A stretch of DNA of 64,000 nt from Caldicellulosiruptor obsidiansis OB47 (lineage in GTDB: Bacteria > Bacillota > Thermoanaerobacteria > Caldicellulosiruptorales > Caldicellulosiruptoraceae): contig NC_014392.1 in the NCBI RefSeq assembly GCF_000145215.1, positions 799,501 through 863,500 on the forward strand, read 5' to 3'. Below are positions 1 through 64,000 of the stretch, in pieces. The notes below the pieces were generated by a model. That model had not been told where the DNA came from and ran no database searches. It saw only the letters and a list, made by a program, of their open reading frames with translations. The stretch's first letter is position 1. Each line of letters opens with the position of its first letter. The position numbers and the translations under genes are program-made.

Positions 1-2
1 TT

Positions 3-581
3 GCAGTGGGTTATTTGCTGGGAAGTGTTCTTCCGGCACTTATAATCAGCAAGATGATAAATGGTATTGATATTAGAAAGTATGGGAGCGGAAATCCTGG
101 GACAACAAATGTTTTAAGAACTCTTGGAATTGGTCCTGCAATTTTGGTTTTTGCAATTGATGTTTTAAAAGGTGTGGTTGCGACCTTGTTTGCAAAGATA
201 GTAATGCCAGATGACATAGTGCTTGGTGTTACTTTGGCTGGATTTGCAGTCATTTGGGGGCATACTTTCCCACTTTATTTCGGATTTAGGGGAGGAAAGG
301 CAGCAGCAACTTCGATAGGGGTTGCACTTGTTGCAACGCCTATCATAACTATTGTTGTGATTGCTTTAGCACTTATTGTTCTTCTACTGAAAAGGTACAT
401 GTCTTTGACAGTGATTGTTGGAGCGATTTTATATTTCTTTGCAGTTTTAATATTTGCAAGAGAGTATTGGTTTTTAGCTTTAATTATTTTGGTGGTTATA
501 ATTGTAAGACATAGAGAGAATATTAAAAGACTTTTAAATGGCACAGAAAGAAAGGTAGGGGAAAGGGTTAAACTTCAATAA
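3..581 (+). CDS. plsY: Glycerol-3-phosphate acyltransferase PlsY, 5' truncated
   Basis: Membrane acyltransferase that moves the acyl group of acyl-phosphate to glycerol-3-phosphate, the first step of phospholipid synthesis with PlsX. The frame is open to the left edge, so the true start and part of the first membrane helix lie outside the window. Visible PlsY motifs are the GSGNPGTTNVLR loop, the FRGGKAAATSIG loop (most relatives have GGKG, so the Ala after Lys is a small deviation) and the C-terminal HRENIKRLLNGTERKVG segment. Hydrophobic stretches between these loops fit the usual five-helix topology. The next gene follows after 5 bases, which suggests co-transcription. Confidence 0.95.
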   Translation, partial: AVGYLLGSVLPALIISKMINGIDIRKYGSGNPGTTNVLRTLGIGPAILVFAIDVLKGVVATLFAKIVMPDDIVLGVTLAGFAVIWGHTFPLYFGFRGGKAAATSIGVALVATPIITIVVIALALIVLLLKRYMSLTVIVGAILYFFAVLIFAREYWFLALIILVVIIVRHRENIKRLLNGTERKVGERVKLQ

Positions 582-586
582 ACAAA

Positions 587-1318
587 ATGAATTTGTATAG
601 TAAAATAGCTGCTTACTATTCAAAATTTTCATCATTGTTCTTTAATAGAAAAGACATTTTCAGGTTTATTGAAAAAAGTTTTTTAAGTTTTGAAATCAAA
701 AAAGATTGCAAAATATTGGATATAGGGTGTGCGAATGCTAAACTGTTGTTTCTTTTAAAAAGGAGAGGTTTTGAAAAACTTTATGGGATTGATATTTCTT
801 CAGAGATGATAGAGCTTGCTTTCAAGAAAGCTGTTTTAAAAGGTATAAAGCTTTACAATCTGAATTTTTTGAATTTTACGTCCAGAAAGAAGTTTGATGT
901 TGCTCTGTGCACAATGGATGTTACAAATCACATTCCAAACGAGCAGATATTTGATTTTTTTAAAAATGTAACTACCATTTTGAAGAAGAACGGAATACTT
1001 ATTTTTGATATAAATACCAAAGAATATTTACAAAAGCTTGGCAAGAGGAGATTTGTTGTCAAAAAAATAGAAGATACACTTTTGAGCTGGAAGTTTAGCT
1101 TGAATTCAAAATATCTGAAAATAAATTTTTCAGTAAAAGAGAAAAATGGTGAGGTAGCTTCAGAAGATATATACCAGTTTATATATGATGAGGAATTTAT
1201 TGAAAATATACTAAAAGACTGTGGTTTTGAGATATTGAGGAAAGTGTATGATTATAGGCTGCCCTTTAAAACCAGATTTTTATCAAAAGTGTGCTATGTG
1301 TGTAAGAAGATTTGGTGA
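587..1318 (+). CDS. Class I SAM-dependent methyltransferase, substrate unknown
   Basis: 243 residues with a Rossmann-type methyltransferase core. Motif I is the DIGCANAKLL stretch near residue 46, followed by an acidic strand end (GIDISSEMIELA) that would hold the SAM ribose. A post-I strand (FDVALCTMDVTNHI) and the NGILIFDINT strand complete the usual order. The glycine-rich loop is poorer than consensus (GCANA rather than GCGTG). There is no membrane segment or signal peptide. It follows plsY by 5 bases, but lipid methylation cannot be concluded from that alone. The function is unassigned beyond the fold. Confidence 0.8.
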   Translation: MNLYSKIAAYYSKFSSLFFNRKDIFRFIEKSFLSFEIKKDCKILDIGCANAKLLFLLKRRGFEKLYGIDISSEMIELAFKKAVLKGIKLYNLNFLNFTSRKKFDVALCTMDVTNHIPNEQIFDFFKNVTTILKKNGILIFDINTKEYLQKLGKRRFVVKKIEDTLLSWKFSLNSKYLKINFSVKEKNGEVASEDIYQFIYDEEFIENILKDCGFEILRKVYDYRLPFKTRFLSKVCYVCKKIW

Positions 1319-1386
1319 ATAATGATATATCAAAAAAAGAATAATATTCTATGTAAATCATATTTTAAGAAGGTGGACTTGTAAAG

Positions 1387-1587
1387 ATGCGAGGAAGAGT
1401 TAAATGGTTCAATCCCGAAAAAGGTTATGGGTTTATAAGTGCTGACAATGGCGAAGATGTATTTGTACACTTCTCTGCTATCAATATGGAGGGATACAAA
1501 ACACTTGCAGAAGGACAGACAGTTGAGTTTGACATTGTTAAGACAGAAAGAGGAAATCAGGCTATGAATGTAAGGAAAGTAAAATGA
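1387..1587 (+). CDS. Cold-shock domain protein (CspA family)
   Basis: 66-residue single cold-shock domain that binds single-stranded RNA and DNA and acts as an RNA chaperone. RNP1 (KGYGFIS) and RNP2 (VFVHFS) are both intact, and the length is typical. An AAGGTGG ribosome site precedes the ATG. It ends in a strong intrinsic terminator that overlaps the stop codon, so it is probably transcribed alone or as the last gene after plsY and the methyltransferase. The 5' leader is only about 70 bases, too short for the long cold-responsive leader of E. coli cspA. Confidence 0.95.
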
Positions 1588-1619
1588 GCTTCTGGCAGTT
1601 TTGCTGGAAGCTTTTTTGT
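1587..1619 (+). terminator. Intrinsic terminator after the cold-shock gene
   Basis: AGCTTC pairs with GAAGCT, with an inner CAG/CTG extension and a short loop, and a run of six T follows directly. The left arm overlaps the last base of the cold-shock stop codon. Confidence 0.85.
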
Positions 1620-1680
1620 TTTTGGATTAAAATAAACTTATAAACTTTTAAGTAAGTTGAATTTCGGAGGGAGAATTTAT

Positions 1681-2535
1681 ATGGCTGAAATCTTAAGAGC
1701 TCTATCAAAGGATAAGAATATAGCAATTTTTATCATGAACTCAACAGATATAGTAGAATATGCACGTAAGATACATAACCTTCCACCTATTCCTGCAGCA
1801 GCTTTAGGAAGGTTATTGACAGCAACATCTATGATGGGCATAATGCTAAAAGGTGAGAATCATTCTGTGTCAGTTCAAATATCATGTTCAGGTGTACTTA
1901 AAGGCTTGGTTGCCGTTTCCGACTCAAAAGGGAATGTAAAGGGATATGTAAAAAACAAAGATGTGCTCACAGAGATTGATGAAAGAGGAAAGTTAAATGT
2001 CAAAGGAGCAATTGGAGAAGGCACTCTCACAGTTATAAAAGATTTAGGATTAAAAGAGCCTTATATAGGTCAAATTGAACTTGTATCAGGTGAGATAGCA
2101 GAGGATATAACAAACTATTTTGCTCTGTCAGAACAAATTCCTTCAGCTGTTGCGCTTGGTGTTCTAATTGACATGGATGAAAGTATAAAATCAGCAGGAG
2201 GTTTTATTATTCAAGTTTTACCTAATACAGATGAAAAGGTTGTTTTAGAGCTGGAACAGAAGTTGAAAAATTTTTCAAACATCTCATCAGTACTTGAAAA
2301 TAAGAGCATTGAAGAGATTGTAAAAGAACTTTTTGGCAGAATAGAGTATGAGGTTTTGGCAAGGTATCAACCAGTGTATAAATGTAATTGTTCTAAAGAA
2401 AAAGTAGAATCTATAATTCCACTTTTAAAAGACGAAGAAATTTCAGATGACAATATCGAAATTGTATGCAGTTTTTGCCAGAAAAAATACTATTTTTCCA
2501 AGGAAGAAGCTTTTAAAATTAAATATGGCGAATAA
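1681..2535 (+). CDS. hslO: Redox-regulated chaperone Hsp33
   Basis: Holdase chaperone switched on by oxidation of a C-terminal zinc centre. The zinc ligands are visible as CNC and CSFC, separated by about 27 residues at the C-terminus, exactly the CxC...CxxC arrangement of the family. The N-terminal domain carries the conserved GRLLTATSMMG segment. The ATG at 1681 is preferred because GGAGG lies ten bases upstream; a TTG 24 bases earlier would sit upstream of that site. This gives 284 residues, close to the family norm of about 290. Confidence 0.95.
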   Translation: MAEILRALSKDKNIAIFIMNSTDIVEYARKIHNLPPIPAAALGRLLTATSMMGIMLKGENHSVSVQISCSGVLKGLVAVSDSKGNVKGYVKNKDVLTEIDERGKLNVKGAIGEGTLTVIKDLGLKEPYIGQIELVSGEIAEDITNYFALSEQIPSAVALGVLIDMDESIKSAGGFIIQVLPNTDEKVVLELEQKLKNFSNISSVLENKSIEEIVKELFGRIEYEVLARYQPVYKCNCSKEKVESIIPLLKDEEISDDNIEIVCSFCQKKYYFSKEEAFKIKYGE

Positions 2536-2633
2536 TAAAGAGAAAAATCGAGATTTATTTAGCAATAGTGAGAAGAACCCGAATTTTAAGCTAAAATAGC
2601 TGAATATAATAAAAAATTGCCCTAAAAATACTA

Positions 2634-2662
2634 TTGAAAAAACTACTCATCTTAAGTATAAT
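2634..2662 (+). promoter_or_regulatory. Sigma-A promoter of the tRNA operon
   Basis: TTGAAA (2634-2639) and TATAAT (2657-2662) are separated by 17 bases, a near-consensus vegetative promoter. It is the only good promoter before the five tRNA genes. Transcription should begin near 2669. Confidence 0.85.
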
Positions 2663-2671
2663 AAAACATGT

Positions 2672-2691
2672 CGCCGCTGATTGAAGCGGCG
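2672..2691 (+). other. Hairpin at the 5' end of the tRNA transcript
   Basis: CGCCGCT and AGCGGCG form a perfect 7-bp GC-rich stem with a 6-base loop. It begins within a few bases of the predicted transcription start and ends about 12 bases before the first tRNA. There is no T-run after it, so it is not a terminator. A role in leader stability or 5' processing is inferred. Confidence 0.6.
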
Positions 2692-2703
2692 GTTGAAAAA
2701 AAC

Positions 2704-2779
2704 GGGCGGTTAGCTCAGCTGGGAGAGCACCTGCCTTACAAGCAGGGGGTCGCAGGTTCGAGCCCTGCACTGCCCACCA
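2704..2779 (+). tRNA. tRNA-Val (anticodon TAC)
   Basis: Full cloverleaf: acceptor GGGCGGT pairs with ACTGCCC with one G-U pair, the anticodon loop is CTTACAA between CCTGC and GCAGG, the T-loop is standard, the discriminator is A, and CCA is encoded. Confidence 0.97.
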
Positions 2780-2787
2780 TCTAAAAA

Positions 2788-2864
2788 GGCCCAGTAGCTC
2801 AGTCGGTTAGAGCGCCAGCCTGTCACGCTGGAGGTCGAGGGTTCGAGTCCCTTCTGGGTCGCCA
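2788..2864 (+). tRNA. tRNA-Asp (anticodon GTC)
   Basis: Acceptor GGCCCAG pairs with CTGGGTC with one G-U pair. The anticodon loop is CTGTCAC between CCAGC and GCTGG, the discriminator is G as expected for Asp, and CCA is encoded. It lies 8 bases after tRNA-Val. Confidence 0.97.
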
Positions 2865-2879
2865 TCTAAAAATAAATGT

Positions 2880-2955
<76 letters not shown>

Positions 2956-2968
2956 TCTTTCAAGATGA

Positions 2969-3044
2969 GCGGGAATAGCTCAGTTGGTAGAGCGCTACCT
3001 TGCCAAGGTAGATGTCGCGGGTTCGAGTCCCGTTTCCCGCTCCA
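2969..3044 (+). tRNA. tRNA-Gly (anticodon GCC)
   Basis: Acceptor GCGGGAA pairs with TTCCCGC. The anticodon loop is TTGCCAA between CTACC and GGTAG, the discriminator is T, and CCA is encoded. Confidence 0.97.
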
Positions 3045-3068
3045 AAATTTTATATAAGAAAAAAATAT

Positions 3069-3143
3069 GGCGCCATAGCCAAGCGGTAAGGCAAGGGTCT
3101 GCAAAATCCTGATTCCCCGGTTCAAATCCGGGTGGCGCCTCCA
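3069..3143 (+). tRNA. tRNA-Cys (anticodon GCA)
   Basis: Acceptor GGCGCCA pairs perfectly with TGGCGCC. The anticodon loop is CTGCAAA, the discriminator is T (U73, the identity base for Cys), and CCA is encoded. It is the last tRNA of the operon. Confidence 0.97.
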
Positions 3144-3162
3144 ATATATGTGAAAGTTATCG

Positions 3163-3196
3163 AACCTGCTCAAAAAATGAGCAGGTTTTTGTTTTT
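3163..3196 (+). terminator. Intrinsic terminator of the tRNA operon
   Basis: AACCTGCTCA pairs perfectly with TGAGCAGGTT (10 bp) across a loop of five A, followed by a T-rich tail. Confidence 0.92.
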
Positions 3197-3210
3197 CTAA
3201 AGAAGGATTT

Positions 3211-3239
3211 TTGAGCTTTGCGTAGAATAAATATATATT
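3211..3239 (+). promoter_or_regulatory. Candidate promoter of hppA
   Basis: TTGAGC (3211-3216) and TATATT (3234-3239) are 17 bases apart, just downstream of the tRNA terminator and about 65 bases before the hppA start. A TTGACA at 3267-3272 has no -10 partner before the ribosome site and was not chosen. Confidence 0.55.
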
Positions 3240-3302
3240 GTACGCTTTTTAAAGGCTGTCAAATTGTTGACAAAAAATTTATTCTAAAGAGGAGGGATTG
3301 CA

Positions 3303-5438
3303 GTGGGAGCCTACATAGCATTAATCTATGGAGTTATTGTATTTGCAATTCTTGTAATCATTGGGCTTGTCAGATTTATCTTTTCTCAAGAAAAAGGCAA
3401 TGAAAAAATGCAGGAAATTGCTGGTGCAATCAGAGAAGGTGCTATGGCATTTTTAAACAGGCAGTACAAAACTATTGGTATTCTTGCTTTAATTGTTGCT
3501 ATTATAATCATCATTGCAAACTATTTTGGTAATCTGTCAAAAGGTTCGTCTCAGGCTGCTTCAATTGCTTTTCATATAGGATTTGCATTTATAACAGGTG
3601 CACTTTGCTCAGCAATCTCTGGTTATTTGGGAATGTATATTGCTGTGAATTCCAATGTAAGAGCTGCAGCAGGTGCAAGAAAAGGTTTAAATAGAGCTTT
3701 GCAGATAGCTCTTCGTGGTGGTGCTGTAACGGGATTAGCTGTAACAGCGCTATCACTTTTGGGTGTTGCAACATTGTTTTTACTCTATGGAGGTGCTTCT
3801 GGGAAAGAAAATCTTATAAAAGAGGCACCATCACTGATTGTTGGTTTTGGATTTGGAGCATCATTTGTGGCTCTCTTTGCTCAGCTTGGCGGTGGAATTT
3901 ATACAAAAGCTGCTGATGTTGGTGCTGACCTTGTGGGCAAAGTAGAAGCGGGAATTCCTGAAGATGATCCAAGAAACCCGGCTGTTGTTGCTGACCTTGT
4001 TGGTGACAATGTTGGAGACTGTGCAGGTCGTGGTGCAGACCTTTTTGAGTCAACAGCAGCTGAGAATATAGGTGCTATGATATTAGGTGTTGCACTATAT
4101 CCGGTGTTTGGTTGGAAAGGAATTTTATTTCCGCTTGTTGCACGTGCTATAGGTATTGTTTCATCTGTTATTGGTCTTTTCTTTGTCAACACAAAAGATG
4201 AAAGCAAAGACCCAATGAAGGCTTTGAACAAGGGCTACTTTGTAACAACAATCTTAAACTTGATAGTATTGGTTTTCATAGTAAAAGCAATGCTATCTGG
4301 TAAGCTTCCGAATGGACAAGAGGTTAACTGGTGGCTTTTGTATGGCTGTGCAGTTGCGGGAATTATCCTGAGCTATATTTTCGTATGGCTTACAGATTTT
4401 TATACATCATACCACTACAGACCTGTTCAAGAAATTGCTAAAGCATCAACAACCGGTCCTGCAACAAATATCATAACAGGTATGTCTGTTGGTATGGAAT
4501 CGACAGCGTTACCGGTTATATTTATATCAATTGCAATTTATATTGCGTACAAGCTTGGTGAACATGCACTTCCTGGGTTTGCAAACGGAGGACTTTACGG
4601 AACAGCAATTGCAACAATGGGTATGCTTTCAACCTGTGCATACATTTTAGCAATGGACACATTTGGACCGATTACAGACAATGCCGGTGGTATCACTGAG
4701 ATGTCCGGTGCACCTGAAGAGGTAAGAAATGTTACAGACAGGCTTGATGCTTGCGGCAATACTACAAAAGCCCTGACAAAAGGTTATGCAATTGGTTCTG
4801 CGGCGCTTGCAACTTTCTTACTTTTCTCTGCTTATCTTGATGAAGTCAAAAAGATACTGGGAAGACCACTTGAGTCTTGGTTCTCTGTTGATATTGGAAA
4901 ACCTGAAGTATTCATCGGTGCATTTATCGGCGCGATGGTTGTTTACCTCTTCAGCTCAACAGCAATAAGGGCGGTTGGAAGAGCTGCACAGTATGTTATC
5001 TTGGAAGTAAGACGTCAATTTAAAGAGATACCTGGCATTATGGAAGGAAGAGCAAAGCCAGATTATGCTAAGTGTGTTGATATTGTTACAAAAGGTGCTT
5101 TGAAAGAAATGGTTGTTCCTGGAATGATAGTTGTTATTGCACCGATACTTGTTGGAATTCTTCTTGGAAAAGAAGCAGCAGCAGGATTTTTAATGATAGG
5201 TACAATTGCAGGTGTAATTTTGGCACTTTTCCTCAACAACGGCGGTGGTGCATGGGACAATGCTAAGAAGTTTATAGAGCTTGGCAACTACGGTGGTAAG
5301 AGGTCTGATGCACACAAGGCAGCAGTTGTTGGCGATACAGTTGGAGATCCTTGCAAAGACACAGCAGGTCCATCCTTGCATGTTCTTGTAAAGCTTATAT
5401 CGACAATTACTCTTGTATTTGTATCACTCTTTAGATAA
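3303..5438 (+). CDS. hppA: Membrane-bound proton-translocating pyrophosphatase
   Basis: Integral membrane pump of 711 residues, with about 16 hydrophobic helices, that couples hydrolysis of pyrophosphate to ion export. The catalytic loop shows the signature DVGADLVGK followed by EDDPRNPAVVADLVGDNVGD, and the second acidic site is near the C-terminus (GDTVGDPCKDTAGPS). The ion-dependence motif reads GNTTKALTKG: Lys489, with Thr three residues later, is the pair known from potassium-independent proton pumps, whereas potassium-dependent enzymes have Ala at both places. The start is a GTG with GGAGGG six bases upstream. It is monocistronic, with its own candidate promoter and terminator. Such pumps recover energy from biosynthetic pyrophosphate in energy-limited anaerobes. 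Confidence 0.97.
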   Translation: MGAYIALIYGVIVFAILVIIGLVRFIFSQEKGNEKMQEIAGAIREGAMAFLNRQYKTIGILALIVAIIIIIANYFGNLSKGSSQAASIAFHIGFAFITGALCSAISGYLGMYIAVNSNVRAAAGARKGLNRALQIALRGGAVTGLAVTALSLLGVATLFLLYGGASGKENLIKEAPSLIVGFGFGASFVALFAQLGGGIYTKAADVGADLVGKVEAGIPEDDPRNPAVVADLVGDNVGDCAGRGADLFESTAAENIGAMILGVALYPVFGWKGILFPLVARAIGIVSSVIGLFFVNTKDESKDPMKALNKGYFVTTILNLIVLVFIVKAMLSGKLPNGQEVNWWLLYGCAVAGIILSYIFVWLTDFYTSYHYRPVQEIAKASTTGPATNIITGMSVGMESTALPVIFISIAIYIAYKLGEHALPGFANGGLYGTAIATMGMLSTCAYILAMDTFGPITDNAGGITEMSGAPEEVRNVTDRLDACGNTTKALTKGYAIGSAALATFLLFSAYLDEVKKILGRPLESWFSVDIGKPEVFIGAFIGAMVVYLFSSTAIRAVGRAAQYVILEVRRQFKEIPGIMEGRAKPDYAKCVDIVTKGALKEMVVPGMIVVIAPILVGILLGKEAAAGFLMIGTIAGVILALFLNNGGGAWDNAKKFIELGNYGGKRSDAHKAAVVGDTVGDPCKDTAGPSLHVLVKLISTITLVFVSLFR

Positions 5439-5461
5439 TGTTAAGCAATAAAATAAAAGCA

Positions 5462-5506
5462 AAAGGGGAGAAGGGGAACTACAGCCCTTCTCCCTTTTTT
5501 GTTTTT
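5462..5506 (+). terminator. Intrinsic terminator after hppA
   Basis: GGGAGAAGGG pairs perfectly with CCCTTCTCCC (10 bp, loop of 9) and is followed by TTTTTTG and TTTTT runs. Confidence 0.93.
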
Positions 5507-5562
5507 GAGAATTAAAGATAGGGACTGAATTTAAGTTTGCTTATACAGAAAATAAATTAAAG

Positions 5563-5592
5563 TTGTTAAACAATTTTCAAAAATGGTATAAT
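5563..5592 (+). promoter_or_regulatory. Promoter of the 108-residue orphan gene
   Basis: TTGTTA (5563-5568) and a perfect TATAAT (5587-5592) are 18 bases apart, about 30 bases before the ATG and its GGGGGGAG ribosome site. Confidence 0.7.
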
Positions 5593-5623
5593 AAAATTAG
5601 GAAGTGAATAGGGGGGAGCACAG

Positions 5624-5950
5624 ATGGGTCTGTTTGGATTAGGTGTACCAAAACAGATAAAAGAGCTTGGGCGCGACATCTGTGAACCGCTTGATGTTGA
5701 GTACATTGAAGGTCATCCTGATATCAAGTACCAGGGCAGGATGAAACTGCATGTTTGTCAGAATGGTTTTTATCTGATTGACCCATCTAAAAAGCATTTC
5801 GGAATTGTCAAGTGGACAGATTTTAAAGACGCTTATCCGAGCAAGACAGGTGACAGGAGAACAGTAATTGCGGCAAAGGACTATAAGATTTACTTACTTG
5901 GCATTGAAGAGAGGGTTTGCGAAGTTCTGACAAAGAGGATGGCAAGCTAA
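5624..5950 (+). CDS. Conserved-looking hypothetical protein, 108 residues
   Basis: I do not recognise a family. The protein is soluble, with no signal peptide or membrane segment, and is rich in charged residues. It begins with a short glycine/hydrophobic stretch (MGLFGLGVPKQIKEL) that could be an amphipathic or membrane-touching start. A middle beta-type segment follows (GRMKLHVCQNGFYLIDPSKK), and the C-terminus is helical. The gene has its own promoter and a strong terminator on each side, so it is a single-gene unit between hppA and gatC. Codon use resembles its neighbours, and the ribosome site is excellent, so it is very probably expressed. Confidence 0.8.
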   Translation: MGLFGLGVPKQIKELGRDICEPLDVEYIEGHPDIKYQGRMKLHVCQNGFYLIDPSKKHFGIVKWTDFKDAYPSKTGDRRTVIAAKDYKIYLLGIEERVCEVLTKRMAS

Positions 5951-5988
5951 CAGGAGGCAGAATACATTTTCACGAATCTTTATATGAA

Positions 5989-6024
5989 AAGAGGGGCTGC
6001 TAAAAATGTGCAGCCTCTTTTTTC
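5989..6024 (+). terminator. Intrinsic terminator after the orphan gene
   Basis: GAGGGGCTGC pairs with GCAGCCTC (with a G-U pair) across a loop of about nine bases, followed by six T. Confidence 0.85.
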
Positions 6025-6051
6025 TTGATAATGAGATTTTTTTACTATAAA
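6025..6051 (+). promoter_or_regulatory. Possible promoter of gatCAB
   Basis: TTGATA (6025-6030) and TATAAA (6046-6051) lie directly after the preceding terminator and about 60 bases before gatC. The 15-base spacer is short, so the exact hexamers are uncertain, but a promoter is needed here because the upstream unit terminates. Confidence 0.4.
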
Positions 6052-6112
6052 ATAGAGAAGAGTAGTAAAAAAAGAAAACTTCTATTAAAAGCTAAGGGAG
6101 ATGATATGAAAG

Positions 6113-6397
6113 ATGATTACAAGAAATGATGTTGAATATGTTGCAAACCTTGCAAGGCTTACTCTGACTGAAGAAGAAACTGAAAAGATGATAAAAGAGC
6201 TTGGGGCTATAATTGAGTTTGCAAATAAACTATCTGATCTTGACACCGAAGGTATTGAACCAACCGCACATGTTCTTAATCTTTTCAATGTGTTTAGAAG
6301 TGATGAGGTAAAACCTTCATATCCGCGGGAAAAGATTTTACAAAACGCACCTTCACACGATGATGTTTGTATCAAGGTACCAAAGATTGTAGAATAA
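6113..6397 (+). CDS. gatC: Asp-tRNA(Asn)/Glu-tRNA(Gln) amidotransferase subunit C
   Basis: 94 residues, the normal size. GatC is the small belt subunit that wraps around GatA and stabilises the GatAB complex. Family hallmarks are the opening ITRNDVEYVANLARLTLTEEE and the PTAHVLNL segment, with FRSDEV near the middle. An upstream ATG at 6101 is in frame but hits a stop at once, so 6113 is the start. It is followed after 30 bases by gatA, giving the order gatC-gatA-gatB. Confidence 0.95.
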   Translation: MITRNDVEYVANLARLTLTEEETEKMIKELGAIIEFANKLSDLDTEGIEPTAHVLNLFNVFRSDEVKPSYPREKILQNAPSHDDVCIKVPKIVE

Positions 6398-6427
6398 ACA
6401 TTTATTTGTAAGGAGGCTAAACAAAAG

Positions 6428-7888
6428 ATGCTTTACAAACTAACTGCTCATGAAGCAATTGAACTTATAAAGAAAAAAGAAGTAAAATGCCAAGAGGTTG
6501 TTGAAAGTGTCTTTGAGAGAATTAAGCAGGTGGAGGATAAGGTAAAGTCTTATATAACAATCACAGAAGAACAGGCTTTAGAAAATGCAAAAAAGATTGA
6601 TGAGAAAATTGCGAAAGGTGAGCATGTTGGAGCTTTGTACGGGCTTCCAATCGCTCTTAAAGACAACCTGTGCACAGATGGAATTAGGACTACCTGTGCA
6701 TCAAAAATTCTTTATAACTTTGTCCCACCTTACGATGCAACAGTTGTGAAAAAGCTGAAGGAAAATCATATGACGCTATTAGGCAAGCTCAATATGGACG
6801 AGTTTGCAATGGGGTCATCAACAGAAAACTCTGCTTTTCACACAACTAAAAATCCTTGGGATTTGGAAAGAGTTCCAGGTGGTTCAAGTGGTGGGTCTGC
6901 TGCTGCTGTTGCAGCAGATGAAGCATTCTTTACTCTTGGTTCTGATACAGGTGGTTCTATCAGACAGCCAGCTTCCCTTTGTGGAGTTGTTGGTATGAAG
7001 CCAACGTATGGAAGAGTTTCGCGATTTGGACTTGTTGCATTTGCATCTTCTCTTGACCAGATAGGACCTTTGACAAAAGATGTTGAGGATTGTGCTTTAG
7101 CTATGAATATCATATGTGGACATGACCCATATGATGCAACATCAGCACCAATTGATGTTCCTGACTTTACAAAGGCTCTTAAAAACGATGTAAAAGGGCT
7201 CAAGATAGGAGTTCCAAGGGAATATATGGAAAAAGGAGTAAACGATGAGGTAAAAAAAGCTGTTGAGAAAGCACTTGAACTTTTAAAATCTCTTGGTGCA
7301 CAGTACGAAGAGTTTTCGATACCAATTGTGGAGTACGCTCTTCCAACTTACTATATCATTGCATCGTCTGAGGCAAGCTCAAACTTAGCAAGGTATGATG
7401 GAATCAAATATGGGTACAGAACACAGAACTATGACGACCTGATAGATTTGTACAAAAAAACAAGGTCTGAAGGATTTGGTGCAGAAGTAAAAAGAAGGAT
7501 TATGCTTGGGACATATGCGCTTTCTGCTGGATACTATGATGCATACTACAAAAAAGGATTGCAGGTAAGGACGTTGATTAAGCGGGCATTTGATGAAGCT
7601 TTCAAAAAGTATGATGTTATTATCACACCAACGAGCCCAACAACTGCATTCAAAATTGGCGAAAAGGTATCAAATCCGCTTGAGATGTATATGTCAGATA
7701 TATGTACAGTACCAGTTAACATAGCAGGGCTTCCGGCTATTTCGATACCATGTGGGTTTGATTCAAATAATCTACCCATCGGATTGCAAATTATTGGAAA
7801 AGCTTTTGATGAGGAAACAATACTAAGAGTTGCATATACCTATGAACAAAACAGCGGATATAGAAACTTAAAACCTCAGAATTTATAA
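6428..7888 (+). CDS. gatA: Glutamyl-tRNA(Gln) amidotransferase subunit A
   Basis: Amidase subunit that frees ammonia from glutamine for the conversion of misacylated Glu-tRNA(Gln), and often Asp-tRNA(Asn). 486 residues, standard length. The Ser-cisSer-Lys triad is visible: Lys78 in ALKDN, the serine pair around 153-154 in [10 protein letters not shown], and nucleophile Ser177 in SDTGGSIRQ. Its presence implies that at least one of Gln-tRNA or Asn-tRNA is made by the indirect route in this organism. An AAGGAGG ribosome site precedes the ATG. Confidence 0.97.
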
Positions 7889-7946
7889 TACAGAACCCTA
7901 TAAATTGAACAAAAGCATTATTTTAAACAAGAGGTGAAAAAAGAAG

Positions 7947-9389
7947 ATGGAATATGAGGTTGTGATAGGTTTAGAGGTTCATGCCGAGCTTGCAACAAAA
8001 TCAAAGATATTTTGCAGCTGTACAACAGAGTTTGGCGGTGAACCAAATACTCACTGCTGTCCTATTTGTACTGGTATGCCAGGGGTACTTCCTGTTTTGA
8101 ACAAAAAGGCGGTTGAATATGTTATAATGGCGGGGCTTGCGACAAACTGCCAAATAGCAAGGTACAGCAAGCAGGATAGAAAAAATTATTTTTATCCGGA
8201 CCTTCCAAAGGCTTACCAGATTTCACAGTATGACTTGCCGCTCTGTTACAATGGTTATATAGACATTGAGGTAAATGGGCAAAAAAAGAGAATAGGGATA
8301 AAGAGAATTCACATTGAGGAAGATGCCGGAAAGCTTCTTCATGACCAGTGGGAAGAAGGAAGTCTTGTTGACTTTAACAGATGTGGTGTGCCTTTGATTG
8401 AGATTGTTACAGAACCAGATTTACGTTCCAGCGAAGAGACACGAGTTTTTCTTGAAAAGCTAAAAGCAATTTTGCAATACACAGAGGTCTCTGACTGCAA
8501 GATGCAGGAAGGTTCGCTCAGAGTAGATGTTAACCTGTCTGTACGTCCAAAAGGTTCGAAAGAATTCGGTACAAGAACAGAAATGAAAAACTTAAACTCT
8601 TTCAGATCTGTTGTAAGAGCTATAGAATATGAAGCAAGAAGACAGATAGAGGTTTTAGAAAGCGGTGGTGTTGTTGTTCAGGAGACAAGGCGCTGGGATG
8701 ATGCAAAAGGTATAAGTTTATCTATGAGGACAAAAGAAGAAGCACATGACTACAGGTATTTCCCAGAGCCTGACCTTCCACCTATAGTTGTAGACGATAG
8801 CTGGATTGAGGAGATTAGAAAGAGAATTCCTGAGCTTCCTGACCAGAAAAAGGAAAGGTATATAAGAGAGTATGGGTTACCAGAATATGATGCCGGCGTT
8901 CTGACTTCATCAAAGGCTATAGCAAGCTTTTTTGAAGAGTGCATAAAATATACGCAAAACATAAAGGCTGCAAGCAACTGGATGATGGGAGAGATTATGA
9001 GAATCTTAAATGATAAAGGGTTAGAACCTGAGGAAATTGACAATATAAAGATTAAACCAAATCAACTTGCAAGCCTTATTAACCTTGTTGATAACAAGAC
9101 AATTTCCAACACTATTGCAAAGCAGGTATTTGAAGAGATGTTCGACACAGGCAAAGATCCTGAAGTTATTGTAAAAGAAAAAGGGCTTGTTCAGATAACA
9201 GACAGGAATGTAATTTTAGAGGCTGTAAAACAGGCGATAGCAAACAATCCAAAATCAGTAGAAGATTATAAAAATGGCAAAGACAAGGCGTTTGGATTTT
9301 TGGTGGGACAGGTTATGAAGATAACAAAAGGCAAAGCAAATCCACAGCTTGTAAATGAAATCTTAAAAGAAGAACTTGAGAAAATCTAA
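7947..9389 (+). CDS. gatB: Aspartyl/glutamyl-tRNA amidotransferase subunit B
   Basis: Kinase and tRNA-binding subunit of GatCAB that phosphorylates the misacylated amino acid before amidation. 480 residues. The N-terminal cradle opens with [13 protein letters not shown], and a zinc-type cysteine set follows (CSC near residue 26 and CCPIC near 42). The active-site block [18 protein letters not shown] is present, and the C-terminal helical and YqeY-like tail is complete ([11 protein letters not shown] to the end). It is the last gene of the operon, followed by a terminator. Confidence 0.97.
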
Positions 9390-9399
9390 AACTAAAAAA

Positions 9400-9440
9400 G
9401 GGGCTTTCTTCTGATATCAAAAGAAAGCTCCCTCTTTTTT
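9400..9440 (+). terminator. Intrinsic terminator after gatB
   Basis: GGGGCTTTCTT pairs with AAGAAAGCTCC (one G-U pair) across a 10-base loop, with a T-run at 9434-9440. Confidence 0.88.
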
Positions 9441-9461
9441 AAATTTTTTGAAAAGGTGAGA

Positions 9462-9797
9462 ATGAAAGTGCAAACCAAAAAGTTTGGAATAGAGGAAGAA
9501 ATCTTGGATAAGATTATCGAAATTTTTAAAAAATATAAGCAAGTTAAAAAAGCTTGTATCTTTGGTTCAAGAGCAAGAGGAGACTACAAAAGAGGTTCTG
9601 ATGTAGATATATGTATTTGGCTTGAAGATGATGTTGAAAACCCAATTTACAAGATTGAGGATGAGTTAGAAGAAGTTGATACAATATTATTGTTTGATAT
9701 TGTTGTGTTCAGTAGTATTACAAAAGAAAGTCTCAAAGACAGTATTATAAAAGAAGGAGTAGTTGTATATGAAAGAGAGAATAGTAGGGAAGCTTGA
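9462..9797 (+). CDS. MNT-type minimal nucleotidyltransferase (antitoxin-like)
   Basis: About 111 residues. The nucleotidyltransferase signature GSRARGDYKRGSDVDI has the GS-x10-DxD spacing of the MNT/MntA family, and a third acidic residue is supplied by LLFDIVVF. All catalytic positions look intact. MNT proteins normally pair with a HEPN/HepT ribonuclease toxin, which they inactivate by adenylylating it. Here the partner frame starts inside this gene's 3' end but is broken at once (see 9769-9862). The ATG at 9462 is preferred; a GTG at 9456 would use the ribosome-site bases. The protein may now be an orphan or may act on a partner elsewhere. Confidence 0.85.
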   Translation: MKVQTKKFGIEEEILDKIIEIFKKYKQVKKACIFGSRARGDYKRGSDVDICIWLEDDVENPIYKIEDELEEVDTILLFDIVVFSSITKESLKDSIIKEGVVVYERENSREA

Positions 9798-9862
9798 AAA
9801 AATAATATCTCTTGAGCTTTAAAGGTAGCAAATTTGTTGATGAGTTTGTAAAAAAAGGGTAA
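9769..9862 (+). pseudogene. Remnant of a HEPN/HepT-type partner gene
   Basis: Inside the 3' end of the nucleotidyltransferase gene, a clear AAGGAG site (9754-9759) stands 9 bases before an ATG at 9769. That frame encodes only MKERIVGKLEKIISLEL before a stop at 9820. A second frame shortly after reads SFKGSKFVDEFVKKG and stops at 9860-9862. The start matches the typical beginning of HepT-type proteins (Met, charged residues, KLE, II), and the second piece looks like a C-terminal end. The reading is an internal deletion plus frameshift that removed almost the whole gene. Family assignment is an inference from position and the first residues. Confidence 0.55.
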
Positions 9863-9916
9863 AATAAAATTGAGCAAATAAGTTTTTAACAAGTAGTCTT
9901 TTGAGGAGATGGTAAT

Positions 9917-11191
9917 ATGCAAAAGAAAGAAAAAAACCACAATTTTTATATGGCGTTTTGTGATGACAGGTTTAAGATAAACAGGATTTCAGTTACTTTT
10001 ATAGACAGGTTGGAGAGAGAAAAAAATACTTTAAATGCTCTGTTTCCAATGGTCTTAATAAGAGGGAACAACAAGTACAAGGATATGAAAGAAATAAATA
10101 GATATTTGGACAATATGTATGGTGCGACGCTGAGTATTGATGTGGATAAAAAGGGTGACCTGCAAGCAATTTCATTTGCAATAAGCTTTTTAAACGATAG
10201 ATTTGCAGGTGAGAACCTTTATACAAAAGCGCTACAGTTTTTGTATGATATCATATATGGTCCGATAAAATATGGTGGCGGCTTTGAAGAAGATGCTATT
10301 TTGCAAGAGAAGAACAATCTAAAACAGGAGATTGAAAGCAGGATAAACGACAAGGTCCAATATGCAATTGACAGGTGTATAGAGGTGATGTTTGAAGGGC
10401 AAAACTATGCTCTTTATGAAAAAGGAAATGTTGATGACTTGCAAACCATCACAAAAGAAAAGCTCTTTTCACAATACCAAGAGGTTGTTACCAAAAAGCC
10501 TATGTACGTGTTTGTCTATGGTGACTATGATGAAGAATGGGCAGTTTCAAAAGCATTAGAGGTTTTTGGAGAGGAAAAAAGAGAGAGTATACACAATGAT
10601 TTTTCTATAAACATTCCGTTTGAAAACACAAGATATGTAACAGAAGAAATAGAAGTAAATCAAGGCAAAATTGCCCTTGGGATAAGAACAAATGTGGATG
10701 TGACATCTGAGGATTATTACAAACTTTTGATGCTCAACGGAATTTTAGGAGCATCTCCAAAATCAAAACTTTTTGAAAATGTTCGTGAAAAAGCTTCTTT
10801 GTGCTACTACGTATTTTCAAGGATTGACAGATTCAAATCTGTAATGATTATTAGCTCTGGAATTGAGATTGAAAACTATGAAAAGGCTTTAAATCTGATT
10901 TTGCAGCAGATAGAGGATATCAAAAATGGGAAGATTGATGATATCGAATATGAAAGTGCAATAAACTATTATAAAACAGCCCTGATGTCTATATATGACA
11001 GTCCAAGGGATCTTCTGAGTTTTTATTTAAATCAGGCATTAGTTGGACAAATAATAGAACCCAAGGAAGTCTTTGAAAACCTCAAAAATGTGGATATAGA
11101 GGATATAAAAAGGATAGCAAACAGGTTTGAGCTTGATACTGTATATTTTTTGAAAAACAGAGGTGTTGCTAAAGATGGAAAGGATTTATGA
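9917..11191 (+). CDS. M16-family peptidase-like protein without zinc motif (YmfF type)
   Basis: 424 residues with the M16 (insulinase/pitrilysin) two-lobe fold. The N-terminal lobe has no HxxEH zinc motif where one would be expected (LFPMVLIRGNNKYKDMKEIN), so it should be catalytically silent. The C-terminal lobe shows the family RExASLCYYVFS-like segment (NVREKASLCYYVFS). It overlaps the following active-type M16 gene by 17 bases. The pair corresponds to YmfF/YmfH-type pairs of Firmicutes, in which one partner is the silent subunit. No signal peptide is visible, so it is probably cytoplasmic. Confidence 0.85.
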   Translation: MQKKEKNHNFYMAFCDDRFKINRISVTFIDRLEREKNTLNALFPMVLIRGNNKYKDMKEINRYLDNMYGATLSIDVDKKGDLQAISFAISFLNDRFAGENLYTKALQFLYDIIYGPIKYGGGFEEDAILQEKNNLKQEIESRINDKVQYAIDRCIEVMFEGQNYALYEKGNVDDLQTITKEKLFSQYQEVVTKKPMYVFVYGDYDEEWAVSKALEVFGEEKRESIHNDFSINIPFENTRYVTEEIEVNQGKIALGIRTNVDVTSEDYYKLLMLNGILGASPKSKLFENVREKASLCYYVFSRIDRFKSVMIISSGIEIENYEKALNLILQQIEDIKNGKIDDIEYESAINYYKTALMSIYDSPRDLLSFYLNQALVGQIIEPKEVFENLKNVDIEDIKRIANRFELDTVYFLKNRGVAKDGKDL

Positions 11192-12455
11192 TGATGCTCT
11201 CAATGAAGAGATTTATATAAATTCATATTCAAATGGACTAAAAGCTTTTGTAATAAAAAAGAAAAACTTTAGCAAGGCATTTGCAGGTTTTGCAACAAAA
11301 TACGGTTCTGTTGATAGTAAATTTGTTCATCCAAAAACAAAAGAGGTTGTTGAGGTTCCAGATGGCATTGCACATTTTTTGGAACACAAATTGTTTGAGG
11401 AAGAAGAAGGAAATGTGTTTGACAGATTTGCAAAGTTTGGTGCAATGGCAAATGCATTTACATCGTTCAAGGAAACAGTCTACTATTTTATATCAACTCA
11501 AAACTTTTATGAAAATTTTGAGATTCTCTTAGATTTTGTGCAAAATCCGTATTTTACTGATCAGAATGTCGAAAAAGAAAAAGGGATAATTGGTCAGGAG
11601 ATTAGGATGTACCAAGACAATCCAAACTGGAGGGTTTATTTTAATCTCTTGAATGCACTTTATGTAAACAATCCTGTGAAAATTGACATTGCAGGAACCT
11701 TAGAGAGTATTCAAAAAATTACAAAAGATGATTTATATTTGTGTTATAATACATTCTATCATCCAAGCAATATGATAATTGTTGTATGTGGTGATGTAGA
11801 CCCACAAAAAGTTTTTGATACAATTGAGAGAATGCAAAAAACAAAAGAATATCAAAGTTTGATTGAAAGGATTTATCCTGATGAGCCGGAAAACGTTAAT
11901 CAAAAAAAGATAGAGACAAGTCTTTCAGTAGCAATGCCAATTTTCTATATAGGATTTAAAGACAATCAAAATGACCTTCCGCCATATGAGATGATAATGA
12001 AGGATATCCAAACACAGATAGTGGCTGAGACGCTGTTTGGAAAATCCACAGATTTTTATGAAAAGCTCTATAAAGAAGGGCTTATCAACCAGAACTTTGG
12101 TTTTGAGTACAACTGTGAGCCTGAATATTCATTTTTTATGATTGGTGGGGAGAGCAAAGACCCTGAAGAGGTTTACAGAAGAATAATTGAGCACGTTGAG
12201 GATGTCAAGAAAAAAGGAATTGACAGGGAAGAGTTTGAGAGAGCAAAAAAGGTTGTGCTGGGAAGCCACTTGAGAAAGTTTGACAATCCTGAAAAACTCT
12301 CTGTTGAGTTTATATACAGCTATTTCAAAGGAGTCAATATTTTTGAATATGTTAAGAAAATCACTTCTGTGTCATTTGAAATGTGTGAAGAAAGGCTCAA
12401 AGAATTTTTTGATGAGAGCTTGAGCTGTATATCAATTGTATGGCCGGCAGATTGA
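11175..12455 (+). CDS. M16-family zinc peptidase (YmfH type)
   Basis: 426 residues. The inverted zinc motif HFLEH sits near residue 70, and the distal glutamate is in the GIIGQEIRMYQDNP stretch about 75 residues later, the complete M16 catalytic set. The C-terminal lobe has YEKLYKEGLINQNFGFEYN. The ATG at 11175 is chosen because AGAGGTG lies nine bases upstream; GTG 11163 and TTG 11166 are less well placed. The 17-base overlap with the silent M16 partner implies translational coupling and a heterodimer. The substrate is not evident from context. Confidence 0.88.
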   Translation: MERIYDDALNEEIYINSYSNGLKAFVIKKKNFSKAFAGFATKYGSVDSKFVHPKTKEVVEVPDGIAHFLEHKLFEEEEGNVFDRFAKFGAMANAFTSFKETVYYFISTQNFYENFEILLDFVQNPYFTDQNVEKEKGIIGQEIRMYQDNPNWRVYFNLLNALYVNNPVKIDIAGTLESIQKITKDDLYLCYNTFYHPSNMIIVVCGDVDPQKVFDTIERMQKTKEYQSLIERIYPDEPENVNQKKIETSLSVAMPIFYIGFKDNQNDLPPYEMIMKDIQTQIVAETLFGKSTDFYEKLYKEGLINQNFGFEYNCEPEYSFFMIGGESKDPEEVYRRIIEHVEDVKKKGIDREEFERAKKVVLGSHLRKFDNPEKLSVEFIYSYFKGVNIFEYVKKITSVSFEMCEERLKEFFDESLSCISIVWPAD

Positions 12456-12483
12456 AAAAAATAAAAGTGTGGAGTAAAAGAAA

Positions 12484-13287
12484 ATGATAGATGATAGCAT
12501 AGTCTTTCCAGGTCTTGGTTTAAGGTTTGACTTTAGTCCAGTTGCATTTAAGATTTTTGGACTTGAGGTTAGATGGTATGGGATTATAATTGCAATGGGT
12601 TTTTTATGTGGTTTTATTGCAAGCACATATTTTGCTAAAAAAGAAGATGTAAACCCAGAGATTTTGCTTGACGTTGCAATAATTGCACTACCTTTTGCTA
12701 TAATCTTTGCAAGGGCTTATTATGTGATTTTTAATTTTAAAGAGTTCAAGGACAATATTCTAAGTATTTTTGCCATTCGTCAGGGTGGAATTGCAATATA
12801 CGGGGCTTTAATAGGAGCACTTTTGAGTACGTACATTTATTGCAGGATAAAAAATATAAATTTTTTCAAGATATGTGATGTCGGTGTTCATGGTCTGATA
12901 TTAGGGCAGGCAATAGGAAGATGGGGTAACTTTGCAAACAGGGAAGCATACGGCTACGAAACAGATCTTCCATGGCGTATGCAGATTTATAGTAGTGAGG
13001 CAGGAAAAAGAATAGAGGTTCATCCAACATTTTTGTATGAGTCTTTATGGGATTTTTTAATCTTCTTGCTTTTAATATTTCTCAGAAAATATAAAAAGAA
13101 AGAAGGGGATATGTTAGGGTTTTATTTTATATTTTATTCTATCGGAAGGTTTTTCATAGAGGGGTTGAGAACAGACAGTTTAATGATAGGAAATTTCAGA
13201 GTATCTCAGATTGTTGCAGCTTTGTGCATTGTCGCTGGAATAATAATTGTGTCAAGAAATAGAAGATTGTTTTTCGACAAAATATAG
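12484..13287 (+). CDS. lgt: Prolipoprotein diacylglyceryl transferase
   Basis: 267-residue membrane enzyme that transfers diacylglycerol from phosphatidylglycerol to the lipobox cysteine of prolipoproteins. The Lgt signature GRWGNFANREAYG is present, preceded by HGLILGQAI, and about seven hydrophobic segments are visible. The sequence RWYGIIIAMGF near residue 37 and FLYESLWDF near residue 182 are further family marks. It starts 28 bases after the M16 gene with no promoter between, so it is probably in the same transcript. No terminator is seen after it. Confidence 0.96.
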   Translation: MIDDSIVFPGLGLRFDFSPVAFKIFGLEVRWYGIIIAMGFLCGFIASTYFAKKEDVNPEILLDVAIIALPFAIIFARAYYVIFNFKEFKDNILSIFAIRQGGIAIYGALIGALLSTYIYCRIKNINFFKICDVGVHGLILGQAIGRWGNFANREAYGYETDLPWRMQIYSSEAGKRIEVHPTFLYESLWDFLIFLLLIFLRKYKKKEGDMLGFYFIFYSIGRFFIEGLRTDSLMIGNFRVSQIVAALCIVAGIIIVSRNRRLFFDKI

Positions 13288-13324
13288 CAAAAAAACAGCA
13301 CAATGTATTTTTAGAGTATTTTTG

Positions 13325-13353
13325 TTGACAAAATACGCATTTGGGTTTATAAT
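13325..13353 (+). promoter_or_regulatory. Full-consensus sigma-A promoter before the spo0E-like gene
   Basis: TTGACA (13325-13330) and TATAAT (13348-13353) are separated by exactly 17 bases. Both hexamers are perfect, which is rare in this window and points to strong vegetative expression of the small gene that follows 31 bases later. Confidence 0.88.
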
Positions 13354-13384
13354 TAAAATACAATCTTTGTAAGATGGTGGGAAT

Positions 13385-13564
13385 ATGATAACAGAAAAGA
13401 TAATGAAACTGAGAGAAAAGCTGGATGAACTGATTAACAGCAATGCTGATTATGAGTCAATATATCATGTCAGTACAGAGCTGGACAAGCTTATTTTGGA
13501 TTATTACAAAGAAAAGAACGAGGTTGTGATTAACAAGTTCATTAAAAAAGAAGGGAATGTATAA
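13385..13564 (+). CDS. Spo0E-like small regulatory phosphatase
   Basis: 59 residues; the reading frame runs from ATG 13385 to TAA 13562-13564. The centre holds the Spo0E-family signature as STELDKLILDYY (consensus SxELDxLI), between an N-terminal helix (KIMKLREKLDELI) and a C-terminal helix, matching the two-helix fold. Spo0E-type proteins dephosphorylate Spo0A-P, but many Firmicute paralogues have unknown targets. The gene has its own consensus promoter and terminator, and its ribosome site is a weak GATGGTGG. This assignment rests on the motif and the size. Confidence 0.8.
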   Translation: MITEKIMKLREKLDELINSNADYESIYHVSTELDKLILDYYKEKNEVVINKFIKKEGNV

Positions 13565-13640
13565 AAAACTTTATTTTGACATAAAAGAAGCTGATAGCGG
13601 GGGGCAAATTACAACGCTTAAGTTAGCTTTTAGAATACAG

Positions 13641-13678
13641 AAAAATAGGGCAGGTGAAAATCTGTCCTATTTTTTTTT
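13641..13678 (+). terminator. Intrinsic terminator after the spo0E-like gene
   Basis: AAAATAGGGCAG pairs with CTGTCCTATTTT (one G-U) across an 8-base loop, ending in a run of ten T. It separates the spo0E-like unit from the mraZ promoter just downstream. Confidence 0.9.
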
Positions 13679-13684
13679 CGTTTG

Positions 13685-13713
13685 TTGAAGGATTTTTCAA
13701 CTTGGTATAGAAT
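13685..13713 (+). promoter_or_regulatory. Promoter of the mraZ-led division and cell-wall operon
   Basis: TTGAAG (13685-13690) and TAGAAT (13708-13713) are 17 bases apart, with a probable transcription start near 13720. The start falls at the first MraZ repeat, so bound MraZ would block initiation. Confidence 0.7.
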
Positions 13714-13721
13714 ATTTTTAT

Positions 13722-13748
13722 AAAGTGGTGCAAAGTGGAGTAAAGTGG
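13722..13748 (+). promoter_or_regulatory. mraZ operator: MraZ box: three AAAGTGG repeats at 10-bp spacing
   Basis: AAAGTGG occurs at 13722-13728, 13732-13738 and 13742-13748, with exactly one helical turn between repeats. Known MraZ operators are tandem TGG(G)-type repeats at 10-bp spacing upstream of mraZ. The array ends 5 bases before the mraZ ATG, so it also occupies the ribosome-binding region, and no separate strong Shine-Dalgarno is present. Confidence 0.88.
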
Positions 13749-13753
13749 TTTTA

Positions 13754-14185
13754 ATGCTGATAGGAGAATACAAGCATGTGGTAGACAGTAAAGGTAGAAT
13801 AATTCTCCCTTCTAAATTCAGAGAAGAGCTTGGTGAGAGATTTATACTTACAAAAGGTCTTGACAACTGTCTTTTTGGTTATTCTTTAAAAGAGTGGGCT
13901 GTGCTTGAGGAAAAGCTCAAGAAACTTCCACTTACAAGCAAAGAAGCACGAACATTTTTGAGATTTTTCTTTGCGGGGGCCTGTGAGTGCGAGGTTGACA
14001 AACAGGGAAGAATTCTCATTCCCCAGAACCTCAGAGAGTACGCAGGTATTAAAAAAGAGGTATTTATAATTGGTGTCATGACGAGAATAGAAATATGGAG
14101 CGAGGATAACTGGCTCAAAGAAATGACCAATGAGGACCTTTCGGTTGATAGAATAGCACAAAAAATGGAGGAGCTGGGTATATAA
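13754..14185 (+). CDS. mraZ: Transcriptional regulator MraZ
   Basis: 143 residues, the family norm. It has two tandem AbrB/SpoVT-like swapped-hairpin repeats, each with the DxKGR motif: [18 protein letters not shown] near residue 12 and [18 protein letters not shown] near residue 82. MraZ is a ring-shaped repressor of its own operon. The ATG at 13754 gives the usual MxIGEYKH opening; a GTG nine bases upstream lies inside the third operator repeat. It is the first gene of the dcw cluster. Confidence 0.96.
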
Positions 14186-14212
14186 GTTTTAGAAGGAGTA
14201 GGGGAAAGTTTG

Positions 14213-15136
14213 ATGTATGAACACATGCCGGTACTACTTGAAGAGTCGGTGTTTTTTCTTGTTACAAATCCGGATGGAATTTATGTTGATGCTACTTTTG
14301 GACTTGGTGGACACTCAAAAAGAATTCTTGAAAAGCTTTCTAATAAGGGTTTTCTTATTGCCATTGACAGGGATTTGGAAGCAATTGAGCTTGGCAAGAG
14401 AAAATTAGAAGTACACAAGAATGTAAAGATTGTGCATTCTTCCTTTTCAAAATTGGATGAGGTGCTGAAAGGTTTAGGAATTGAAAAGATAGACGGAATA
14501 CTTTTCGACTTTGGAGTTTCCTCTTTGCAGCTTGACAAGCAAGAGAGAGGTTTTTCGTATAATCAAGAGGCGTTTTTGGATATGAGAATGGATACGACAT
14601 CAAAACTTACAGCATATGATGTTGTTAATTTTTACTCAGAAAAAGATTTAGAAAGAATAATCAGAGAGTATGGCGAAGAAAGGTTTGCAAGGAGGATTGC
14701 AAAAGCTATTGTTGAAAGAAGGAGTAAAAAACCTATTGAAACCACAACAGAGCTGAGCAATTTAATTTCTTCTTTGGTGCCAAGGCCAAAGGACGGGTCA
14801 CACCCTGCACAGAGAACTTTCCAGGCCATCCGAATAGAGGTAAACAGTGAGCTTGACGAGATAAAAATTGCGCTTGAAAAGAGTTTGAGATTTTTGAGAT
14901 CTGGTGGAAGGATATGCGCAATTTCTTTTCACTCTCTTGAGGACAGAATAGTAAAAGAGTTTTTCAAATTTCACTCTCTTGAGTGTGTCTGTCCGAAAGA
15001 CATTCCTATCTGCGTATGTGGCAAGAAAAAAGAGCTTAACATCATTACAAAAAAGCCAATAACCCCTTCTAAAGAAGAGATTGAGAAAAACAAAAGAAGT
15101 CACAGCGCAAAGCTGAGAGTTGCCGAAAAGGTTTGA
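14213..15136 (+). CDS. rsmH: 16S rRNA (cytosine-1402 N4) methyltransferase
   Basis: 307 residues. Motif I is DATFGLGGHSKRIL near residue 26, the second motif FDFGVSSLQLD near residue 103 is characteristic of RsmH, and GGRICAISFHSLEDRIVK is the C-terminal catalytic strand. Start ATG 14213 follows a GGGG-type ribosome site; a TTG one codon earlier is possible. It sits second in the dcw cluster as in most bacteria, and its stop abuts the next gene's ribosome-site region. Confidence 0.96.
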   Translation: MYEHMPVLLEESVFFLVTNPDGIYVDATFGLGGHSKRILEKLSNKGFLIAIDRDLEAIELGKRKLEVHKNVKIVHSSFSKLDEVLKGLGIEKIDGILFDFGVSSLQLDKQERGFSYNQEAFLDMRMDTTSKLTAYDVVNFYSEKDLERIIREYGEERFARRIAKAIVERRSKKPIETTTELSNLISSLVPRPKDGSHPAQRTFQAIRIEVNSELDEIKIALEKSLRFLRSGGRICAISFHSLEDRIVKEFFKFHSLECVCPKDIPICVCGKKKELNIITKKPITPSKEEIEKNKRSHSAKLRVAEKV

Positions 15137-15156
15137 TTATAAAGGGGGTTTTTAAA

Positions 15157-15657
15157 ATGCCAAGAACAGGTTCAGCAATTTACAATGAGGAGTACTGGGA
15201 AGGTTATCAGGCGGAAAGAGAAGAGATTGAACAGGAGATTGCCAGAAAAAATCAGATAAGAAAGCAAATCTTAAAACAAAAAAAGGTTGAAAAGGTGAGG
15301 TTTTTAAGGAATGTATTGTTTGTTTGTATATTTTGCAGTATGTCAATAATTATTATGTGCGGTTATGTAAATATTACAATTGAGAGAGCAAAACTTGCTC
15401 AGCTTCAGAATGAACTTAAATTGCAAACCGATATCAACAAACAGTTAAAGCTTGAGATAGATGGCAAGTTTACTCTCTCTGAGATAGAAAAGATTGCACA
15501 GCAGAAGTATTCAATGACTTATCCTGACTTTTCTCAGGTTGTTTATGTCACTGTTCCTTCAACTGAAGAAAAGAATCAAAAGGTCGCAAAAGAGGAAAAA
15601 TCGAATTATAATAATAAAGTGTCTTTGATAATAAACTTTATTAAGAAAATCTTTTAA
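15157..15657 (+). CDS. ftsL: FtsL-like division protein
   Basis: 166 residues. A charged cytoplasmic N-terminus of about 50 residues is followed by one membrane helix (NVLFVCIFCSMSIIIMC), then an extracytoplasmic coiled coil (ERAKLAQLQNELKLQTDINK) and the EIEKIAQQKYSMTYPDFSQ segment seen in FtsL/DivIC proteins. FtsL joins DivIB and DivIC to recruit the septal transpeptidase. Start ATG 15157 has AAAGGGGG about eight bases upstream, whereas the in-frame TTG at 15133 would lie before that site. Sequence conservation in this family is low, so the name rests on topology and position. Confidence 0.85.
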   Translation: MPRTGSAIYNEEYWEGYQAEREEIEQEIARKNQIRKQILKQKKVEKVRFLRNVLFVCIFCSMSIIIMCGYVNITIERAKLAQLQNELKLQTDINKQLKLEIDGKFTLSEIEKIAQQKYSMTYPDFSQVVYVTVPSTEEKNQKVAKEEKSNYNNKVSLIINFIKKIF

Positions 15658-15693
15658 TTTTTTTAAGACCCAAGAAGCTGGAGGAAAAAAGAC

Positions 15694-17853
15694 TTGAAAG
15701 AAGCGTCTTTAAGGATAAAAAAGAGAATACTTTTTGTTATGGCTGTGTTTTTTTTAAGCTTTGTGTTGTTGGTGGGAAGACTTTTTTATCTTCAGCTAAT
15801 TAAAGGCGAAGAGCTCAAAAAAAGAGCTTTTTCCCAGTGGACGCGGGAGAGGCTTGTTGCACCTAAAAGAGGAAGCATTGTAGACAGGAACGGCAAGATC
15901 TTGGCAATGTCAATTACAGCTGAGACAGTTGTTGCATCTTTGAATCAGATTAAAGACAAAGAATGGACAGCAAAAGTGCTGTCTGGTATTTTGCAGATGG
16001 ACTATCAAAAGATTTTGAATAAGCTCAATACAAAAGGAGTTTCAGACATCTACATAGCACGCAATATTGACAAAGAGAAGGCAGATAAGATAAGAAAATA
16101 TGCTCTGCCGGGGATTTACTTAACGGGCGGGACAAAAAGGGTGTATCCAAACGGCAATTTTCTGGCTCAGGTTCTTGGTTTTACAGGGATTGACGACCAA
16201 GGACTTTCTGGGCTTGAACTTTATTATGACAAGTATCTTCGCGGCAAGCCTGGCGCTATTTCAGCACAGACTGATGCAAGCGGCAGGGCTGCACCGTTTT
16301 CGGAAGAGTTTTTTAAAAAACCTGTTGATGGATATGACCTAATGCTTACAATTGATGAGACAATACAACATTTTGCTGAAAAGTATGCTCAGAAGGCTTT
16401 GTATGATAACAAAGCAAAAAGTGTAACCATAATTGTTGAAAAGGTTAAAACAGGCGAGATTCTGGCCATGACATCAAAACCAGATTTTGACCCAAATAAA
16501 CCGTTTGAGCTTATATACAAAGATAGGTTTCCTGATTTTGATAAGCTTTCTCAAGCAGAGAAAAACAAGATAGTTCAGTCAATGTGGAGAAACAGAGCAC
16601 TGACAGACACATATGAGCCTGGGTCAACATTTAAGATAGTCACCGCAGCTGCAGGACTTGAAGAAGGGGTTGTAAATGAGAATTCACAGTTTTATTGCAG
16701 AGGTTATGTAAAGGTAGCAAACGCAATAATAAAATGCTGGAGATATTATAACCCGCATGGCAGCGAGAATTTTGTTGAGGGTGTTCAAAATTCGTGTAAC
16801 CCTGTGTTTATAGAGATAGGGCAGAGACTGGGGAAAGAAAAACTTTATAAATATATAAATCTTTTTGGATTTGGACAAAAGACAGGTATAGATCTTCCTG
16901 GTGAAGCAAAAGGAATTGTTCAACCAATTGGTAAGGTTGGACCTGTTGAGCTTGCAACAATTTCTTTTGGACAGGGGATTTCAGCAACTCCCATTCAGGT
17001 TATCAGCATGATAAATGCAGTTGCAAACGATGGGGTATGGGTCCAGCCTCATGTTGTAAAGACCATATATGATAAGGACAAAAAACTGATCAAGTCTTTT
17101 GACAGCCCGCAAAAAAGAAGAGTTTTGGACCAGGACGTTGCAAGAAGGTTAAGAAATATTCTTCAGTCTGTTGTAACGAACGGTACAGGTCATAATGCTT
17201 ATCTTCTTGGCTATAGAGTTGCAGGTAAAACGGGAACGTCGCAAAAGTATGATAAAACATCTAAAAAGTATATAGCATCATTTGGAGGTTTTGCACCGGC
17301 CGACAATCCAGAGGTGTCAGTTCTTGTTATTATAGATGAACCTGACCCTTCACTTTATTATGGAGGGTTAATAGCTGCCCCAGTTGCAAGAGATTTATTA
17401 AATGATATACTAAGATATTTAGATATCCAGCCACAGTACACAGCTGAAGAACTAAAACAGATAGAGTTTTATAAAGAATATATAGTGCCAAGTACAATAG
17501 GAATGAACATTGAAGATGCGAAAAAGGAAATATACAATAACAAGTTCAATGCTAAGGTCATAGGCAGTGGCGACAAAGTAATTGACCAAGTTCCAAAGGC
17601 TGGGTTTATGTTGAAAGAAGGTTCAACAATAATATTGTTTACGCAAGAGATGTCGCAGACAACTGTAGCTGTTCCGAATGTAGTGGGCTTGAGTTCCCAG
17701 GATGCACAAAAGGTGCTTTCAAATAGTCTTCTCAACATAAAAGTGAAAGGAATAAAAGGAAAGATTATAAGACAAAATCCGCAGCCAGGTACAAAAGTTC
17801 CAATAGGTTCAATTGTTGAGGTTGAAATTGCTGACAAAGAAAATGCGGAATAG
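15694..17853 (+). CDS. spoVD: Class B penicillin-binding protein with PASTA domains (SpoVD/FtsI type)
   Basis: 719-residue transpeptidase for septal or spore-cortex peptidoglycan. It has an N-terminal membrane anchor (residues 11-33), a PBP dimerisation domain, and a transpeptidase domain with SxxK at Ser311-Lys314, SxN at 367-369 (SCN) and KTG at 512-514. Two C-terminal PASTA repeats lie at roughly 590-650 and 655-715 (VPNVVGLSSQDAQ marks the second). The start is a TTG with GGAGG nine bases upstream. It is the only class B PBP gene in the cluster, so it may serve vegetative division as well as a sporulation-type role. Confidence 0.93.
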   Translation: MKEASLRIKKRILFVMAVFFLSFVLLVGRLFYLQLIKGEELKKRAFSQWTRERLVAPKRGSIVDRNGKILAMSITAETVVASLNQIKDKEWTAKVLSGILQMDYQKILNKLNTKGVSDIYIARNIDKEKADKIRKYALPGIYLTGGTKRVYPNGNFLAQVLGFTGIDDQGLSGLELYYDKYLRGKPGAISAQTDASGRAAPFSEEFFKKPVDGYDLMLTIDETIQHFAEKYAQKALYDNKAKSVTIIVEKVKTGEILAMTSKPDFDPNKPFELIYKDRFPDFDKLSQAEKNKIVQSMWRNRALTDTYEPGSTFKIVTAAAGLEEGVVNENSQFYCRGYVKVANAIIKCWRYYNPHGSENFVEGVQNSCNPVFIEIGQRLGKEKLYKYINLFGFGQKTGIDLPGEAKGIVQPIGKVGPVELATISFGQGISATPIQVISMINAVANDGVWVQPHVVKTIYDKDKKLIKSFDSPQKRRVLDQDVARRLRNILQSVVTNGTGHNAYLLGYRVAGKTGTSQKYDKTSKKYIASFGGFAPADNPEVSVLVIIDEPDPSLYYGGLIAAPVARDLLNDILRYLDIQPQYTAEELKQIEFYKEYIVPSTIGMNIEDAKKEIYNNKFNAKVIGSGDKVIDQVPKAGFMLKEGSTIILFTQEMSQTTVAVPNVVGLSSQDAQKVLSNSLLNIKVKGIKGKIIRQNPQPGTKVPIGSIVEVEIADKENAE

Positions 17854-17869
17854 AAAGGGTGAAGACTTC

Positions 17870-19330
17870 TTGAAATTAAAAGATTTAATTGAGAACATTG
17901 ATGTTTTGGAAACTAATGTTGGAGATTTTGATAAAGATATAACTGATATTGCGTACAATTCAAAGAATGCAAAAGAAGGTTCTGCTTTTGTATGTATAAA
18001 AGGCTTCAAGACAGATGGACATGAATATATCGATGAGGCAATCCAAAATGGTGCACGTTTGGTAGTTGTAGATGAGTTTTTTGACACGTCTAAAATTGAA
18101 GGGAAGATTGATTATATCAAGACTTCAAATACCAGAAAGGCACTTGCTGTAATGTCTGCAAACTTTTTTGCTCATCCATCAAAAGATTTTTTGCTTATTG
18201 GTGTGACAGGTACAAACGGCAAAACTTCAACAACATTTATGATAAAATCTATACTTGAAGCTAATGGACAGAAAGTTGGGTTGATTGGTACAATCAAAAA
18301 TATGATAGGTAGTAAAGAAATTGAGGCTCAGCATACAACTCCTGAGTCTTATGACCTGCAAAAACTCTTTTGGCAGATGAAAAGTGAGGGTGTTGACAGT
18401 GTTGTAATGGAGGTTTCTTCGCACTCTCTTGAGCTTTTTAGAGTATATGCCTGTGATTTTGATGTTGGAGTTTTTACAAACCTGACTCAAGATCATTTAG
18501 ATTTTCATGGAACAATGGAAAATTATTTTTCAGCAAAATTAAAACTTTTCGGTATGAGCAAGAAAAGAGTAGTAAATGCTGACGACAGTTGGGGAAAAAG
18601 GATTATTGAGATGTATCCTGACTGTATAACATATGCCAAGGACAGTGATGCTAACGTTTGCGCACAGAATATTAAACTTTTTGTTAACAAAAACCAGTTT
18701 GATCTGTACTATAATAACAAAAAAGAGAATATATTACTTAATATCCCAGGACTTTTTTCAATTTACAATAGCCTTGCTGCTGCGGCGTGTTGCATTCTGC
18801 TTGGCATTGAACTTGATACAATAAAAAAAGGACTTGAGGAATTAAAAGCTGTACCGGGCAGATTTGAGATAGTTGAGTCAAACCAAAAGTTTACTGTGGT
18901 GATTGACTATGCACACACCCCTGACGGTCTTTTAAATCTTATGAAAACAGTAAATGAAGTTGCAGATGGTAGAAAGGTACTGCTTTTTGGATGCGGGGGA
19001 GACAGAGACAGGACAAAAAGACCAATTATGGGCGAGATTGCTGGCAAGATGGCAGATTTTGTGATTGTTACATCTGACAATCCGCGAACAGAAGATCCAC
19101 TCAAGATAATTGCTGATATCTTGGAAGGGATAAAAAAGACAAATGTTGAGTATGTGGTCATACCCGACAGGTATGAGGCTATTAAATATGCCATAAAGAA
19201 TGCAAGAGAAAATGATTTTATTGTCCTTGCCGGTAAGGGACATGAGACTTACCAGATTTTAAAAGATAGAACAATACCGTTTGATGAGAGAGAGGTTGTG
19301 AAGAATATCTTAAAGGAGCTAAGAGAATGA
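17870..19330 (+). CDS. murE: UDP-MurNAc-L-Ala-D-Glu:meso-diaminopimelate ligase
   Basis: Adds the third residue to the peptidoglycan stem peptide. ATP loop GVTGTNGKTSTTF lies near residue 110, and the amino-acid specificity motif reads DNPRTEDP, the form that selects meso-diaminopimelate rather than lysine. This agrees with lysA (which decarboxylates DAP) being present at 38.5 kb. The TTG at 17870 with AAAGGGTGA just upstream gives 486 residues beginning MKLKDLIENI, typical for MurE. Further in-frame codons upstream overlap spoVD and lack a ribosome site. Its stop overlaps the murF start. Confidence 0.95.
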   Translation: MKLKDLIENIDVLETNVGDFDKDITDIAYNSKNAKEGSAFVCIKGFKTDGHEYIDEAIQNGARLVVVDEFFDTSKIEGKIDYIKTSNTRKALAVMSANFFAHPSKDFLLIGVTGTNGKTSTTFMIKSILEANGQKVGLIGTIKNMIGSKEIEAQHTTPESYDLQKLFWQMKSEGVDSVVMEVSSHSLELFRVYACDFDVGVFTNLTQDHLDFHGTMENYFSAKLKLFGMSKKRVVNADDSWGKRIIEMYPDCITYAKDSDANVCAQNIKLFVNKNQFDLYYNNKKENILLNIPGLFSIYNSLAAAACCILLGIELDTIKKGLEELKAVPGRFEIVESNQKFTVVIDYAHTPDGLLNLMKTVNEVADGRKVLLFGCGGDRDRTKRPIMGEIAGKMADFVIVTSDNPRTEDPLKIIADILEGIKKTNVEYVVIPDRYEAIKYAIKNARENDFIVLAGKGHETYQILKDRTIPFDEREVVKNILKELRE

Positions 19331-20673
19331 ATCTGTGGCTTTCTGAGATAGCAAAAGCTTTAAACGGAGAGCTTAAAAACTTTTCTGACGATATTCTTGT
19401 GAGCAGTTTTTCACTTAATAGTAAAAATATAAGTAAAAATACCCTATTTATTCCTTTAAAAGGAACCAGATTTGATGGGCATGATTTTGTTGAAGAGGCT
19501 CTGCAAAACGGTGCAATTTCGTTTATTTCTCATAAAGAAATTGAAAATGTAAGAGTACCTTATGTGAAGGTCAAAGATACACTTGCTGCACTGCAAGGCT
19601 TAGCATCTTATGTGAGAGATAAACTAAAAGGACTAACAGTAATTGGAGTTACTGGGAGTGTAGGCAAAACCTCCACAAAAGAGTATATATTCAATGTCTT
19701 GAGTTGTAAGTACAAAACTTTCAAAAACCAGGGCAATTTAAACAATCATATAGGGCTTCCATTTTCTATTTTGAACATGCCAGAAGATACACAGGTAGCT
19801 GTATTTGAAATGGGTATGAGCAATTTTGGTGAAATTTCCAAACTATCTCAAATTGCAAAACCCAATATAGGAGTTATCACAAATATAGGTGTTGCTCATA
19901 TTGAGAATTTAAAGTCACGTTACAACATTTTTCTTGCAAAATCTGAGATTCAGGATGGAATGCCGGAAAGTGGGATATTGATTATAAACAACGACAATGA
20001 CATCTTGAACCTTCACAAAAAAGAACTCAAAAGAAAGGTTGTCACCATTGGGATTGAAAACGAGAGCAATTTCAGGGCGCAAAACGTGCAAAGACATCAG
20101 AATGGATTTTCATTTGAAGTGGGTGGCTACACATATTTCATAAAAAGTTTTAATTTTCATGACATTTATAACTCTCTTTTTGCAATTGCGATAGGTACAA
20201 TTTTAGGAATAGACCGGCAGCTTGTGAAAGAAGCCATCCGCCAAAAGGAGAGGCTAAAAAGAAGATTTGAAGTTATCAAAAAAGGAAGTATTACCATTGT
20301 AGATGATACTTACAACGCAAGCACACATTCGATGCTGTCTGCTATAGACAGTATATGTGAGTTTGACGGCAAAAAGATATTAGTGTTGGGCGACATGCTT
20401 GAACTTGGTGAGTTTTCTGAAGAGGAACACAGGAAAGTTGGCAGATACATATTGCAAAAGCCGATAGATGTTGTCATATGTACAGGGAAAGACGCGTTTT
20501 ATATATTCGATGAAGCAAAAAAGAAAGAGGGTTCAAGAGCATATTTTGTTTCAAAAGATGAGTGTTTAGATGTTTTGAAAAGAGAAGTTACAACCAATTC
20601 CACAATTCTTTTTAAGGCTTCGCGGGGTATAAAATTGGATGAAATTGTAGATGAATTTCTCAAGGAGAGGTAA
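19327..20673 (+). CDS. murF: UDP-MurNAc-tripeptide:D-Ala-D-Ala ligase
   Basis: 448 residues, three-domain Mur ligase. It completes the UDP-MurNAc-pentapeptide in the cytoplasm. ATP loop GVTGSVGKTSTKEY lies near residue 109, followed by the central QGNLNNHIGLPFS segment and the VDDTYNASTHSM C-terminal motif typical of MurF. The ATG overlaps the murE stop by four bases (ATGA), so the two are translationally coupled. Confidence 0.96.
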   Translation: MNLWLSEIAKALNGELKNFSDDILVSSFSLNSKNISKNTLFIPLKGTRFDGHDFVEEALQNGAISFISHKEIENVRVPYVKVKDTLAALQGLASYVRDKLKGLTVIGVTGSVGKTSTKEYIFNVLSCKYKTFKNQGNLNNHIGLPFSILNMPEDTQVAVFEMGMSNFGEISKLSQIAKPNIGVITNIGVAHIENLKSRYNIFLAKSEIQDGMPESGILIINNDNDILNLHKKELKRKVVTIGIENESNFRAQNVQRHQNGFSFEVGGYTYFIKSFNFHDIYNSLFAIAIGTILGIDRQLVKEAIRQKERLKRRFEVIKKGSITIVDDTYNASTHSMLSAIDSICEFDGKKILVLGDMLELGEFSEEEHRKVGRYILQKPIDVVICTGKDAFYIFDEAKKKEGSRAYFVSKDECLDVLKREVTTNSTILFKASRGIKLDEIVDEFLKER

Positions 20674-20676
20674 AAG

Positions 20677-21639
20677 ATGCTTGACATTGACACAATACTT
20701 GCAATAATAATTTCATTTTTGATTGTTTTAATTATCATGCCTTTTGTGATTCCATTTTTAAAATACTTGAAATTTGGTCAGGTTGTGCGAGATGATGGTC
20801 CCAAAACACACCACAAGAAAAGCGGTACTCCCACAATGGGTGGGCTTGTTATAGGTTTGAGTATAATCATAACATCGCTCATATTCTACAAAAAGTATCC
20901 TGCCATTGGAGCACCGCTGATAGTAACAGTTGCGTTTGGTCTCATAGGTTTTATAGACGATTTCATAAAGGTAGTGTTAAGAAGATCTTTGGGGCTTCGC
21001 GCACGTGAAAAGCTGGTACTTCAATTTTTGATCAGCATAACGTTTTTGTATGTCATACAAAAACATTTAGGAAGTGACGTTTACCTGCCGGTTGTAAATA
21101 GGTACATTGATTTAAAATGGGCGTATGTTCCTGTGATGTCAGTTTTAATGGTTTTCACTGTTAATGCTGTAAACCTTACAGATGGACTTGACGGTTTAGC
21201 AAGCGGTGTGACAATGATAGTTTCTTTGTTTTTAGCTATTATCTCTATATTTTCAAGAAATCATGATATGGCAATATTTAGCGGTGCTATTGTGGGGAGC
21301 TGTATGGGTTTTTTGAGGTACAACGCGCATCCAGCTATTGTTTTTATGGGAGACACGGGGTCTCTGATGCTGGGTGGTTCGATATTTGCAATTGCTGTGA
21401 TGTTAAAACAGCCTGTGCTTGTTTTGGTTGTAGGTGGTCTGTATATCATAGAGGCCCTCTCTGTGATACTTCAAGTTATATATTTTAAGCTCACAAAAAA
21501 GAGGATATTTAGGATGGCGCCTTTGCACCATCATTTTGAGCTTTTAGGTTGGGATGAAGCAAAGGTTGTTGTTGTGTTTTGGATATTTACAATTCTGTTT
21601 TGCTTGCTTGCCTTGGCAATGATACAGCTGAAAATTTAG
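20677..21639 (+). CDS. mraY: Phospho-MurNAc-pentapeptide transferase
   Basis: 320-residue integral membrane enzyme with about ten helices that forms lipid I on undecaprenyl phosphate. Catalytic segments are GFIDDFIKV near residue 90, [15 protein letters not shown] near residue 164 and the [13 protein letters not shown] loop near residue 280. The DDxxK-type pair and the three-His loop are intact. It starts four bases after murF with GGAG inside murF's end. Confidence 0.97.
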
Positions 21640-21657
21640 GAGTTGGAGGTTTTAAAA

Positions 21658-23025
21658 TTGGATTTAAAAGGGAAAAGTGTCTTGGTGGTAGGCCTTGGCA
21701 GAAGCGGATTGGCTTCTGCGAGTTTTTTGAAAAAACAGGGGGCTTTTGTCATAGGTTTTGATGAAAAAGCAGAAGACCAGTTCAAAAAAGAAGATAGAAA
21801 TTGTGCAGAAGAATCATGTGATGAAATCTATTATTGTGAGATTCCCGATGAGGTGATAGACAAGATTCAGCTTGTTGTTGTAAGTCCTGGAGTGCCGCTT
21901 AGCAAAAGAATTGTTGTGCTTGCTCACAAAAAGGGTGTTGAGGTCATTGGTGAGATTGAGCTTGCGTACAGGTTCTGTAAAAGTAAAAATATTGTGGCCA
22001 TCACCGGTACAAATGGCAAGACAACAACCACAACTCTTGTAGGAGAGATTTTAAAAAAGCAGCATGATGATGTAGTTGTATGTGGTAACATTGGTCTTCC
22101 ATTTATTGATACTGTAGAAACATCAAGTGAAAATACTATTTTTGTGCTTGAGATATCGAGTTTTCAGCTTGAAACAATTAAGTACTTTAAACCAAAGGTT
22201 GGATGTATTCTCAATATCACTCCTGACCATCTAAACAGGCACGCAACAATGGAAAATTATGTAAAAGCAAAGATGAGAATCTTCGAAAATATTGACGAGG
22301 CAGGATATACAGTCCTCAACTATGACAATGGCATAACCCGTGACTTGATAGGATTGGCAAAAAGGAATGTAATAGTATTTTCAAAAAATAAGAATCATTT
22401 CAAAAATATGGTTTTTGTTGAAGAAAACAAAATCTATTTTACTTTTGGAGGTAAAACACAAGAGGTTATGAAAAAAGATGAGATATTTATTCCAGGAGAA
22501 CACAATTTAGAAAATGCGCTTGCAGCTATTGCCTGCACTTTGCCGTTTGGGGTAGCAAAAGATACTATTAAGGATGTGTTGAAGACTTTCAAAGGGGTTG
22601 AACACAGGATAGAATTTGTGACAGAGATAAATGGTATAAAATTTTATAATGATTCAAAAGGAACAAACACTGATGCGGCTGAAAAGGCAATCAGTGCTTT
22701 TGAAAGCCCAATAATTTTAATTGCTGGAGGATATGACAAGGGAGAAAGTTTTGAAAGGTTTGCAGGTTTGATAGCTAAAAAGGTCAAGAAAGTATTTTTG
22801 CTCGGTCAGACAAAGCAAAAGATTGCCAACGAACTTGAGAAAATAGGGTATCAAAACTTTGAGTTGGTGTCCAGCTTGAAAGAGGCAGTAGAGAAGAGCT
22901 TTGAATATGCAAAGAGCGGTGATGTTGTACTTCTGTCACCTGCATGCGCAAGTTGGGATATGTTTGAAAATTATGAGCAGAGAGGAAAAATGTTTAAAGA
23001 ATATGTAAATGAGCTTTTGACATAG
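21658..23025 (+). CDS. murD: UDP-MurNAc-L-alanine:D-glutamate ligase
   Basis: Adds D-Glu to UDP-MurNAc-Ala. The N-terminal Rossmann strand reads VLVVGLGRSGLASASFL, the ATP loop AITGTNGKTTTTTLV lies near residue 116, and the late motif NDSKGTNTDAA is present. The TTG at 21658 is preferred (455 residues), with GGAGG at 21645-21649; the in-frame TTG at 21643 overlaps that site. The order mraY-murD-ftsW is the standard cluster arrangement. Confidence 0.95.
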   Translation: MDLKGKSVLVVGLGRSGLASASFLKKQGAFVIGFDEKAEDQFKKEDRNCAEESCDEIYYCEIPDEVIDKIQLVVVSPGVPLSKRIVVLAHKKGVEVIGEIELAYRFCKSKNIVAITGTNGKTTTTTLVGEILKKQHDDVVVCGNIGLPFIDTVETSSENTIFVLEISSFQLETIKYFKPKVGCILNITPDHLNRHATMENYVKAKMRIFENIDEAGYTVLNYDNGITRDLIGLAKRNVIVFSKNKNHFKNMVFVEENKIYFTFGGKTQEVMKKDEIFIPGEHNLENALAAIACTLPFGVAKDTIKDVLKTFKGVEHRIEFVTEINGIKFYNDSKGTNTDAAEKAISAFESPIILIAGGYDKGESFERFAGLIAKKVKKVFLLGQTKQKIANELEKIGYQNFELVSSLKEAVEKSFEYAKSGDVVLLSPACASWDMFENYEQRGKMFKEYVNELLT

Positions 23026-23042
23026 GGATGTGAATATCAAGG

Positions 23043-24140
23043 ATGGAAAAGAAGATGATTGACTATCCGCTTTTATATATCACTCTTTTACTTTCGCTCA
23101 TTGGAGTTGTAATGATATTCAGTGCAAGTTATTACTATGCATATTATCACTTTCATGACAGTTATCATTTTTTAAAAAAACAAGTAATAGGTATTCTACT
23201 GGGTTTAATAGTTATGTATATAACAAGTCAAATTGATTACAGAGTGTGGAAAAAGTTTGCCATTATGCTTTATATAATAGCTGCAATATCGCTTGTAGCA
23301 GTCTTAATTCCAGGTATAGGCAAGCTTGTAAACAACGCACGCAGATGGATTGACATTGGTCCTGTTCAGTTTCAGCCATCAGAGCTTGCAAAGTATGCTC
23401 TTGTGATAACTCTTGCTACGTACTTTGACCGTGTTGACAAACCAAAATCGAGATTTAAAGTTTTTGTTATTTCAATGCTTTTAACAGGGCTGTTCTTTGT
23501 ACTTATATACAAGGAACCAAACATGAGCACTTGCATACTGATACTTGGGATTTCAATGCTCATGCTCTTTGCGTGGGGACTCAATCTTAGCTATTTTGTA
23601 ACAATGGGTGCTTTAGCTGTGCCGATTTTGTACTACCTGACAACAAAAGAACAGTATAGGGTGGAAAGAATTCAGGCGCTTTTTAACCCATGGGCAGATC
23701 CCACAGACAAAGGGTACCAGATAATTCAGTCGCTGTACGCTATTGGTTCTGGTGGACTTTTTGGTATGGGACTTGGTCAGAGTAGGCAAAAACTATTGTA
23801 CATTCCGGAGCCCCACACAGATTTTATATTTTCAATCTTGTGTGAAGAACTCGGGTTTGTTGGAGCTATATTTGTGATAGTTCTGTTTGTCCTGTTTGTA
23901 TGGAGAGGGATTGTTATTGCGCTAAATAGTCCTGATAGGTTTGGCACACTTTTAGCGTTTGGTGTCACAAGCATAATAGCGTTGCAGGCAATCTTGAACA
24001 TTGCTGTTGTAACAGCTTCAGTGCCGGCAACAGGTGTGCCATTACCGTTTATAACATACGGGGGAACTTCAATAGTGTTTCATCTTTTTGGTGTAGGACT
24101 TTTGCTGAGCATTTCAAGAAGAATCAAGGTGATAAAATGA
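23043..24140 (+). CDS. ftsW: SEDS glycosyltransferase FtsW/SpoVE
   Basis: 365-residue polytopic membrane protein with about ten helices. It polymerises lipid II at the septum together with the class B PBP. Family marks are GIGKLVNNARRWIDIGPVQ, PSELAKYALV, and the late PHTDFIFSILCEELGFVG and TGVPLPFITYGGTS loops. Two in-frame ATGs (23043 and 23055) are possible; the second has AAGGATGG eight bases upstream. Whether it is the vegetative FtsW or the sporulation SpoVE cannot be told from sequence, and only one such gene lies here. Confidence 0.94.
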   Translation: MEKKMIDYPLLYITLLLSLIGVVMIFSASYYYAYYHFHDSYHFLKKQVIGILLGLIVMYITSQIDYRVWKKFAIMLYIIAAISLVAVLIPGIGKLVNNARRWIDIGPVQFQPSELAKYALVITLATYFDRVDKPKSRFKVFVISMLLTGLFFVLIYKEPNMSTCILILGISMLMLFAWGLNLSYFVTMGALAVPILYYLTTKEQYRVERIQALFNPWADPTDKGYQIIQSLYAIGSGGLFGMGLGQSRQKLLYIPEPHTDFIFSILCEELGFVGAIFVIVLFVLFVWRGIVIALNSPDRFGTLLAFGVTSIIALQAILNIAVVTASVPATGVPLPFITYGGTSIVFHLFGVGLLLSISRRIKVIK

Positions 24141-25246
24141 CACACGAAAGTAAAACATTAATATTTAGCGGTGGCGGGACAGGTGGTCATATTTATCCTG
24201 CAATTTCAGTTGCCGATTTTTTGAAAAGATCTGATAAGTACTTTAACATAATCTTCGTTGGAACAAAAGAAGGACTGGAGGCAAAGATTGTACCCGGGGC
24301 TGGTTACAAGATAGAGTTTATAGAGGTAAAAGGTCTTAAAAGACAGCTGACGGTAAAAAATGTTGAGGTATTAATAAAGTTTTTAAAAGGGTTTAGGCAG
24401 GCTAAGAAGATATTAAAGCGATACAAACCAGCTGCCGTATTTGTAACAGGGGGTTATGTATCACTTCCTGTTGCGTTTGCTGCAAAAAGTCTTGGAATAA
24501 AGATTATTTTGCACGAACAGAATGCTTTTCCGGGTCTTGCTAACAGGATAATTTCAAGATTTTGTGACAAGGTTTTGATAAGTTTTGAAGAGAGCAGAAA
24601 ATACTTCAAAAAAAGCAAAAATATTATTTTGACAGGGAATCCAATCAGGCTTGAGATTTTGAACTACAATCAAAGCCAGGCAAAACGTGAGATTGGAGTT
24701 GAAGGTAAGACCACTGTTTTGATAGTAGGTGGAAGCAGAGGTGCAGAAAACCTAAACAGGGCAGCGATAAGACTTGCAAAGTCTTTTGAAGGTAACAAGG
24801 ATGTACATTTTATCCTTTCGACAGGTGAGAAGAAGTTTGATGATGCAAAGAATTATGCTAAGCAGTTGAATGCGCTGACAAACATAAGTCTGTATCCATA
24901 TATTATGGAGATGCCAAAATATCTTGCTGCTGCTGACATTGTTGTCTCAAGAGGTGGTGCTATAGCTATTTCTGAGATAACTGCTCTTGGCAAGCCAAGC
25001 ATTATTGTCCCATCACCGTATGTAGTTAACAATCATCAAGAATACAATGCAAGAGCACTTGAAAGGCAAGGTGCGTGTTTTGTTGTACTTGAAAATGAAC
25101 TTGAGGAAGATAAGCTTAAAATTTTTTTGGAAAAACTTATATATGATAAAGAGTTGTATACTTCAATGCAGAAAAAAAGCAAAAATCTTGGAAGACCTGA
25201 TGCAACTGAAAATATAGCGAAAATAATAAGAGAATATATCAAATAA
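24137..25246 (+). CDS. murG: Undecaprenyl-PP-MurNAc-pentapeptide GlcNAc transferase
   Basis: 369 residues, GT28 family. It makes lipid II on the inner membrane face. The N-terminal glycine-rich loop is GGGTGGHIYPAIS, then LHEQNAFPGLANR near residue 125 and the donor-site GGSRGAENLNRAA and SRGGAIAISEITALGKPSI segments in the C-terminal half. The start codon overlaps the ftsW stop (ATGA), indicating translational coupling. Confidence 0.97.
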   Translation: MTHESKTLIFSGGGTGGHIYPAISVADFLKRSDKYFNIIFVGTKEGLEAKIVPGAGYKIEFIEVKGLKRQLTVKNVEVLIKFLKGFRQAKKILKRYKPAAVFVTGGYVSLPVAFAAKSLGIKIILHEQNAFPGLANRIISRFCDKVLISFEESRKYFKKSKNIILTGNPIRLEILNYNQSQAKREIGVEGKTTVLIVGGSRGAENLNRAAIRLAKSFEGNKDVHFILSTGEKKFDDAKNYAKQLNALTNISLYPYIMEMPKYLAAADIVVSRGGAIAISEITALGKPSIIVPSPYVVNNHQEYNARALERQGACFVVLENELEEDKLKIFLEKLIYDKELYTSMQKKSKNLGRPDATENIAKIIREYIK

Positions 25247-25318
25247 GTTTTGTAACAGCTGCTGGCGCTAAAGAATAAAATAATATGCGACGGTTTGCTG
25301 AAAAGTTTGGAAGTAAAA

Positions 25319-26587
25319 ATGCAAAAACTTATCGTATATGGTCCAGCAAAGCTCATGGGAGAAATTGAGGTTGAAGGTGCAAAAAATGCAGTACTTCCCA
25401 TATTAACAGCTTCTATTTTAGCAGAAAACAAAGTAATTATCACAAATGTACCTGATATTGCTGATGTGAGACACACATTGGAGATTCTTAAGTATCTTGG
25501 ATGCAAGGTTTTGTTTGAAAATAATACAGTGGTGGTAGATAGTAGCTCAATTAAAAGATTTACCATCCCGCCTGAGTATGCCAAGTTGATGCGCTCAAGT
25601 ATACTTTTCATGGGAGCACTTTTGAGCAAGTTTAAAAAGGCAGAACTATCTAATCAGCCAGGGGGGTGTGAGATAGGGCAAAGACCGATAGATCTTCACA
25701 TCTTGGCTTTTAGACAGCTTGGGATAGAAGTATTTGAACATGATAGCAAGATAATGTGCAAATGCAAAAAGGTTAAAAGTAATGGGATATTTTTGCCAAT
25801 TCCGTCAGTTGGAGCAACAGAGAATATAATTCTTGCCTCCATATTTTGCGATGGTGAAGTAGTGATAAAAAATGCAGCAAAAGAACCTGAGATAGCTGAT
25901 CTTTGTCATTTTTTGAACAAACTTGGTGCTAAAATTAAAGGTGCAGGTACTCACATAATTAAGATTGAAGGTGTGAAAAAATTAAAAAGTGAAGAAGTGA
26001 TTCATAAAGTTATTCCTGATAGAATTGTGGCAGGAACTTACCTGTGCGCAGTTGCTGCATGTGGAGAAGAAGTGGTTTTGAGAGGTGTATTTCCAAGACA
26101 TTTGGATTCGATTTTGCATATTCTCAAAAGTGCGGGGTGTAAAATTAAAGAATCAAAGAATGAGATTTGGATAAAGAAAGAAGGAAGGTTAAAAGGCGGT
26201 CAGCGGATAACTACACATTACTACCCTGGTTTTCCCACAGATCTTCAGGCTCCTGTTTGTAGTGCGTTTGTGGTTGCGGATGGGGTTACTATAATCAAGG
26301 AGACCATTTTTGAAAACAGGTTTAAACACATTCCAGAACTTATTAAAATGGGTGCTGACATACATGTTGAAAAGGATATTGCAGTAATAAATGGAGTTGA
26401 AAAATTGAGAGGTTGTCAGGTCTTTGCTCGCGACTTGAGAGGAGGAGCTGCACTTTTTTTGGCAGGGCTATGCGCAGAAGGAGTAACAGAGGTTTTGGAG
26501 GCAGAGTATATTGACAGGGGTTACGAAAAAATAGAGGAGAAATACTCTTGGCTGGGGGCAAAGATTTTAAGAGAAAAAGGTGAGTGA
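25319..26587 (+). CDS. murA: UDP-GlcNAc 1-carboxyvinyltransferase
   Basis: 422 residues, EPT fold. It catalyses the first committed peptidoglycan step, using PEP. The substrate Lys-Asn pair is in GAKNAVLPIL, and the catalytic loop reads PGGCEIGQRPIDLH with the cysteine that fosfomycin alkylates, so the enzyme is predicted fosfomycin-sensitive at that residue. The ATG at 25319 has TTTGGAAG just upstream. Position between murG and divIB is where many Firmicutes have murB; murB is not in this cluster. Confidence 0.95.
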   Translation: MQKLIVYGPAKLMGEIEVEGAKNAVLPILTASILAENKVIITNVPDIADVRHTLEILKYLGCKVLFENNTVVVDSSSIKRFTIPPEYAKLMRSSILFMGALLSKFKKAELSNQPGGCEIGQRPIDLHILAFRQLGIEVFEHDSKIMCKCKKVKSNGIFLPIPSVGATENIILASIFCDGEVVIKNAAKEPEIADLCHFLNKLGAKIKGAGTHIIKIEGVKKLKSEEVIHKVIPDRIVAGTYLCAVAACGEEVVLRGVFPRHLDSILHILKSAGCKIKESKNEIWIKKEGRLKGGQRITTHYYPGFPTDLQAPVCSAFVVADGVTIIKETIFENRFKHIPELIKMGADIHVEKDIAVINGVEKLRGCQVFARDLRGGAALFLAGLCAEGVTEVLEAEYIDRGYEKIEEKYSWLGAKILREKGE

Positions 26588-26597
26588 ATATTTAAAA

Positions 26598-27332
26598 ATG
26601 GGTAGATTAAGTATAAAGATTAGTGTATTATTAATGTTAGGGATCCTTCTTTCTCTTTTTATTTTTAACTTGGATTACTTTGACGTGAAGCATTTTAGTA
26701 TACATAATTTGCAAAGAGTTAAAAAAAATGATATCATAAAAATAATACAGCAATATCAAACTCAGAATATACTGAGTATAAATACAAAAGAGATTAAGCA
26801 AAAACTTTTAGAAAATCCGGAAATAGAGGATGTTAAAATAAAAAGAAAGCTGCCTAACACCCTTGTGATTGATGTTTATGAAAAACAAACAGCGGGTCTT
26901 ATAAGATACTTAAATTCATATATAGAAATAGACAAAAAAGGGTATGTAATAAGAATAGAAGGGGATTTACGAGAAAATTCGATTATATTTAATGGGCTAA
27001 AAGTAACTCAGGTAGCAGTTGGAAAAAGAATTATAACAACAGATGAGTTCTTACTACAAAAAGCAATTGAGGTTTCTCAAAGTCTAAAGAAGTTTAATGC
27101 GTTTCATACTTTTAAAGTCAAAGTCATAGAAATCTTATTAAAAAATGTAAACGACATTGAATTGAAGATGGACAAGCTAACTGTAAAGCTTGGAGATGGG
27201 TCAGAGATAGATTACAAATTGAAGCTTTTGAAAAGCGTGTACAATAAATTACCAAAAAACATAGAAGGTGTTATAACACTAAACTCAAATGGGATTGCCA
27301 CGTTCAGTCCAAATACTGGGGAGGACAATTAA
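26598..27332 (+). CDS. divIB: Division protein DivIB/FtsQ
   Basis: About 244 residues. It has one N-terminal membrane helix (ISVLLMLGILLSLFIF), then the POTRA domain (VKHFSIHNLQRVKKNDIIKII and the NPEIEDVKIKRKLPNTLVIDVYEK strand-helix unit typical of FtsQ), then a beta domain. It bridges FtsL/DivIC and the septal synthases. The start is uncertain: ATG 26598 has AAGGTGAG 13 bases upstream, while GTG 26580 lies inside that site and overlaps murA. Confidence 0.9.
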   Translation: MGRLSIKISVLLMLGILLSLFIFNLDYFDVKHFSIHNLQRVKKNDIIKIIQQYQTQNILSINTKEIKQKLLENPEIEDVKIKRKLPNTLVIDVYEKQTAGLIRYLNSYIEIDKKGYVIRIEGDLRENSIIFNGLKVTQVAVGKRIITTDEFLLQKAIEVSQSLKKFNAFHTFKVKVIEILLKNVNDIELKMDKLTVKLGDGSEIDYKLKLLKSVYNKLPKNIEGVITLNSNGIATFSPNTGEDN

Positions 27333-27338
27333 AAGAAT

Positions 27339-28082
27339 ATGAAGGTAAAGATTAAAAAACCGACGGGTGGACAGGTTGCCATTGCTATTTTGTTATTGGT
27401 TCTGGGGATTTTGATGTCCATGCAGATAAAAAGTGTTAGGCAGAGCAACGAACTTAAAAATTTGGAAAAGGCTAGAGCTATTGAGCTTGCAGAACAGATA
27501 AATCAGCTGAGGAAGGAAAATGTGAGCCTTCGTCAGCAAGTGTATGATTTGGAGACAAAACTTAAAGAGTATCAAGACTCAGCAGCAAGTATAAGCAAAA
27601 CAACCGAGCTTTTGAAAGAAGAGCTTGACAAGGTCAAGATTTTAGCAGGGCTTACTGATGTAGAAGGACCTGGTATTATTGTTACCCTTGACGATAGCAA
27701 AATTCCTGCCCAGCCAAATGTTGATCCAAACAGTTTTTTGCTACATGATTCTGATATTTTGCAGGTAATAAATGAACTTAGGGCAGCAGGAGCTGAAGCC
27801 ATAGCAATAAATGACCAGAGAGTGGTTTCAACCACAGAGATAAGATGTGCAGGACCAACTATAAGCATAAATAACACAAGGTATTCTGCCCCGTACATAA
27901 TAAAGGCAATCGGTGACCCTAAGATTCTTAAAAATTCTCTTGAGATGCGGGGTGGTATCATAGACCTTTTAAAAGAATTTTCTATAGAGGTTAAGATTGA
28001 AGAAGCTTCAAAAATTGTCATTCCACGTTATACCGGAAGTTTGAAGTTCAATTACGCAAAGATAAAGAGTGAAGGAAGCTGA
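27339..28082 (+). CDS. DUF881-family membrane protein (YlxW/YlxX type)
   Basis: 247 residues. It has an N-terminal membrane helix (VAIAILLLVLGILMSM), a coiled coil (residues about 35-100, rich in Leu/Glu/Lys heptads) and the DUF881 domain with GLTDVEGPGIIVTLDDS and NELRAAGAEAIAINDQRV. Such genes sit between divIB and sbp in Bacillus and Clostridia, where two related copies often occur; here there is one. The function is not established, but the place implies a role in division or envelope assembly. It begins six bases after divIB. Confidence 0.9.
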   Translation: MKVKIKKPTGGQVAIAILLLVLGILMSMQIKSVRQSNELKNLEKARAIELAEQINQLRKENVSLRQQVYDLETKLKEYQDSAASISKTTELLKEELDKVKILAGLTDVEGPGIIVTLDDSKIPAQPNVDPNSFLLHDSDILQVINELRAAGAEAIAINDQRVVSTTEIRCAGPTISINNTRYSAPYIIKAIGDPKILKNSLEMRGGIIDLLKEFSIEVKIEEASKIVIPRYTGSLKFNYAKIKSEGS

Positions 28083-28089
28083 TGAGAGT

Positions 28090-28452
28090 ATGATAGTGCT
28101 TGTAATTGCTCTTTTGGTTGGAATATTAATAGGGCTTTTTATTCCAATAAGTATTCCTCAGGATTATTCATCCTATGTTGCAGTTGGTCTTCTTGCAGCA
28201 CTTGATTCTATATTTGGAGCTCTAAAATCAAATTTGAAAGGTGATTTCAAGATTGACATATTCATTTCTGGATTTGTGGGTAATACATTAATAGCCATGC
28301 TTCTTGCTTATATGGGTGACATGCTTGGTATTCCGCTGTACCAAGCAGCAATTGTGGCTTTTGGTGTTAGAATTTTTCAAAATTTTGGAGAGATGCGCAG
28401 AGCAATTTTGCTAAAAAACAAGAGTTTTTCTAAGGAGGAGAAAAACCAATGA
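28090..28452 (+). CDS. sbp: Small basic membrane protein (DUF1290, Sbp)
   Basis: About 120 residues with three hydrophobic segments, starting [19 protein letters not shown]. The conserved [19 protein letters not shown] and [10 protein letters not shown] segments are the DUF1290 hallmarks. No molecular function is known. The ATG at 28090 is favoured over the GTG at 28069, which lies inside the preceding gene. Its last bases overlap the ftsZ start (ATGA). In relatives ftsA follows sbp, but here ftsZ follows directly. Confidence 0.9.
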
Positions 28453-29531
28453 TTAGTTTTGACACAGAAAAAATGACCATTGCACAATTGAAAGTTGTTG
28501 GTGTTGGTGGCGCAGGAAACAATGCGGTCAATAGGATGATTGACGTTGGTGTGTCGGGGGTAGAGTTCATAGCAGTGAACACTGACAAGCAGGCTCTTCA
28601 GCGTTCGAAAGCGCATTATAAGATTCAAATAGGTGAGAAGATTACAAAAGGACTTGGAGCGGGAGCAGACCCGGAGATTGGAAGAAAAGCAGCAGAAGAA
28701 AGTAAAGAGGATATAGCCCAGGTTTTAAAAGGAGCAGACATGGTATTTATCACAGCGGGAATGGGTGGTGGTACAGGTACGGGTGCCTCACCTGTTGTTG
28801 CTGAGATAGCAAAAGAGCTTGGAATACTAACTGTTGCTGTTGTTACAAGACCATTTAAAAGTGAAGGCGCAAAGCGAAGAATTAACGCAGAAAAAGGAAT
28901 AGAAGAGTTGAAGAAGATTGTAGATACAATAATTATTGTGCCAAACGACAGGCTTTTTATGCTTTCGACAAATAAGAGTCTCAAAATTTCAGATGCATTC
29001 AGAATGGCTGATGATGTGCTAAGACAGGGTGTTCAGGGAATTTCTGATATTATCTTGAATGCGGGACTAATAAACGTGGACTTTGCAGATGTCAAGGCTA
29101 TTATGATGAACAAGGGATATGCGCACATGGGAATAGGCAAGGCAAAAGGCGACGAAAAAGTACTTAAGGCTTTAGAACAGGCAATCAACAGTCCTCTTCT
29201 TGAGACGTCAATAAAAGGTGCGAAAGGTGTTCTTGTAAACTACACTGGAAATCCAGAAGAACTTCTGCTTGACGAAATTGAAAGAGCAAACGAGCTTATT
29301 TCTTCCGAAGCTGATGAGAATGTTAACTTTATAATGGGCATTGTGTTCAATGAAGAGATGAAGGATGAAGTTCAGGTCACTGTTATTGCAACAGGATTTG
29401 ACACAACCAATGAAGAACAGTCATCTGTCCAGGCCAACAAAGCTTCGCTGCCAAAGGTCGGCAATCTGCAAAATCTGTTCCAGGACGATGATATATTTGA
29501 AATTCCAATATTTTTAAAAAACAAGAAATAA
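28449..29531 (+). CDS. ftsZ: Cell division GTPase FtsZ
   Basis: Tubulin-like GTPase that forms the Z-ring, 360 residues. The nucleotide loop [11 protein letters not shown] lies near residue 20, the tubulin signature [12 protein letters not shown] near residue 105, and the T7 synergy loop [16 protein letters not shown] near residue 203. The variable linker is short, and the C-terminal peptide reads [13 protein letters not shown], a recognisable version of the conserved tail that binds FtsA or SepF. It overlaps sbp by four bases and ends the dcw operon at a hairpin terminator. Confidence 0.98.
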
Positions 29532-29539
29532 AAAATATA

Positions 29540-29576
29540 CCCCCTTGCTAAAAAGGCAGGGGGCTTATATTTTCTT
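29540..29576 (+). terminator. Terminator of the dcw operon, possibly bidirectional
   Basis: CCCCCTTGC pairs with GCAGGGGG across a short A-rich loop, with one bulged base. The T-run afterwards is broken (TTATATTTTC). On the - strand the same hairpin lies about 27 bases beyond the xylanase stop, so it may end both converging transcripts. Confidence 0.7.
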
Positions 29577-29602
29577 GAGTTTTAAAATCTTCATTTTAAA
29601 TA

Positions 29603-30826
29603 TCAAAAAGTAATTTCAATAAGTTCATTTGTTTTATCGAGAACAAAGGTTGTTGTCTTGTTGCTGAAGCTGATTTCATAATCTCCCATATATCCTGATA
29701 CTTTTACACTACCTTGTTCATCGGTCATTAGATACTGCTGTTCAGTCCACCATTCACCTTTTATAAGCTTGTAAAGCTCGTAGTAGATGGGTTTTATTCT
29801 ACCATCTTTGGTTATAAAACCAGCAGGTGCGTTGAGCCACTCTCCATCTACAAAATTCCACCATGTGATAGCCTCAACCTTTGGATGTGCAAAAAGTGTT
29901 TTGTAATGCAACATAGCCTCCATGGCCTGTCGCTCTTCACCTTCAGGTGTACTTGGCCATTCTTCAACTTTATAGTCATTTAAGTCTTCAATTTCTGGTG
30001 GCATAAGGTTGCCTGAGATAATAGTGGTTTCTGTAAAGTGAATAGGTAGGTTAAAACGAGAAAATCTTTCTAATATCTCCTGAGTTTTTTCAACTCCCCA
30101 ATATCCTTGGTGCATATGAGATTGAATTCCTATTGCATCAATTCTAACTCCTGCTTCAAGAAGTCCTTCAATTAAAATTTCATATGCTACAGAGGTGTTA
30201 AAATCGTTTATGAGAAATATTCCACGTGGATTTGCTTCCCTTGCTACAGCAAAAACCTCTCTAACAAGACGTATTCGGCCAAGTTCCTTACATATTCTTG
30301 TAATACCATTGTCATACTTATTAAATATGGGCATAATCACAACTTCATTGATCACATCCCAAATATCAATCAAACCTGCATACTCGCTTACTTCTCGCCG
30401 AATTCGCTCGAGCTGAGCAGCTAATATCTTTTGATTGTTCATCTCAAGCAGCCACGGAGCTGTGAGAGTGTGCCAGCAAAGCGGGTGACCTTTTACTGTA
30501 CATCCTTTGGATATAAGCCATTTAGCTGTATTTTTAAGTCTGAGAGTATCAGGTTTACCTTTAACTGGTTCAAATCTTGCCCAATAAAATGGCAGAGTAG
30601 CAAAGTTAAAAAGATCCAAAAACTTTTCGAAAATTATTTCGGATTTTTCTTTTTCTTTGCCTTGGAGTTCATTGTTGGCAAAAGGTACTACTGAAAATTC
30701 GGCACAGCCAAACAAGAATTTATGTTTTGTCTGTCTTACCACCACCTCTGTATTTTTCAAAGGCGTGCCATCTGACCTTTTAATTTTCAATGTGACTGTA
30801 CTTTTGCGATGTTCATAATTATTCAT
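29603..30826 (-). CDS. Intracellular GH10 endo-1,4-beta-xylanase
   Basis: 407 residues, GH10 (beta/alpha)8 barrel that hydrolyses xylan and xylo-oligosaccharides with retention. The acid/base Glu161 is in WDVINEV and the nucleophile Glu266 in HFTETT; GHPLCWHT and the late ITWWNFVDGEW are further GH10 marks. There is no signal peptide, binding module or surface anchor, so the enzyme should act in the cytoplasm on imported oligosaccharides. The N-terminus (residues 8-32) forms an extra beta-type segment before the barrel. It is the last gene of a three-gene - strand operon with a deacetylase and an acetylesterase, which suggests complete handling of acetylated xylo-oligosaccharides. Confidence 0.95.
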   Translation of the reverse strand: MNNYEHRKSTVTLKIKRSDGTPLKNTEVVVRQTKHKFLFGCAEFSVVPFANNELQGKEKEKSEIIFEKFLDLFNFATLPFYWARFEPVKGKPDTLRLKNTAKWLISKGCTVKGHPLCWHTLTAPWLLEMNNQKILAAQLERIRREVSEYAGLIDIWDVINEVVIMPIFNKYDNGITRICKELGRIRLVREVFAVAREANPRGIFLINDFNTSVAYEILIEGLLEAGVRIDAIGIQSHMHQGYWGVEKTQEILERFSRFNLPIHFTETTIISGNLMPPEIEDLNDYKVEEWPSTPEGEERQAMEAMLHYKTLFAHPKVEAITWWNFVDGEWLNAPAGFITKDGRIKPIYYELYKLIKGEWWTEQQYLMTDEQGSVKVSGYMGDYEISFSNKTTTFVLDKTNELIEITF

Positions 30827-30901
30827 GAGTATTTTCCTCCTTTATTTTTTATTGGCATTAAATTACAAAAAATAGTTTGCATTACAAACAATACAGGATT
30901 A

Positions 30902-31702
30902 TTATTTCAGTTTTATAATTTTACCACTTTTAATTTCTACAGGTTTATTGTTAACGCTTATCCACACTGAAATAGCAGATGGGTTATAGACAAAATCGCC
31001 ATTTACTGAAAATTGTAAACTTCGTAGTGCTTTGAGATATCTTACTATTTCGATGTTAGTCGCATACCAAATATCGTCTTTTCCCGCCATCAATTTGCAA
31101 AAATTTTCTATTAAATGCCAATTATTTTTTCTTTCAAATTCGAAACTATGTCCCCACACATACATTAACTTTAGTTTTCCTTTATATTCATAATCTAAAA
31201 ATTTACGTCCAAGTTCCAATAAATTGTCATCATGATGACAAGTTGGAGCCCAGGTTAAAAAGTTTGACGGAATACGAAAATCATGGTGAGATTCTACAGT
31301 CCTTGCATATTCAATCCCGAGACTTGGCAAAATATTCACAATTTCTTCATTATATACTCCATAAGGATAAGACATACCTTTAACCGGGTAACCAACTAAT
31401 GTCTCTAAATTTTTTCTGTCTTCTAAAATTTCTTCAACCACAGCCTCAATTGGAATACAATCCATGAAAGGATGGGTTTTAGTGTGAACAGCAACTTCAT
31501 GGCCTTCATATAGCTTTGCAACTTCATCCGGTGAAATAAAAGGTTTTTTACCAAGATTTCCTGAATTCAAATGAAAAGTGCCTTTTATTCCATATTCATT
31601 AAAAATTTCAACAAGCCTTCTATCGAATATTTGTCCGTCATCATAACTCATAGTCAGTGCTTTTGTTTTGCCAAAAGGAAATAAATCAAACTTTATATCC
31701 AT
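30902..31702 (-). CDS. Polysaccharide deacetylase family protein (CE4/NodB-like)
   Basis: 266 residues, no signal peptide. The NodB motifs are recognisable but variant: SYDDGQ (Asp21-Asp22, consensus TFDDGP), HTKTHPFMD with the metal pair His73 and His77, and SYPYGVYNE in place of the RxPxG motif. A late CHHDD and VWGHSFE segment may supply the last histidine. Placed between an acetylesterase and a xylanase, it probably removes acetyl groups from imported xylo-oligosaccharides, but N-deacetylase activity on another sugar is also possible. The C-terminal 50 residues form a short extra beta-type domain. Confidence 0.85.
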   Translation of the reverse strand: MDIKFDLFPFGKTKALTMSYDDGQIFDRRLVEIFNEYGIKGTFHLNSGNLGKKPFISPDEVAKLYEGHEVAVHTKTHPFMDCIPIEAVVEEILEDRKNLETLVGYPVKGMSYPYGVYNEEIVNILPSLGIEYARTVESHHDFRIPSNFLTWAPTCHHDDNLLELGRKFLDYEYKGKLKLMYVWGHSFEFERKNNWHLIENFCKLMAGKDDIWYATNIEIVRYLKALRSLQFSVNGDFVYNPSAISVWISVNNKPVEIKSGKIIKLK

Positions 31703-31726
31703 TTATTCTCACCCCTGAAATTTTTG

Positions 31727-33613
31727 CTATATTTCTTCTTCTGTTGTAAACGGAGAGGCTGGCAAGCCTTCTTTATTGTACAGATTTGCTCCTTCTGGAT
31801 TGTCAGCCCATGCATATCGAACATAAGCAGGATTTGAGATACTTTCGTTCCATACTATAACTTTGTTATCTTCTATGACAGCTTTAGCCCAGGTAAATTT
31901 TTTGTCACTTCCAGCAATTGCAAAATGTTTAAGTTCGCCACCTCCTTTTGCAATAAGACCACTGCCAACTTCTGAAAATTCAATAATTACCTTATTACCT
32001 TCAATCTTTGCAGACTTATAAAGTGGACCAGAAGCAACAAGATTTTCTTCGCCATATGCAATTTTTCGGGCAAGTAGGGCAAGCCTTTCTCCCACATCTT
32101 TTTTGTTAGAGGGATGCAGGTCATTCCATTCTCCTAAGTCAATGGTAACAGCCATGCCTGTATTTGGAACGGCGAGTGTCTTTCGCTGCTGTTCTCTGAG
32201 TTCAGCCCACTTACTCTCTGATGGTTGGGACTTTGCCTCCATAAAGTTTGCCAATTGTACGTACAGGAAAGGGAAGTCACCCTGTCCCCACTTTTGCCTC
32301 CAATCGGATATTAACGCACAGAACTTCTTATGATATCCTTTAGGGTTATCAGTGTTTGATTCACCCTGATACCATATAACACCTTTAATACTAAATTTTA
32401 AAAGCGGTGCAATCATGCCATTGAACAATCCTGCAGGTTTGTACTCGAAGAAAGTCATAGATGGTAGAGGCTTTTCAGCTACTGCACCGACTCTGTATTT
32501 CCACTCGCCTTCTAGGCTGATTTGGTAATCTTCAGTGAAAAGTTTGTAAGGCTTGCCTTTGACAAACTCTCCGTTACCATCGTTACTTATAACTCTTATG
32601 GCTATTACATTTTCACCTGGTTTAAGTAGGTGCGCAGGGACCTCGTATTTTCTTGGAGGATAGCGATAAGAAGTTGAACCTACAAGAGTACCGTTAATAT
32701 AAGTGTGATCACTGTCAACTATTGTACCCATATAAAGCTTTGCGGGTTTGCCGACCATAGAAGCAGGTACAGTTACTTTTTTCCTAAACCATACCACTCC
32801 TTTCAAAGAGTCTAACCCCATTTCTTTCCAAGAAGCTGGGAGTTTAACAGTTTGCCAGTCCGAGTCATCGTAGTTAGGATCAAACCATGCAGGCTCACCT
32901 TTTTTCATACCTTTATCCTCTTTGTTTAGTTTTTCATACCAGGCATTTATCTCGGCTTCTTCCTTTTTCTTTATGCTTTCTATATAGCCGTCAACCTTGA
33001 GCTGTTCAAGTATTTTCAAATTTTCAGGAAATTGTTGTAAGGCATCTTCGCTAAGCCATGCTTCTATCGGAGTTCCACCAACGCATGCTTTAATCAAGCC
33101 TATGGGCACATGGTACTTTTCAAATAATGCCTTGGCAAAAAAGTATCCCACAGCCGAAAACCGAAGAATGGTATCTTTAGTAACTGGTTCCCAGCTACCT
33201 TCTTCCAAATCTTCTTGTGGTCCTTTGAAGTCATACCTGTCAGGCACAGTGAACTGTCTTATGAAAGGATTGTCGCAATTAGCTATCTCCTCTTCATAAA
33301 TATCTTTTACTCTTTCCATGGGCAAAACCATATTCGATTGACCAGAACAAACCCACACATCTCCTATTAGTATGTTGTTTATAGTGATGCTTTTTTGAAA
33401 TGTTTCTATTACCATAAAATAAGGTCCGCCTGCTTGCAGCTCAGGTAAAGTCACTTCCCACTTGCCGTCAGTGTTGGCAACAGTACTGTATGACTTGCCC
33501 AAAAAGTGTACTGTAACTTTTTCTTCTGGTAAAGCCCAGCCCCATATTTTTATCTTTTGGTCTCTTTGCAGTACCATGCCATCACTTATCAACCGAGCCA
33601 ATCTAAGTGCCAT
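31727..33613 (-). CDS. Sialate O-acetylesterase-family esterase (acetylxylan-type)
   Basis: 628 residues, SGNH/SASA family. The nucleophile Ser93 is in CSGQSNM, the block IWYQGESNT carries the Gly/Asn oxyanion residues, and the catalytic His is in DLHPSNK. Between the first and second blocks (about residues 245-365) lies a jelly-roll insertion like a glycoside hydrolase 2 sugar-binding domain (FRKKVTVPASMVGKPAKLYM, INGTLVGSTSYRYPP). There is no signal peptide, so it is cytoplasmic. ATG 33613 is chosen for the GAGGGG seven bases upstream. In xylan loci such enzymes de-acetylate xylo-oligosaccharides; the true substrate is inferred from the neighbouring GH10. Confidence 0.9.
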   Translation of the reverse strand: MALRLARLISDGMVLQRDQKIKIWGWALPEEKVTVHFLGKSYSTVANTDGKWEVTLPELQAGGPYFMVIETFQKSITINNILIGDVWVCSGQSNMVLPMERVKDIYEEEIANCDNPFIRQFTVPDRYDFKGPQEDLEEGSWEPVTKDTILRFSAVGYFFAKALFEKYHVPIGLIKACVGGTPIEAWLSEDALQQFPENLKILEQLKVDGYIESIKKKEEAEINAWYEKLNKEDKGMKKGEPAWFDPNYDDSDWQTVKLPASWKEMGLDSLKGVVWFRKKVTVPASMVGKPAKLYMGTIVDSDHTYINGTLVGSTSYRYPPRKYEVPAHLLKPGENVIAIRVISNDGNGEFVKGKPYKLFTEDYQISLEGEWKYRVGAVAEKPLPSMTFFEYKPAGLFNGMIAPLLKFSIKGVIWYQGESNTDNPKGYHKKFCALISDWRQKWGQGDFPFLYVQLANFMEAKSQPSESKWAELREQQRKTLAVPNTGMAVTIDLGEWNDLHPSNKKDVGERLALLARKIAYGEENLVASGPLYKSAKIEGNKVIIEFSEVGSGLIAKGGGELKHFAIAGSDKKFTWAKAVIEDNKVIVWNESISNPAYVRYAWADNPEGANLYNKEGLPASPFTTEEEI

Positions 33614-33698
33614 TAGCAATCCCCTCTTTGGTATATGTATTTTTTAAAAAACATCGAAGGTTTATTGAAAAGCTTATATACAAGAGTGAGGTTCAATA

Positions 33699-33734
33699 AC
33701 TTGCGATAATTAATGATAAAGTACTATCGCAAGT
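33699..33734. promoter_or_regulatory. Perfect 10-bp inverted repeat, candidate operator of the xylan operon
   Basis: ACTTGCGATA (33699-33708) and TATCGCAAGT (33725-33734) are exact inverted repeats with a 16-base AT-rich spacer, about 90-120 bases upstream of the esterase start. There is no T-run, and the centre-to-centre distance of 26 bases is roughly two and a half helical turns. A dimeric regulator site is inferred; the regulator is not in this window. Confidence 0.6.
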
Positions 33735-34075
33735 AAGATCTTTTTAATAAGTAAAATTGTTTCTTATCATTAAAAGGAAATCGATTTCAAGCTTTATTAA
33801 AAACAACAAATACTTTGTAGCTGTTGTTACTCTTTATTTTAACATAACTTCTGAATTATATCTATCCGAAAATAATTGGAAATTAAAGTTAACAATCTTT
33901 TGTCATACACACGAAAATAGTTTAATCCTTGTATTCTCTCAAGTACTCTTTTAATGCTAAAAATTTTTTGCTTGGTATTGGTACAGAGTTTCAGTGGTTA
34001 AATAAAAAATGGTTTATTTTTTGCAAAAAATTGTTAGAAATTTGTTTTTGGTAAGGAGGACCAGTTGAAACTTTT

Positions 34076-34108
34076 TTGACATAATTTTTACCTTTGCAGG
34101 AATATAAT
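34076..34108 (+). promoter_or_regulatory. spoIIG-type promoter with a long spacer
   Basis: Perfect TTGACA (34076-34081) and perfect TATAAT (34103-34108) are separated by 21 bases. Normal sigma-A spacing is 17. The Bacillus subtilis spoIIG promoter is known for consensus-like hexamers 22 bp apart that work only with Spo0A-P. The same architecture before the same gene is unlikely to be chance. A clean Spo0A box (TGTCGAA) is not visible; a partial TTTGACA match overlaps the -35. Confidence 0.7.
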
Positions 34109-34153
34109 TATTACTTAGAAATAACTCTTTTGAGGACAAATAGTGGCGAGAAG

Positions 34154-34987
34154 ATGATTATTTACGCAGATGTATATATATTGGAAAATTTAGTTATAAA
34201 TTATTTTATTCTTCTTGTGACATCATATTTACTCAAAACAAATGTTAATAGTTTTAAGATTTTGCTCATAAGTATGCTTGGGGCTTTTTATTCGCTGTTT
34301 CAATTTTATCAGCCTCTGCAATTTTTGTACTCTCCTGTTGGGAAAATAATTGTTTCAATTTTTCTTGTATATTTTACCTTTTTGCCAAAAAACTTTTTTG
34401 GCTTTATCAGACAACTTCTCAGCTTTTACCTTGTAACAATTATGTTTGGTGGAATGGGATTTTTCGTTTATTATATTTCAAGAAATAGTATTGAGTACTC
34501 TGTGCAGCTAAAACTAAAAAACGTGCTACTTGCACTTGGCATTTCGCTAATTGTGTTCAAGCTGTCGTATGAGCTTGTAATTAAAAAGGTCTACAAAGAT
34601 TCACTCATAAGGTATATAAGATTCAAGATAAATCAGTCAGAATACAGCTGTGTGGGATATGTAGATACAGGCAATAACTTAAAAGAACCTTTCTCTGGCA
34701 AACCTGTTGTAATTGTTGAAAAAAAGCTTCTTGAGATGGGTGAAGACGCAAAAGATATCTGTTCAAAGGATCTTGAAAAGCTTCAGGAACTTTTGGGGAA
34801 CAGAATTGTTTTGATACCTTACAATTCAATTGGGCAGGAACATGGAGTTTTGGTGGGAGTTATACCCGATGAGTTTTATGTGTCAGAGAACAAAAACACA
34901 TGGATAAAAAAAGATGTGGCAATTGCCTTGTATGACAAAAAGATTTCAAACAGGTACTCAGCACTGCTCGGCCCTGATTTAATCTGA
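34154..34987 (+). CDS. spoIIGA: Pro-sigma-E processing protease SpoIIGA
   Basis: About 277 residues. The N-terminal half has five membrane helices (opening [20 protein letters not shown]). The C-terminal half is an aspartic-protease domain with [18 protein letters not shown], whose Asp is the catalytic residue, and a late LLGPDLI end. It cleaves the pro-sequence of sigma-E at the mother-cell septal membrane. ATG 34154 is chosen over in-frame codons from 34094 because those overlap the promoter -10. sigE follows 25 bases later, the usual pairing. Confidence 0.92.
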
Positions 34988-35012
34988 TTTTTTTAAAGGA
35001 GGAGTGATTTTT

Positions 35013-35801
35013 ATGAAACTTGAGTCTAAGATTCTGCAATATGTATTGAAAATCTTAGAAAAACTTGGTTTCAAACTTTCTCAAAACCAAATAATGGAAA
35101 TTTTCTATATTGGTGGATGTGACACACTTCCGCCGCCACTTACGCCTGACGAAGAAGCCCAGATTTTATACAGGATTCATTACCAAGGAGAAGAAGGATT
35201 AAAAAAGCTGCTAATAGAAAGAAATTTGAGGCTGGTTGTCTACATTGCGAGAAGATTTGAAAATACAAAGGTTAACCTTGAAGACCTTGTTTCAATAGGC
35301 ACAATAGGTTTGATTAAAGCAATAAATACATACAATCCAAATAAGAATATAAAACTTGCTACTTACGCATCTAAATGTATAGAAAATGAGATTTTGATGT
35401 TTTTAAGGCGAAATTCTAACAAAAAGCTTGAACTGTCGATAGACGAGCCACTAAATGTTGACTGGGACGGCAATGAGCTTTTGCTCTCTGATGTTCTGGG
35501 GACTGATACAGAGGAAATCTACAATAGAATTGAGAGTAATGTAGAAAAAGAAGCGCTTTTGCAGGCAATTCAAAAGCTTCCGTCAAGGGAGAAAAAGATT
35601 GTTGAACTAAGATTTGGATTTGGAGATGAGGGTGAGAAGACTCAAAAAGAGGTTGCAGATATGCTGGGAATATCCCAAAGCTATATCTCACGCTTAGAAA
35701 AAAGATTATTACAAGACTCAAAAAAGAGCTGGCAAAGATTATATAATATGAAAATCTATTTCAGAATAATTGCCTTCCCCAAGGTTAATAATAAACAATA
35801 G
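35013..35801 (+). CDS. sigE: Sporulation sigma factor sigma-E (pro-protein), variant C-terminus
   Basis: Sigma-70 family mother-cell factor made as an inactive precursor. The amphipathic pro-region (residues about 1-30) leads to [17 protein letters not shown], the canonical start of mature sigma-E. Region 2 has [26 protein letters not shown] (in two parts), and region 4.2 the [23 protein letters not shown] helix-turn-helix. The ATG 35013 follows AAAGGAGGAG. After RLLQD the frame continues through an A6 run into an atypical 24-residue tail (SWQRLYNMK and onward) to 262 residues, whereas relatives end with a short Lys/Glu-rich helix. Reading -1 from the A6 run gives that helix and a 244-residue protein (see 35720-35746). 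Confidence 0.92.
35720..35746 (+). other. In-phase A AAA AAG slippery run and -1 frame end of sigE
   Basis: Bases 35720-35726 are A AAA AAG in the X XXY YYZ phase of sigE (codons TCA AAA AAG), the same heptamer used by E. coli dnaX. A -1 shift continues GAG CTG GCA AAG ATT ATA and stops at TAA 35744-35746, giving an end KKELAKII. That lines up with the KKEF/I-NKM-type ends of known sigma-E proteins. No strong downstream stem-loop is seen, so loss of one A from an ancestral A7 run is an equally good reading. Confidence 0.65.
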
Positions 35802-35835
35802 CTTGAAGTTTTAAAAAAAGGGGGAGGTAATTAAA

Positions 35836-36603
35836 TTGAACAAGGTAGAAATTTGTGGTGTGAACACATCAACTCTCCCCGTTTTGAGCCATGAGGAAAA
35901 ATTCGAGCTTTTAAAGAGGATGAAAGAAGGAGACAAAGAAGCGCGGAGAATTTTTATTGAGGGGAATTTGAGGCTTGTTTTGAGTGTTGTCCAAAAGTTT
36001 GCAAACAGGGGCGAGAACTTAGATGATTTGTTCCAGGTAGGTTGTATTGGTCTTATAAAAGCGATTGATAATTTTGATCTTTCACAAAATGTCAAGTTCT
36101 CCACATATGCAGTGCCGATGATAATCGGAGAGATAAGAAGGTATCTGAGAGATAACAACTCTATGAGAATTTCAAGATCGTTGAAAGATACAGCCTATAA
36201 AGCTTTGAAAATAAAGGAAAAGTATATAAATAAAAACCACAGAGAACCAACATTGGAAGAGATAGCAAAAGAACTCTCAATCACCAAAGAAGAGCTTGTT
36301 TTTGCGCTTGATTCCATTCAGGAGCCGATATCTTTGTATGAACCCGTATTTCAAGATAGCAGTGACACAATGTATGTTGTGGAAAAACTGTGCGACCAGA
36401 AATCATGCGAAAATGTTTGGCTTGAGGAGATATCGTTGAAGGATGCCCTCAGCAAACTGACAAAGCGTGAAAAAGAAATTCTGTATTTGCGTTATTATAA
36501 GGGAAAAACTCAGATGGAGGTAGCAAGAATTGTGGGAATTTCACAGGCACAGGTGTCAAGAATCGAAAAAAGTGCAATAGGACATATCAAGAAGTATATC
36601 TAA
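35836..36603 (+). CDS. sigG: Forespore sigma factor sigma-G
   Basis: 255 residues. It opens NKVEICGVNTSTLPVLSHEE, the N-terminus characteristic of sigma-G (anti-sigma contact region). It has region 2 (NLRLVLSVVQKFANRGENLDDLFQ in two parts), region 3 and the region 4 helix-turn-helix KTQMEVARIVGISQAQVSRIE. Start is TTG 35836 with GGGGGAGG eight bases upstream. It lies 35 bases after the sigE 0-frame stop. The set spoIIGA-sigE-sigG is the standard order in spore-formers, and all three genes look intact here apart from the sigE tail. Confidence 0.95.
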   Translation: MNKVEICGVNTSTLPVLSHEEKFELLKRMKEGDKEARRIFIEGNLRLVLSVVQKFANRGENLDDLFQVGCIGLIKAIDNFDLSQNVKFSTYAVPMIIGEIRRYLRDNNSMRISRSLKDTAYKALKIKEKYINKNHREPTLEEIAKELSITKEELVFALDSIQEPISLYEPVFQDSSDTMYVVEKLCDQKSCENVWLEEISLKDALSKLTKREKEILYLRYYKGKTQMEVARIVGISQAQVSRIEKSAIGHIKKYI

Positions 36604-36613
36604 GATTTTGTTG

Positions 36614-36643
36614 TTGACAATTTATGCATTCAAAATTTATAAT
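36614..36643 (+). promoter_or_regulatory. Promoter of the acyl-CoA ligase gene
   Basis: TTGACA (36614-36619) and TATAAT (36638-36643), both perfect, are 18 bases apart. Transcription should start near 36650, just before the leader hairpin. Confidence 0.82.
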
Positions 36644-36659
36644 AATCTAAAATTAACAA

Positions 36660-36699
36660 AAGCCTTTTACCTTAAAAGGTAGGGTAAGGTAAAAGGCTT
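36660..36699 (+). promoter_or_regulatory. Leader hairpin (15-bp perfect stem) before the acyl-CoA ligase
   Basis: AAGCCTTTTACCTTA (36660-36674) pairs perfectly with TAAGGTAAAAGGCTT (36685-36699) over a 10-base loop. A competing small hairpin TACCTT/AAGGTA (36668-36681) uses the left arm and part of the loop. A T-run (36705-36710) follows after a five-base gap, so the large hairpin could act as a weak terminator or attenuator, a duplex operator, or a stability element. The ribosome site AAGGGGG is just downstream and is not sequestered by the large hairpin. Confidence 0.7.
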
Positions 36700-36727
36700 G
36701 TAAATTTTTTAAGGGGGCAATGGCTCA

Positions 36728-38389
36728 ATGGCTTTTATTGAAATGACTATTCCAGACTATTTTGATATGATAGCTGCAAAGTATGCTGACAATCCTGCTG
36801 TCATTTATCATCATGAAAAGATTTACCTTACATATTCCCAGTTCAAAAAAATGGTGGACGATGCAGCAAAAGGCTTTATGGCAATTGGAATTCAAAAAGG
36901 AGAACATGTGGCTGTATGGGCAACAAATAGGCTTGAGTATCTCATTTCAATTTTTGCTTTAGCCAAGATTGGAGCAGTACTTGTTACTGTAAATACCAAC
37001 TACAAGATATATGAGCTTGAGTATCTTCTTAGGCAATCTGACAGTTCCACTTTAATATTCACAGAAGGATTTAAAGATTCGAACTATCTTGAGATTGTGA
37101 AAAAACTCAATCCACAGCTTCAGGCGTGCAAAAAAGGAGAGCTTGAAAATCCGAATCTACCGTGTCTTAAAAGACTTGTTTTTGTCGGGCAAGGTTCCCA
37201 TGATGGAATATATAACTGGCACGAGGTAATTGAACTTGGTAAAAATGTTTCTGATGAGGAGCTAATACACAGGCAAAAAAGCCTTGAGCCGGATGAGGTA
37301 ATAAATATGCAGTACACTTCTGGTACCACCGGATTTCCCAAAGGTGTTATGCTTACACACAGAAACATTCTCAACAACGCAAACGCAATTGCAGATTGCA
37401 TGCAACTTACATACAAGGACAAGCTGTGCATCCCTGTACCGTTTTTTCACTGTTTTGGACTTGTATTAGGTATAGGTGCATGTGTGACAAAAGGTGCCAC
37501 CATGGTGCCGCTTGACCATTTTAGTCCTCTTAAAGTTATGGAGACAGTCCACTTTGAAAGATGCACTGGTTTGCATGGTGTACCTACAATGTTTATTGCA
37601 ATCTTGCAGCACCCGGACTTTGATAAATTCGACTTTTCTTCTCTGAGAACTGGTATAATGGCAGGAGCACCTTGTCCTATTAAGGTGATGAGAGAAGTTG
37701 TCGAAAAGATGCACATGAAAGAGATTACAATAGCATATGGTCAAACAGAGGCATCACCTGTAATAACTCAGACAAGAGTTGATGACCCTCTTGAATTTAG
37801 GGTATCCACGGTTGGAAAACCACTTGAAGGTGTGGAGGTTAAAATTGTAGATATTCATACCAAAAAAGAGGTTCCAAACGGTGTTATTGGAGAGATATGC
37901 GCAAGAGGGTACAACATTATGAAAGGATATTACAAGATGCCGGAAGCAACAAAACAGGCTATTGACGAAGATGGCTGGCTTCACACAGGTGATTTAGGAT
38001 ACATTGACCAAAATGGATATTTAAGAATTACTGGCAGGCTCAAAGACATGATAATAAGAGGTGGAGAAAATATCTATCCGCGCGAAATAGAAGAATTTTT
38101 ATATACACATCCGGCAGTAAAAGATGTTCAGGTTGTGGGTGTGCCGGATAAGGTTTATGGTGAGGAGATTGCTGCGTTTATAATCCTTAAGGATGGGTGT
38201 AAGGTAGCCGAAGAGGAAATAAAAGAGTTTGTAAAAGCAAATCTTGCACGGCACAAGACACCAAAATATGTTATATTTGTTGATGGTTTTCCTACAACTG
38301 CAAACGGTAAGGTCCAAAAATATAAACTGAGAGAGATGGCCATAGAAAAGTTTGGTCTTCACGATGCGGCAAATATCGAAACAGCATAG
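36728..38389 (+). CDS. AMP-forming acyl-CoA ligase (fatty-acid CoA ligase type)
   Basis: 553 residues, ANL superfamily. It activates a carboxylic acid to an acyl-adenylate and then a CoA thioester. The P-loop is YTSGTTGFPKG near residue 200, A5 is YGQTEASP, A7 is GWLHTGDLG, A8 is LKDMIIRGGENIYPREIE, and the catalytic Lys is in NGKVQKYKLRE near the end. The length and the FF-HCFG pocket (PVPFFHCFG) resemble medium- or long-chain acyl-CoA synthetases. No beta-oxidation genes are nearby, so the role (fatty-acid salvage, branched acid activation) is open. It has its own promoter and a structured leader. Confidence 0.9.
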   Translation: MAFIEMTIPDYFDMIAAKYADNPAVIYHHEKIYLTYSQFKKMVDDAAKGFMAIGIQKGEHVAVWATNRLEYLISIFALAKIGAVLVTVNTNYKIYELEYLLRQSDSSTLIFTEGFKDSNYLEIVKKLNPQLQACKKGELENPNLPCLKRLVFVGQGSHDGIYNWHEVIELGKNVSDEELIHRQKSLEPDEVINMQYTSGTTGFPKGVMLTHRNILNNANAIADCMQLTYKDKLCIPVPFFHCFGLVLGIGACVTKGATMVPLDHFSPLKVMETVHFERCTGLHGVPTMFIAILQHPDFDKFDFSSLRTGIMAGAPCPIKVMREVVEKMHMKEITIAYGQTEASPVITQTRVDDPLEFRVSTVGKPLEGVEVKIVDIHTKKEVPNGVIGEICARGYNIMKGYYKMPEATKQAIDEDGWLHTGDLGYIDQNGYLRITGRLKDMIIRGGENIYPREIEEFLYTHPAVKDVQVVGVPDKVYGEEIAAFIILKDGCKVAEEEIKEFVKANLARHKTPKYVIFVDGFPTTANGKVQKYKLREMAIEKFGLHDAANIETA

Positions 38390-38409
38390 GTTTTTTGGCA
38401 CAAGCAATA

Positions 38410-38439
38410 TTGAATTTTTCTTCGATTGTATGTTAGAAT
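38410..38439 (+). promoter_or_regulatory. Promoter of lysA
   Basis: TTGAAT (38410-38415) and TAGAAT (38434-38439) are 18 bases apart, about 35 bases before the lysA start and its GAGGGGAG ribosome site. Confidence 0.6.
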
Positions 38440-38475
38440 TATTCTCAACATTAAAATTGCGAGGGGAGAAAATAG

Positions 38476-39777
38476 ATGCAGCTAAGATGCAATCTTGAAA
38501 TTTCGCCAAAAGGTAACCTTTGTTGGGAAGGGATTGATCTTCTTGAACTTATAGAGATGTATGGGACTCCTCTTTATGTTATGAATGAGACAATGATAAG
38601 AGAAAATATCAATAGATTCAAGTCTTCCCTGCAGAAATATTTTGGAGAAAATGGTCTTATAATTTATGCATCAAAAGCTTTTTGCACAAAGGCTATGTGT
38701 AGAATAGCAAAAGAAGAAGGAATAGGTCTTGATGTTGTATCAGGTGGGGAGCTGTACACTGCACTTTCTGTAAATTTTGAACCAGATAAGATATTTTTCC
38801 ATGGGAACAACAAAGTATATGATGAGCTTGAAATGGCAGTTGACAAAGGGGTAAAGATTGTACTTGACAATTTTGATGAGCTTGACATGCTAAGCTTGAT
38901 ATGTAAAACAAAAAACAAAAAGGCGGATGTTTTGATCAGAATAAAACCTGGTATTGAAGCTCATACACATGAGTTTATAAGAACAGGGCAGATAGACTCA
39001 AAGTTTGGGGTTGCACTTGAAAATGGCGAGGCATTCTCTATGGTTCAAAAAGTGCTGCAAAAAGAAGAACTAAACTTGATTGGCCTTCACTGTCATATAG
39101 GTTCGCAGATTTTCGAAACAGCTCCGTTTAAGCTTGCTGCGAGGGTCATGCTTGAATTTATGTTGAAGCTTAAAAATGAACTTGGCTGCGAGATAGAGAT
39201 ATTAGATTTAGGTGGGGGATTTGGGATAAAGTACACTGCACATGATGAACCACCCAAGATTGAAAAGTTTATTGAAGCAATTGCTGAAGAGGTAGAAGAA
39301 TTTTGCAGCTTAAGAGGGCTAAAAAAACCGTTTATTGTTTTGGAACCTGGACGATCAATTGTCGGTGAGGCTGGAATTACACTTTACACAATTGGCAGTA
39401 TCAAAGAGATACCAAATGTCAGAAACTATGCATCTGTTGATGGGGGTATGACTGACAATCCACGCTATGCACTGTATCAGGCGAGATATGATGCATATGT
39501 TGTTGAAAACCCGCTGGGAGAACGAACAAAAGTTTATACAATTGCGGGAAGGTGTTGTGAGTCTGGTGATATACTCATAAAAGACATAAAGCTTCCTGAG
39601 CTGAAAACGGGACAGCATCTTGCTATTTTGGCAACAGGTGCATATAATTATTCTATGTCGAGCAATTACAATCGTTTCCCGCGCCCTGCAGTTGTGCTTT
39701 TGAAAAATGGTCAAGCAAAAGTAATTGTCAAGCGTGAGACATATGAAGACCTTGTCAGAAACGATGTGGAGATTTAA
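38476..39777 (+). CDS. lysA: Diaminopimelate decarboxylase
   Basis: 433 residues, PLP fold III. It makes L-lysine from meso-diaminopimelate. The PLP lysine is Lys67 in YASKAF. The HCHIGSQI strand, the glycine-rich DLGGGFGIKY phosphate loop near residue 248, and EPGRSIVGEAG are present, and CESGD near residue 356 is the partner-subunit active-site cysteine. It probably leads a transcript with the site-2-type protease and trpS, which follow at short gaps without terminators. Confidence 0.95.
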   Translation: MQLRCNLEISPKGNLCWEGIDLLELIEMYGTPLYVMNETMIRENINRFKSSLQKYFGENGLIIYASKAFCTKAMCRIAKEEGIGLDVVSGGELYTALSVNFEPDKIFFHGNNKVYDELEMAVDKGVKIVLDNFDELDMLSLICKTKNKKADVLIRIKPGIEAHTHEFIRTGQIDSKFGVALENGEAFSMVQKVLQKEELNLIGLHCHIGSQIFETAPFKLAARVMLEFMLKLKNELGCEIEILDLGGGFGIKYTAHDEPPKIEKFIEAIAEEVEEFCSLRGLKKPFIVLEPGRSIVGEAGITLYTIGSIKEIPNVRNYASVDGGMTDNPRYALYQARYDAYVVENPLGERTKVYTIAGRCCESGDILIKDIKLPELKTGQHLAILATGAYNYSMSSNYNRFPRPAVVLLKNGQAKVIVKRETYEDLVRNDVEI

Positions 39778-39804
39778 CAAAATTATATTTGGAGAGAATG
39801 TATA

Positions 39805-40437
39805 ATGAGTTTGCCAGATGTGATAACTATGCTTTTAAGAATTCCAGGGCTGCTTTTTGCAATCTCGGTACATGAGTCTGCTCATGGGCTTGTTGCATAC
39901 ATGCAAGGTGATGATCTGCCCAAGCGGCAGGGAAGGATAACTTTAAATCCCGTACCACACATAGATTTATTTGGTGCAATAGCGCTAATTCTTTTTAAGT
40001 TTGGGTGGGCAAAACCTGTAGTAACTGATCCAACAAAATACAAAAATCCAAAAGTAGGTATGGGGTTAACAGCCTTAGCAGGACCTGTTGCGAATATTTT
40101 TTCAGCAATTATCTTTGCAGTTGTGTTAAAATATATCTACAAATACAATTTAATTGCAAATAAATACCTTTATATTATGATTCAAGAAGCATATTTAATT
40201 AATCTTTATCTTGCTATATTCAACTTACTGCCAATACCGCCTTTAGATGGGTCAAAGGTTCTATTTATCTTTGCGCCGAACAAATATGTAGAGTTTTACT
40301 ATAAATACGAAATTGTAGGACAGATAATATTAATTGCATGCATATTTTTTGCTCCTTTTCTGTTATCATTTTTCTTGGAGCCAACTGCTTTTGTTGTTTC
40401 TAATTTTATCAATTTTATTGTTAATCTTCTTCCTTAA
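39805..40437 (+). CDS. Site-2-protease-family membrane metalloprotease (M50)
   Basis: 210 residues with about five hydrophobic segments. The zinc motif HESAHG (HExxH) is near residue 24 in the first helix region, and the third ligand motif NLLPIPPLDGSKV is near residue 138, together the complete M50B set. There is no PDZ domain, so it belongs to the short FwdE/YwhC-like group. Its substrate is unknown. It is placed between lysA and trpS as in many Clostridia, where the arrangement seems to be ancestral housekeeping synteny. Confidence 0.9.
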   Translation: MSLPDVITMLLRIPGLLFAISVHESAHGLVAYMQGDDLPKRQGRITLNPVPHIDLFGAIALILFKFGWAKPVVTDPTKYKNPKVGMGLTALAGPVANIFSAIIFAVVLKYIYKYNLIANKYLYIMIQEAYLINLYLAIFNLLPIPPLDGSKVLFIFAPNKYVEFYYKYEIVGQIILIACIFFAPFLLSFFLEPTAFVVSNFINFIVNLLP

Positions 40438-40472
40438 AATAAAATATTAAACTTTTGAGGAGAATGAAAACA

Positions 40473-41450
40473 ATGAGAAGAGTTTTGTCTGGTACACGAC
40501 CAACGGGTATTTTGCATCTTGGCAACTACTTTGGTGCGATAGAGAGCTGGGTAAAACTTCAGGATGAATATGAGTGTTTCTTTTTTGTTGCAGACTGGCA
40601 TGCACTGACAACAGGATATGAAGATACGTCAAATTTAAAAGAGTACACCAAACAGGTTGTGATAGACCTTTTGGCGAGTGGTCTTGATCCGAAAAAATGC
40701 ACAATATTTGTGCAGTCGCATGTTCCACAGCATGTAGAGCTTCATCTTTTATTTTCAATGATAACACCGTTGTCTTGGCTTTATAGGTGTCCGACTTACA
40801 AAGATCAGATGAGAGAATTAAAAGAGAGGAACATTGCAACATACGGTTTTTTGGGGTATCCATGTCTTCAGGCAGCTGATATATTGATATACAAGGCTGA
40901 ACTTGTGCCAGTTGGTGAGGACCAGCTTCCGCACTTGGAACTGACACGAGAGATTGCAAGAAGGTTTAATTTTTTGTATGGTCAGACTTTTCCAGAACCA
41001 CAAGCAATTCTTAACACTGTTAAAGTGCTTGTTGGAACAGATGGTCGAAAGATGAGCAAAAGTTATGGAAATACAATCGCGCTTTCTGAAGACTTGGAAA
41101 GTGTCAGAAAAAAGGTAATGAACATGGTAACAGACCCTGCAAGGATTCGCAAGAACGACCCTGGGCATCCTGAGGTGTGCACAGTTTTTGCGTACCATCA
41201 GATATTTAGTCAGGAGATTGTAGCAGAAACAGAAGAAGACTGCAGGCAGGGTAGAATAGGGTGTGTTGAGTGTAAAAAGAGGCTATTTGAAAATATTTCA
41301 AGGTTTTTAGAGCCAATTCAGTCAAAAAGAAGAGAGCTTGAAAATGACCTTGACTATGTTTTGGGAGTTATAAGTGAAGGTGCAAGAAAAGCAAGAGAAA
41401 TAGCATCAAGAACATTACAAGAAGCAAAGGACAGGGCAGGTCTGTTATGA
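40473..41450 (+). CDS. trpS: Tryptophanyl-tRNA synthetase
   Basis: 325 residues, class Ic synthetase. The ATP-site motif reads GTRPTGILHLGNYFG (HIGH-equivalent HLGN), and KMSKS is intact in GRKMSKSYGN. ATG 40473 gives MRRVLSGTRP and correct spacing to the AGGAG site. Earlier in-frame codons (40455, 40464) overlap or touch that site. No T-box leader is present in the 35-base gap upstream. Its stop overlaps the scpA start (ATGA). Confidence 0.95.
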   Translation: MRRVLSGTRPTGILHLGNYFGAIESWVKLQDEYECFFFVADWHALTTGYEDTSNLKEYTKQVVIDLLASGLDPKKCTIFVQSHVPQHVELHLLFSMITPLSWLYRCPTYKDQMRELKERNIATYGFLGYPCLQAADILIYKAELVPVGEDQLPHLELTREIARRFNFLYGQTFPEPQAILNTVKVLVGTDGRKMSKSYGNTIALSEDLESVRKKVMNMVTDPARIRKNDPGHPEVCTVFAYHQIFSQEIVAETEEDCRQGRIGCVECKKRLFENISRFLEPIQSKRRELENDLDYVLGVISEGARKAREIASRTLQEAKDRAGLL

Positions 41451-42157
41451 ACTTTGAGGTTAAACTTCCCAACTTTGAAGGACCTCTTGACCTGTTGCTT
41501 TACCTTATAAAAAAAGAAAAGATAAACATTTATGATATTCCTATATCCGAGATTACAAACCAATATTTGGCATACTTGAACCATTTAGACACAATCAATG
41601 TAGATTCTGTTTCTGAGTTCATGGTAATGGCTGCAACACTTTTAGAGATAAAATCAAGAATGCTTTTGCCCAAAACCCAGGAAGACCAAGACCCGCGCCA
41701 GGAACTTATGGAAAGACTGAGAGAATATCAGAGATACAAACAGATCGCCGTCTACTTAAAAGAGAATTATCCTTACAGGGAATGTTATAGAAAAACAAAT
41801 CAAGATTATTTGCTTTTAAAGGAAAATAAAAAAGAGTTTGTAGCTCAGCTTGATATTAAAAAACTTTGCAGAGCATATTTAGCCATTAGCCAAAAAAATC
41901 AGGATTTGCCAAAAGAGAGCATTCAAAAGCTTCAGGAGATTACCAAAAAACAGCCAATATCTATTTTGAAAGTTGTGAAACAGGTTTTTGAATATATTAA
42001 ACAAAAAGGAGTTTTATATTTTAGTAGCCTCATTAAAGGGATTTCAAAAGAAGAGATAATCTACAGATTCTTGGCAATTTTAGAACTGTGCAAGCTTGGT
42101 CATATTTTTGCTCATCAGCAAGAAGTATTTGATGACATAAAGATTTTGAAGAGGTAG
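41447..42157 (+). CDS. scpA: Segregation and condensation protein A (kleisin)
   Basis: 236 residues. Kleisin subunit that bridges the heads of the SMC dimer. The N-terminal domain has the hallmark PNFEGPLDLLLYLIKKEKINIYD (in two parts) and AATLLEIKSRMLLPK, and the C-terminal winged helix reads GVLYFSSLIKGISKEEIIYRFLAILEL in part. It is translationally coupled to trpS by a four-base overlap and followed by scpB after ten bases. smc itself is not in this window. Confidence 0.95.
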   Translation: MNFEVKLPNFEGPLDLLLYLIKKEKINIYDIPISEITNQYLAYLNHLDTINVDSVSEFMVMAATLLEIKSRMLLPKTQEDQDPRQELMERLREYQRYKQIAVYLKENYPYRECYRKTNQDYLLLKENKKEFVAQLDIKKLCRAYLAISQKNQDLPKESIQKLQEITKKQPISILKVVKQVFEYIKQKGVLYFSSLIKGISKEEIIYRFLAILELCKLGHIFAHQQEVFDDIKILKR

Positions 42158-42167
42158 TAAGACAGAG

Positions 42168-42707
42168 ATGGAAAGAATAAAGATAAAATCAATCGTGGAA
42201 AGTATACTGTTTTTGGCTACTCAACCTTTGGATGTACAAAAGGTTGCAAAGATTTTAGAAGTAGATAGTCAACTGGTCAAAAGCTGTATTGAGGAACTAA
42301 AACAGGAATATTTACAACAGAACAGAGGGTTTCTGATAACCGAACAGGAAAATGGATATGTTTTGGTCACCAATCCAGAAAATTCAGGATATATAAGGGA
42401 GTACTTTGACTTGGAGCAAAAGTATATATCTCTTTCTCAGGCGGCGTATGAAGTGCTATCAATTGTGGCGTTGAAAGGTCCCATTACAAGGCAGGAGATA
42501 GAAAAAATAAGAGGGGTCAGTAGCGAGAATGTCATAAAAAGCCTTATAGAAAAGGGGCTCATCAGAGAAGCTGGAAGGCTGGACACAATTGGCAAGCCTG
42601 CTGTGTATGAGGTAACTTCACTTTTTTACACTTCTCTTGGTATTAAAGATATAGACGAACTCAAAGAGAAAATTTTAAAAATCCAAAAAGAGGATACATC
42701 AATTTGA
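42168..42707 (+). CDS. scpB: Segregation and condensation protein B
   Basis: 179 residues, two winged-helix domains: the first opens KSIVESILFLATQPLDVQKVAKIL, and the second contains LSQAAYEVLSIVALKGPITRQEIEKIRG. The late GKPAVYEVTSLFYTSLGI motif is the family end mark. It binds ScpA and helps SMC loading. The terminator hairpin downstream includes its last codons and stop. Confidence 0.95.
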   Translation: MERIKIKSIVESILFLATQPLDVQKVAKILEVDSQLVKSCIEELKQEYLQQNRGFLITEQENGYVLVTNPENSGYIREYFDLEQKYISLSQAAYEVLSIVALKGPITRQEIEKIRGVSSENVIKSLIEKGLIREAGRLDTIGKPAVYEVTSLFYTSLGIKDIDELKEKILKIQKEDTSI

Positions 42708-42726
42708 TGTATCCTCTTTTATTTTT
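42686..42726 (+). terminator. Intrinsic terminator overlapping the end of scpB
   Basis: AAAAGAGGATACATCA (42686-42701) pairs perfectly with TGATGTATCCTCTTTT (42705-42720), a 16-bp stem with a three-base loop, with T-rich tail to 42726. The right arm begins with the scpB stop codon TGA, so coding and termination signals share bases. Confidence 0.93.
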
Positions 42727-42782
42727 GTGGCAATAATTTTAATAAAACCACAACACTTTCTGAGGGTCATTGATAAGAAAAA

Positions 42783-43340
42783 TTGATAGTTTTCTTAAAT
42801 TTCTTGCTTTTTACAATATTAGTTATTTATCTTTGCTTACCCAAAATATTTTTGATTGAGATAAAAGTTGAAAAAGCCTTTTTTGTTGGAGTAAAGTTTA
42901 ACTTTTTAGGAATTTATGTGCATATATTTTACAAAAAAATTCCTATTTCTGGGTGTAAAAGAGTTGAACATTTTTCTACTGGAAAAGGAGCGAAAAAGAA
43001 AAAATCAAAACCTTTTTCTACCAAGATGGTATTTAAACTCATAAGAATGTTCCTTTTGTCTACTGTAATGAAAGTAGAGAAGATTCGTGCGCGCATTTAC
43101 TGTGCAGATGCTTTTATTTTGAGTATTTTAAGTGCAAGCATATATTCAATTTGGGGAATATTAATGTCATGTGGACAGAATACTAAGCTTGATTATAAAG
43201 CGTTCTGTCAAGAGAACTTTTTGTCAAGTATTTTACAACTAAATATTTATGTAAAGATTTTTCCTGTAAAGCTTCTGACCAATTGGTTTAAGGTAATAAA
43301 AAAACAAAAGGGTGGTGTTAAACTTGGCTCATCCGATTGA
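42783..43340 (+). CDS. DUF2953-like membrane protein
   Basis: 185 residues. The N-terminal membrane helix (VFLNFLLFTILVIYLCL) is followed by a beta-type domain typical of DUF2953 proteins, with a basic linker (GKGAKKKKSKPF) in the middle and a hydrophobic stretch near residue 130. Genes of this type commonly precede ytfJ in Clostridia, and here it overlaps ytfJ by 17 bases. The function is unknown. The start is uncertain: TTG 42783 or TTG 42804, neither with a good ribosome site. Confidence 0.7.
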   Translation: MIVFLNFLLFTILVIYLCLPKIFLIEIKVEKAFFVGVKFNFLGIYVHIFYKKIPISGCKRVEHFSTGKGAKKKKSKPFSTKMVFKLIRMFLLSTVMKVEKIRARIYCADAFILSILSASIYSIWGILMSCGQNTKLDYKAFCQENFLSSILQLNIYVKIFPVKLLTNWFKVIKKQKGGVKLGSSD

Positions 43341-43707
43341 AATGCTCATGCAGACAACGATGGAGAATTTAAAACAGATGATTGACGTTAACACAATAGT
43401 GGGTGATGCTGTTCAAAGCTCAGCAGGAGCTGTTATTATTCCAGTTTCTAAAGTTTCATTTGGGTTTGTGGCAGGTGGTGGTGACATAAAACAAGATAGT
43501 ACCAAGCCCGGTAAAACCGACGAAAATTCTCCGCTTTTTGCAGGAGGTACTGGTGCTGGAATTTCTGTTATGCCGATTGCTTTTTTGGTTGTAACCCAAG
43601 ATCAGATAAGACTTTTGAATGTTTCAGCAAACAGCAGTATTGAAAGGATAATTGATATCATTCCGAACATAATTGAAGATATTAAAGAGATTATTCAGAG
43701 AAGATGA
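43324..43707 (+). CDS. ytfJ: GerW/YtfJ-family sporulation-linked protein
   Basis: 127 residues with the proposed TTG start, which gives an opening MAHPIEMLMQTTMENLKQMI matching the YtfJ/GerW family. Conserved GDAVQSSAGAVIIPVSKVS and FGFVAGGGDI segments follow, then a disordered linker and a GGTGAGISVMPIAFLVV strand. In Bacillus, GerW/YtfJ is needed for proper spore germination. Many anaerobes with no known spores keep it, so a non-spore role is possible. A GGTGGTG ribosome site precedes the TTG; the GTG at 43312 is the alternative start. Confidence 0.88.
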   Translation: MAHPIEMLMQTTMENLKQMIDVNTIVGDAVQSSAGAVIIPVSKVSFGFVAGGGDIKQDSTKPGKTDENSPLFAGGTGAGISVMPIAFLVVTQDQIRLLNVSANSSIERIIDIIPNIIEDIKEIIQRR

Positions 43708-43738
43708 TAGCAAGTTTGCTTTGCTATCATCTTTTTTT
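43702..43738 (+). terminator. Intrinsic terminator overlapping the ytfJ stop
   Basis: AGATGATAGCAA (43702-43713) pairs perfectly with TTGCTATCATCT (43721-43732) across a 7-base loop, with a seven-T tail. The ytfJ TGA (43705-43707) is in the left arm. Confidence 0.93.
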
Positions 43739-43788
43739 ATGTGAAAGAATAGAAATTAAATTGAAAATAATTTAGGAAGGTAATGAAA

Positions 43789-44364
43789 ATGAGAAAAAAG
43801 AAAATAAACAAAAAGTGTTCAAGAGTTCTGATAATCAAAACAATATTAGTAGTCCTATTTCTGATTTTTATCCTTGCAATAAAGTATCAATATATTCGCA
43901 TCAAAAATTTTCCGTTTGAGAAGGCTAAAATTTATTTTCAGCGTGATGAAAAAGTTTATTCAGAATTAACAAAATGGGCGAAAGATTTTTTACAGCCTTT
44001 ATCTTTTTCAAAACCACCGAACAGAGACAGTTTGACAAAAAGTTTATCTTCTACCTCCTACATATATCCTGCAGATGGTCAAATTCAATCCTCTGATGAT
44101 GGAGGAATTTTTATTATAGTTAAAAAGAAAACTAATATTCTCAGTCCCTGTGAAGGGAAGATAACAGAAGTTATAAAAAAGGGTGAAACTTTTGATATTA
44201 TTATAAAACAAGATAGTTGTATAATTTATAGACTTGAAAATATCGATGTTTTAACCGTTCAAAAAGGAGAAGTTTTAAAAAAAGGACAGATAATAGGATA
44301 TAAACTGCCGTTTGAGCTTGTAGGAAAAGATTATATATATTTTAAGAGAGAAGAAGTAATATAG
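43789..44364 (+). CDS. Membrane-anchored degenerate LytM/M23-like protein
   Basis: 191 residues. A basic N-terminus and one membrane helix (VLIIKTILVVLFLIFILAI) are followed by an extracytoplasmic linker and a C-terminal domain with the beta-rich LytM/biotinyl-like pattern: SPCEGKITEVIKKGETFDII and VQKGEVLKKGQIIGYK. The zinc residues of active M23 peptidases (HxxxD and HxH) are absent, as in the regulatory proteins SpoIVFA and some SpoIIQ-like forms. I cannot assign it to a named gene. ATG 43789 has AGGAAGG eight bases upstream; ATG 43783 is the alternative. The HD-GYP gene follows after a separate candidate promoter. Confidence 0.65.
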   Translation: MRKKKINKKCSRVLIIKTILVVLFLIFILAIKYQYIRIKNFPFEKAKIYFQRDEKVYSELTKWAKDFLQPLSFSKPPNRDSLTKSLSSTSYIYPADGQIQSSDDGGIFIIVKKKTNILSPCEGKITEVIKKGETFDIIIKQDSCIIYRLENIDVLTVQKGEVLKKGQIIGYKLPFELVGKDYIYFKREEVI

Positions 44365-44382
44365 TTTAGAAATATTTCACAA

Positions 44383-44412
44383 ATGACATATCAAACTATT
44401 TTGTGTTATACT
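44383..44412 (+). promoter_or_regulatory. Candidate promoter of the HD-GYP gene cluster
   Basis: ATGACA (44383-44388) and TATACT (44407-44412) are 18 bases apart. If used, the transcript starts near 44419, after the in-frame TTG at 44417, which supports the internal GTG 44477 as the true start. Confidence 0.5.
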
Positions 44413-44476
44413 AAATTTGAACAAAAATAAATCAAACAAAAAGGTTAACATAAAGGGAAATAAAGGATGGATTAAG

Positions 44477-46132
44477 GTGGAGCTAAGATTTAAAATATTA
44501 ATTATTACACTTCTGATAGCTTTCTTACCAACAACTGTCGTAGCTATATATGTGATGAATAATTTAATTCCTCAGTATGAAAAAATTACTTATGATTATT
44601 TTGTAAACAAACAACAACAAACATTAGAAAGGATAACCGAAAAGATTTTTGATGATATGGTAAATATAGTAAAAGAATATGCTATATGGAATGAGCTTTA
44701 CAGGGCTGTTATGACGAAGGATGAAGAGACAATAAACTTTTACTGGACAAACTGGCTTTATCAAAAACCTTACAATTTTTCTCTGATAATTGGTTTTTCA
44801 AAAAAGGGAGAAATTATTTCTTTTCATTCTCCAGTTGGGGATATCAAAAGTTCTGACAGTACAAAAATATACAAGATATTCAAGAAAATAATAAATAATA
44901 TCTATCCTTCTGATGATATAAATTTAATTCGTGTTGAAAGAGGTTTTATTACAATAAACGGTAAAGTTTTTGCATTTGTATGTTCACCTGTCTTAGATGA
45001 CAAAAATTTAGCAAAGCCTGTTGCTGGAGCACTTTTTCTGGCAAAGGACATTGATGAGTTTGTATCTCTTATACAGCCTTACATGGTAGATAGAATATAT
45101 TTTTTAAACCAAACAATGACATCAACTAATAATAGGCTTCTGAGCAACAAATTGCAATTGTTAGACACTGAAGGTAATAAAATAGGGGTACTTGTAATTG
45201 ACTATAATGAGAAAACTCTTTTAAATGTAAAAGAACATTTTGAAAAACTTCTTATTATTACATTTTTGTTTCTTATGGTTTTGACTTTACTTATTGCATT
45301 TTTAAGCGGAGTATATCTTACAAAAAAGGTTGTTCAACTCGAAGATTATGCTATTTCGTTATTTTCTAATATAAACGGTGATACAGTTACCCCGAAACCG
45401 AACATAAAAAAAGAAGGCAGATTTGAGAATGTAGAGATTATTTTAGAATATTTTTCGAAAGAGATAAAAAGCAAAATTTCAATATTGAAACAGCAAGATG
45501 AGCTTTTGAAAGAACTGTTTGAGAAAGAAAAGAGGAACTTTGAAGGAGCAATAAAGCTTTTAATTTCTATTATTGAAATGAAAGACCCTTACACTAAAGG
45601 ACATGCAGAAAGAGTTATGAAATACAGTAAAAGGATAGGTGAAAAACTATCTTCAAAGGGATATAAGATTGATTTATTTGACTTGGAAATTGCTGCATAT
45701 CTTCACGATATTGGCAAGATTGTAATTCCAGAAAATATCTTAAATAAACCTGACAAACTCACACAAGAAGAGTATGCAATTGTCAAAAGGCATTCGCTGG
45801 ATGGTTATAACATTCTTTCAAACATTGAATATTTTGATAATATAAAAGAAATTGTTTTGTATCATCACGAAAATGTAGATGGAAGTGGCTATCCACTGGG
45901 AATAAAGGGAGACAGAATTCCTATTGAGTCAAAGATAATCTCAGTGGCGGATGTATTTGATGCTCTTACAACAGATAGACCTTACCGTGGGGCTTTTTCG
46001 GAAGAAAAGGCTATAGAAATTATGAAAGAAGAGGTTGGCAAAAAGTTTGATCCAGAGGTTTTTGAGGCTTTTTTAGCTGTGATAAAAGAAGAAAAAATCA
46101 CAAGTTCAGTAGAGATGAAGATAGATGGATAA
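44477..46132 (+). CDS. Membrane HD-GYP phosphodiesterase with an extracytoplasmic sensor
   Basis: 551 residues. Two membrane helices (residues about 7-28 and 243-265) bracket a periplasm-side sensor domain resembling CHASE4 (WNELYRAVM, then SLIIGFSKKGEI). A linker region follows, then an HD-GYP domain: HAERV near 375, catalytic HDIGK near 406, the HH pair, DGSGYP (full GYP motif) and DVFDALTTDRPYR. The intact HD and GYP residues predict hydrolysis of cyclic-di-GMP or a related cyclic dinucleotide. GTG 44477 has AAAGGA nine bases upstream; a TTG at 44417 lacks a ribosome site. It overlaps the next gene by eight bases. Confidence 0.88.
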   Translation: MELRFKILIITLLIAFLPTTVVAIYVMNNLIPQYEKITYDYFVNKQQQTLERITEKIFDDMVNIVKEYAIWNELYRAVMTKDEETINFYWTNWLYQKPYNFSLIIGFSKKGEIISFHSPVGDIKSSDSTKIYKIFKKIINNIYPSDDINLIRVERGFITINGKVFAFVCSPVLDDKNLAKPVAGALFLAKDIDEFVSLIQPYMVDRIYFLNQTMTSTNNRLLSNKLQLLDTEGNKIGVLVIDYNEKTLLNVKEHFEKLLIITFLFLMVLTLLIAFLSGVYLTKKVVQLEDYAISLFSNINGDTVTPKPNIKKEGRFENVEIILEYFSKEIKSKISILKQQDELLKELFEKEKRNFEGAIKLLISIIEMKDPYTKGHAERVMKYSKRIGEKLSSKGYKIDLFDLEIAAYLHDIGKIVIPENILNKPDKLTQEEYAIVKRHSLDGYNILSNIEYFDNIKEIVLYHHENVDGSGYPLGIKGDRIPIESKIISVADVFDALTTDRPYRGAFSEEKAIEIMKEEVGKKFDPEVFEAFLAVIKEEKITSSVEMKIDG

Positions 46133-47249
46133 GTACAAACTTAAAATGTTACTTGAGTCTGATGAAGGTCCAAAACTTGATTTTAAGCAGTCTCTATCAC
46201 TTGAGACAGATGGTGAAAAAAAGGAACTTGTAAAAGATGTAATTGCTATTGCAAACTCAAGAGGTGGAAGAGGCTATATCATCTTTGGAGTGGAAGATAA
46301 AACAAAAAAAATTGTTGGAATCAAAGACACGAATATCTCTGAAGAAAAAATTCAACAGATAATTTCAAGTAGATGTGACCCGCCTGTATCAATTAAGTTT
46401 GAGATTGTAGAATACGATGGTAAGAAACTTGGTGTGCTCACAATATATAAAAGTAGTTTGAGACCTCATCAGATGGTCCAAAATGGTGTTTTTTATATCC
46501 GACGTGGTTCAACAACAGATGTTGCAAGAAGAGAAGAAGTAGCTTATATGTTTGAAGAAAGCGGTGCTGTTAATTTTGAGATGTCCATTGTAAGAAGTGC
46601 ACGTTTGAATGACCTTGACCCGGAACTTGTAGAGATGTTTTTCAAAAGAAGTGGCATTTCATCTGAGTGGGATAATTTAATTCTGCTTGAAAGCTTCGGG
46701 ATTGTCCAGAGAGACAGGGAAAATGGCAACCTTTATCCCACCTTAGCAGGCATTCTTGTGTTCGGAAAGTATCCAGAGAGATTTTTGCCTTCGGCGTATT
46801 TGAGTTTTGAATTTTTTAACCACACCCAGATTTTTTGTGGTAACATATATAGTATAATGAAAAAGACAATAAATTTTTTAACGGAGAAGTATCCGCAAAA
46901 AGATCTATGGGCTTTATTTGAAGCAATTGGAAATGCCCTTATTCACAGAGATTATTATGACTTGACAAGATGCCCAGCAGTCAAGATTAGTGAAAGATCT
47001 GTAGAAGTTGTAAATCCAGGCTGTCTTCTTGAGAGCAATATGATCTTCAGCATAGGTAGAGACATTATTCCAAGACGACGCAATCCATGGATTTACCAAA
47101 AAATGATTGTTTTAGATGAGTACAATCTATTTTTAAAAGGTGGCAAGGGAATATCAAAGATCAAAAGAATATATCCAAATGTTAAGATTATAAACATAAA
47201 TTCACAAAACATCTTCAAGATTATATTACCATCAATAGATAAACTGTAA
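46125..47249 (+). CDS. AlbA_2 (Schlafen-type) domain and HATPase_c_4 protein
   Basis: 374 residues. The N-terminal AlbA_2 domain (GPKLDFKQSLS, VKDVIAIANSRGGRGYIIFGVED in part, FYIRRGSTT) is followed by a long helical section and the HATPase_c_4 signature EAIGNALIHRDYYD near residue 265. Relatives, often called RecG-like or ATP-binding transcription regulators, usually extend into a C-terminal winged helix; this protein ends soon after the ATPase-like part, so the DNA-binding tail is missing or reduced. Its ATG lies inside the HD-GYP gene's end, implying translational coupling. The biological role of this family is not settled; some members belong to stress or phage-defence contexts. Confidence 0.82.
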   Translation: MDKYKLKMLLESDEGPKLDFKQSLSLETDGEKKELVKDVIAIANSRGGRGYIIFGVEDKTKKIVGIKDTNISEEKIQQIISSRCDPPVSIKFEIVEYDGKKLGVLTIYKSSLRPHQMVQNGVFYIRRGSTTDVARREEVAYMFEESGAVNFEMSIVRSARLNDLDPELVEMFFKRSGISSEWDNLILLESFGIVQRDRENGNLYPTLAGILVFGKYPERFLPSAYLSFEFFNHTQIFCGNIYSIMKKTINFLTEKYPQKDLWALFEAIGNALIHRDYYDLTRCPAVKISERSVEVVNPGCLLESNMIFSIGRDIIPRRRNPWIYQKMIVLDEYNLFLKGGKGISKIKRIYPNVKIININSQNIFKIILPSIDKL

Positions 47250-47261
47250 AAAAGAGGAGTA

Positions 47262-48656
47262 ATGGAAAGAATGGTCAAGGGTAAGGTAATTAATCTCAAT
47301 CCTACATCCTCAATGTATTTTAAAATTGGGATTAAACATTACGAAAAGGGAGAAATAGAACTTGCTATAAAAAGGCTTAGACAAGCTCTTGAACTTGACA
47401 GCAAGAACATTGAGATCAAATTTAACTTAGCTGGGCTTCTGGCCCAGGTTGGAGATTTTGAAAGTTCAAATAAGCTTTTGAGCGAGCTTACAAAAGATAG
47501 CCCAGAGTTTTATGATTCGTTGTTTGGACTTGGGTGTAATTTTTTTGAGATGGGCAAGTTCAAGGAAGCAAAAAATTTTTTAAAGAGATATGTGAAGCTT
47601 AGCAACAATATTGAGTTTAAAGAGGCAGCAGAGGATCTTCTTGACTTTATTGAGAGCCAAGAAGAGTTTGAAAAAGAACAAAAAGAAATTGAAAAATATT
47701 CAAAACTATTGGAAAGAGGTAATTTTCTTCTTGAAAGTGGAAGATATGAAGATGCAGTAAAATATTTCAAGATGATATTGGCGAAAGATGACAGTGTTCT
47801 TGCTGCGAGAAATAACCTTTCGCTTGCCTATTTTTATATGGGTGATGTTCAAAGAGCAATTGAAGAAGCTAAAAAGGTACTGCAGATTGATAAATACAAT
47901 GTATATGCTAACTGTAATCTGACCTTTTTCTACAGTAGTATAGGCAAAGAAAAAGAAATGAAAAGACATCTGAAAGTGATATTAGACATAAAAACACACG
48001 ACAGTAAAGATAAGATAAAGGTGCTGGACACTCTTATAAAATTAAATCAGCATAGCGAAATTGCCCAACGTGCAAATGAGCTTTTTGAGATTACAAGAGA
48101 GCCGTATTTTAAACATATTGAAGCGATAAGCCTTTACAACACGCGCAAGTATCTCAAAGCAAAAAAAATTTGGGAGTACTTAAAAAAGAACTTTGAGATG
48201 CCTGAGATAAGAATTGACTATTTTCTAAAGAAGGTCGATAATGTAATAAAGACATTTGAAAAAGACACTATAGACTATTTTGAAACAGGTTTTAAGTTTT
48301 TGGAAGGCATGGACGAAAAGGAGTTTAGAAGGCAGCTCCAAAATCATATTGACAATTATTTTTCTCAAACTGTCGAAGAAAACAGACAAAAAGTTATAGG
48401 AATTTTACAGCAGCACACAGAATTAAATCAGAAGGACCAAGAGACTATCTTTAATCTTCTAAAAAATCTTCCGCTTGAAAAGCCCAGATTAAATCTTCAG
48501 GCCATTGCTGCAATTGTTTGGTATGTGTTTAAAAGATATGTAAAGAAAGAGAAAATAAAACAAAAAGATGTAGCTAAGATTTTTGGAATTTCGCAGGCAG
48601 TTTTCTCTAAATGGTTTGGTGATTTCAAAGAGCTTTTACTAAACAAGGAAATATAA
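47262..48656 (+). CDS. TPR-repeat protein with C-terminal helix-turn-helix
   Basis: 464 residues. TPR-like helical repeats cover about residues 17-250 (FKIGIKHYEKGEIELAIKRL, GNFLLESGRYEDAVKYFKMI, LSLAYFYMGDVQRAIEEAKK). A long helical middle follows, then a C-terminal module (AAIVWYVFKRYVKKEKIKQK then DVAKIFGISQAVFSKWF) that resembles the second half of a TFIIB cyclin fold or the DUF6398-type domain, with a clear helix-turn-helix. It may link protein-protein contacts to DNA or RNA binding. It begins 12 bases after the AlbA_2 gene with GAGGAG before the ATG, so the three genes form one unit. I do not know its function. Confidence 0.75.
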   Translation: MERMVKGKVINLNPTSSMYFKIGIKHYEKGEIELAIKRLRQALELDSKNIEIKFNLAGLLAQVGDFESSNKLLSELTKDSPEFYDSLFGLGCNFFEMGKFKEAKNFLKRYVKLSNNIEFKEAAEDLLDFIESQEEFEKEQKEIEKYSKLLERGNFLLESGRYEDAVKYFKMILAKDDSVLAARNNLSLAYFYMGDVQRAIEEAKKVLQIDKYNVYANCNLTFFYSSIGKEKEMKRHLKVILDIKTHDSKDKIKVLDTLIKLNQHSEIAQRANELFEITREPYFKHIEAISLYNTRKYLKAKKIWEYLKKNFEMPEIRIDYFLKKVDNVIKTFEKDTIDYFETGFKFLEGMDEKEFRRQLQNHIDNYFSQTVEENRQKVIGILQQHTELNQKDQETIFNLLKNLPLEKPRLNLQAIAAIVWYVFKRYVKKEKIKQKDVAKIFGISQAVFSKWFGDFKELLLNKEI

Positions 48657-48694
48657 AATATTATTTTTTCACAAAAGGAGGCATTGCTGGTACA

Positions 48695-50614
48695 ATGAAC
48701 AAAATAGCTGTAACTCTTCCAGATGGGAAAGTGGTGGAGGCAGAAAAAGGAATATCTGCGCTGGAGTTTATAAAGACAATCTCCATGAAACTTTACAAAG
48801 AAGCAGTTGCGTGCAGAATAGATGGTGTTTTGAAGGATTTGTGGACCTGCCTTGACAAAGATTGCAGCTTTGAGGTTGTGACATTTTCAAGTGATGAGGG
48901 TAAAAAGGTTTACTGGCACACAACTTCACATATTTTGGCTCAGGCTGTCAAAAGGCTCTTTGGGGATAAAGTAAAACTTGGCATAGGACCTGCAATTGAC
49001 AAAGGTTTTTATTACGACTTTGATGTTGAAGAGTCTATCACAATAGAGATTTTGGAAAAGATTGAGCAGGAGATGCAGAAGATAATAAAAGAAGACTTAA
49101 AGATTGAGAGATTTGAACTTTCAAGAGAAGAAGCAATAAAACTTATGCAACAAAGAGGAGAAAACTACAAGGTTGAACTTATAAATGATATTCCAGAGGG
49201 AGAAATTATATCTTTTTATAGGCAAGGTGAATTTGTTGACCTTTGCACAGGACCACATCTTCCTTCAACAGGGAGAGTAAAAGCATTCAAACTACTTTCT
49301 GTTGCAGGTGCATACTGGCGAGGAGATTCTAAAAATAAAATGCTTCAAAGAGTTTATGGAGTATCATACGAGAAAAAGTCGCAGCTTGATGAATACCTTA
49401 CAATGCTTGAAGAAGCAAAGAAAAGAGATCATAGAAAGCTTGGAAGAGAGCTTGATTTATTTGACATATTTGACGAAGGGCCAGGATTTCCTTTCTTTTT
49501 GCCAAAAGGGATGATTATAAGAAACATATTAGAGGATTTTTGGAGAGAAGAACATAAAAGAAGAGGTTATCAGGAAATAAAGACTCCTATAATGTTAACA
49601 AAGGATCTTTGGATTCAGTCAGGGCATTGGGATCATTATAAAGAAAATATGTATTTTACCAAAATAGATGATCAGGAATTTGCAATAAAACCTATGAACT
49701 GTCCGGGTAGCATATTGGTGTATAAAAGAAAATCACATTCATATAGGGAACTTCCTCAACGTTTGTGTGAACTTGGGCTTGTTCACAGGCATGAGCTATC
49801 TGGTGTATTGCATGGTCTTATGAGAGTAAGATGTTTTACACAAGACGATGCTCATATATTCATGTTACCTTCACAAATAAAAGATGAAATAAAAGGTGTA
49901 ATTGATCTTATTGATTATTTTTATAGTGTATTTGGTTTCAAATATCATGTTGAACTTTCAACAAGACCTGAAAATTCAATGGGAACAGATGAGCAATGGA
50001 ACATGGCTGAAACTGCACTTAAGGAAGCGTTAGAGGAAGTAGGTATAAATTACAAAATAAATGAAGGTGATGGAGCTTTTTATGGACCCAAAATTGATTT
50101 TCATCTTGAAGATAGTTTGAAAAGAACATGGCAGTGTGCAACAATTCAGCTTGATTTCCAAATGCCAGAAAGGTTTGACTTATATTATATAGGTGAAGAT
50201 GGTGCAAAACATAGGCCGGTAATGTTACACAGAGTTGTTTTTGGCAGTATAGAGAGATTTATTGCAATACTTACTGAGCACTTTGCTGGTGCATTTCCGG
50301 TATGGTTAGCACCAACTCAAATAAGAGTAATACCAGTATCTGATAATTTCAATGATTACGCAGCAAAAATATCCCAAACACTGAAGGAAAATGGATTCAG
50401 AGTTGAAGAAGATTACAGATCAGAAACTGTAGGATATAAAATAAGAGATGCTCAACTACAAAAGATACCATACATGGTGATTGTGGGCGAAAAAGAGCAA
50501 AAAGAGAATACTATAGCAGTAAGAGACAGAAAGAAAGGAGATTTGGGTTCATTTACCATTGATGAGTTTGTATCAATGGTGAAAGAGAAAGTAGAGAAAA
50601 AGGTTATAGAATAA
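48695..50614 (+). CDS. thrS: Threonyl-tRNA synthetase
   Basis: 639 residues, full-length class IIa enzyme. It has an N-terminal TGS domain (ITLPDGKVVEAEKG-like start), an editing domain with HxxxH (HTTSHILAQAVK) and a late CTGPHLPSTG. The catalytic core has motif 1 to 3 and zinc ligands Cys (MNCPGS), His (HRHELSG and later), and the anticodon domain contains PTQIRVIPVSD. The ribosome site is AAAAGGAGG. The 38-base gap upstream has no room for a T-box leader, so regulation by uncharged tRNA through a T-box is not expected. The 3' half seems richer in A/T-ending codons than the 5' half. Confidence 0.96.
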   Translation: MNKIAVTLPDGKVVEAEKGISALEFIKTISMKLYKEAVACRIDGVLKDLWTCLDKDCSFEVVTFSSDEGKKVYWHTTSHILAQAVKRLFGDKVKLGIGPAIDKGFYYDFDVEESITIEILEKIEQEMQKIIKEDLKIERFELSREEAIKLMQQRGENYKVELINDIPEGEIISFYRQGEFVDLCTGPHLPSTGRVKAFKLLSVAGAYWRGDSKNKMLQRVYGVSYEKKSQLDEYLTMLEEAKKRDHRKLGRELDLFDIFDEGPGFPFFLPKGMIIRNILEDFWREEHKRRGYQEIKTPIMLTKDLWIQSGHWDHYKENMYFTKIDDQEFAIKPMNCPGSILVYKRKSHSYRELPQRLCELGLVHRHELSGVLHGLMRVRCFTQDDAHIFMLPSQIKDEIKGVIDLIDYFYSVFGFKYHVELSTRPENSMGTDEQWNMAETALKEALEEVGINYKINEGDGAFYGPKIDFHLEDSLKRTWQCATIQLDFQMPERFDLYYIGEDGAKHRPVMLHRVVFGSIERFIAILTEHFAGAFPVWLAPTQIRVIPVSDNFNDYAAKISQTLKENGFRVEEDYRSETVGYKIRDAQLQKIPYMVIVGEKEQKENTIAVRDRKKGDLGSFTIDEFVSMVKEKVEKKVIE

Positions 50615-50621
50615 AAATTTA

Positions 50622-50678
50622 AAAGGCTGCCAGGACATTATCAATGAGAATATAGGCTGTTTGTGGCAGCCTTTTTTA
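50622..50678 (+). terminator. Intrinsic terminator after thrS
   Basis: AAAGGCTGCCA (50622-50632) pairs perfectly with TGGCAGCCTTT (50664-50674) with a T-run to 50677. The 31-base loop is unusually long. Confidence 0.8.
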
Positions 50679-50726
50679 AATTCTTTTCATTATAACAAAA
50701 TAAATTTCAAAAAGGGGCGAACTGAT

Positions 50727-51944
50727 ATGGAAGTTGTATGGGAAGAGCCATATGAATCTTTTTCAAGATTTATAAATAAAAATGGTTATAAATCTTTGTT
50801 GATTATATGTGATAAGAATACCTTTGATGTATGTGCAGTCAAGGTGAAAGAGACAGTTGAAAAAAGCAATAAGAAGTGTAAAATAGTATGCTTTGAAGCG
50901 GATGTAATAGCAGACGAATTTGCACTTGGAAAGGTATTGTTTGAGATAGAACAAGCAGATATATTTGTGGGAGTAGGAAGTGGAACAATTTCTGACATAA
51001 CACGATATACAGCATACAAGTTCAAAGTACCGTTTGTTTTGTTTCCAACAGCACCTTCAATGGACGGATTTGCCTCTTCTGTTGCAGCACTTACCATAAA
51101 TGGCCTGAAAACAACAGTCTTGGCATCATCGCCAGAGGCTATCTTTGTGGATATGAAGGTGATAGAAAATTCACCTGAAATTTTAAAGAAGGCAGGATTT
51201 GGAGACTTGATGGGCAAGATTACTGCTCTTCTTGACTGGCAACTTTCGTACATTATTTTTGATGAGACGATAGACTTGGAAGTTTTACAAATTGTGAAAG
51301 ATACATATCTAAAAACTCTGAAATCAGTGGGCAAAAACCAATTTTATAAGAATTTATTGGAAGGTCTAATAACTTCTGGTATTATGATGGCAAGGGTTAA
51401 CTCTTCGCGCCCTGCGTCGGGTTCTGAACACCATCTTTCTCATTTTTGGGAATATTACAAGATAAAAACTTATCATGGCATAAAAGTAGGTCTTGCAACC
51501 CTTTATGTACTGAGGTTTTATGAGCACTTTTTAAATCTTGACAAATTTAGAATTCTTGAAAGGAAAGAATATAGAGTAGATATAGAATCTTGGAAAGATA
51601 TAATAAAGAGAGGATTTAAACCAACTTTTGAGAGTATAATAAAACAAAATATTGGAAGAGTAAGTAAGTTAAATGATAAAGAATTTAGAAGTAATGTGAT
51701 AAACAGGCTTGTTGAAAAGAAAGAAGTTATAGATGAGTTGATAAAAGAAACAATTGGTGTATATCATGAGCTGATTGATGTTTACAAAAAACTTGAAATA
51801 CCTATGAATTATTGGGAGATTGGTATAGATGAGAATCTTTTTAAGATATCATTTTTATGTGCACCGAATATAAGAGAAAGGTTTACTATACTGCATTTGT
51901 ACGAATTTTTGGGTTTGACAGATGAGGTTGTATGTAACTTTTAG
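50727..51944 (+). CDS. egsA: Glycerol-1-phosphate dehydrogenase (AraM/EgsA type)
   Basis: 405 residues, iron-type alcohol dehydrogenase fold. NAD-binding GVGSGTISDITRYTAYK lies near residue 80, and PTAPSMDGFASSVAALT follows. Metal ligands are likely in FGDLMGKITALLDW (Asp) and the SGSEHHLSHFWE and THGIK-like YHGIKVGLATLY histidines. AraM/EgsA makes sn-glycerol-1-phosphate, the archaeal-type enantiomer, which in Bacillus feeds heptaprenylglyceryl phosphate formation with PcrB. ATG 50727 has AAAGGGGCGA upstream; longer in-frame starts run into the thrS terminator. No pcrB is seen nearby. Confidence 0.88.
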   Translation: MEVVWEEPYESFSRFINKNGYKSLLIICDKNTFDVCAVKVKETVEKSNKKCKIVCFEADVIADEFALGKVLFEIEQADIFVGVGSGTISDITRYTAYKFKVPFVLFPTAPSMDGFASSVAALTINGLKTTVLASSPEAIFVDMKVIENSPEILKKAGFGDLMGKITALLDWQLSYIIFDETIDLEVLQIVKDTYLKTLKSVGKNQFYKNLLEGLITSGIMMARVNSSRPASGSEHHLSHFWEYYKIKTYHGIKVGLATLYVLRFYEHFLNLDKFRILERKEYRVDIESWKDIIKRGFKPTFESIIKQNIGRVSKLNDKEFRSNVINRLVEKKEVIDELIKETIGVYHELIDVYKKLEIPMNYWEIGIDENLFKISFLCAPNIRERFTILHLYEFLGLTDEVVCNF

Positions 51945-52019
51945 GAATGTCCTGTTTTAATACCAGTATTTTCGGGAATAAATATTAATGAAATAATTAT
52001 TACATTTGGTGATGAGTTT

Positions 52020-53060
52020 ATGTACAAGGTATTGGTTGTTGATGATTCAGCGTTTATGAGACAGCTCATAAAATCGTTTTTAGAGAGTACTGGAAAATTT
52101 GTTGTAACAGTTGCTCAAACTCCTCTCATTGCCCTTGACAAGGTTCGCAAGTTCAAGTTTGATGTGATAACAATCGACTATGAGATGCCATATATGAACG
52201 GTGTTGAACTGATAAAAAAAATAAAAGAAATAACAGATACAAAGATTTTGATGGTAAGTGCATACACCCGTCCGGGAGCTTACACTACATTTGAGGCATT
52301 GTCAGCAGGTGCTTTCGATTATATTTTAAAGCCATCTTCTGATGAGGAAATTGAAGAGTTCAAGTATGAACTAATAAAAAAACTTACTGCTGTGTGTGAG
52401 GAATTCAAAGTAGATGATGCTTCAAAGACTAAAGAGGATACAACTGCAATTGAAGGCAAGATTTTACTAGAAGAAAGTATTATTGAAAGGGCAAGATTAG
52501 CAAAGGTTATCGGGATAGGTATCTCCACAGGTGGTCCGCCTGTTTTAGAAAAGATGTTTAAGTCTTTAAAGAAAGATTTTCCAATTCCAATTCTTGTTGT
52601 TCAGCACATGCCGCCAAACTTTACAAAACCATTTGCAGACAGACTTGCTTCAATTACTTCAAAATGTATAAAAGAAGCTTCTGACAGAGAAGAAATAAAA
52701 AGTGGCTGCATTTATATTGCAAAAGGTGGATATCACTTAGCAGTTGAAGAGATAAATGGGAAACTTTGTACCAGAGTACTTGATCTTGAGAAAATAAAGA
52801 GTCACAAACCTTCGGCAGATATTCTTTTCAGTTCAATAGCAGAAGTCTGTGAAAAAGCTTCTATAGGAATTATAATGACAGGAATGGGATACGATGGTAG
52901 TGATGGGATTTTGGAGATGAGAAAAAAAGGAGCGCTCACAATTGCGCAGGATGAAAAAAGTTGTGTGGTGTTTGGGATGCCAAAAGCAGCCATTGAAAAA
53001 GGAGCAATAGAGCTTATTTTAAGTCCTGACCAAATTGTTGAGCTTTTGAATAGAGTATGA
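52020..53060 (+). CDS. cheB: Chemotaxis response regulator protein-glutamate methylesterase CheB
   Basis: 346 residues. Receiver domain (1-120) with phosphoacceptor Asp53 (TIDYEMPYMNG), acidic pair in VVDDSAFMR, and conserved Thr/Lys switch residues (KILMVSAY, YILKPSS). A linker leads to the methylesterase domain with Ser169 (GISTGGPPVL), His196 (VQHMPPNFT) and Asp292 (GMGYDGSDG). It demethylates or deamidates chemoreceptors. No other che or mcp gene lies in the window, so it is physically apart from its pathway. It is followed by a strong terminator that isolates it from rpoB. Confidence 0.95.
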   Translation: MYKVLVVDDSAFMRQLIKSFLESTGKFVVTVAQTPLIALDKVRKFKFDVITIDYEMPYMNGVELIKKIKEITDTKILMVSAYTRPGAYTTFEALSAGAFDYILKPSSDEEIEEFKYELIKKLTAVCEEFKVDDASKTKEDTTAIEGKILLEESIIERARLAKVIGIGISTGGPPVLEKMFKSLKKDFPIPILVVQHMPPNFTKPFADRLASITSKCIKEASDREEIKSGCIYIAKGGYHLAVEEINGKLCTRVLDLEKIKSHKPSADILFSSIAEVCEKASIGIIMTGMGYDGSDGILEMRKKGALTIAQDEKSCVVFGMPKAAIEKGAIELILSPDQIVELLNRV

Positions 53061-53087
53061 GGGTGTATAAAAATTTATAGGATTCAA

Positions 53088-53136
53088 AAAGATGACCACT
53101 GAAAAGCTTTTTAGTAAGTGGTCATCTTTATTTTTT
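53088..53136 (+). terminator. Intrinsic terminator after cheB
   Basis: AAAGATGACCACT (53088-53100) pairs perfectly with AGTGGTCATCTTT (53117-53129) across a 16-base loop, with a T-run following. It cleanly separates cheB from the rpoB promoter 31 bases further on. Confidence 0.92.
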
Positions 53137-53166
53137 AAAGCTGCCTAAAAAATTTTGTTTACTTAA

Positions 53167-53195
53167 TTGACACCAAAAAAAGCTTATGTTATAAT
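53167..53195 (+). promoter_or_regulatory. Consensus extended -10 promoter of rpoBC
   Basis: TTGACA (53167-53172) and TATAAT (53190-53195) are 17 bases apart, with a TG one base before the -10 (TGTTATAAT), an extended -10. The leader is about 140 bases before the rpoB TTG. It includes a small TTGGA/TCCAA hairpin near 53233-53246, but I see no known leader element in it. Confidence 0.9.
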
Positions 53196-53340
53196 AACAA
53201 AATGCGTTAATATGGGTATTACTTCCTTTCAACTTGGACTATTCCAATAAAAGCTGAGATATCGTGAGGCTTTCAAGAATAGATTGTATTTTTAAGGAAA
53301 TAATAATAAAGATAAGGAAATTTTTTAAGAGGTGATATAG

Positions 53341-56300
53341 TTGGCACTACCTCGTCCTGTGCAATATGGCAAAGTTCAAAGAATGAGTTATGGTAAGGTT
53401 AAAGAAGTTCTGGATTTGCCATATCTGTTGGAAATCCAGAAAAAGTCATTTCAATGGTTCTTGGATGAAGGGCTAAGAGAGGTCTTAAGAGAGATATCTC
53501 CGATTAAAGACTACAGTGAGACATTGCTTTTGGAGTTTGTAGACTATTATTTTGATGGACCACCTAAGTATTCAGAGCAGGAGTGCAAAGAAAGAGATGC
53601 GACATATGCAAGACCTCTAAAGGTAAAGGTTAGACTTATAAACAAAGAAACAGGTGAGATAAAAGAACAGGATATTTATATGGGCGAATTTCCAATTATG
53701 ACCGAAACAGGAACATTTATTATCAACGGTGCGGAAAGAGTTATTGTAAGCCAGCTCATCCGTTCACCGGGATGTTACTTTGCATCTTCCATTGATAAAC
53801 AGGGAAGAAAGATATTTTCAGGCACTCTCATTCCAAATAGAGGTGCATGGCTTGAATTTGAAACAGACACAAGTGAGCTTTTGTCTGTCAGGCTTGACAG
53901 GACAAGAAAAGTTTCGCTCACAACACTTTTAAAAGCGTTTGGGCTTTACAATCAACAGATGATATTTGAAAAGTTTGGTGAGGATGAGAGACTGAAAGCT
54001 TCGCTTGAGAAAGAAGCCAATAAAGGTGAGCTTGGCAATCCGGTTGAGAATGCACTTTTAGAGGTATATCGGAGACTCAGACCTGGTGAGCCGCCAAACG
54101 TTGAAAATGCTCGAAATCTTCTTTACAATATGTTTTTTGATCCAAGAAGGTATGATTTAGCAAAAGTAGGAAGATATAAATTCAATAAAAAATTATCGCT
54201 GTGGAAGAGGATTTTCAACAAAAGAGCTGCCCAGGACGTAGTTGACCCGAAGACTGGAGAGATATTGGTCAAAGAAGGAGAGGTAATTACAAGAGAAGTT
54301 GCACTGAACATTCAGGATGCTGGTATCAACGAGGTATGGGTATATGCAGATGAAGAGAGACTATTTAAGGTTGTGGGAAACAATACGGTAAAGCTTGACA
54401 AGTATGTAGATTTTGATGTATCTGACCTTAACATAAAAGAGCTTGTTTACTTGCCTGTTTTAAAAGAAATTCTTGACACAACAAGTGATGTTTCTGAGAT
54501 TAAGAGGCTTATAAAAGAAAAAGAAAGAGAGCTTGTTCCTTACTGTCTTACAATAGATGATATATATGCAGCAACAAGTTATTTCTTAGGTCTCAAATAT
54601 GGCATCGGAACAACTGATGATATTGACCATTTGGGCAACAGAAGGGTAAGAGCAGTAGGCGAGCTTTTGCAGAACCAGTTCAGAATTGGTCTCGCGCGAA
54701 TGGAAAGGGTCATTCGCGAGAGGATGAACATACACGATATTGATACTGTAACTCCTCAGACGTTAATAAACATAAGACCAGTTACAGCAGCCATCAAAGA
54801 ATTTTTTGGTTCAAGCCCTCTTTCACAGTTTATGGACCAGGTAAATCCACTGGCAGCACTTACAAACAAAAGAAGACTTTCAGCTTTGGGACCAGGTGGA
54901 CTTTCCAGGGACAGAGCGGGTTTTGAGGTAAGAGACGTGCATCATTCTCATTACGGAAGGATGTGTCCTATCGAGACTCCAGAAGGTCCAAACATTGGTC
55001 TTATAACCTCTTTGGCAACTTATGCAAGGGTCAACGAGTACGGATTTTTAGAAACACCTTACAGAAAGGTTGACAAGAAAGAAGCAAGGGTTACAGACGA
55101 GATTGTATATCTTACAGCTGATGAGGAAGACACATACAAAATTGCTCAGGCAACTGAACCTGTTGACGAAGAGGGAAGGTTTATAAATCAAAGAGTCACT
55201 GTAAGATTTGGCGAGGAAATCATTGAGGTTGATAAATACGAGGTTGATCTTATAGATATATCACCAAAACAGATTGTATCGGTTTCAACATCGTTGATAC
55301 CGTTCTTGGAAAACGACGATGCAAACAGAGCTCTTATGGGTTCGAACATGCAGCGTCAAGCAGTACCACTTTTGATGACAGAGTCTCCAATAATTGGAAC
55401 AGGTGTTGAATACAGGGCTGCAGTTGACTCTGGTGTATGTATTCTTGCAGAGAAAGATGGTGTGGTTGAAAAAGTATCTGCTGATGAGATTGTTATAAGA
55501 AACAATGATGGAACAAAAGATGTATATAATCTTTTGAAGTTCAAAAGGACAAACCAGGGAACATGTTTTAACCAAAGACCAATTGTGAGAAAAGGACAAG
55601 AGGTTAAAGCTGGAGAGGTTATTGCAGACGGACCTTCCACAGACCATGGTGAACTTGCGCTTGGCAAAAACGTCCTTGTTGCTTTCATGCCATGGGAAGG
55701 GTACAACTACGAGGACGCTATCTTGATTTCAGAAAGGCTTGTAAAAGAGGATGTTTATACCTCTATTCACATAGAAGAATATGAGTGTGAGGCAAGAGAT
55801 ACAAAACTTGGACCTGAGGAGATAACAAGAGATATTCCAAATGTTGGCGAAGATGCAATAAAAGATTTGGATGAAAGAGGAATTATAAGAATTGGTGCAG
55901 AAGTAAAGAGCGGTGACATTCTTGTTGGTAAGGTTACTCCAAAGGGTGAGACAGAACTTACAGCTGAGGAAAGACTTTTGAGAGCTATCTTTGGTGAAAA
56001 GGCAAGAGAGACAAGAGATACATCTTTGAGGGTACCCCACGGTGAAGGTGGAATTGTTGTAGATGTAAAGGTATTTTCCCGCGATAAGGGAGATGAACTT
56101 CCACCGGGAGTAAATCAGCTTGTAAGAGTGTATGTTGCACAGAAGAGAAAAATATCAGTTGGTGACAAGATGGCAGGTCGCCATGGTAACAAAGGTGTTA
56201 TTTCAAGGATTCTTCCTGTTGAGGATATGCCATTTTTACCTGATGGTACACCTGTTGACATAGTTCTAAATCCGCTTGGCGTGCCATCGCGTATGAACAT

Positions 56301-57033
56301 TGGTCAGATTTTGGAGACTCACCTTGGGTATGCGGCAAAAGCGCTTGGATGGAAGGTTGCAACCCCTGTTTTTGACGGTGCAAAAGAGGAAGATATCGAA
56401 GAGGCATTAAAACTTGCAGGATTAAATCCTACAGGTAAGACAATCTTATATGATGGCAGAACTGGTGAACCATTTGACAATGAGGTAACTGTTGGTTACA
56501 TGTACATGCTAAAGCTTGTGCACCTTGTTGACGATAAAATTCACGCACGTTCCACAGGACCGTATTCGCTGGTTACACAGCAGCCTCTTGGTGGTAAAGC
56601 TCAGTTCGGTGGTCAGCGATTTGGTGAGATGGAGGTTTGGGCGCTTGAAGCGTACGGTGCTGCATATACGCTGCAAGAACTGTTGACTGTAAAATCTGAC
56701 GATGTAACAGGAAGGGTCAAGACATATGAAGCTATAGTAAAGGGAGAAAATATCCCAGAACCCGGAATTCCTGAGTCTTTCAAGGTGCTTGTGAAGGAGC
56801 TCCAGAGCCTGTGCTTGGATGTAAAGCTTTTGTCTGAGGACAACAAGGAGATTGAGCTCAAAGAGTCTGTTGATGATGACGAACAGCCGCAAGGGCTTGG
56901 AGCTTTTGAAATAGGCGGCGATGAAATAGAAGATGATAAAGACCTTCAAGAAGATAAGGAAAAGTTTTATGAGGATTTGATGAATGCAACACAAGAAGAT
57001 GACCAGGGTGCTGATGATGATATAGATGAGTAA
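53341..57033 (+). CDS. rpoB: RNA polymerase beta subunit
   Basis: 1230 residues, complete. It opens [14 protein letters not shown] from a TTG with GAGGTGAT upstream. The rifampicin-pocket region (residues about 490-520) reads [19 protein letters not shown] then [12 protein letters not shown]. Compared with the E. coli numbering, position 510 is Pro instead of Gln, 523 is Ala instead of Glu, and 526 is Asn509 here instead of His. The [13 protein letters not shown] and [20 protein letters not shown] segments and the C-terminal clamp are normal. The acidic C-terminal tail (from [10 protein letters not shown]) is typical of Firmicutes. rplJ and rplL do not precede it in this genome segment. Confidence 0.98.
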
Positions 57034-57062
57034 AACCTCAAAAAGGTGGGTGGAGAAAGATA

Positions 57063-60000
57063 ATGGACTTATTCAATTTTGATGCTATTAAAATCAGTCT
57101 TGCTTCTCCTGAAAAGATAAGAGAATGGTCGCGCGGTGAGGTAAAAAAACCCGAGACTATAAACTATAGAACACTCAAGCCCGAAAAGGATGGGCTTTTC
57201 TGTGAAAAGATTTTTGGTCCAACAAAAGACTGGGAATGCCACTGCGGAAAGTATAAAAAGGTCAAATATAAAGGTGTTGTTTGTGATAAGTGCGGTGTTG
57301 AAGTGACAAAAGCAAAGGTAAGACGTGAGAGAATGGGGCACATTGAACTTGCTGCCCCCGTCTCTCATATTTGGTATTTCAAAGGTGTTCCAAGCAGGAT
57401 GGGTTTAATTTTGGACATGACACCGCGAAATTTAGAAAAGGTTTTGTACTTTGCTGCATATGTAGTAATTGACCCGGGCGATGTACCAAATTTGGAGAAG
57501 AAACAGATTCTTTCTGAAAAAGAGTACAGGGAGCTAAAAGAGAAGTATGGCGACAGGTTCAAGGCAGGGATGGGCGCAGAGGCAATCAAGGAGCTTTTGA
57601 AAGAGATCGACCTTGACAAGCTATCGCAGGAGCTCAGGCAAGAACTTGAGACAGCAACAGGTCAGAAAAAATTAAAGATAATCAAGAGACTTGAGGTTGT
57701 TGAAGCTTTTAGAAAGTCTGGCAATCGTCCTGAATGGATGATACTTGATGTTATACCTGTCATCCCACCTGAACTCAGGCCCATGGTCCAACTTGACGGT
57801 GGAAGGTTTGCAACATCAGACTTGAATGACCTTTACAGAAGGGTAATAAACAGAAACAACAGACTTAAAAAACTCATGGACTTAGGTGCACCGGATATAA
57901 TCATTAGAAACGAAAAGAGAATGCTTCAAGAAGCTGTTGATGCTCTTATTGACAATGGAAGGCGTGGAAGACCGGTAACAGGTCCTGGCAACAGACCGCT
58001 AAAATCACTTTCTGATATGCTCAAAGGTAAGCAGGGAAGGTTCAGACAGAACCTTTTGGGGAAGAGAGTTGACTATTCAGGGCGTTCTGTTATAGTTGTA
58101 GGACCTGAGCTTAAGATTTACCAGTGTGGTCTTCCAAAAGAAATGGCTTTAGAGCTTTTCAAACCATTTGTCATGAAAAAGCTTGTTGAGAAAGGGATTT
58201 GCAACAACATAAAAAATGCCAAAAAAGCTGTTGAAAGACAGAGAAGTGAAGTATGGGATATATTGGAAGAAGTAATAAAAGACCATCCAGTACTGCTAAA
58301 CAGAGCACCCACTTTGCACAGGCTTGGTATTCAGGCGTTCGAACCGGTACTTGTTGAGGGGAGGGCTATAAGGCTTCATCCACTTGTTTGTACAGCGTAC
58401 AATGCTGACTTTGACGGGGACCAGATGGCAGTGCATGTGCCACTTTCTGCCGAAGCTCAGGCTGAAGCAAGATTTTTGATGCTTTCTGCAAATAACCTAT
58501 TAAAACCAGCAGATGGCAAACCTGTTGTTGTTCCTACACAGGATATGGTTTTGGGAATTTATTACCTCACTCTTGAAAAGAAGGGTGACAAGGGTGAGGG
58601 TATGATGTTCTCATCAGAAGAAGAAGCACTTTTGGCATATGAACACAAAGTTGTTGGTCTTCACGCAAGGATAAAGGTTAAAAGAACAGCAGAAGTAGAT
58701 GGGGAAGTTATCTCTGGACTTGTTGAGACAACTGTGGGGAAGATTATACTAAATCAGGTAATTCCTCAGGACCTTGGTTTTGTTGATAGAACCAAGAAAG
58801 AAAATCTTTTGAAGTATGAAATTGACACACTTGTTGACAAAAAGATGCTTGGAAAGATCATTGACAGGTGCATAAAGGTATATGGCAATACGCGAACAGC
58901 AGAGATATTGGACGAGATAAAAGAACTTGGTTTTAGATTTTCAACAAGAGGTGCAATAACAATTTCTGTTTCTGACATGGTAATTCCAGAGATAAAACAG
59001 AAGCTCATCAGCGAGGCAGATAGCAGAGTTGCTCAGATAGAGAATCTGTACAGGCAAGGTTTGATATCAGATGAGGAAAGATATGAACAGGTAATCTCTA
59101 TATGGAACCAGACAAAAGACAAGCTTACAGAAGAACTTATCCAAAACCTTGATGAATTCAATCCAATATTCATGATGGCAAACTCAGGTGCGAGAGGTTC
59201 CAAAAACCAGATATCACAGCTTGCTGGTATGCGAGGACTTATGGCAAATCCGTCCGGTAAGACAATAGAGATGCCGATTAAGTCAAACTTCAGAGAAGGA
59301 CTCAATGTTATCGAGTTTTTCATATCAACACACGGTGCACGAAAAGGACTTGCGGACACAGCACTGCGAACAGCAGACTCAGGGTATTTGACAAGAAGGC
59401 TTGTTGACGTTGCACAGGATATAATTGTAAGGGAAGAGGACTGTGGGACAGACAAAGGTATATGGGTTGAAGAAATAAGAGATGGCACAGAGGTAATTGA
59501 AACACTTGAAGAGAGGATTATTGGAAGGTATGCAGCTTCTGATATTATAAACGAGAAGACAGGTGAGGTAATAGTAAAGAGAAATGAGCTTATTACAGAA
59601 GAGATAGCAAAAAAGATAGTAAATGCAGGAATCAACAGGGTATATGTAAGGTCAGTTTTAGAGTGCAAGACAAGGTACGGTGTTTGTACAAAATGTTATG
59701 GGCTTGACCTTGGCACAGGCCAGCCTGTGAATGTTGGTGAGGCAGTTGGTATAATTGCAGCACAGGCTATAGGTGAGCCGGGTACACAGCTTACAATGAG
59801 AACATTCCACACAGGTGGTATTGCTGGACAGGACATCACGCAAGGTCTTCCGAGGGTTGAGGAACTGTTCGAGGCAAGAAAACCAAAGGGTGTTGCTGTA
59901 ATTTCTGAAATAGAAGGGTATGTTTCAATAAAAGAGGATAAAAAGAGGACAGTAACAGTCAGAAATAACAATGGTGAAGAGAGAATGTATGAGATACCGT

Positions 60001-60554
60001 ACGGAGCAAGATTAAAGGTAAACGATGGGGATTATGTTCAGGCAGGGGATGAGCTGACAGAAGGTTCAATAAATCCGCACGACCTTTTGAAGATAAAAGG
60101 GCCAAGAGGTGTTCAGAGCTATCTTCTTGCAGAAGTTCAGAAAGTTTACAAGATGCAGGGTGTTGATATAAATGACAAGCACATAGAGATAATAATCAGA
60201 CAGATGATGAAGAAGGTCAAGATAGAAGACCCGTGCGATACCGAACTTTTGCCTGGCGACATTGTAGAGATCCATAGGTTTGAAGAAGAGAACGACAAGG
60301 CAATTGCAGAAGGGAAACGTCCCGCACTTGGAAGGAGGGTACTTCTTGGCATAACGAAGGCAGCACTTTCGACTGAGTCGTTCTTGTCTGCTGCATCATT
60401 CCAGGAGACAACAAGGGTATTGACAGATGCAGCAATAAAAGGGAAAGTTGATCCATTAATTGGGCTCAAAGAAAATGTCATCATTGGTAAACTTATTCCT
60501 GCAGGAACTGGGATGGCAAAGTACAGAAACATTGTGATTGAAGAAAATCAGTAG
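57063..60554 (+). CDS. rpoC: RNA polymerase beta' subunit
   Basis: 1163 residues. The N-terminal zinc ribbon is [20 protein letters not shown] (near residue 60-79), the catalytic Asp triad is in [13 protein letters not shown], the bridge helix region has [21 protein letters not shown] (in two parts), and the second zinc cluster is in [13 protein letters not shown]. It starts 29 bases after rpoB with GGTGGGTGG upstream. The length is on the short side for Firmicutes but no core segment is missing. Confidence 0.98.
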
Positions 60555-60565
60555 TAGTATTGGTT

Positions 60566-60598
60566 GCGGGTATGCCTCAAAGAAAAGGGTATACCCGC
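60566..60598 (+). other. Hairpin between rpoC and the L7Ae gene
   Basis: GCGGGTATGCC pairs with GGGTATACCCGC (about 11 bp with a G-U pair) over a loop of about 9 bases. No T-run follows directly (CTCCAAAATT), so it is not a standard terminator; it may be a weak or factor-assisted terminator, or an RNA-processing or stability hairpin. A new promoter lies downstream. Confidence 0.6.
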
Positions 60599-60656
60599 TC
60601 CAAAATTAAAAATTTTTGAAGTTACAACAAAACAAAAGATGTGCTTTTAAACTTTC

Positions 60657-60685
60657 TTGACATAAAATAATTTGAGTGTTATTAT
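60657..60685 (+). promoter_or_regulatory. Internal promoter of the L7Ae-rpsL-rpsG-fusA group
   Basis: TTGACA (60657-60662) and TATTAT (60680-60685) are 17 bases apart, with TG in extended -10 position (TGTTATTAT). It gives the translation genes a start independent of rpoBC. Confidence 0.78.
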
Positions 60686-60734
60686 ATTTGAGTGTAATTT
60701 TACACCTTCCATGTAAAAAAGGGAGGAAGTGAAT

Positions 60735-60989
60735 TTGTCATCATCAGACATTGAAGCTTTGAAAACTTCACCAAAGACAGTTGGTGCGCGCCAGACTGCC
60801 CAAGCTATCCAGAAAGGCAAGGCAAAGATTGTTTTTGTCGCAAAGGACAGCGATGAGTGGGTAGTGAGGGATATAATAGATATGTGCAAGCAAAAAGGGA
60901 TAAAACTTGTGTTTGTGGATTCCAAAAAAGAACTTGGTAAGATTTGTGGTATAAGTGTGGCAGCATCGTCTGCCGCGATAATTGAATAA
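60735..60989 (+). CDS. ybxF: L7Ae-family RNA-binding protein (YbxF type)
   Basis: 84 residues with the proposed TTG start (SSSDIEALKTSPKTVGARQT). The kink-turn-binding L7Ae fold is shown by VGARQTAQAIQKGKAKIVFV and the GKICGISVAASSAAI end. In Firmicutes this small protein sits between rpoC and rpsL and binds k-turn RNA. The GGGAGG site lies 9 bases before TTG 60735 and only 3 before the GTG at 60729. Confidence 0.9.
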   Translation: MSSSDIEALKTSPKTVGARQTAQAIQKGKAKIVFVAKDSDEWVVRDIIDMCKQKGIKLVFVDSKKELGKICGISVAASSAAIIE

Positions 60990-61012
60990 GATTTTTTTAA
61001 GGAGGTGCAAGA

Positions 61013-61450
61013 ATGCCAACAATAAACCAGCTTGTTAGGTACGGCAGAGAGAAAAAGGTTGAAAAGTCAAAGGCACCAGCACTTCAAAAAGGTTTTAACT
61101 CTTTGAAGAAAAAGTATTACGATATTAGCTGTCCTCAGAGGAGAGGGGTTTGCACAGTTGTTAAAACTGTGACACCTAAAAAGCCAAACTCAGCTCTGAG
61201 AAAGGTTGCAAGGGTAAGACTTACAAACGGTATTGAGGTGACAGCGTACATCCCAGGTATTGGTCACAACTTGCAGGAACACTCAGTTGTTTTAGTAAGA
61301 GGCGGAAGAGTCAAGGACTTGCCAGGTGTTAGATACCATATTGTAAGAGGTACTTTGGACTGTGCTGGTGTTGCTAACAGAAGACAGGGCCGTTCCAAAT
61401 ACGGTGCAAAAAGGCCAAAACAACAAGCAGCAGGCGCTGCAAAGAAATAA
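61013..61450 (+). CDS. rpsL: Ribosomal protein S12
   Basis: 145 residues. The decoding-site loops are wild-type: [11 protein letters not shown] carries the Lys equivalent to E. coli Lys42 and [13 protein letters not shown] the Lys equivalent to Lys87, so no streptomycin-resistance change is seen. The N-terminus contains a Clostridia-type insertion ([20 protein letters not shown]), which makes the protein longer than the E. coli one. The ribosome site AAGGAGGTG is strong. Confidence 0.98.
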
Positions 61451-61503
61451 AATTTGCAAAAAGTGTATGGGAAAGATCGGCATGAATATTTACAGTTTTG
61501 TAG

Positions 61504-61992
<489 letters not shown>

Positions 61993-62021
61993 TACTATTT
62001 TGACAAGGAGGACAGAAGAAA

Positions 62022-64000
62022 TTGCCCAGGCAGTTTCCACTTGAAAAAACAAGAAATATAGGAATTATGGCTCATATAGATGCGGGGAAAACAACAACAA
62101 CAGAAAGAATTCTCTTTTACACAGGTAAGGTTCACAAATTGGGTGAAGTCCACGAAGGAACTGCTACAATGGACTGGATGGAGCAGGAACAGGAAAGAGG
62201 TATTACTATTACCTCTGCTGCTACAACTTGTGAATGGAAAGGTCACAGGATAAACATCATTGACACACCAGGACATGTGGACTTCACAGTTGAGGTAGAA
62301 AGGTCTCTGCGCGTGCTTGATGGTGCGATTGCTGTATTTTGTGCAAAAGGCGGCGTTGAGCCACAGTCAGAGACTGTTTGGAGACAGGCAGATAAATACC
62401 GTGTTCCAAGGATAGCTTATGTCAACAAGATGGACATAATGGGTGCAAACTTTTTCAACGTTATTGATATGATGAAGGAAAGACTGGGTGCAAACCCGGT
62501 TGCAATCCAAGTTCCAATTGGAAAAGAAGATACTTTCAAAGGTATTGTTGACCTTCTTACAATGAAGGCTATAATCTATGTTGACGACCTTGGAAAAGTC
62601 TCGCAAGAGACAGAGATTCCAGATGAAGTAAAAGGCATTGCTGAAGAGTACAGGATTAAACTTTTAGAAGCTGTTGCAGAAACTGACGAAGATATTATGA
62701 TGAAATATTTAGAGGGTGAAGAGATTACAGTTGAAGAGCTCAAGGCTGCAATAAGAAAAGCTACAATCAACATGCAGATGACACCTGTGCTTTGCGGTTC
62801 ATCTTATAGAAACAAAGGTGTTCAGCCACTTTTGGATGCTGTTGTTGATTATTTGCCATCACCAGTTGATATTGCTGCAGTGAAAGGATTTTCACCTGAT
62901 ACTGGTGAAGAGATTGAAAGAAAGACAAGTGAAGATGAACCATTCTGTGCACTTGCATTTAAAATTATGTCTGACCCATATGTTGGTAAACTGACATTCT
63001 TGAGAGTTTACTCAGGTGTTCTTCATGCAGGGTCGTATGTTTATAACTCTACAAAGAACAAGAAAGAAAGAGTAGGAAGACTTTTGCACATGCACGCAAA
63101 CCACAGGGAAGACGTTGATGCAGTGTATGCAGGTGATATCTGTGCAGCAATAGGTCTTTCTAATACTACAACAGGTGATACCCTCTGCGATGAAAATCAT
63201 CCGATTGTTTTGGAATCTATGGAATTTCCAGAACCTGTTATACAGGTTGCTATTGAGCCAAAGACCAAAGCTGACCAGGAGAAGATGGGTATTGCGCTGC
63301 AGAGACTTTCAGAGGAAGACCCGACGTTCAAAGTATCAACAAACCACGAGACAGGGCAAACTCTTATTGCAGGTATGGGAGAGCTTCACCTTGAGATTAT
63401 TGTTGACAGAATGAAAAGAGAGTTCAAGGTAGAGGTCAATGTAGGTAAACCTCAGGTTGCTTACAAAGAGACAATCAAGAAATCTGTCAAGGTTGAAGGA
63501 AAGTATATCAGACAGTCTGGTGGTAGAGGTCAGTACGGTCACGTTTGGCTTGAGCTTGAGCCACTTGAAAGAGGCGCAGGGTATGAGTTTGTTAACAAGA
63601 TTGTCGGTGGTGTGATTCCAAAAGAGTTCATACCATCTGTCGATGCAGGTGTCCAGGAAGCAATGCAGTCAGGTGTTTTGGCAGGATATCCTGTAGTGGA
63701 CGTAAGAGTTACGCTGTTTGACGGTTCATACCACGAGGTTGACTCAAGCGACATGGCATTCAGAATTGCAGCAGCTCAAGCGTTCAGAGAAGGTATGAAA
63801 AAGGCAGACCCAGTACTCTTAGAGCCTATTATGAAGGTTGAGGTTGTTGTCCCTGAAGAGTACATGGGTGATGTAATGGGTGATATCAACTCCAGACGAG
63901 GAAGAATTGAGGGTATGGAACTGAGAGGTAACGCTCAGGTTATTCGTGCATATGTTCCGCTTGCTGAGATGTTTGGTTATGCAACAGACTTGAGGTCAAA
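62022..64000 (+). CDS. fusA: Elongation factor G, 3' truncated at window end
   Basis: Translocation GTPase. About 659 of the expected 690 residues are inside the window. The TTG at 62022 ([19 protein letters not shown]) has AAGGAGG 10 bases upstream. G1 is [12 protein letters not shown]3 DTPGHVD, G4 NKMD, and switch 1 has [14 protein letters not shown]. Domains II to V are present as far as [20 protein letters not shown]; only the final C-terminal end lies outside. tuf normally follows. Confidence 0.98.

Follow-up and report, generated by a model that had tools for sequence, protein, structure and literature searches.

The spoIIG promoter of Bacillus subtilis, with its 22-bp spacer, is a standard model for response-regulator activation at a badly spaced promoter: its consensus-like hexamers lie too far apart, and a Spo0A box is found at the -35. 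The B. subtilis spoIIE promoter, which also has a wide spacer, is of the same class, being used by sigma-A and activated by Spo0A. In Clostridioides difficile, the spoIIGA promoter has been mapped by RNA-seq and has the form GTGACA/TATAAT (PMC3789822). PMC3485338 describes low-affinity binding of Spo0A to the spoIIGA promoter region, as well as Spo0A contacts to G2, C4 and position 5 of the TGTCGAA box. The genus Caldicellulosiruptor was listed by Galperin and colleagues among Spo0A-containing non-spore-formers that are missing several sporulation genes (PMC3533761), and its order is described as asporogenous (PMC10434631), which matches the description of a non-sporulating genus in an initial annotation of the DNA studied here.

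We analyzed a window of 64,000 nucleotides from the Caldicellulosiruptor obsidiansis OB47 genome, in which perfect TTGACA and TATAAT hexamers are separated by 21 bases at 34076–34108, upstream of spoIIGA-sigE-sigG (Table 1). The initial annotation had reported this arrangement before spoIIGA, and both parts were confirmed, with the downstream gene belonging to PF03419 and its ATG at 34154 agreeing with the start in relatives. The locus shares with B. subtilis spoIIG the gene, the consensus-like hexamers at too wide a spacing and a candidate Spo0A box at the -35, but C. obsidiansis has 21 bp and TATAAT, and the prevailing form in Bacillus and its near relatives is 22 bp with TATACT. It shares with C. 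difficile the gene and the form of the hexamers, and sigE expression in that organism is Spo0A-dependent, though the first base of the -35 is G there and T here. With B. subtilis spoIIE it would share the promoter class, whereas the gene is a different one and the spoIIE region of the Caldicellulosiruptor family carries its box, TTTTGTCG, in the forward orientation. This near-consensus 0A box forms an invariant TTTTGTCG..AAAAA upstream of spoIIE in 12/12 genomes that have the gene (locus G000:C1:267697). These 12 include genome G011, where spoIIE is broken.

The whole genome contains two TTGACA-N21-TATAAT sites and one match to a control pattern, so the single site at spoIIGA proves little when taken alone; within the window, TTGACA-N15-25-TATAAT at any such spacer has six matches versus 0.3 expected. 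The second of the two genomic sites (C1:779856) precedes a gene for a predicted secreted protein; it was considered as a further regulon member and rejected, as relatives have no TATAAT there. A leader peptide read from an SD-like AAGGAGG and a TTG at 34054–34068 was likewise rejected, as congeners do not conserve it. The Shine-Dalgarno sequence of spoIIGA (34131–34154) looks poor in the window genome and in relatives. Adjoining the promoter upstream, the minus strand of 29603–33619 holds xylanase-like and deacetylase-like genes (both identified by eye) and a SASA-domain esterase gene; G011 and G006 are without this stretch, and homology in G011 restarts at 34074, beside the promoter. Downstream of the operon, a perfect TTGACA-N18-TATAAT (36614–36643) precedes an acyl-CoA synthetase-like gene. 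It is present in G006 too, where the scar of an operon deletion (G006:C1:629000-640000) shows an ftsZ-like 3′ end (by eye), then a short sigG remnant, then the retained acyl-CoA synthetase gene with its promoter.

Table 1. Features of the spoIIGA promoter and operon in the window
Feature	Position	Strand	Remarks
-35-like hexamer TTGACA	34076..34081	+	GACA invariant in family and nearly so across 76 aligned promoters of the phylum
21-bp spacer	34082..34102	+	12/12 family genomes, no indel
T-tract in spacer	34085–34089	+	at offsets +9 to +11, where T is conserved across the phylum
-10 hexamer TATAAT	34103..34108	+	invariant in all 12 family genomes
TATTACTTAGA block directly 3′ of -10	34109..34119	+	presumed start-site region; conserved in genus
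TTGTTAGAAATTTG, weak candidate distal Spo0A site	34031..34044	+	some congeners have TTGTTGAAAATTTG
spoIIGA, pro-sigma-E processing protease, 277 aa	34154..34987	+	PF03419 E=2.9e-66
sigE, frameshifted, 262 aa vs 244 aa in relatives	35013..35801	+	
A6 run, sigE frame shift point	35698..35703	+	A7 in G009
sigG, 255 aa	35836..36603	+	

To compare the site within the family, oriented upstream regions of the 11 genus genomes that bear the operon and of the sister genus (G012) were aligned, and the alignment is free of gaps from the -35 to the -10. TATAAT and the 21-bp spacer are each present in 12/12 of these genomes, a count that is not fully independent because two of them (G003 and G007) are nearly identical at the promoter. 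The -35 hexamer is TTGACA in nine genomes, CTGACA in two further members of the genus and GTGACA in G012. Within the genus, invariant columns make up 83% of the -35, 100% of the -10 and 75% of the 12 columns that follow it, compared with 43% of the spacer and 18–22% of the flanks. The expectation that the odd geometry would be conserved before the same gene was therefore borne out to the base, with neither an indel nor a drift towards 17 bp in close relatives. The spoIIGA gene itself is intact in 10/12 genus genomes and in G012; of the remaining two, G011 has a broken copy and G006 has none. A chance occurrence of the two hexamers at spoIIGA could appeal to the two genomic matches against one for the control pattern, but it is contradicted by conservation in both the family and the phylum, and we regard it as vanishingly unlikely.

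At the scale of the phylum, spoIIGA upstream regions from 123 further Bacillota genomes were scanned, with the hexamers scored at spacers of 13–26 bp. The best spacer was 21 bp in 63 of the 123 regions versus 8.5 expected from dinucleotide shuffles (z=24), and in the same regions a 17-bp spacer showed no enrichment and fell below expectation. The controls (the reverse strand, the region from -400 to -200 and shuffled sequences) were flat, without a peak. Across 76 aligned 21-bp promoters, the hexamer bases G, A, C and A each reach 96–100% conservation, which is partly built in because the scan selects -35-like sequence; the second base is T in 80%. Outside this bias are the first base, which is nearly free (T in 41%), and the unscored columns, of which C at -6 (0.93), A at -5 (0.78) and T at +9 to +11 (0.72–0.88) are also conserved phylum-wide.

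We additionally fetched 80 loci from named genomes via SigE alignment, with SpoIIGA of Bacillaceae located by position. A 21-bp spacer was found in Paenibacillus and relatives, Brevibacillus, Kroppenstedtia, Thermincola, Desulfosporosinus sp. PR and some Syntrophomonadaceae, and also in Oceanobacillus oncorhynchi, Evansella, Aeribacillus and Lederbergia, while 22 bp was found in Bacillus safensis, B. altitudinis, Neobacillus, Fredinandcohnia and Ectobacillus; some of the 80 loci had other best spacers, mostly low-scoring. The usual Bacillota spacing at spoIIGA is thus 21 bp, and 22 bp occurs mainly in Bacillus and its near relatives. Judged by the distribution of spacers among the named loci, the 22-bp spacer seems to have arisen secondarily in part of the Bacillaceae. 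The likeness to the Bacillus promoter drawn in the initial annotation holds for the promoter class, but 21 bp is a spacing in its own right and not a near miss of 22 bp. Our search of openly available literature found no account of spoIIGA spacer length across the phylum, which does not exclude that one exists.

The conserved part of the -35 coincides with a match to a Spo0A box on the opposite strand. On that strand GACA reads TGTC, the first four letters of the Spo0A box TGTCGAA, and TTTGACA at 34075–34081 matches the reverse box TTCGACA at six of seven positions (TGTCAAA on the minus strand), such that the minus strand of the -35 reads as the reverse Spo0A box TGTCAAAA. Within TGTC, Spo0A contacts the G and the C (PMC3485338), and their counterparts in GACA are the C and G that are invariant. 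Since GACA is invariant and complementary to TGTC and the first base is free, the ‘-35’ probably serves mainly as a Spo0A box rather than as an ordinary -35. A perfect TGTCGAA was looked for near the promoter and not found. In the promoters elsewhere in the phylum, the CA at -6/-5 (93% and 78%) precedes the corresponding letters of the first box by 10 bp, and this 10-bp offset suggests that it probably marks a second, tandem 0A half-site. GACA is invariant in the family, but the CA at -6/-5 is absent in the genus, and C. obsidiansis thus differs from B. subtilis spoIIG in missing the upstream CA of the tandem site. For this reason, the mode of Spo0A binding at the C. obsidiansis site is uncertain. 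The sister genus G012 has TTTTTTGTCGATAAAAAAA ∼31 bp upstream of its own -35, in place of the weak distal candidate listed in Table 1. Spo0A itself is present in 13/13 family genomes, all with an essentially identical recognition region (PTRVERAIRHAIE).

We consider it very probable that the promoter of spoIIGA-sigE-sigG belongs to the spoIIG class, in which sigma-A would transcribe with activation by Spo0A~P. The features of this class seen in the sequence are spoIIGA-sigE downstream, the 21-bp separation, the box match overlapping the -35 and the presence in the genome of Spo0A with a conserved DNA-binding domain, and the spoIIG-type assignment made in the initial annotation gains support from the 21-bp spacing in 12/12 family genomes, the 21-bp enrichment in the phylum and the GACA-centred pattern. 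In the mechanism that we infer, TATAAT would be used by sigma-A RNA polymerase, with a putative start site just 3′ of it, while TTGACA at 21 bp would be too distant to act as a normal -35 and would double as the reverse Spo0A box. Spo0A~P bound at TTGACA would contact sigma-A and permit open-complex formation, and because Spo0A~P would be needed for this step, the operon is proposed to be silent until Spo0A~P accumulates.

Two perfect consensus hexamers, together with the missing upstream CA in the genus, would also be expected of an ordinary sigma-A promoter that is weak through its spacing and independent of Spo0A. Such a promoter is improbable, since there is no shift towards 17 bp in the family or the phylum, and since the C and G of GACA do not vary whereas the hexamer’s first base does, which is not the pattern of a plain -35. 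The mapped C. difficile promoter also has the same form, and sigE expression there is Spo0A-dependent. We also considered a sigma-H promoter with GCAGGAATA (34097–34105) as its -35, a sequence that fits the sigma-H -35 consensus. This was rejected as highly improbable, since its AGGA is not kept in G004, G008, G011 or G012, GAAT is absent at the right distance, and the invariant element is instead TATAAT.

The further suggestion of the initial annotation, that Spo0A control of sigma-E is still maintained, holds only in part. It fits most of the genus: the Spo0A recognition region is kept, and dN/dS across the genus is 0.06–0.13 for spoIIGA and 0.03–0.10 for residues 1–228 of sigE, showing that both genes are under purifying selection. 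The data support the retention, under purifying selection, of Spo0A and most early sporulation genes. For C. obsidiansis it cannot be taken at face value, because a frameshift at the 3′ end of sigE exchanges the final ∼14 residues of region 4.2 for about 32 different ones, and the Pfam region 4 match stops at profile position 45 of 50. A working sigma-E as the final product is therefore doubtful in this genome, and the switch may lead to a damaged sigma-E. The A7-to-A6 change could be a real mutation or a sequencing error. When 53.8 kb of coding DNA was aligned to G009, all other frame-changing indels formed close compensating pairs or lay near an ORF end, which leaves sigE with the only isolated internal one, and 178 of 181 A/T runs of at least six bases agree between the window and G009.

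The frameshift raises the possibility that sporulation has been lost in the C. obsidiansis strain and that the promoter persists as a fossil only because this loss is recent, a reading that is compatible with spoIIG-class identity. In accordance with it, the promoter of G011 is still perfect even though spoIIGA, sigE, sigK, spoIVA and spoIIE are damaged; in G006, which keeps Spo0A, spoIIGA and sigE are gone along with almost the whole of sigG, and spoIIR, spoIVA and spoIIE are missing; and the order is called asporogenous (PMC10434631). In contrast, the dN/dS values of 0.03–0.13 for the two genes across the genus, the open spoIIR, spoIVA and spoIIE in the C. obsidiansis genome, and the size of the sigE change, one base in an A run that may be a sequencing error, all speak against it. 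We regard a fossil promoter as a serious possibility, though one that we rather doubt.

The comparison indicates that the wide-spacer geometry goes back deep in the history of this operon in Bacillota, with 21 bp as the norm, and that its conservation is centred on a Spo0A box, not on a -35. The genus also presents a small natural series of sporulation loss, with the genes intact in most species, sigE frameshifted in C. obsidiansis, several genes broken in G011 and the operon deleted in G006. Tentatively, and at a little below even confidence, we propose that GACA-N21-TATAAT is ancestral, with the 22 bp of Bacillus derived, and that a genus described as asporogenous keeps the Spo0A-sigma-E switch under purifying selection in most of its species. 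If this is true, most Caldicellulosiruptor species would sporulate under conditions not yet found, or would put sigma-E to other use.
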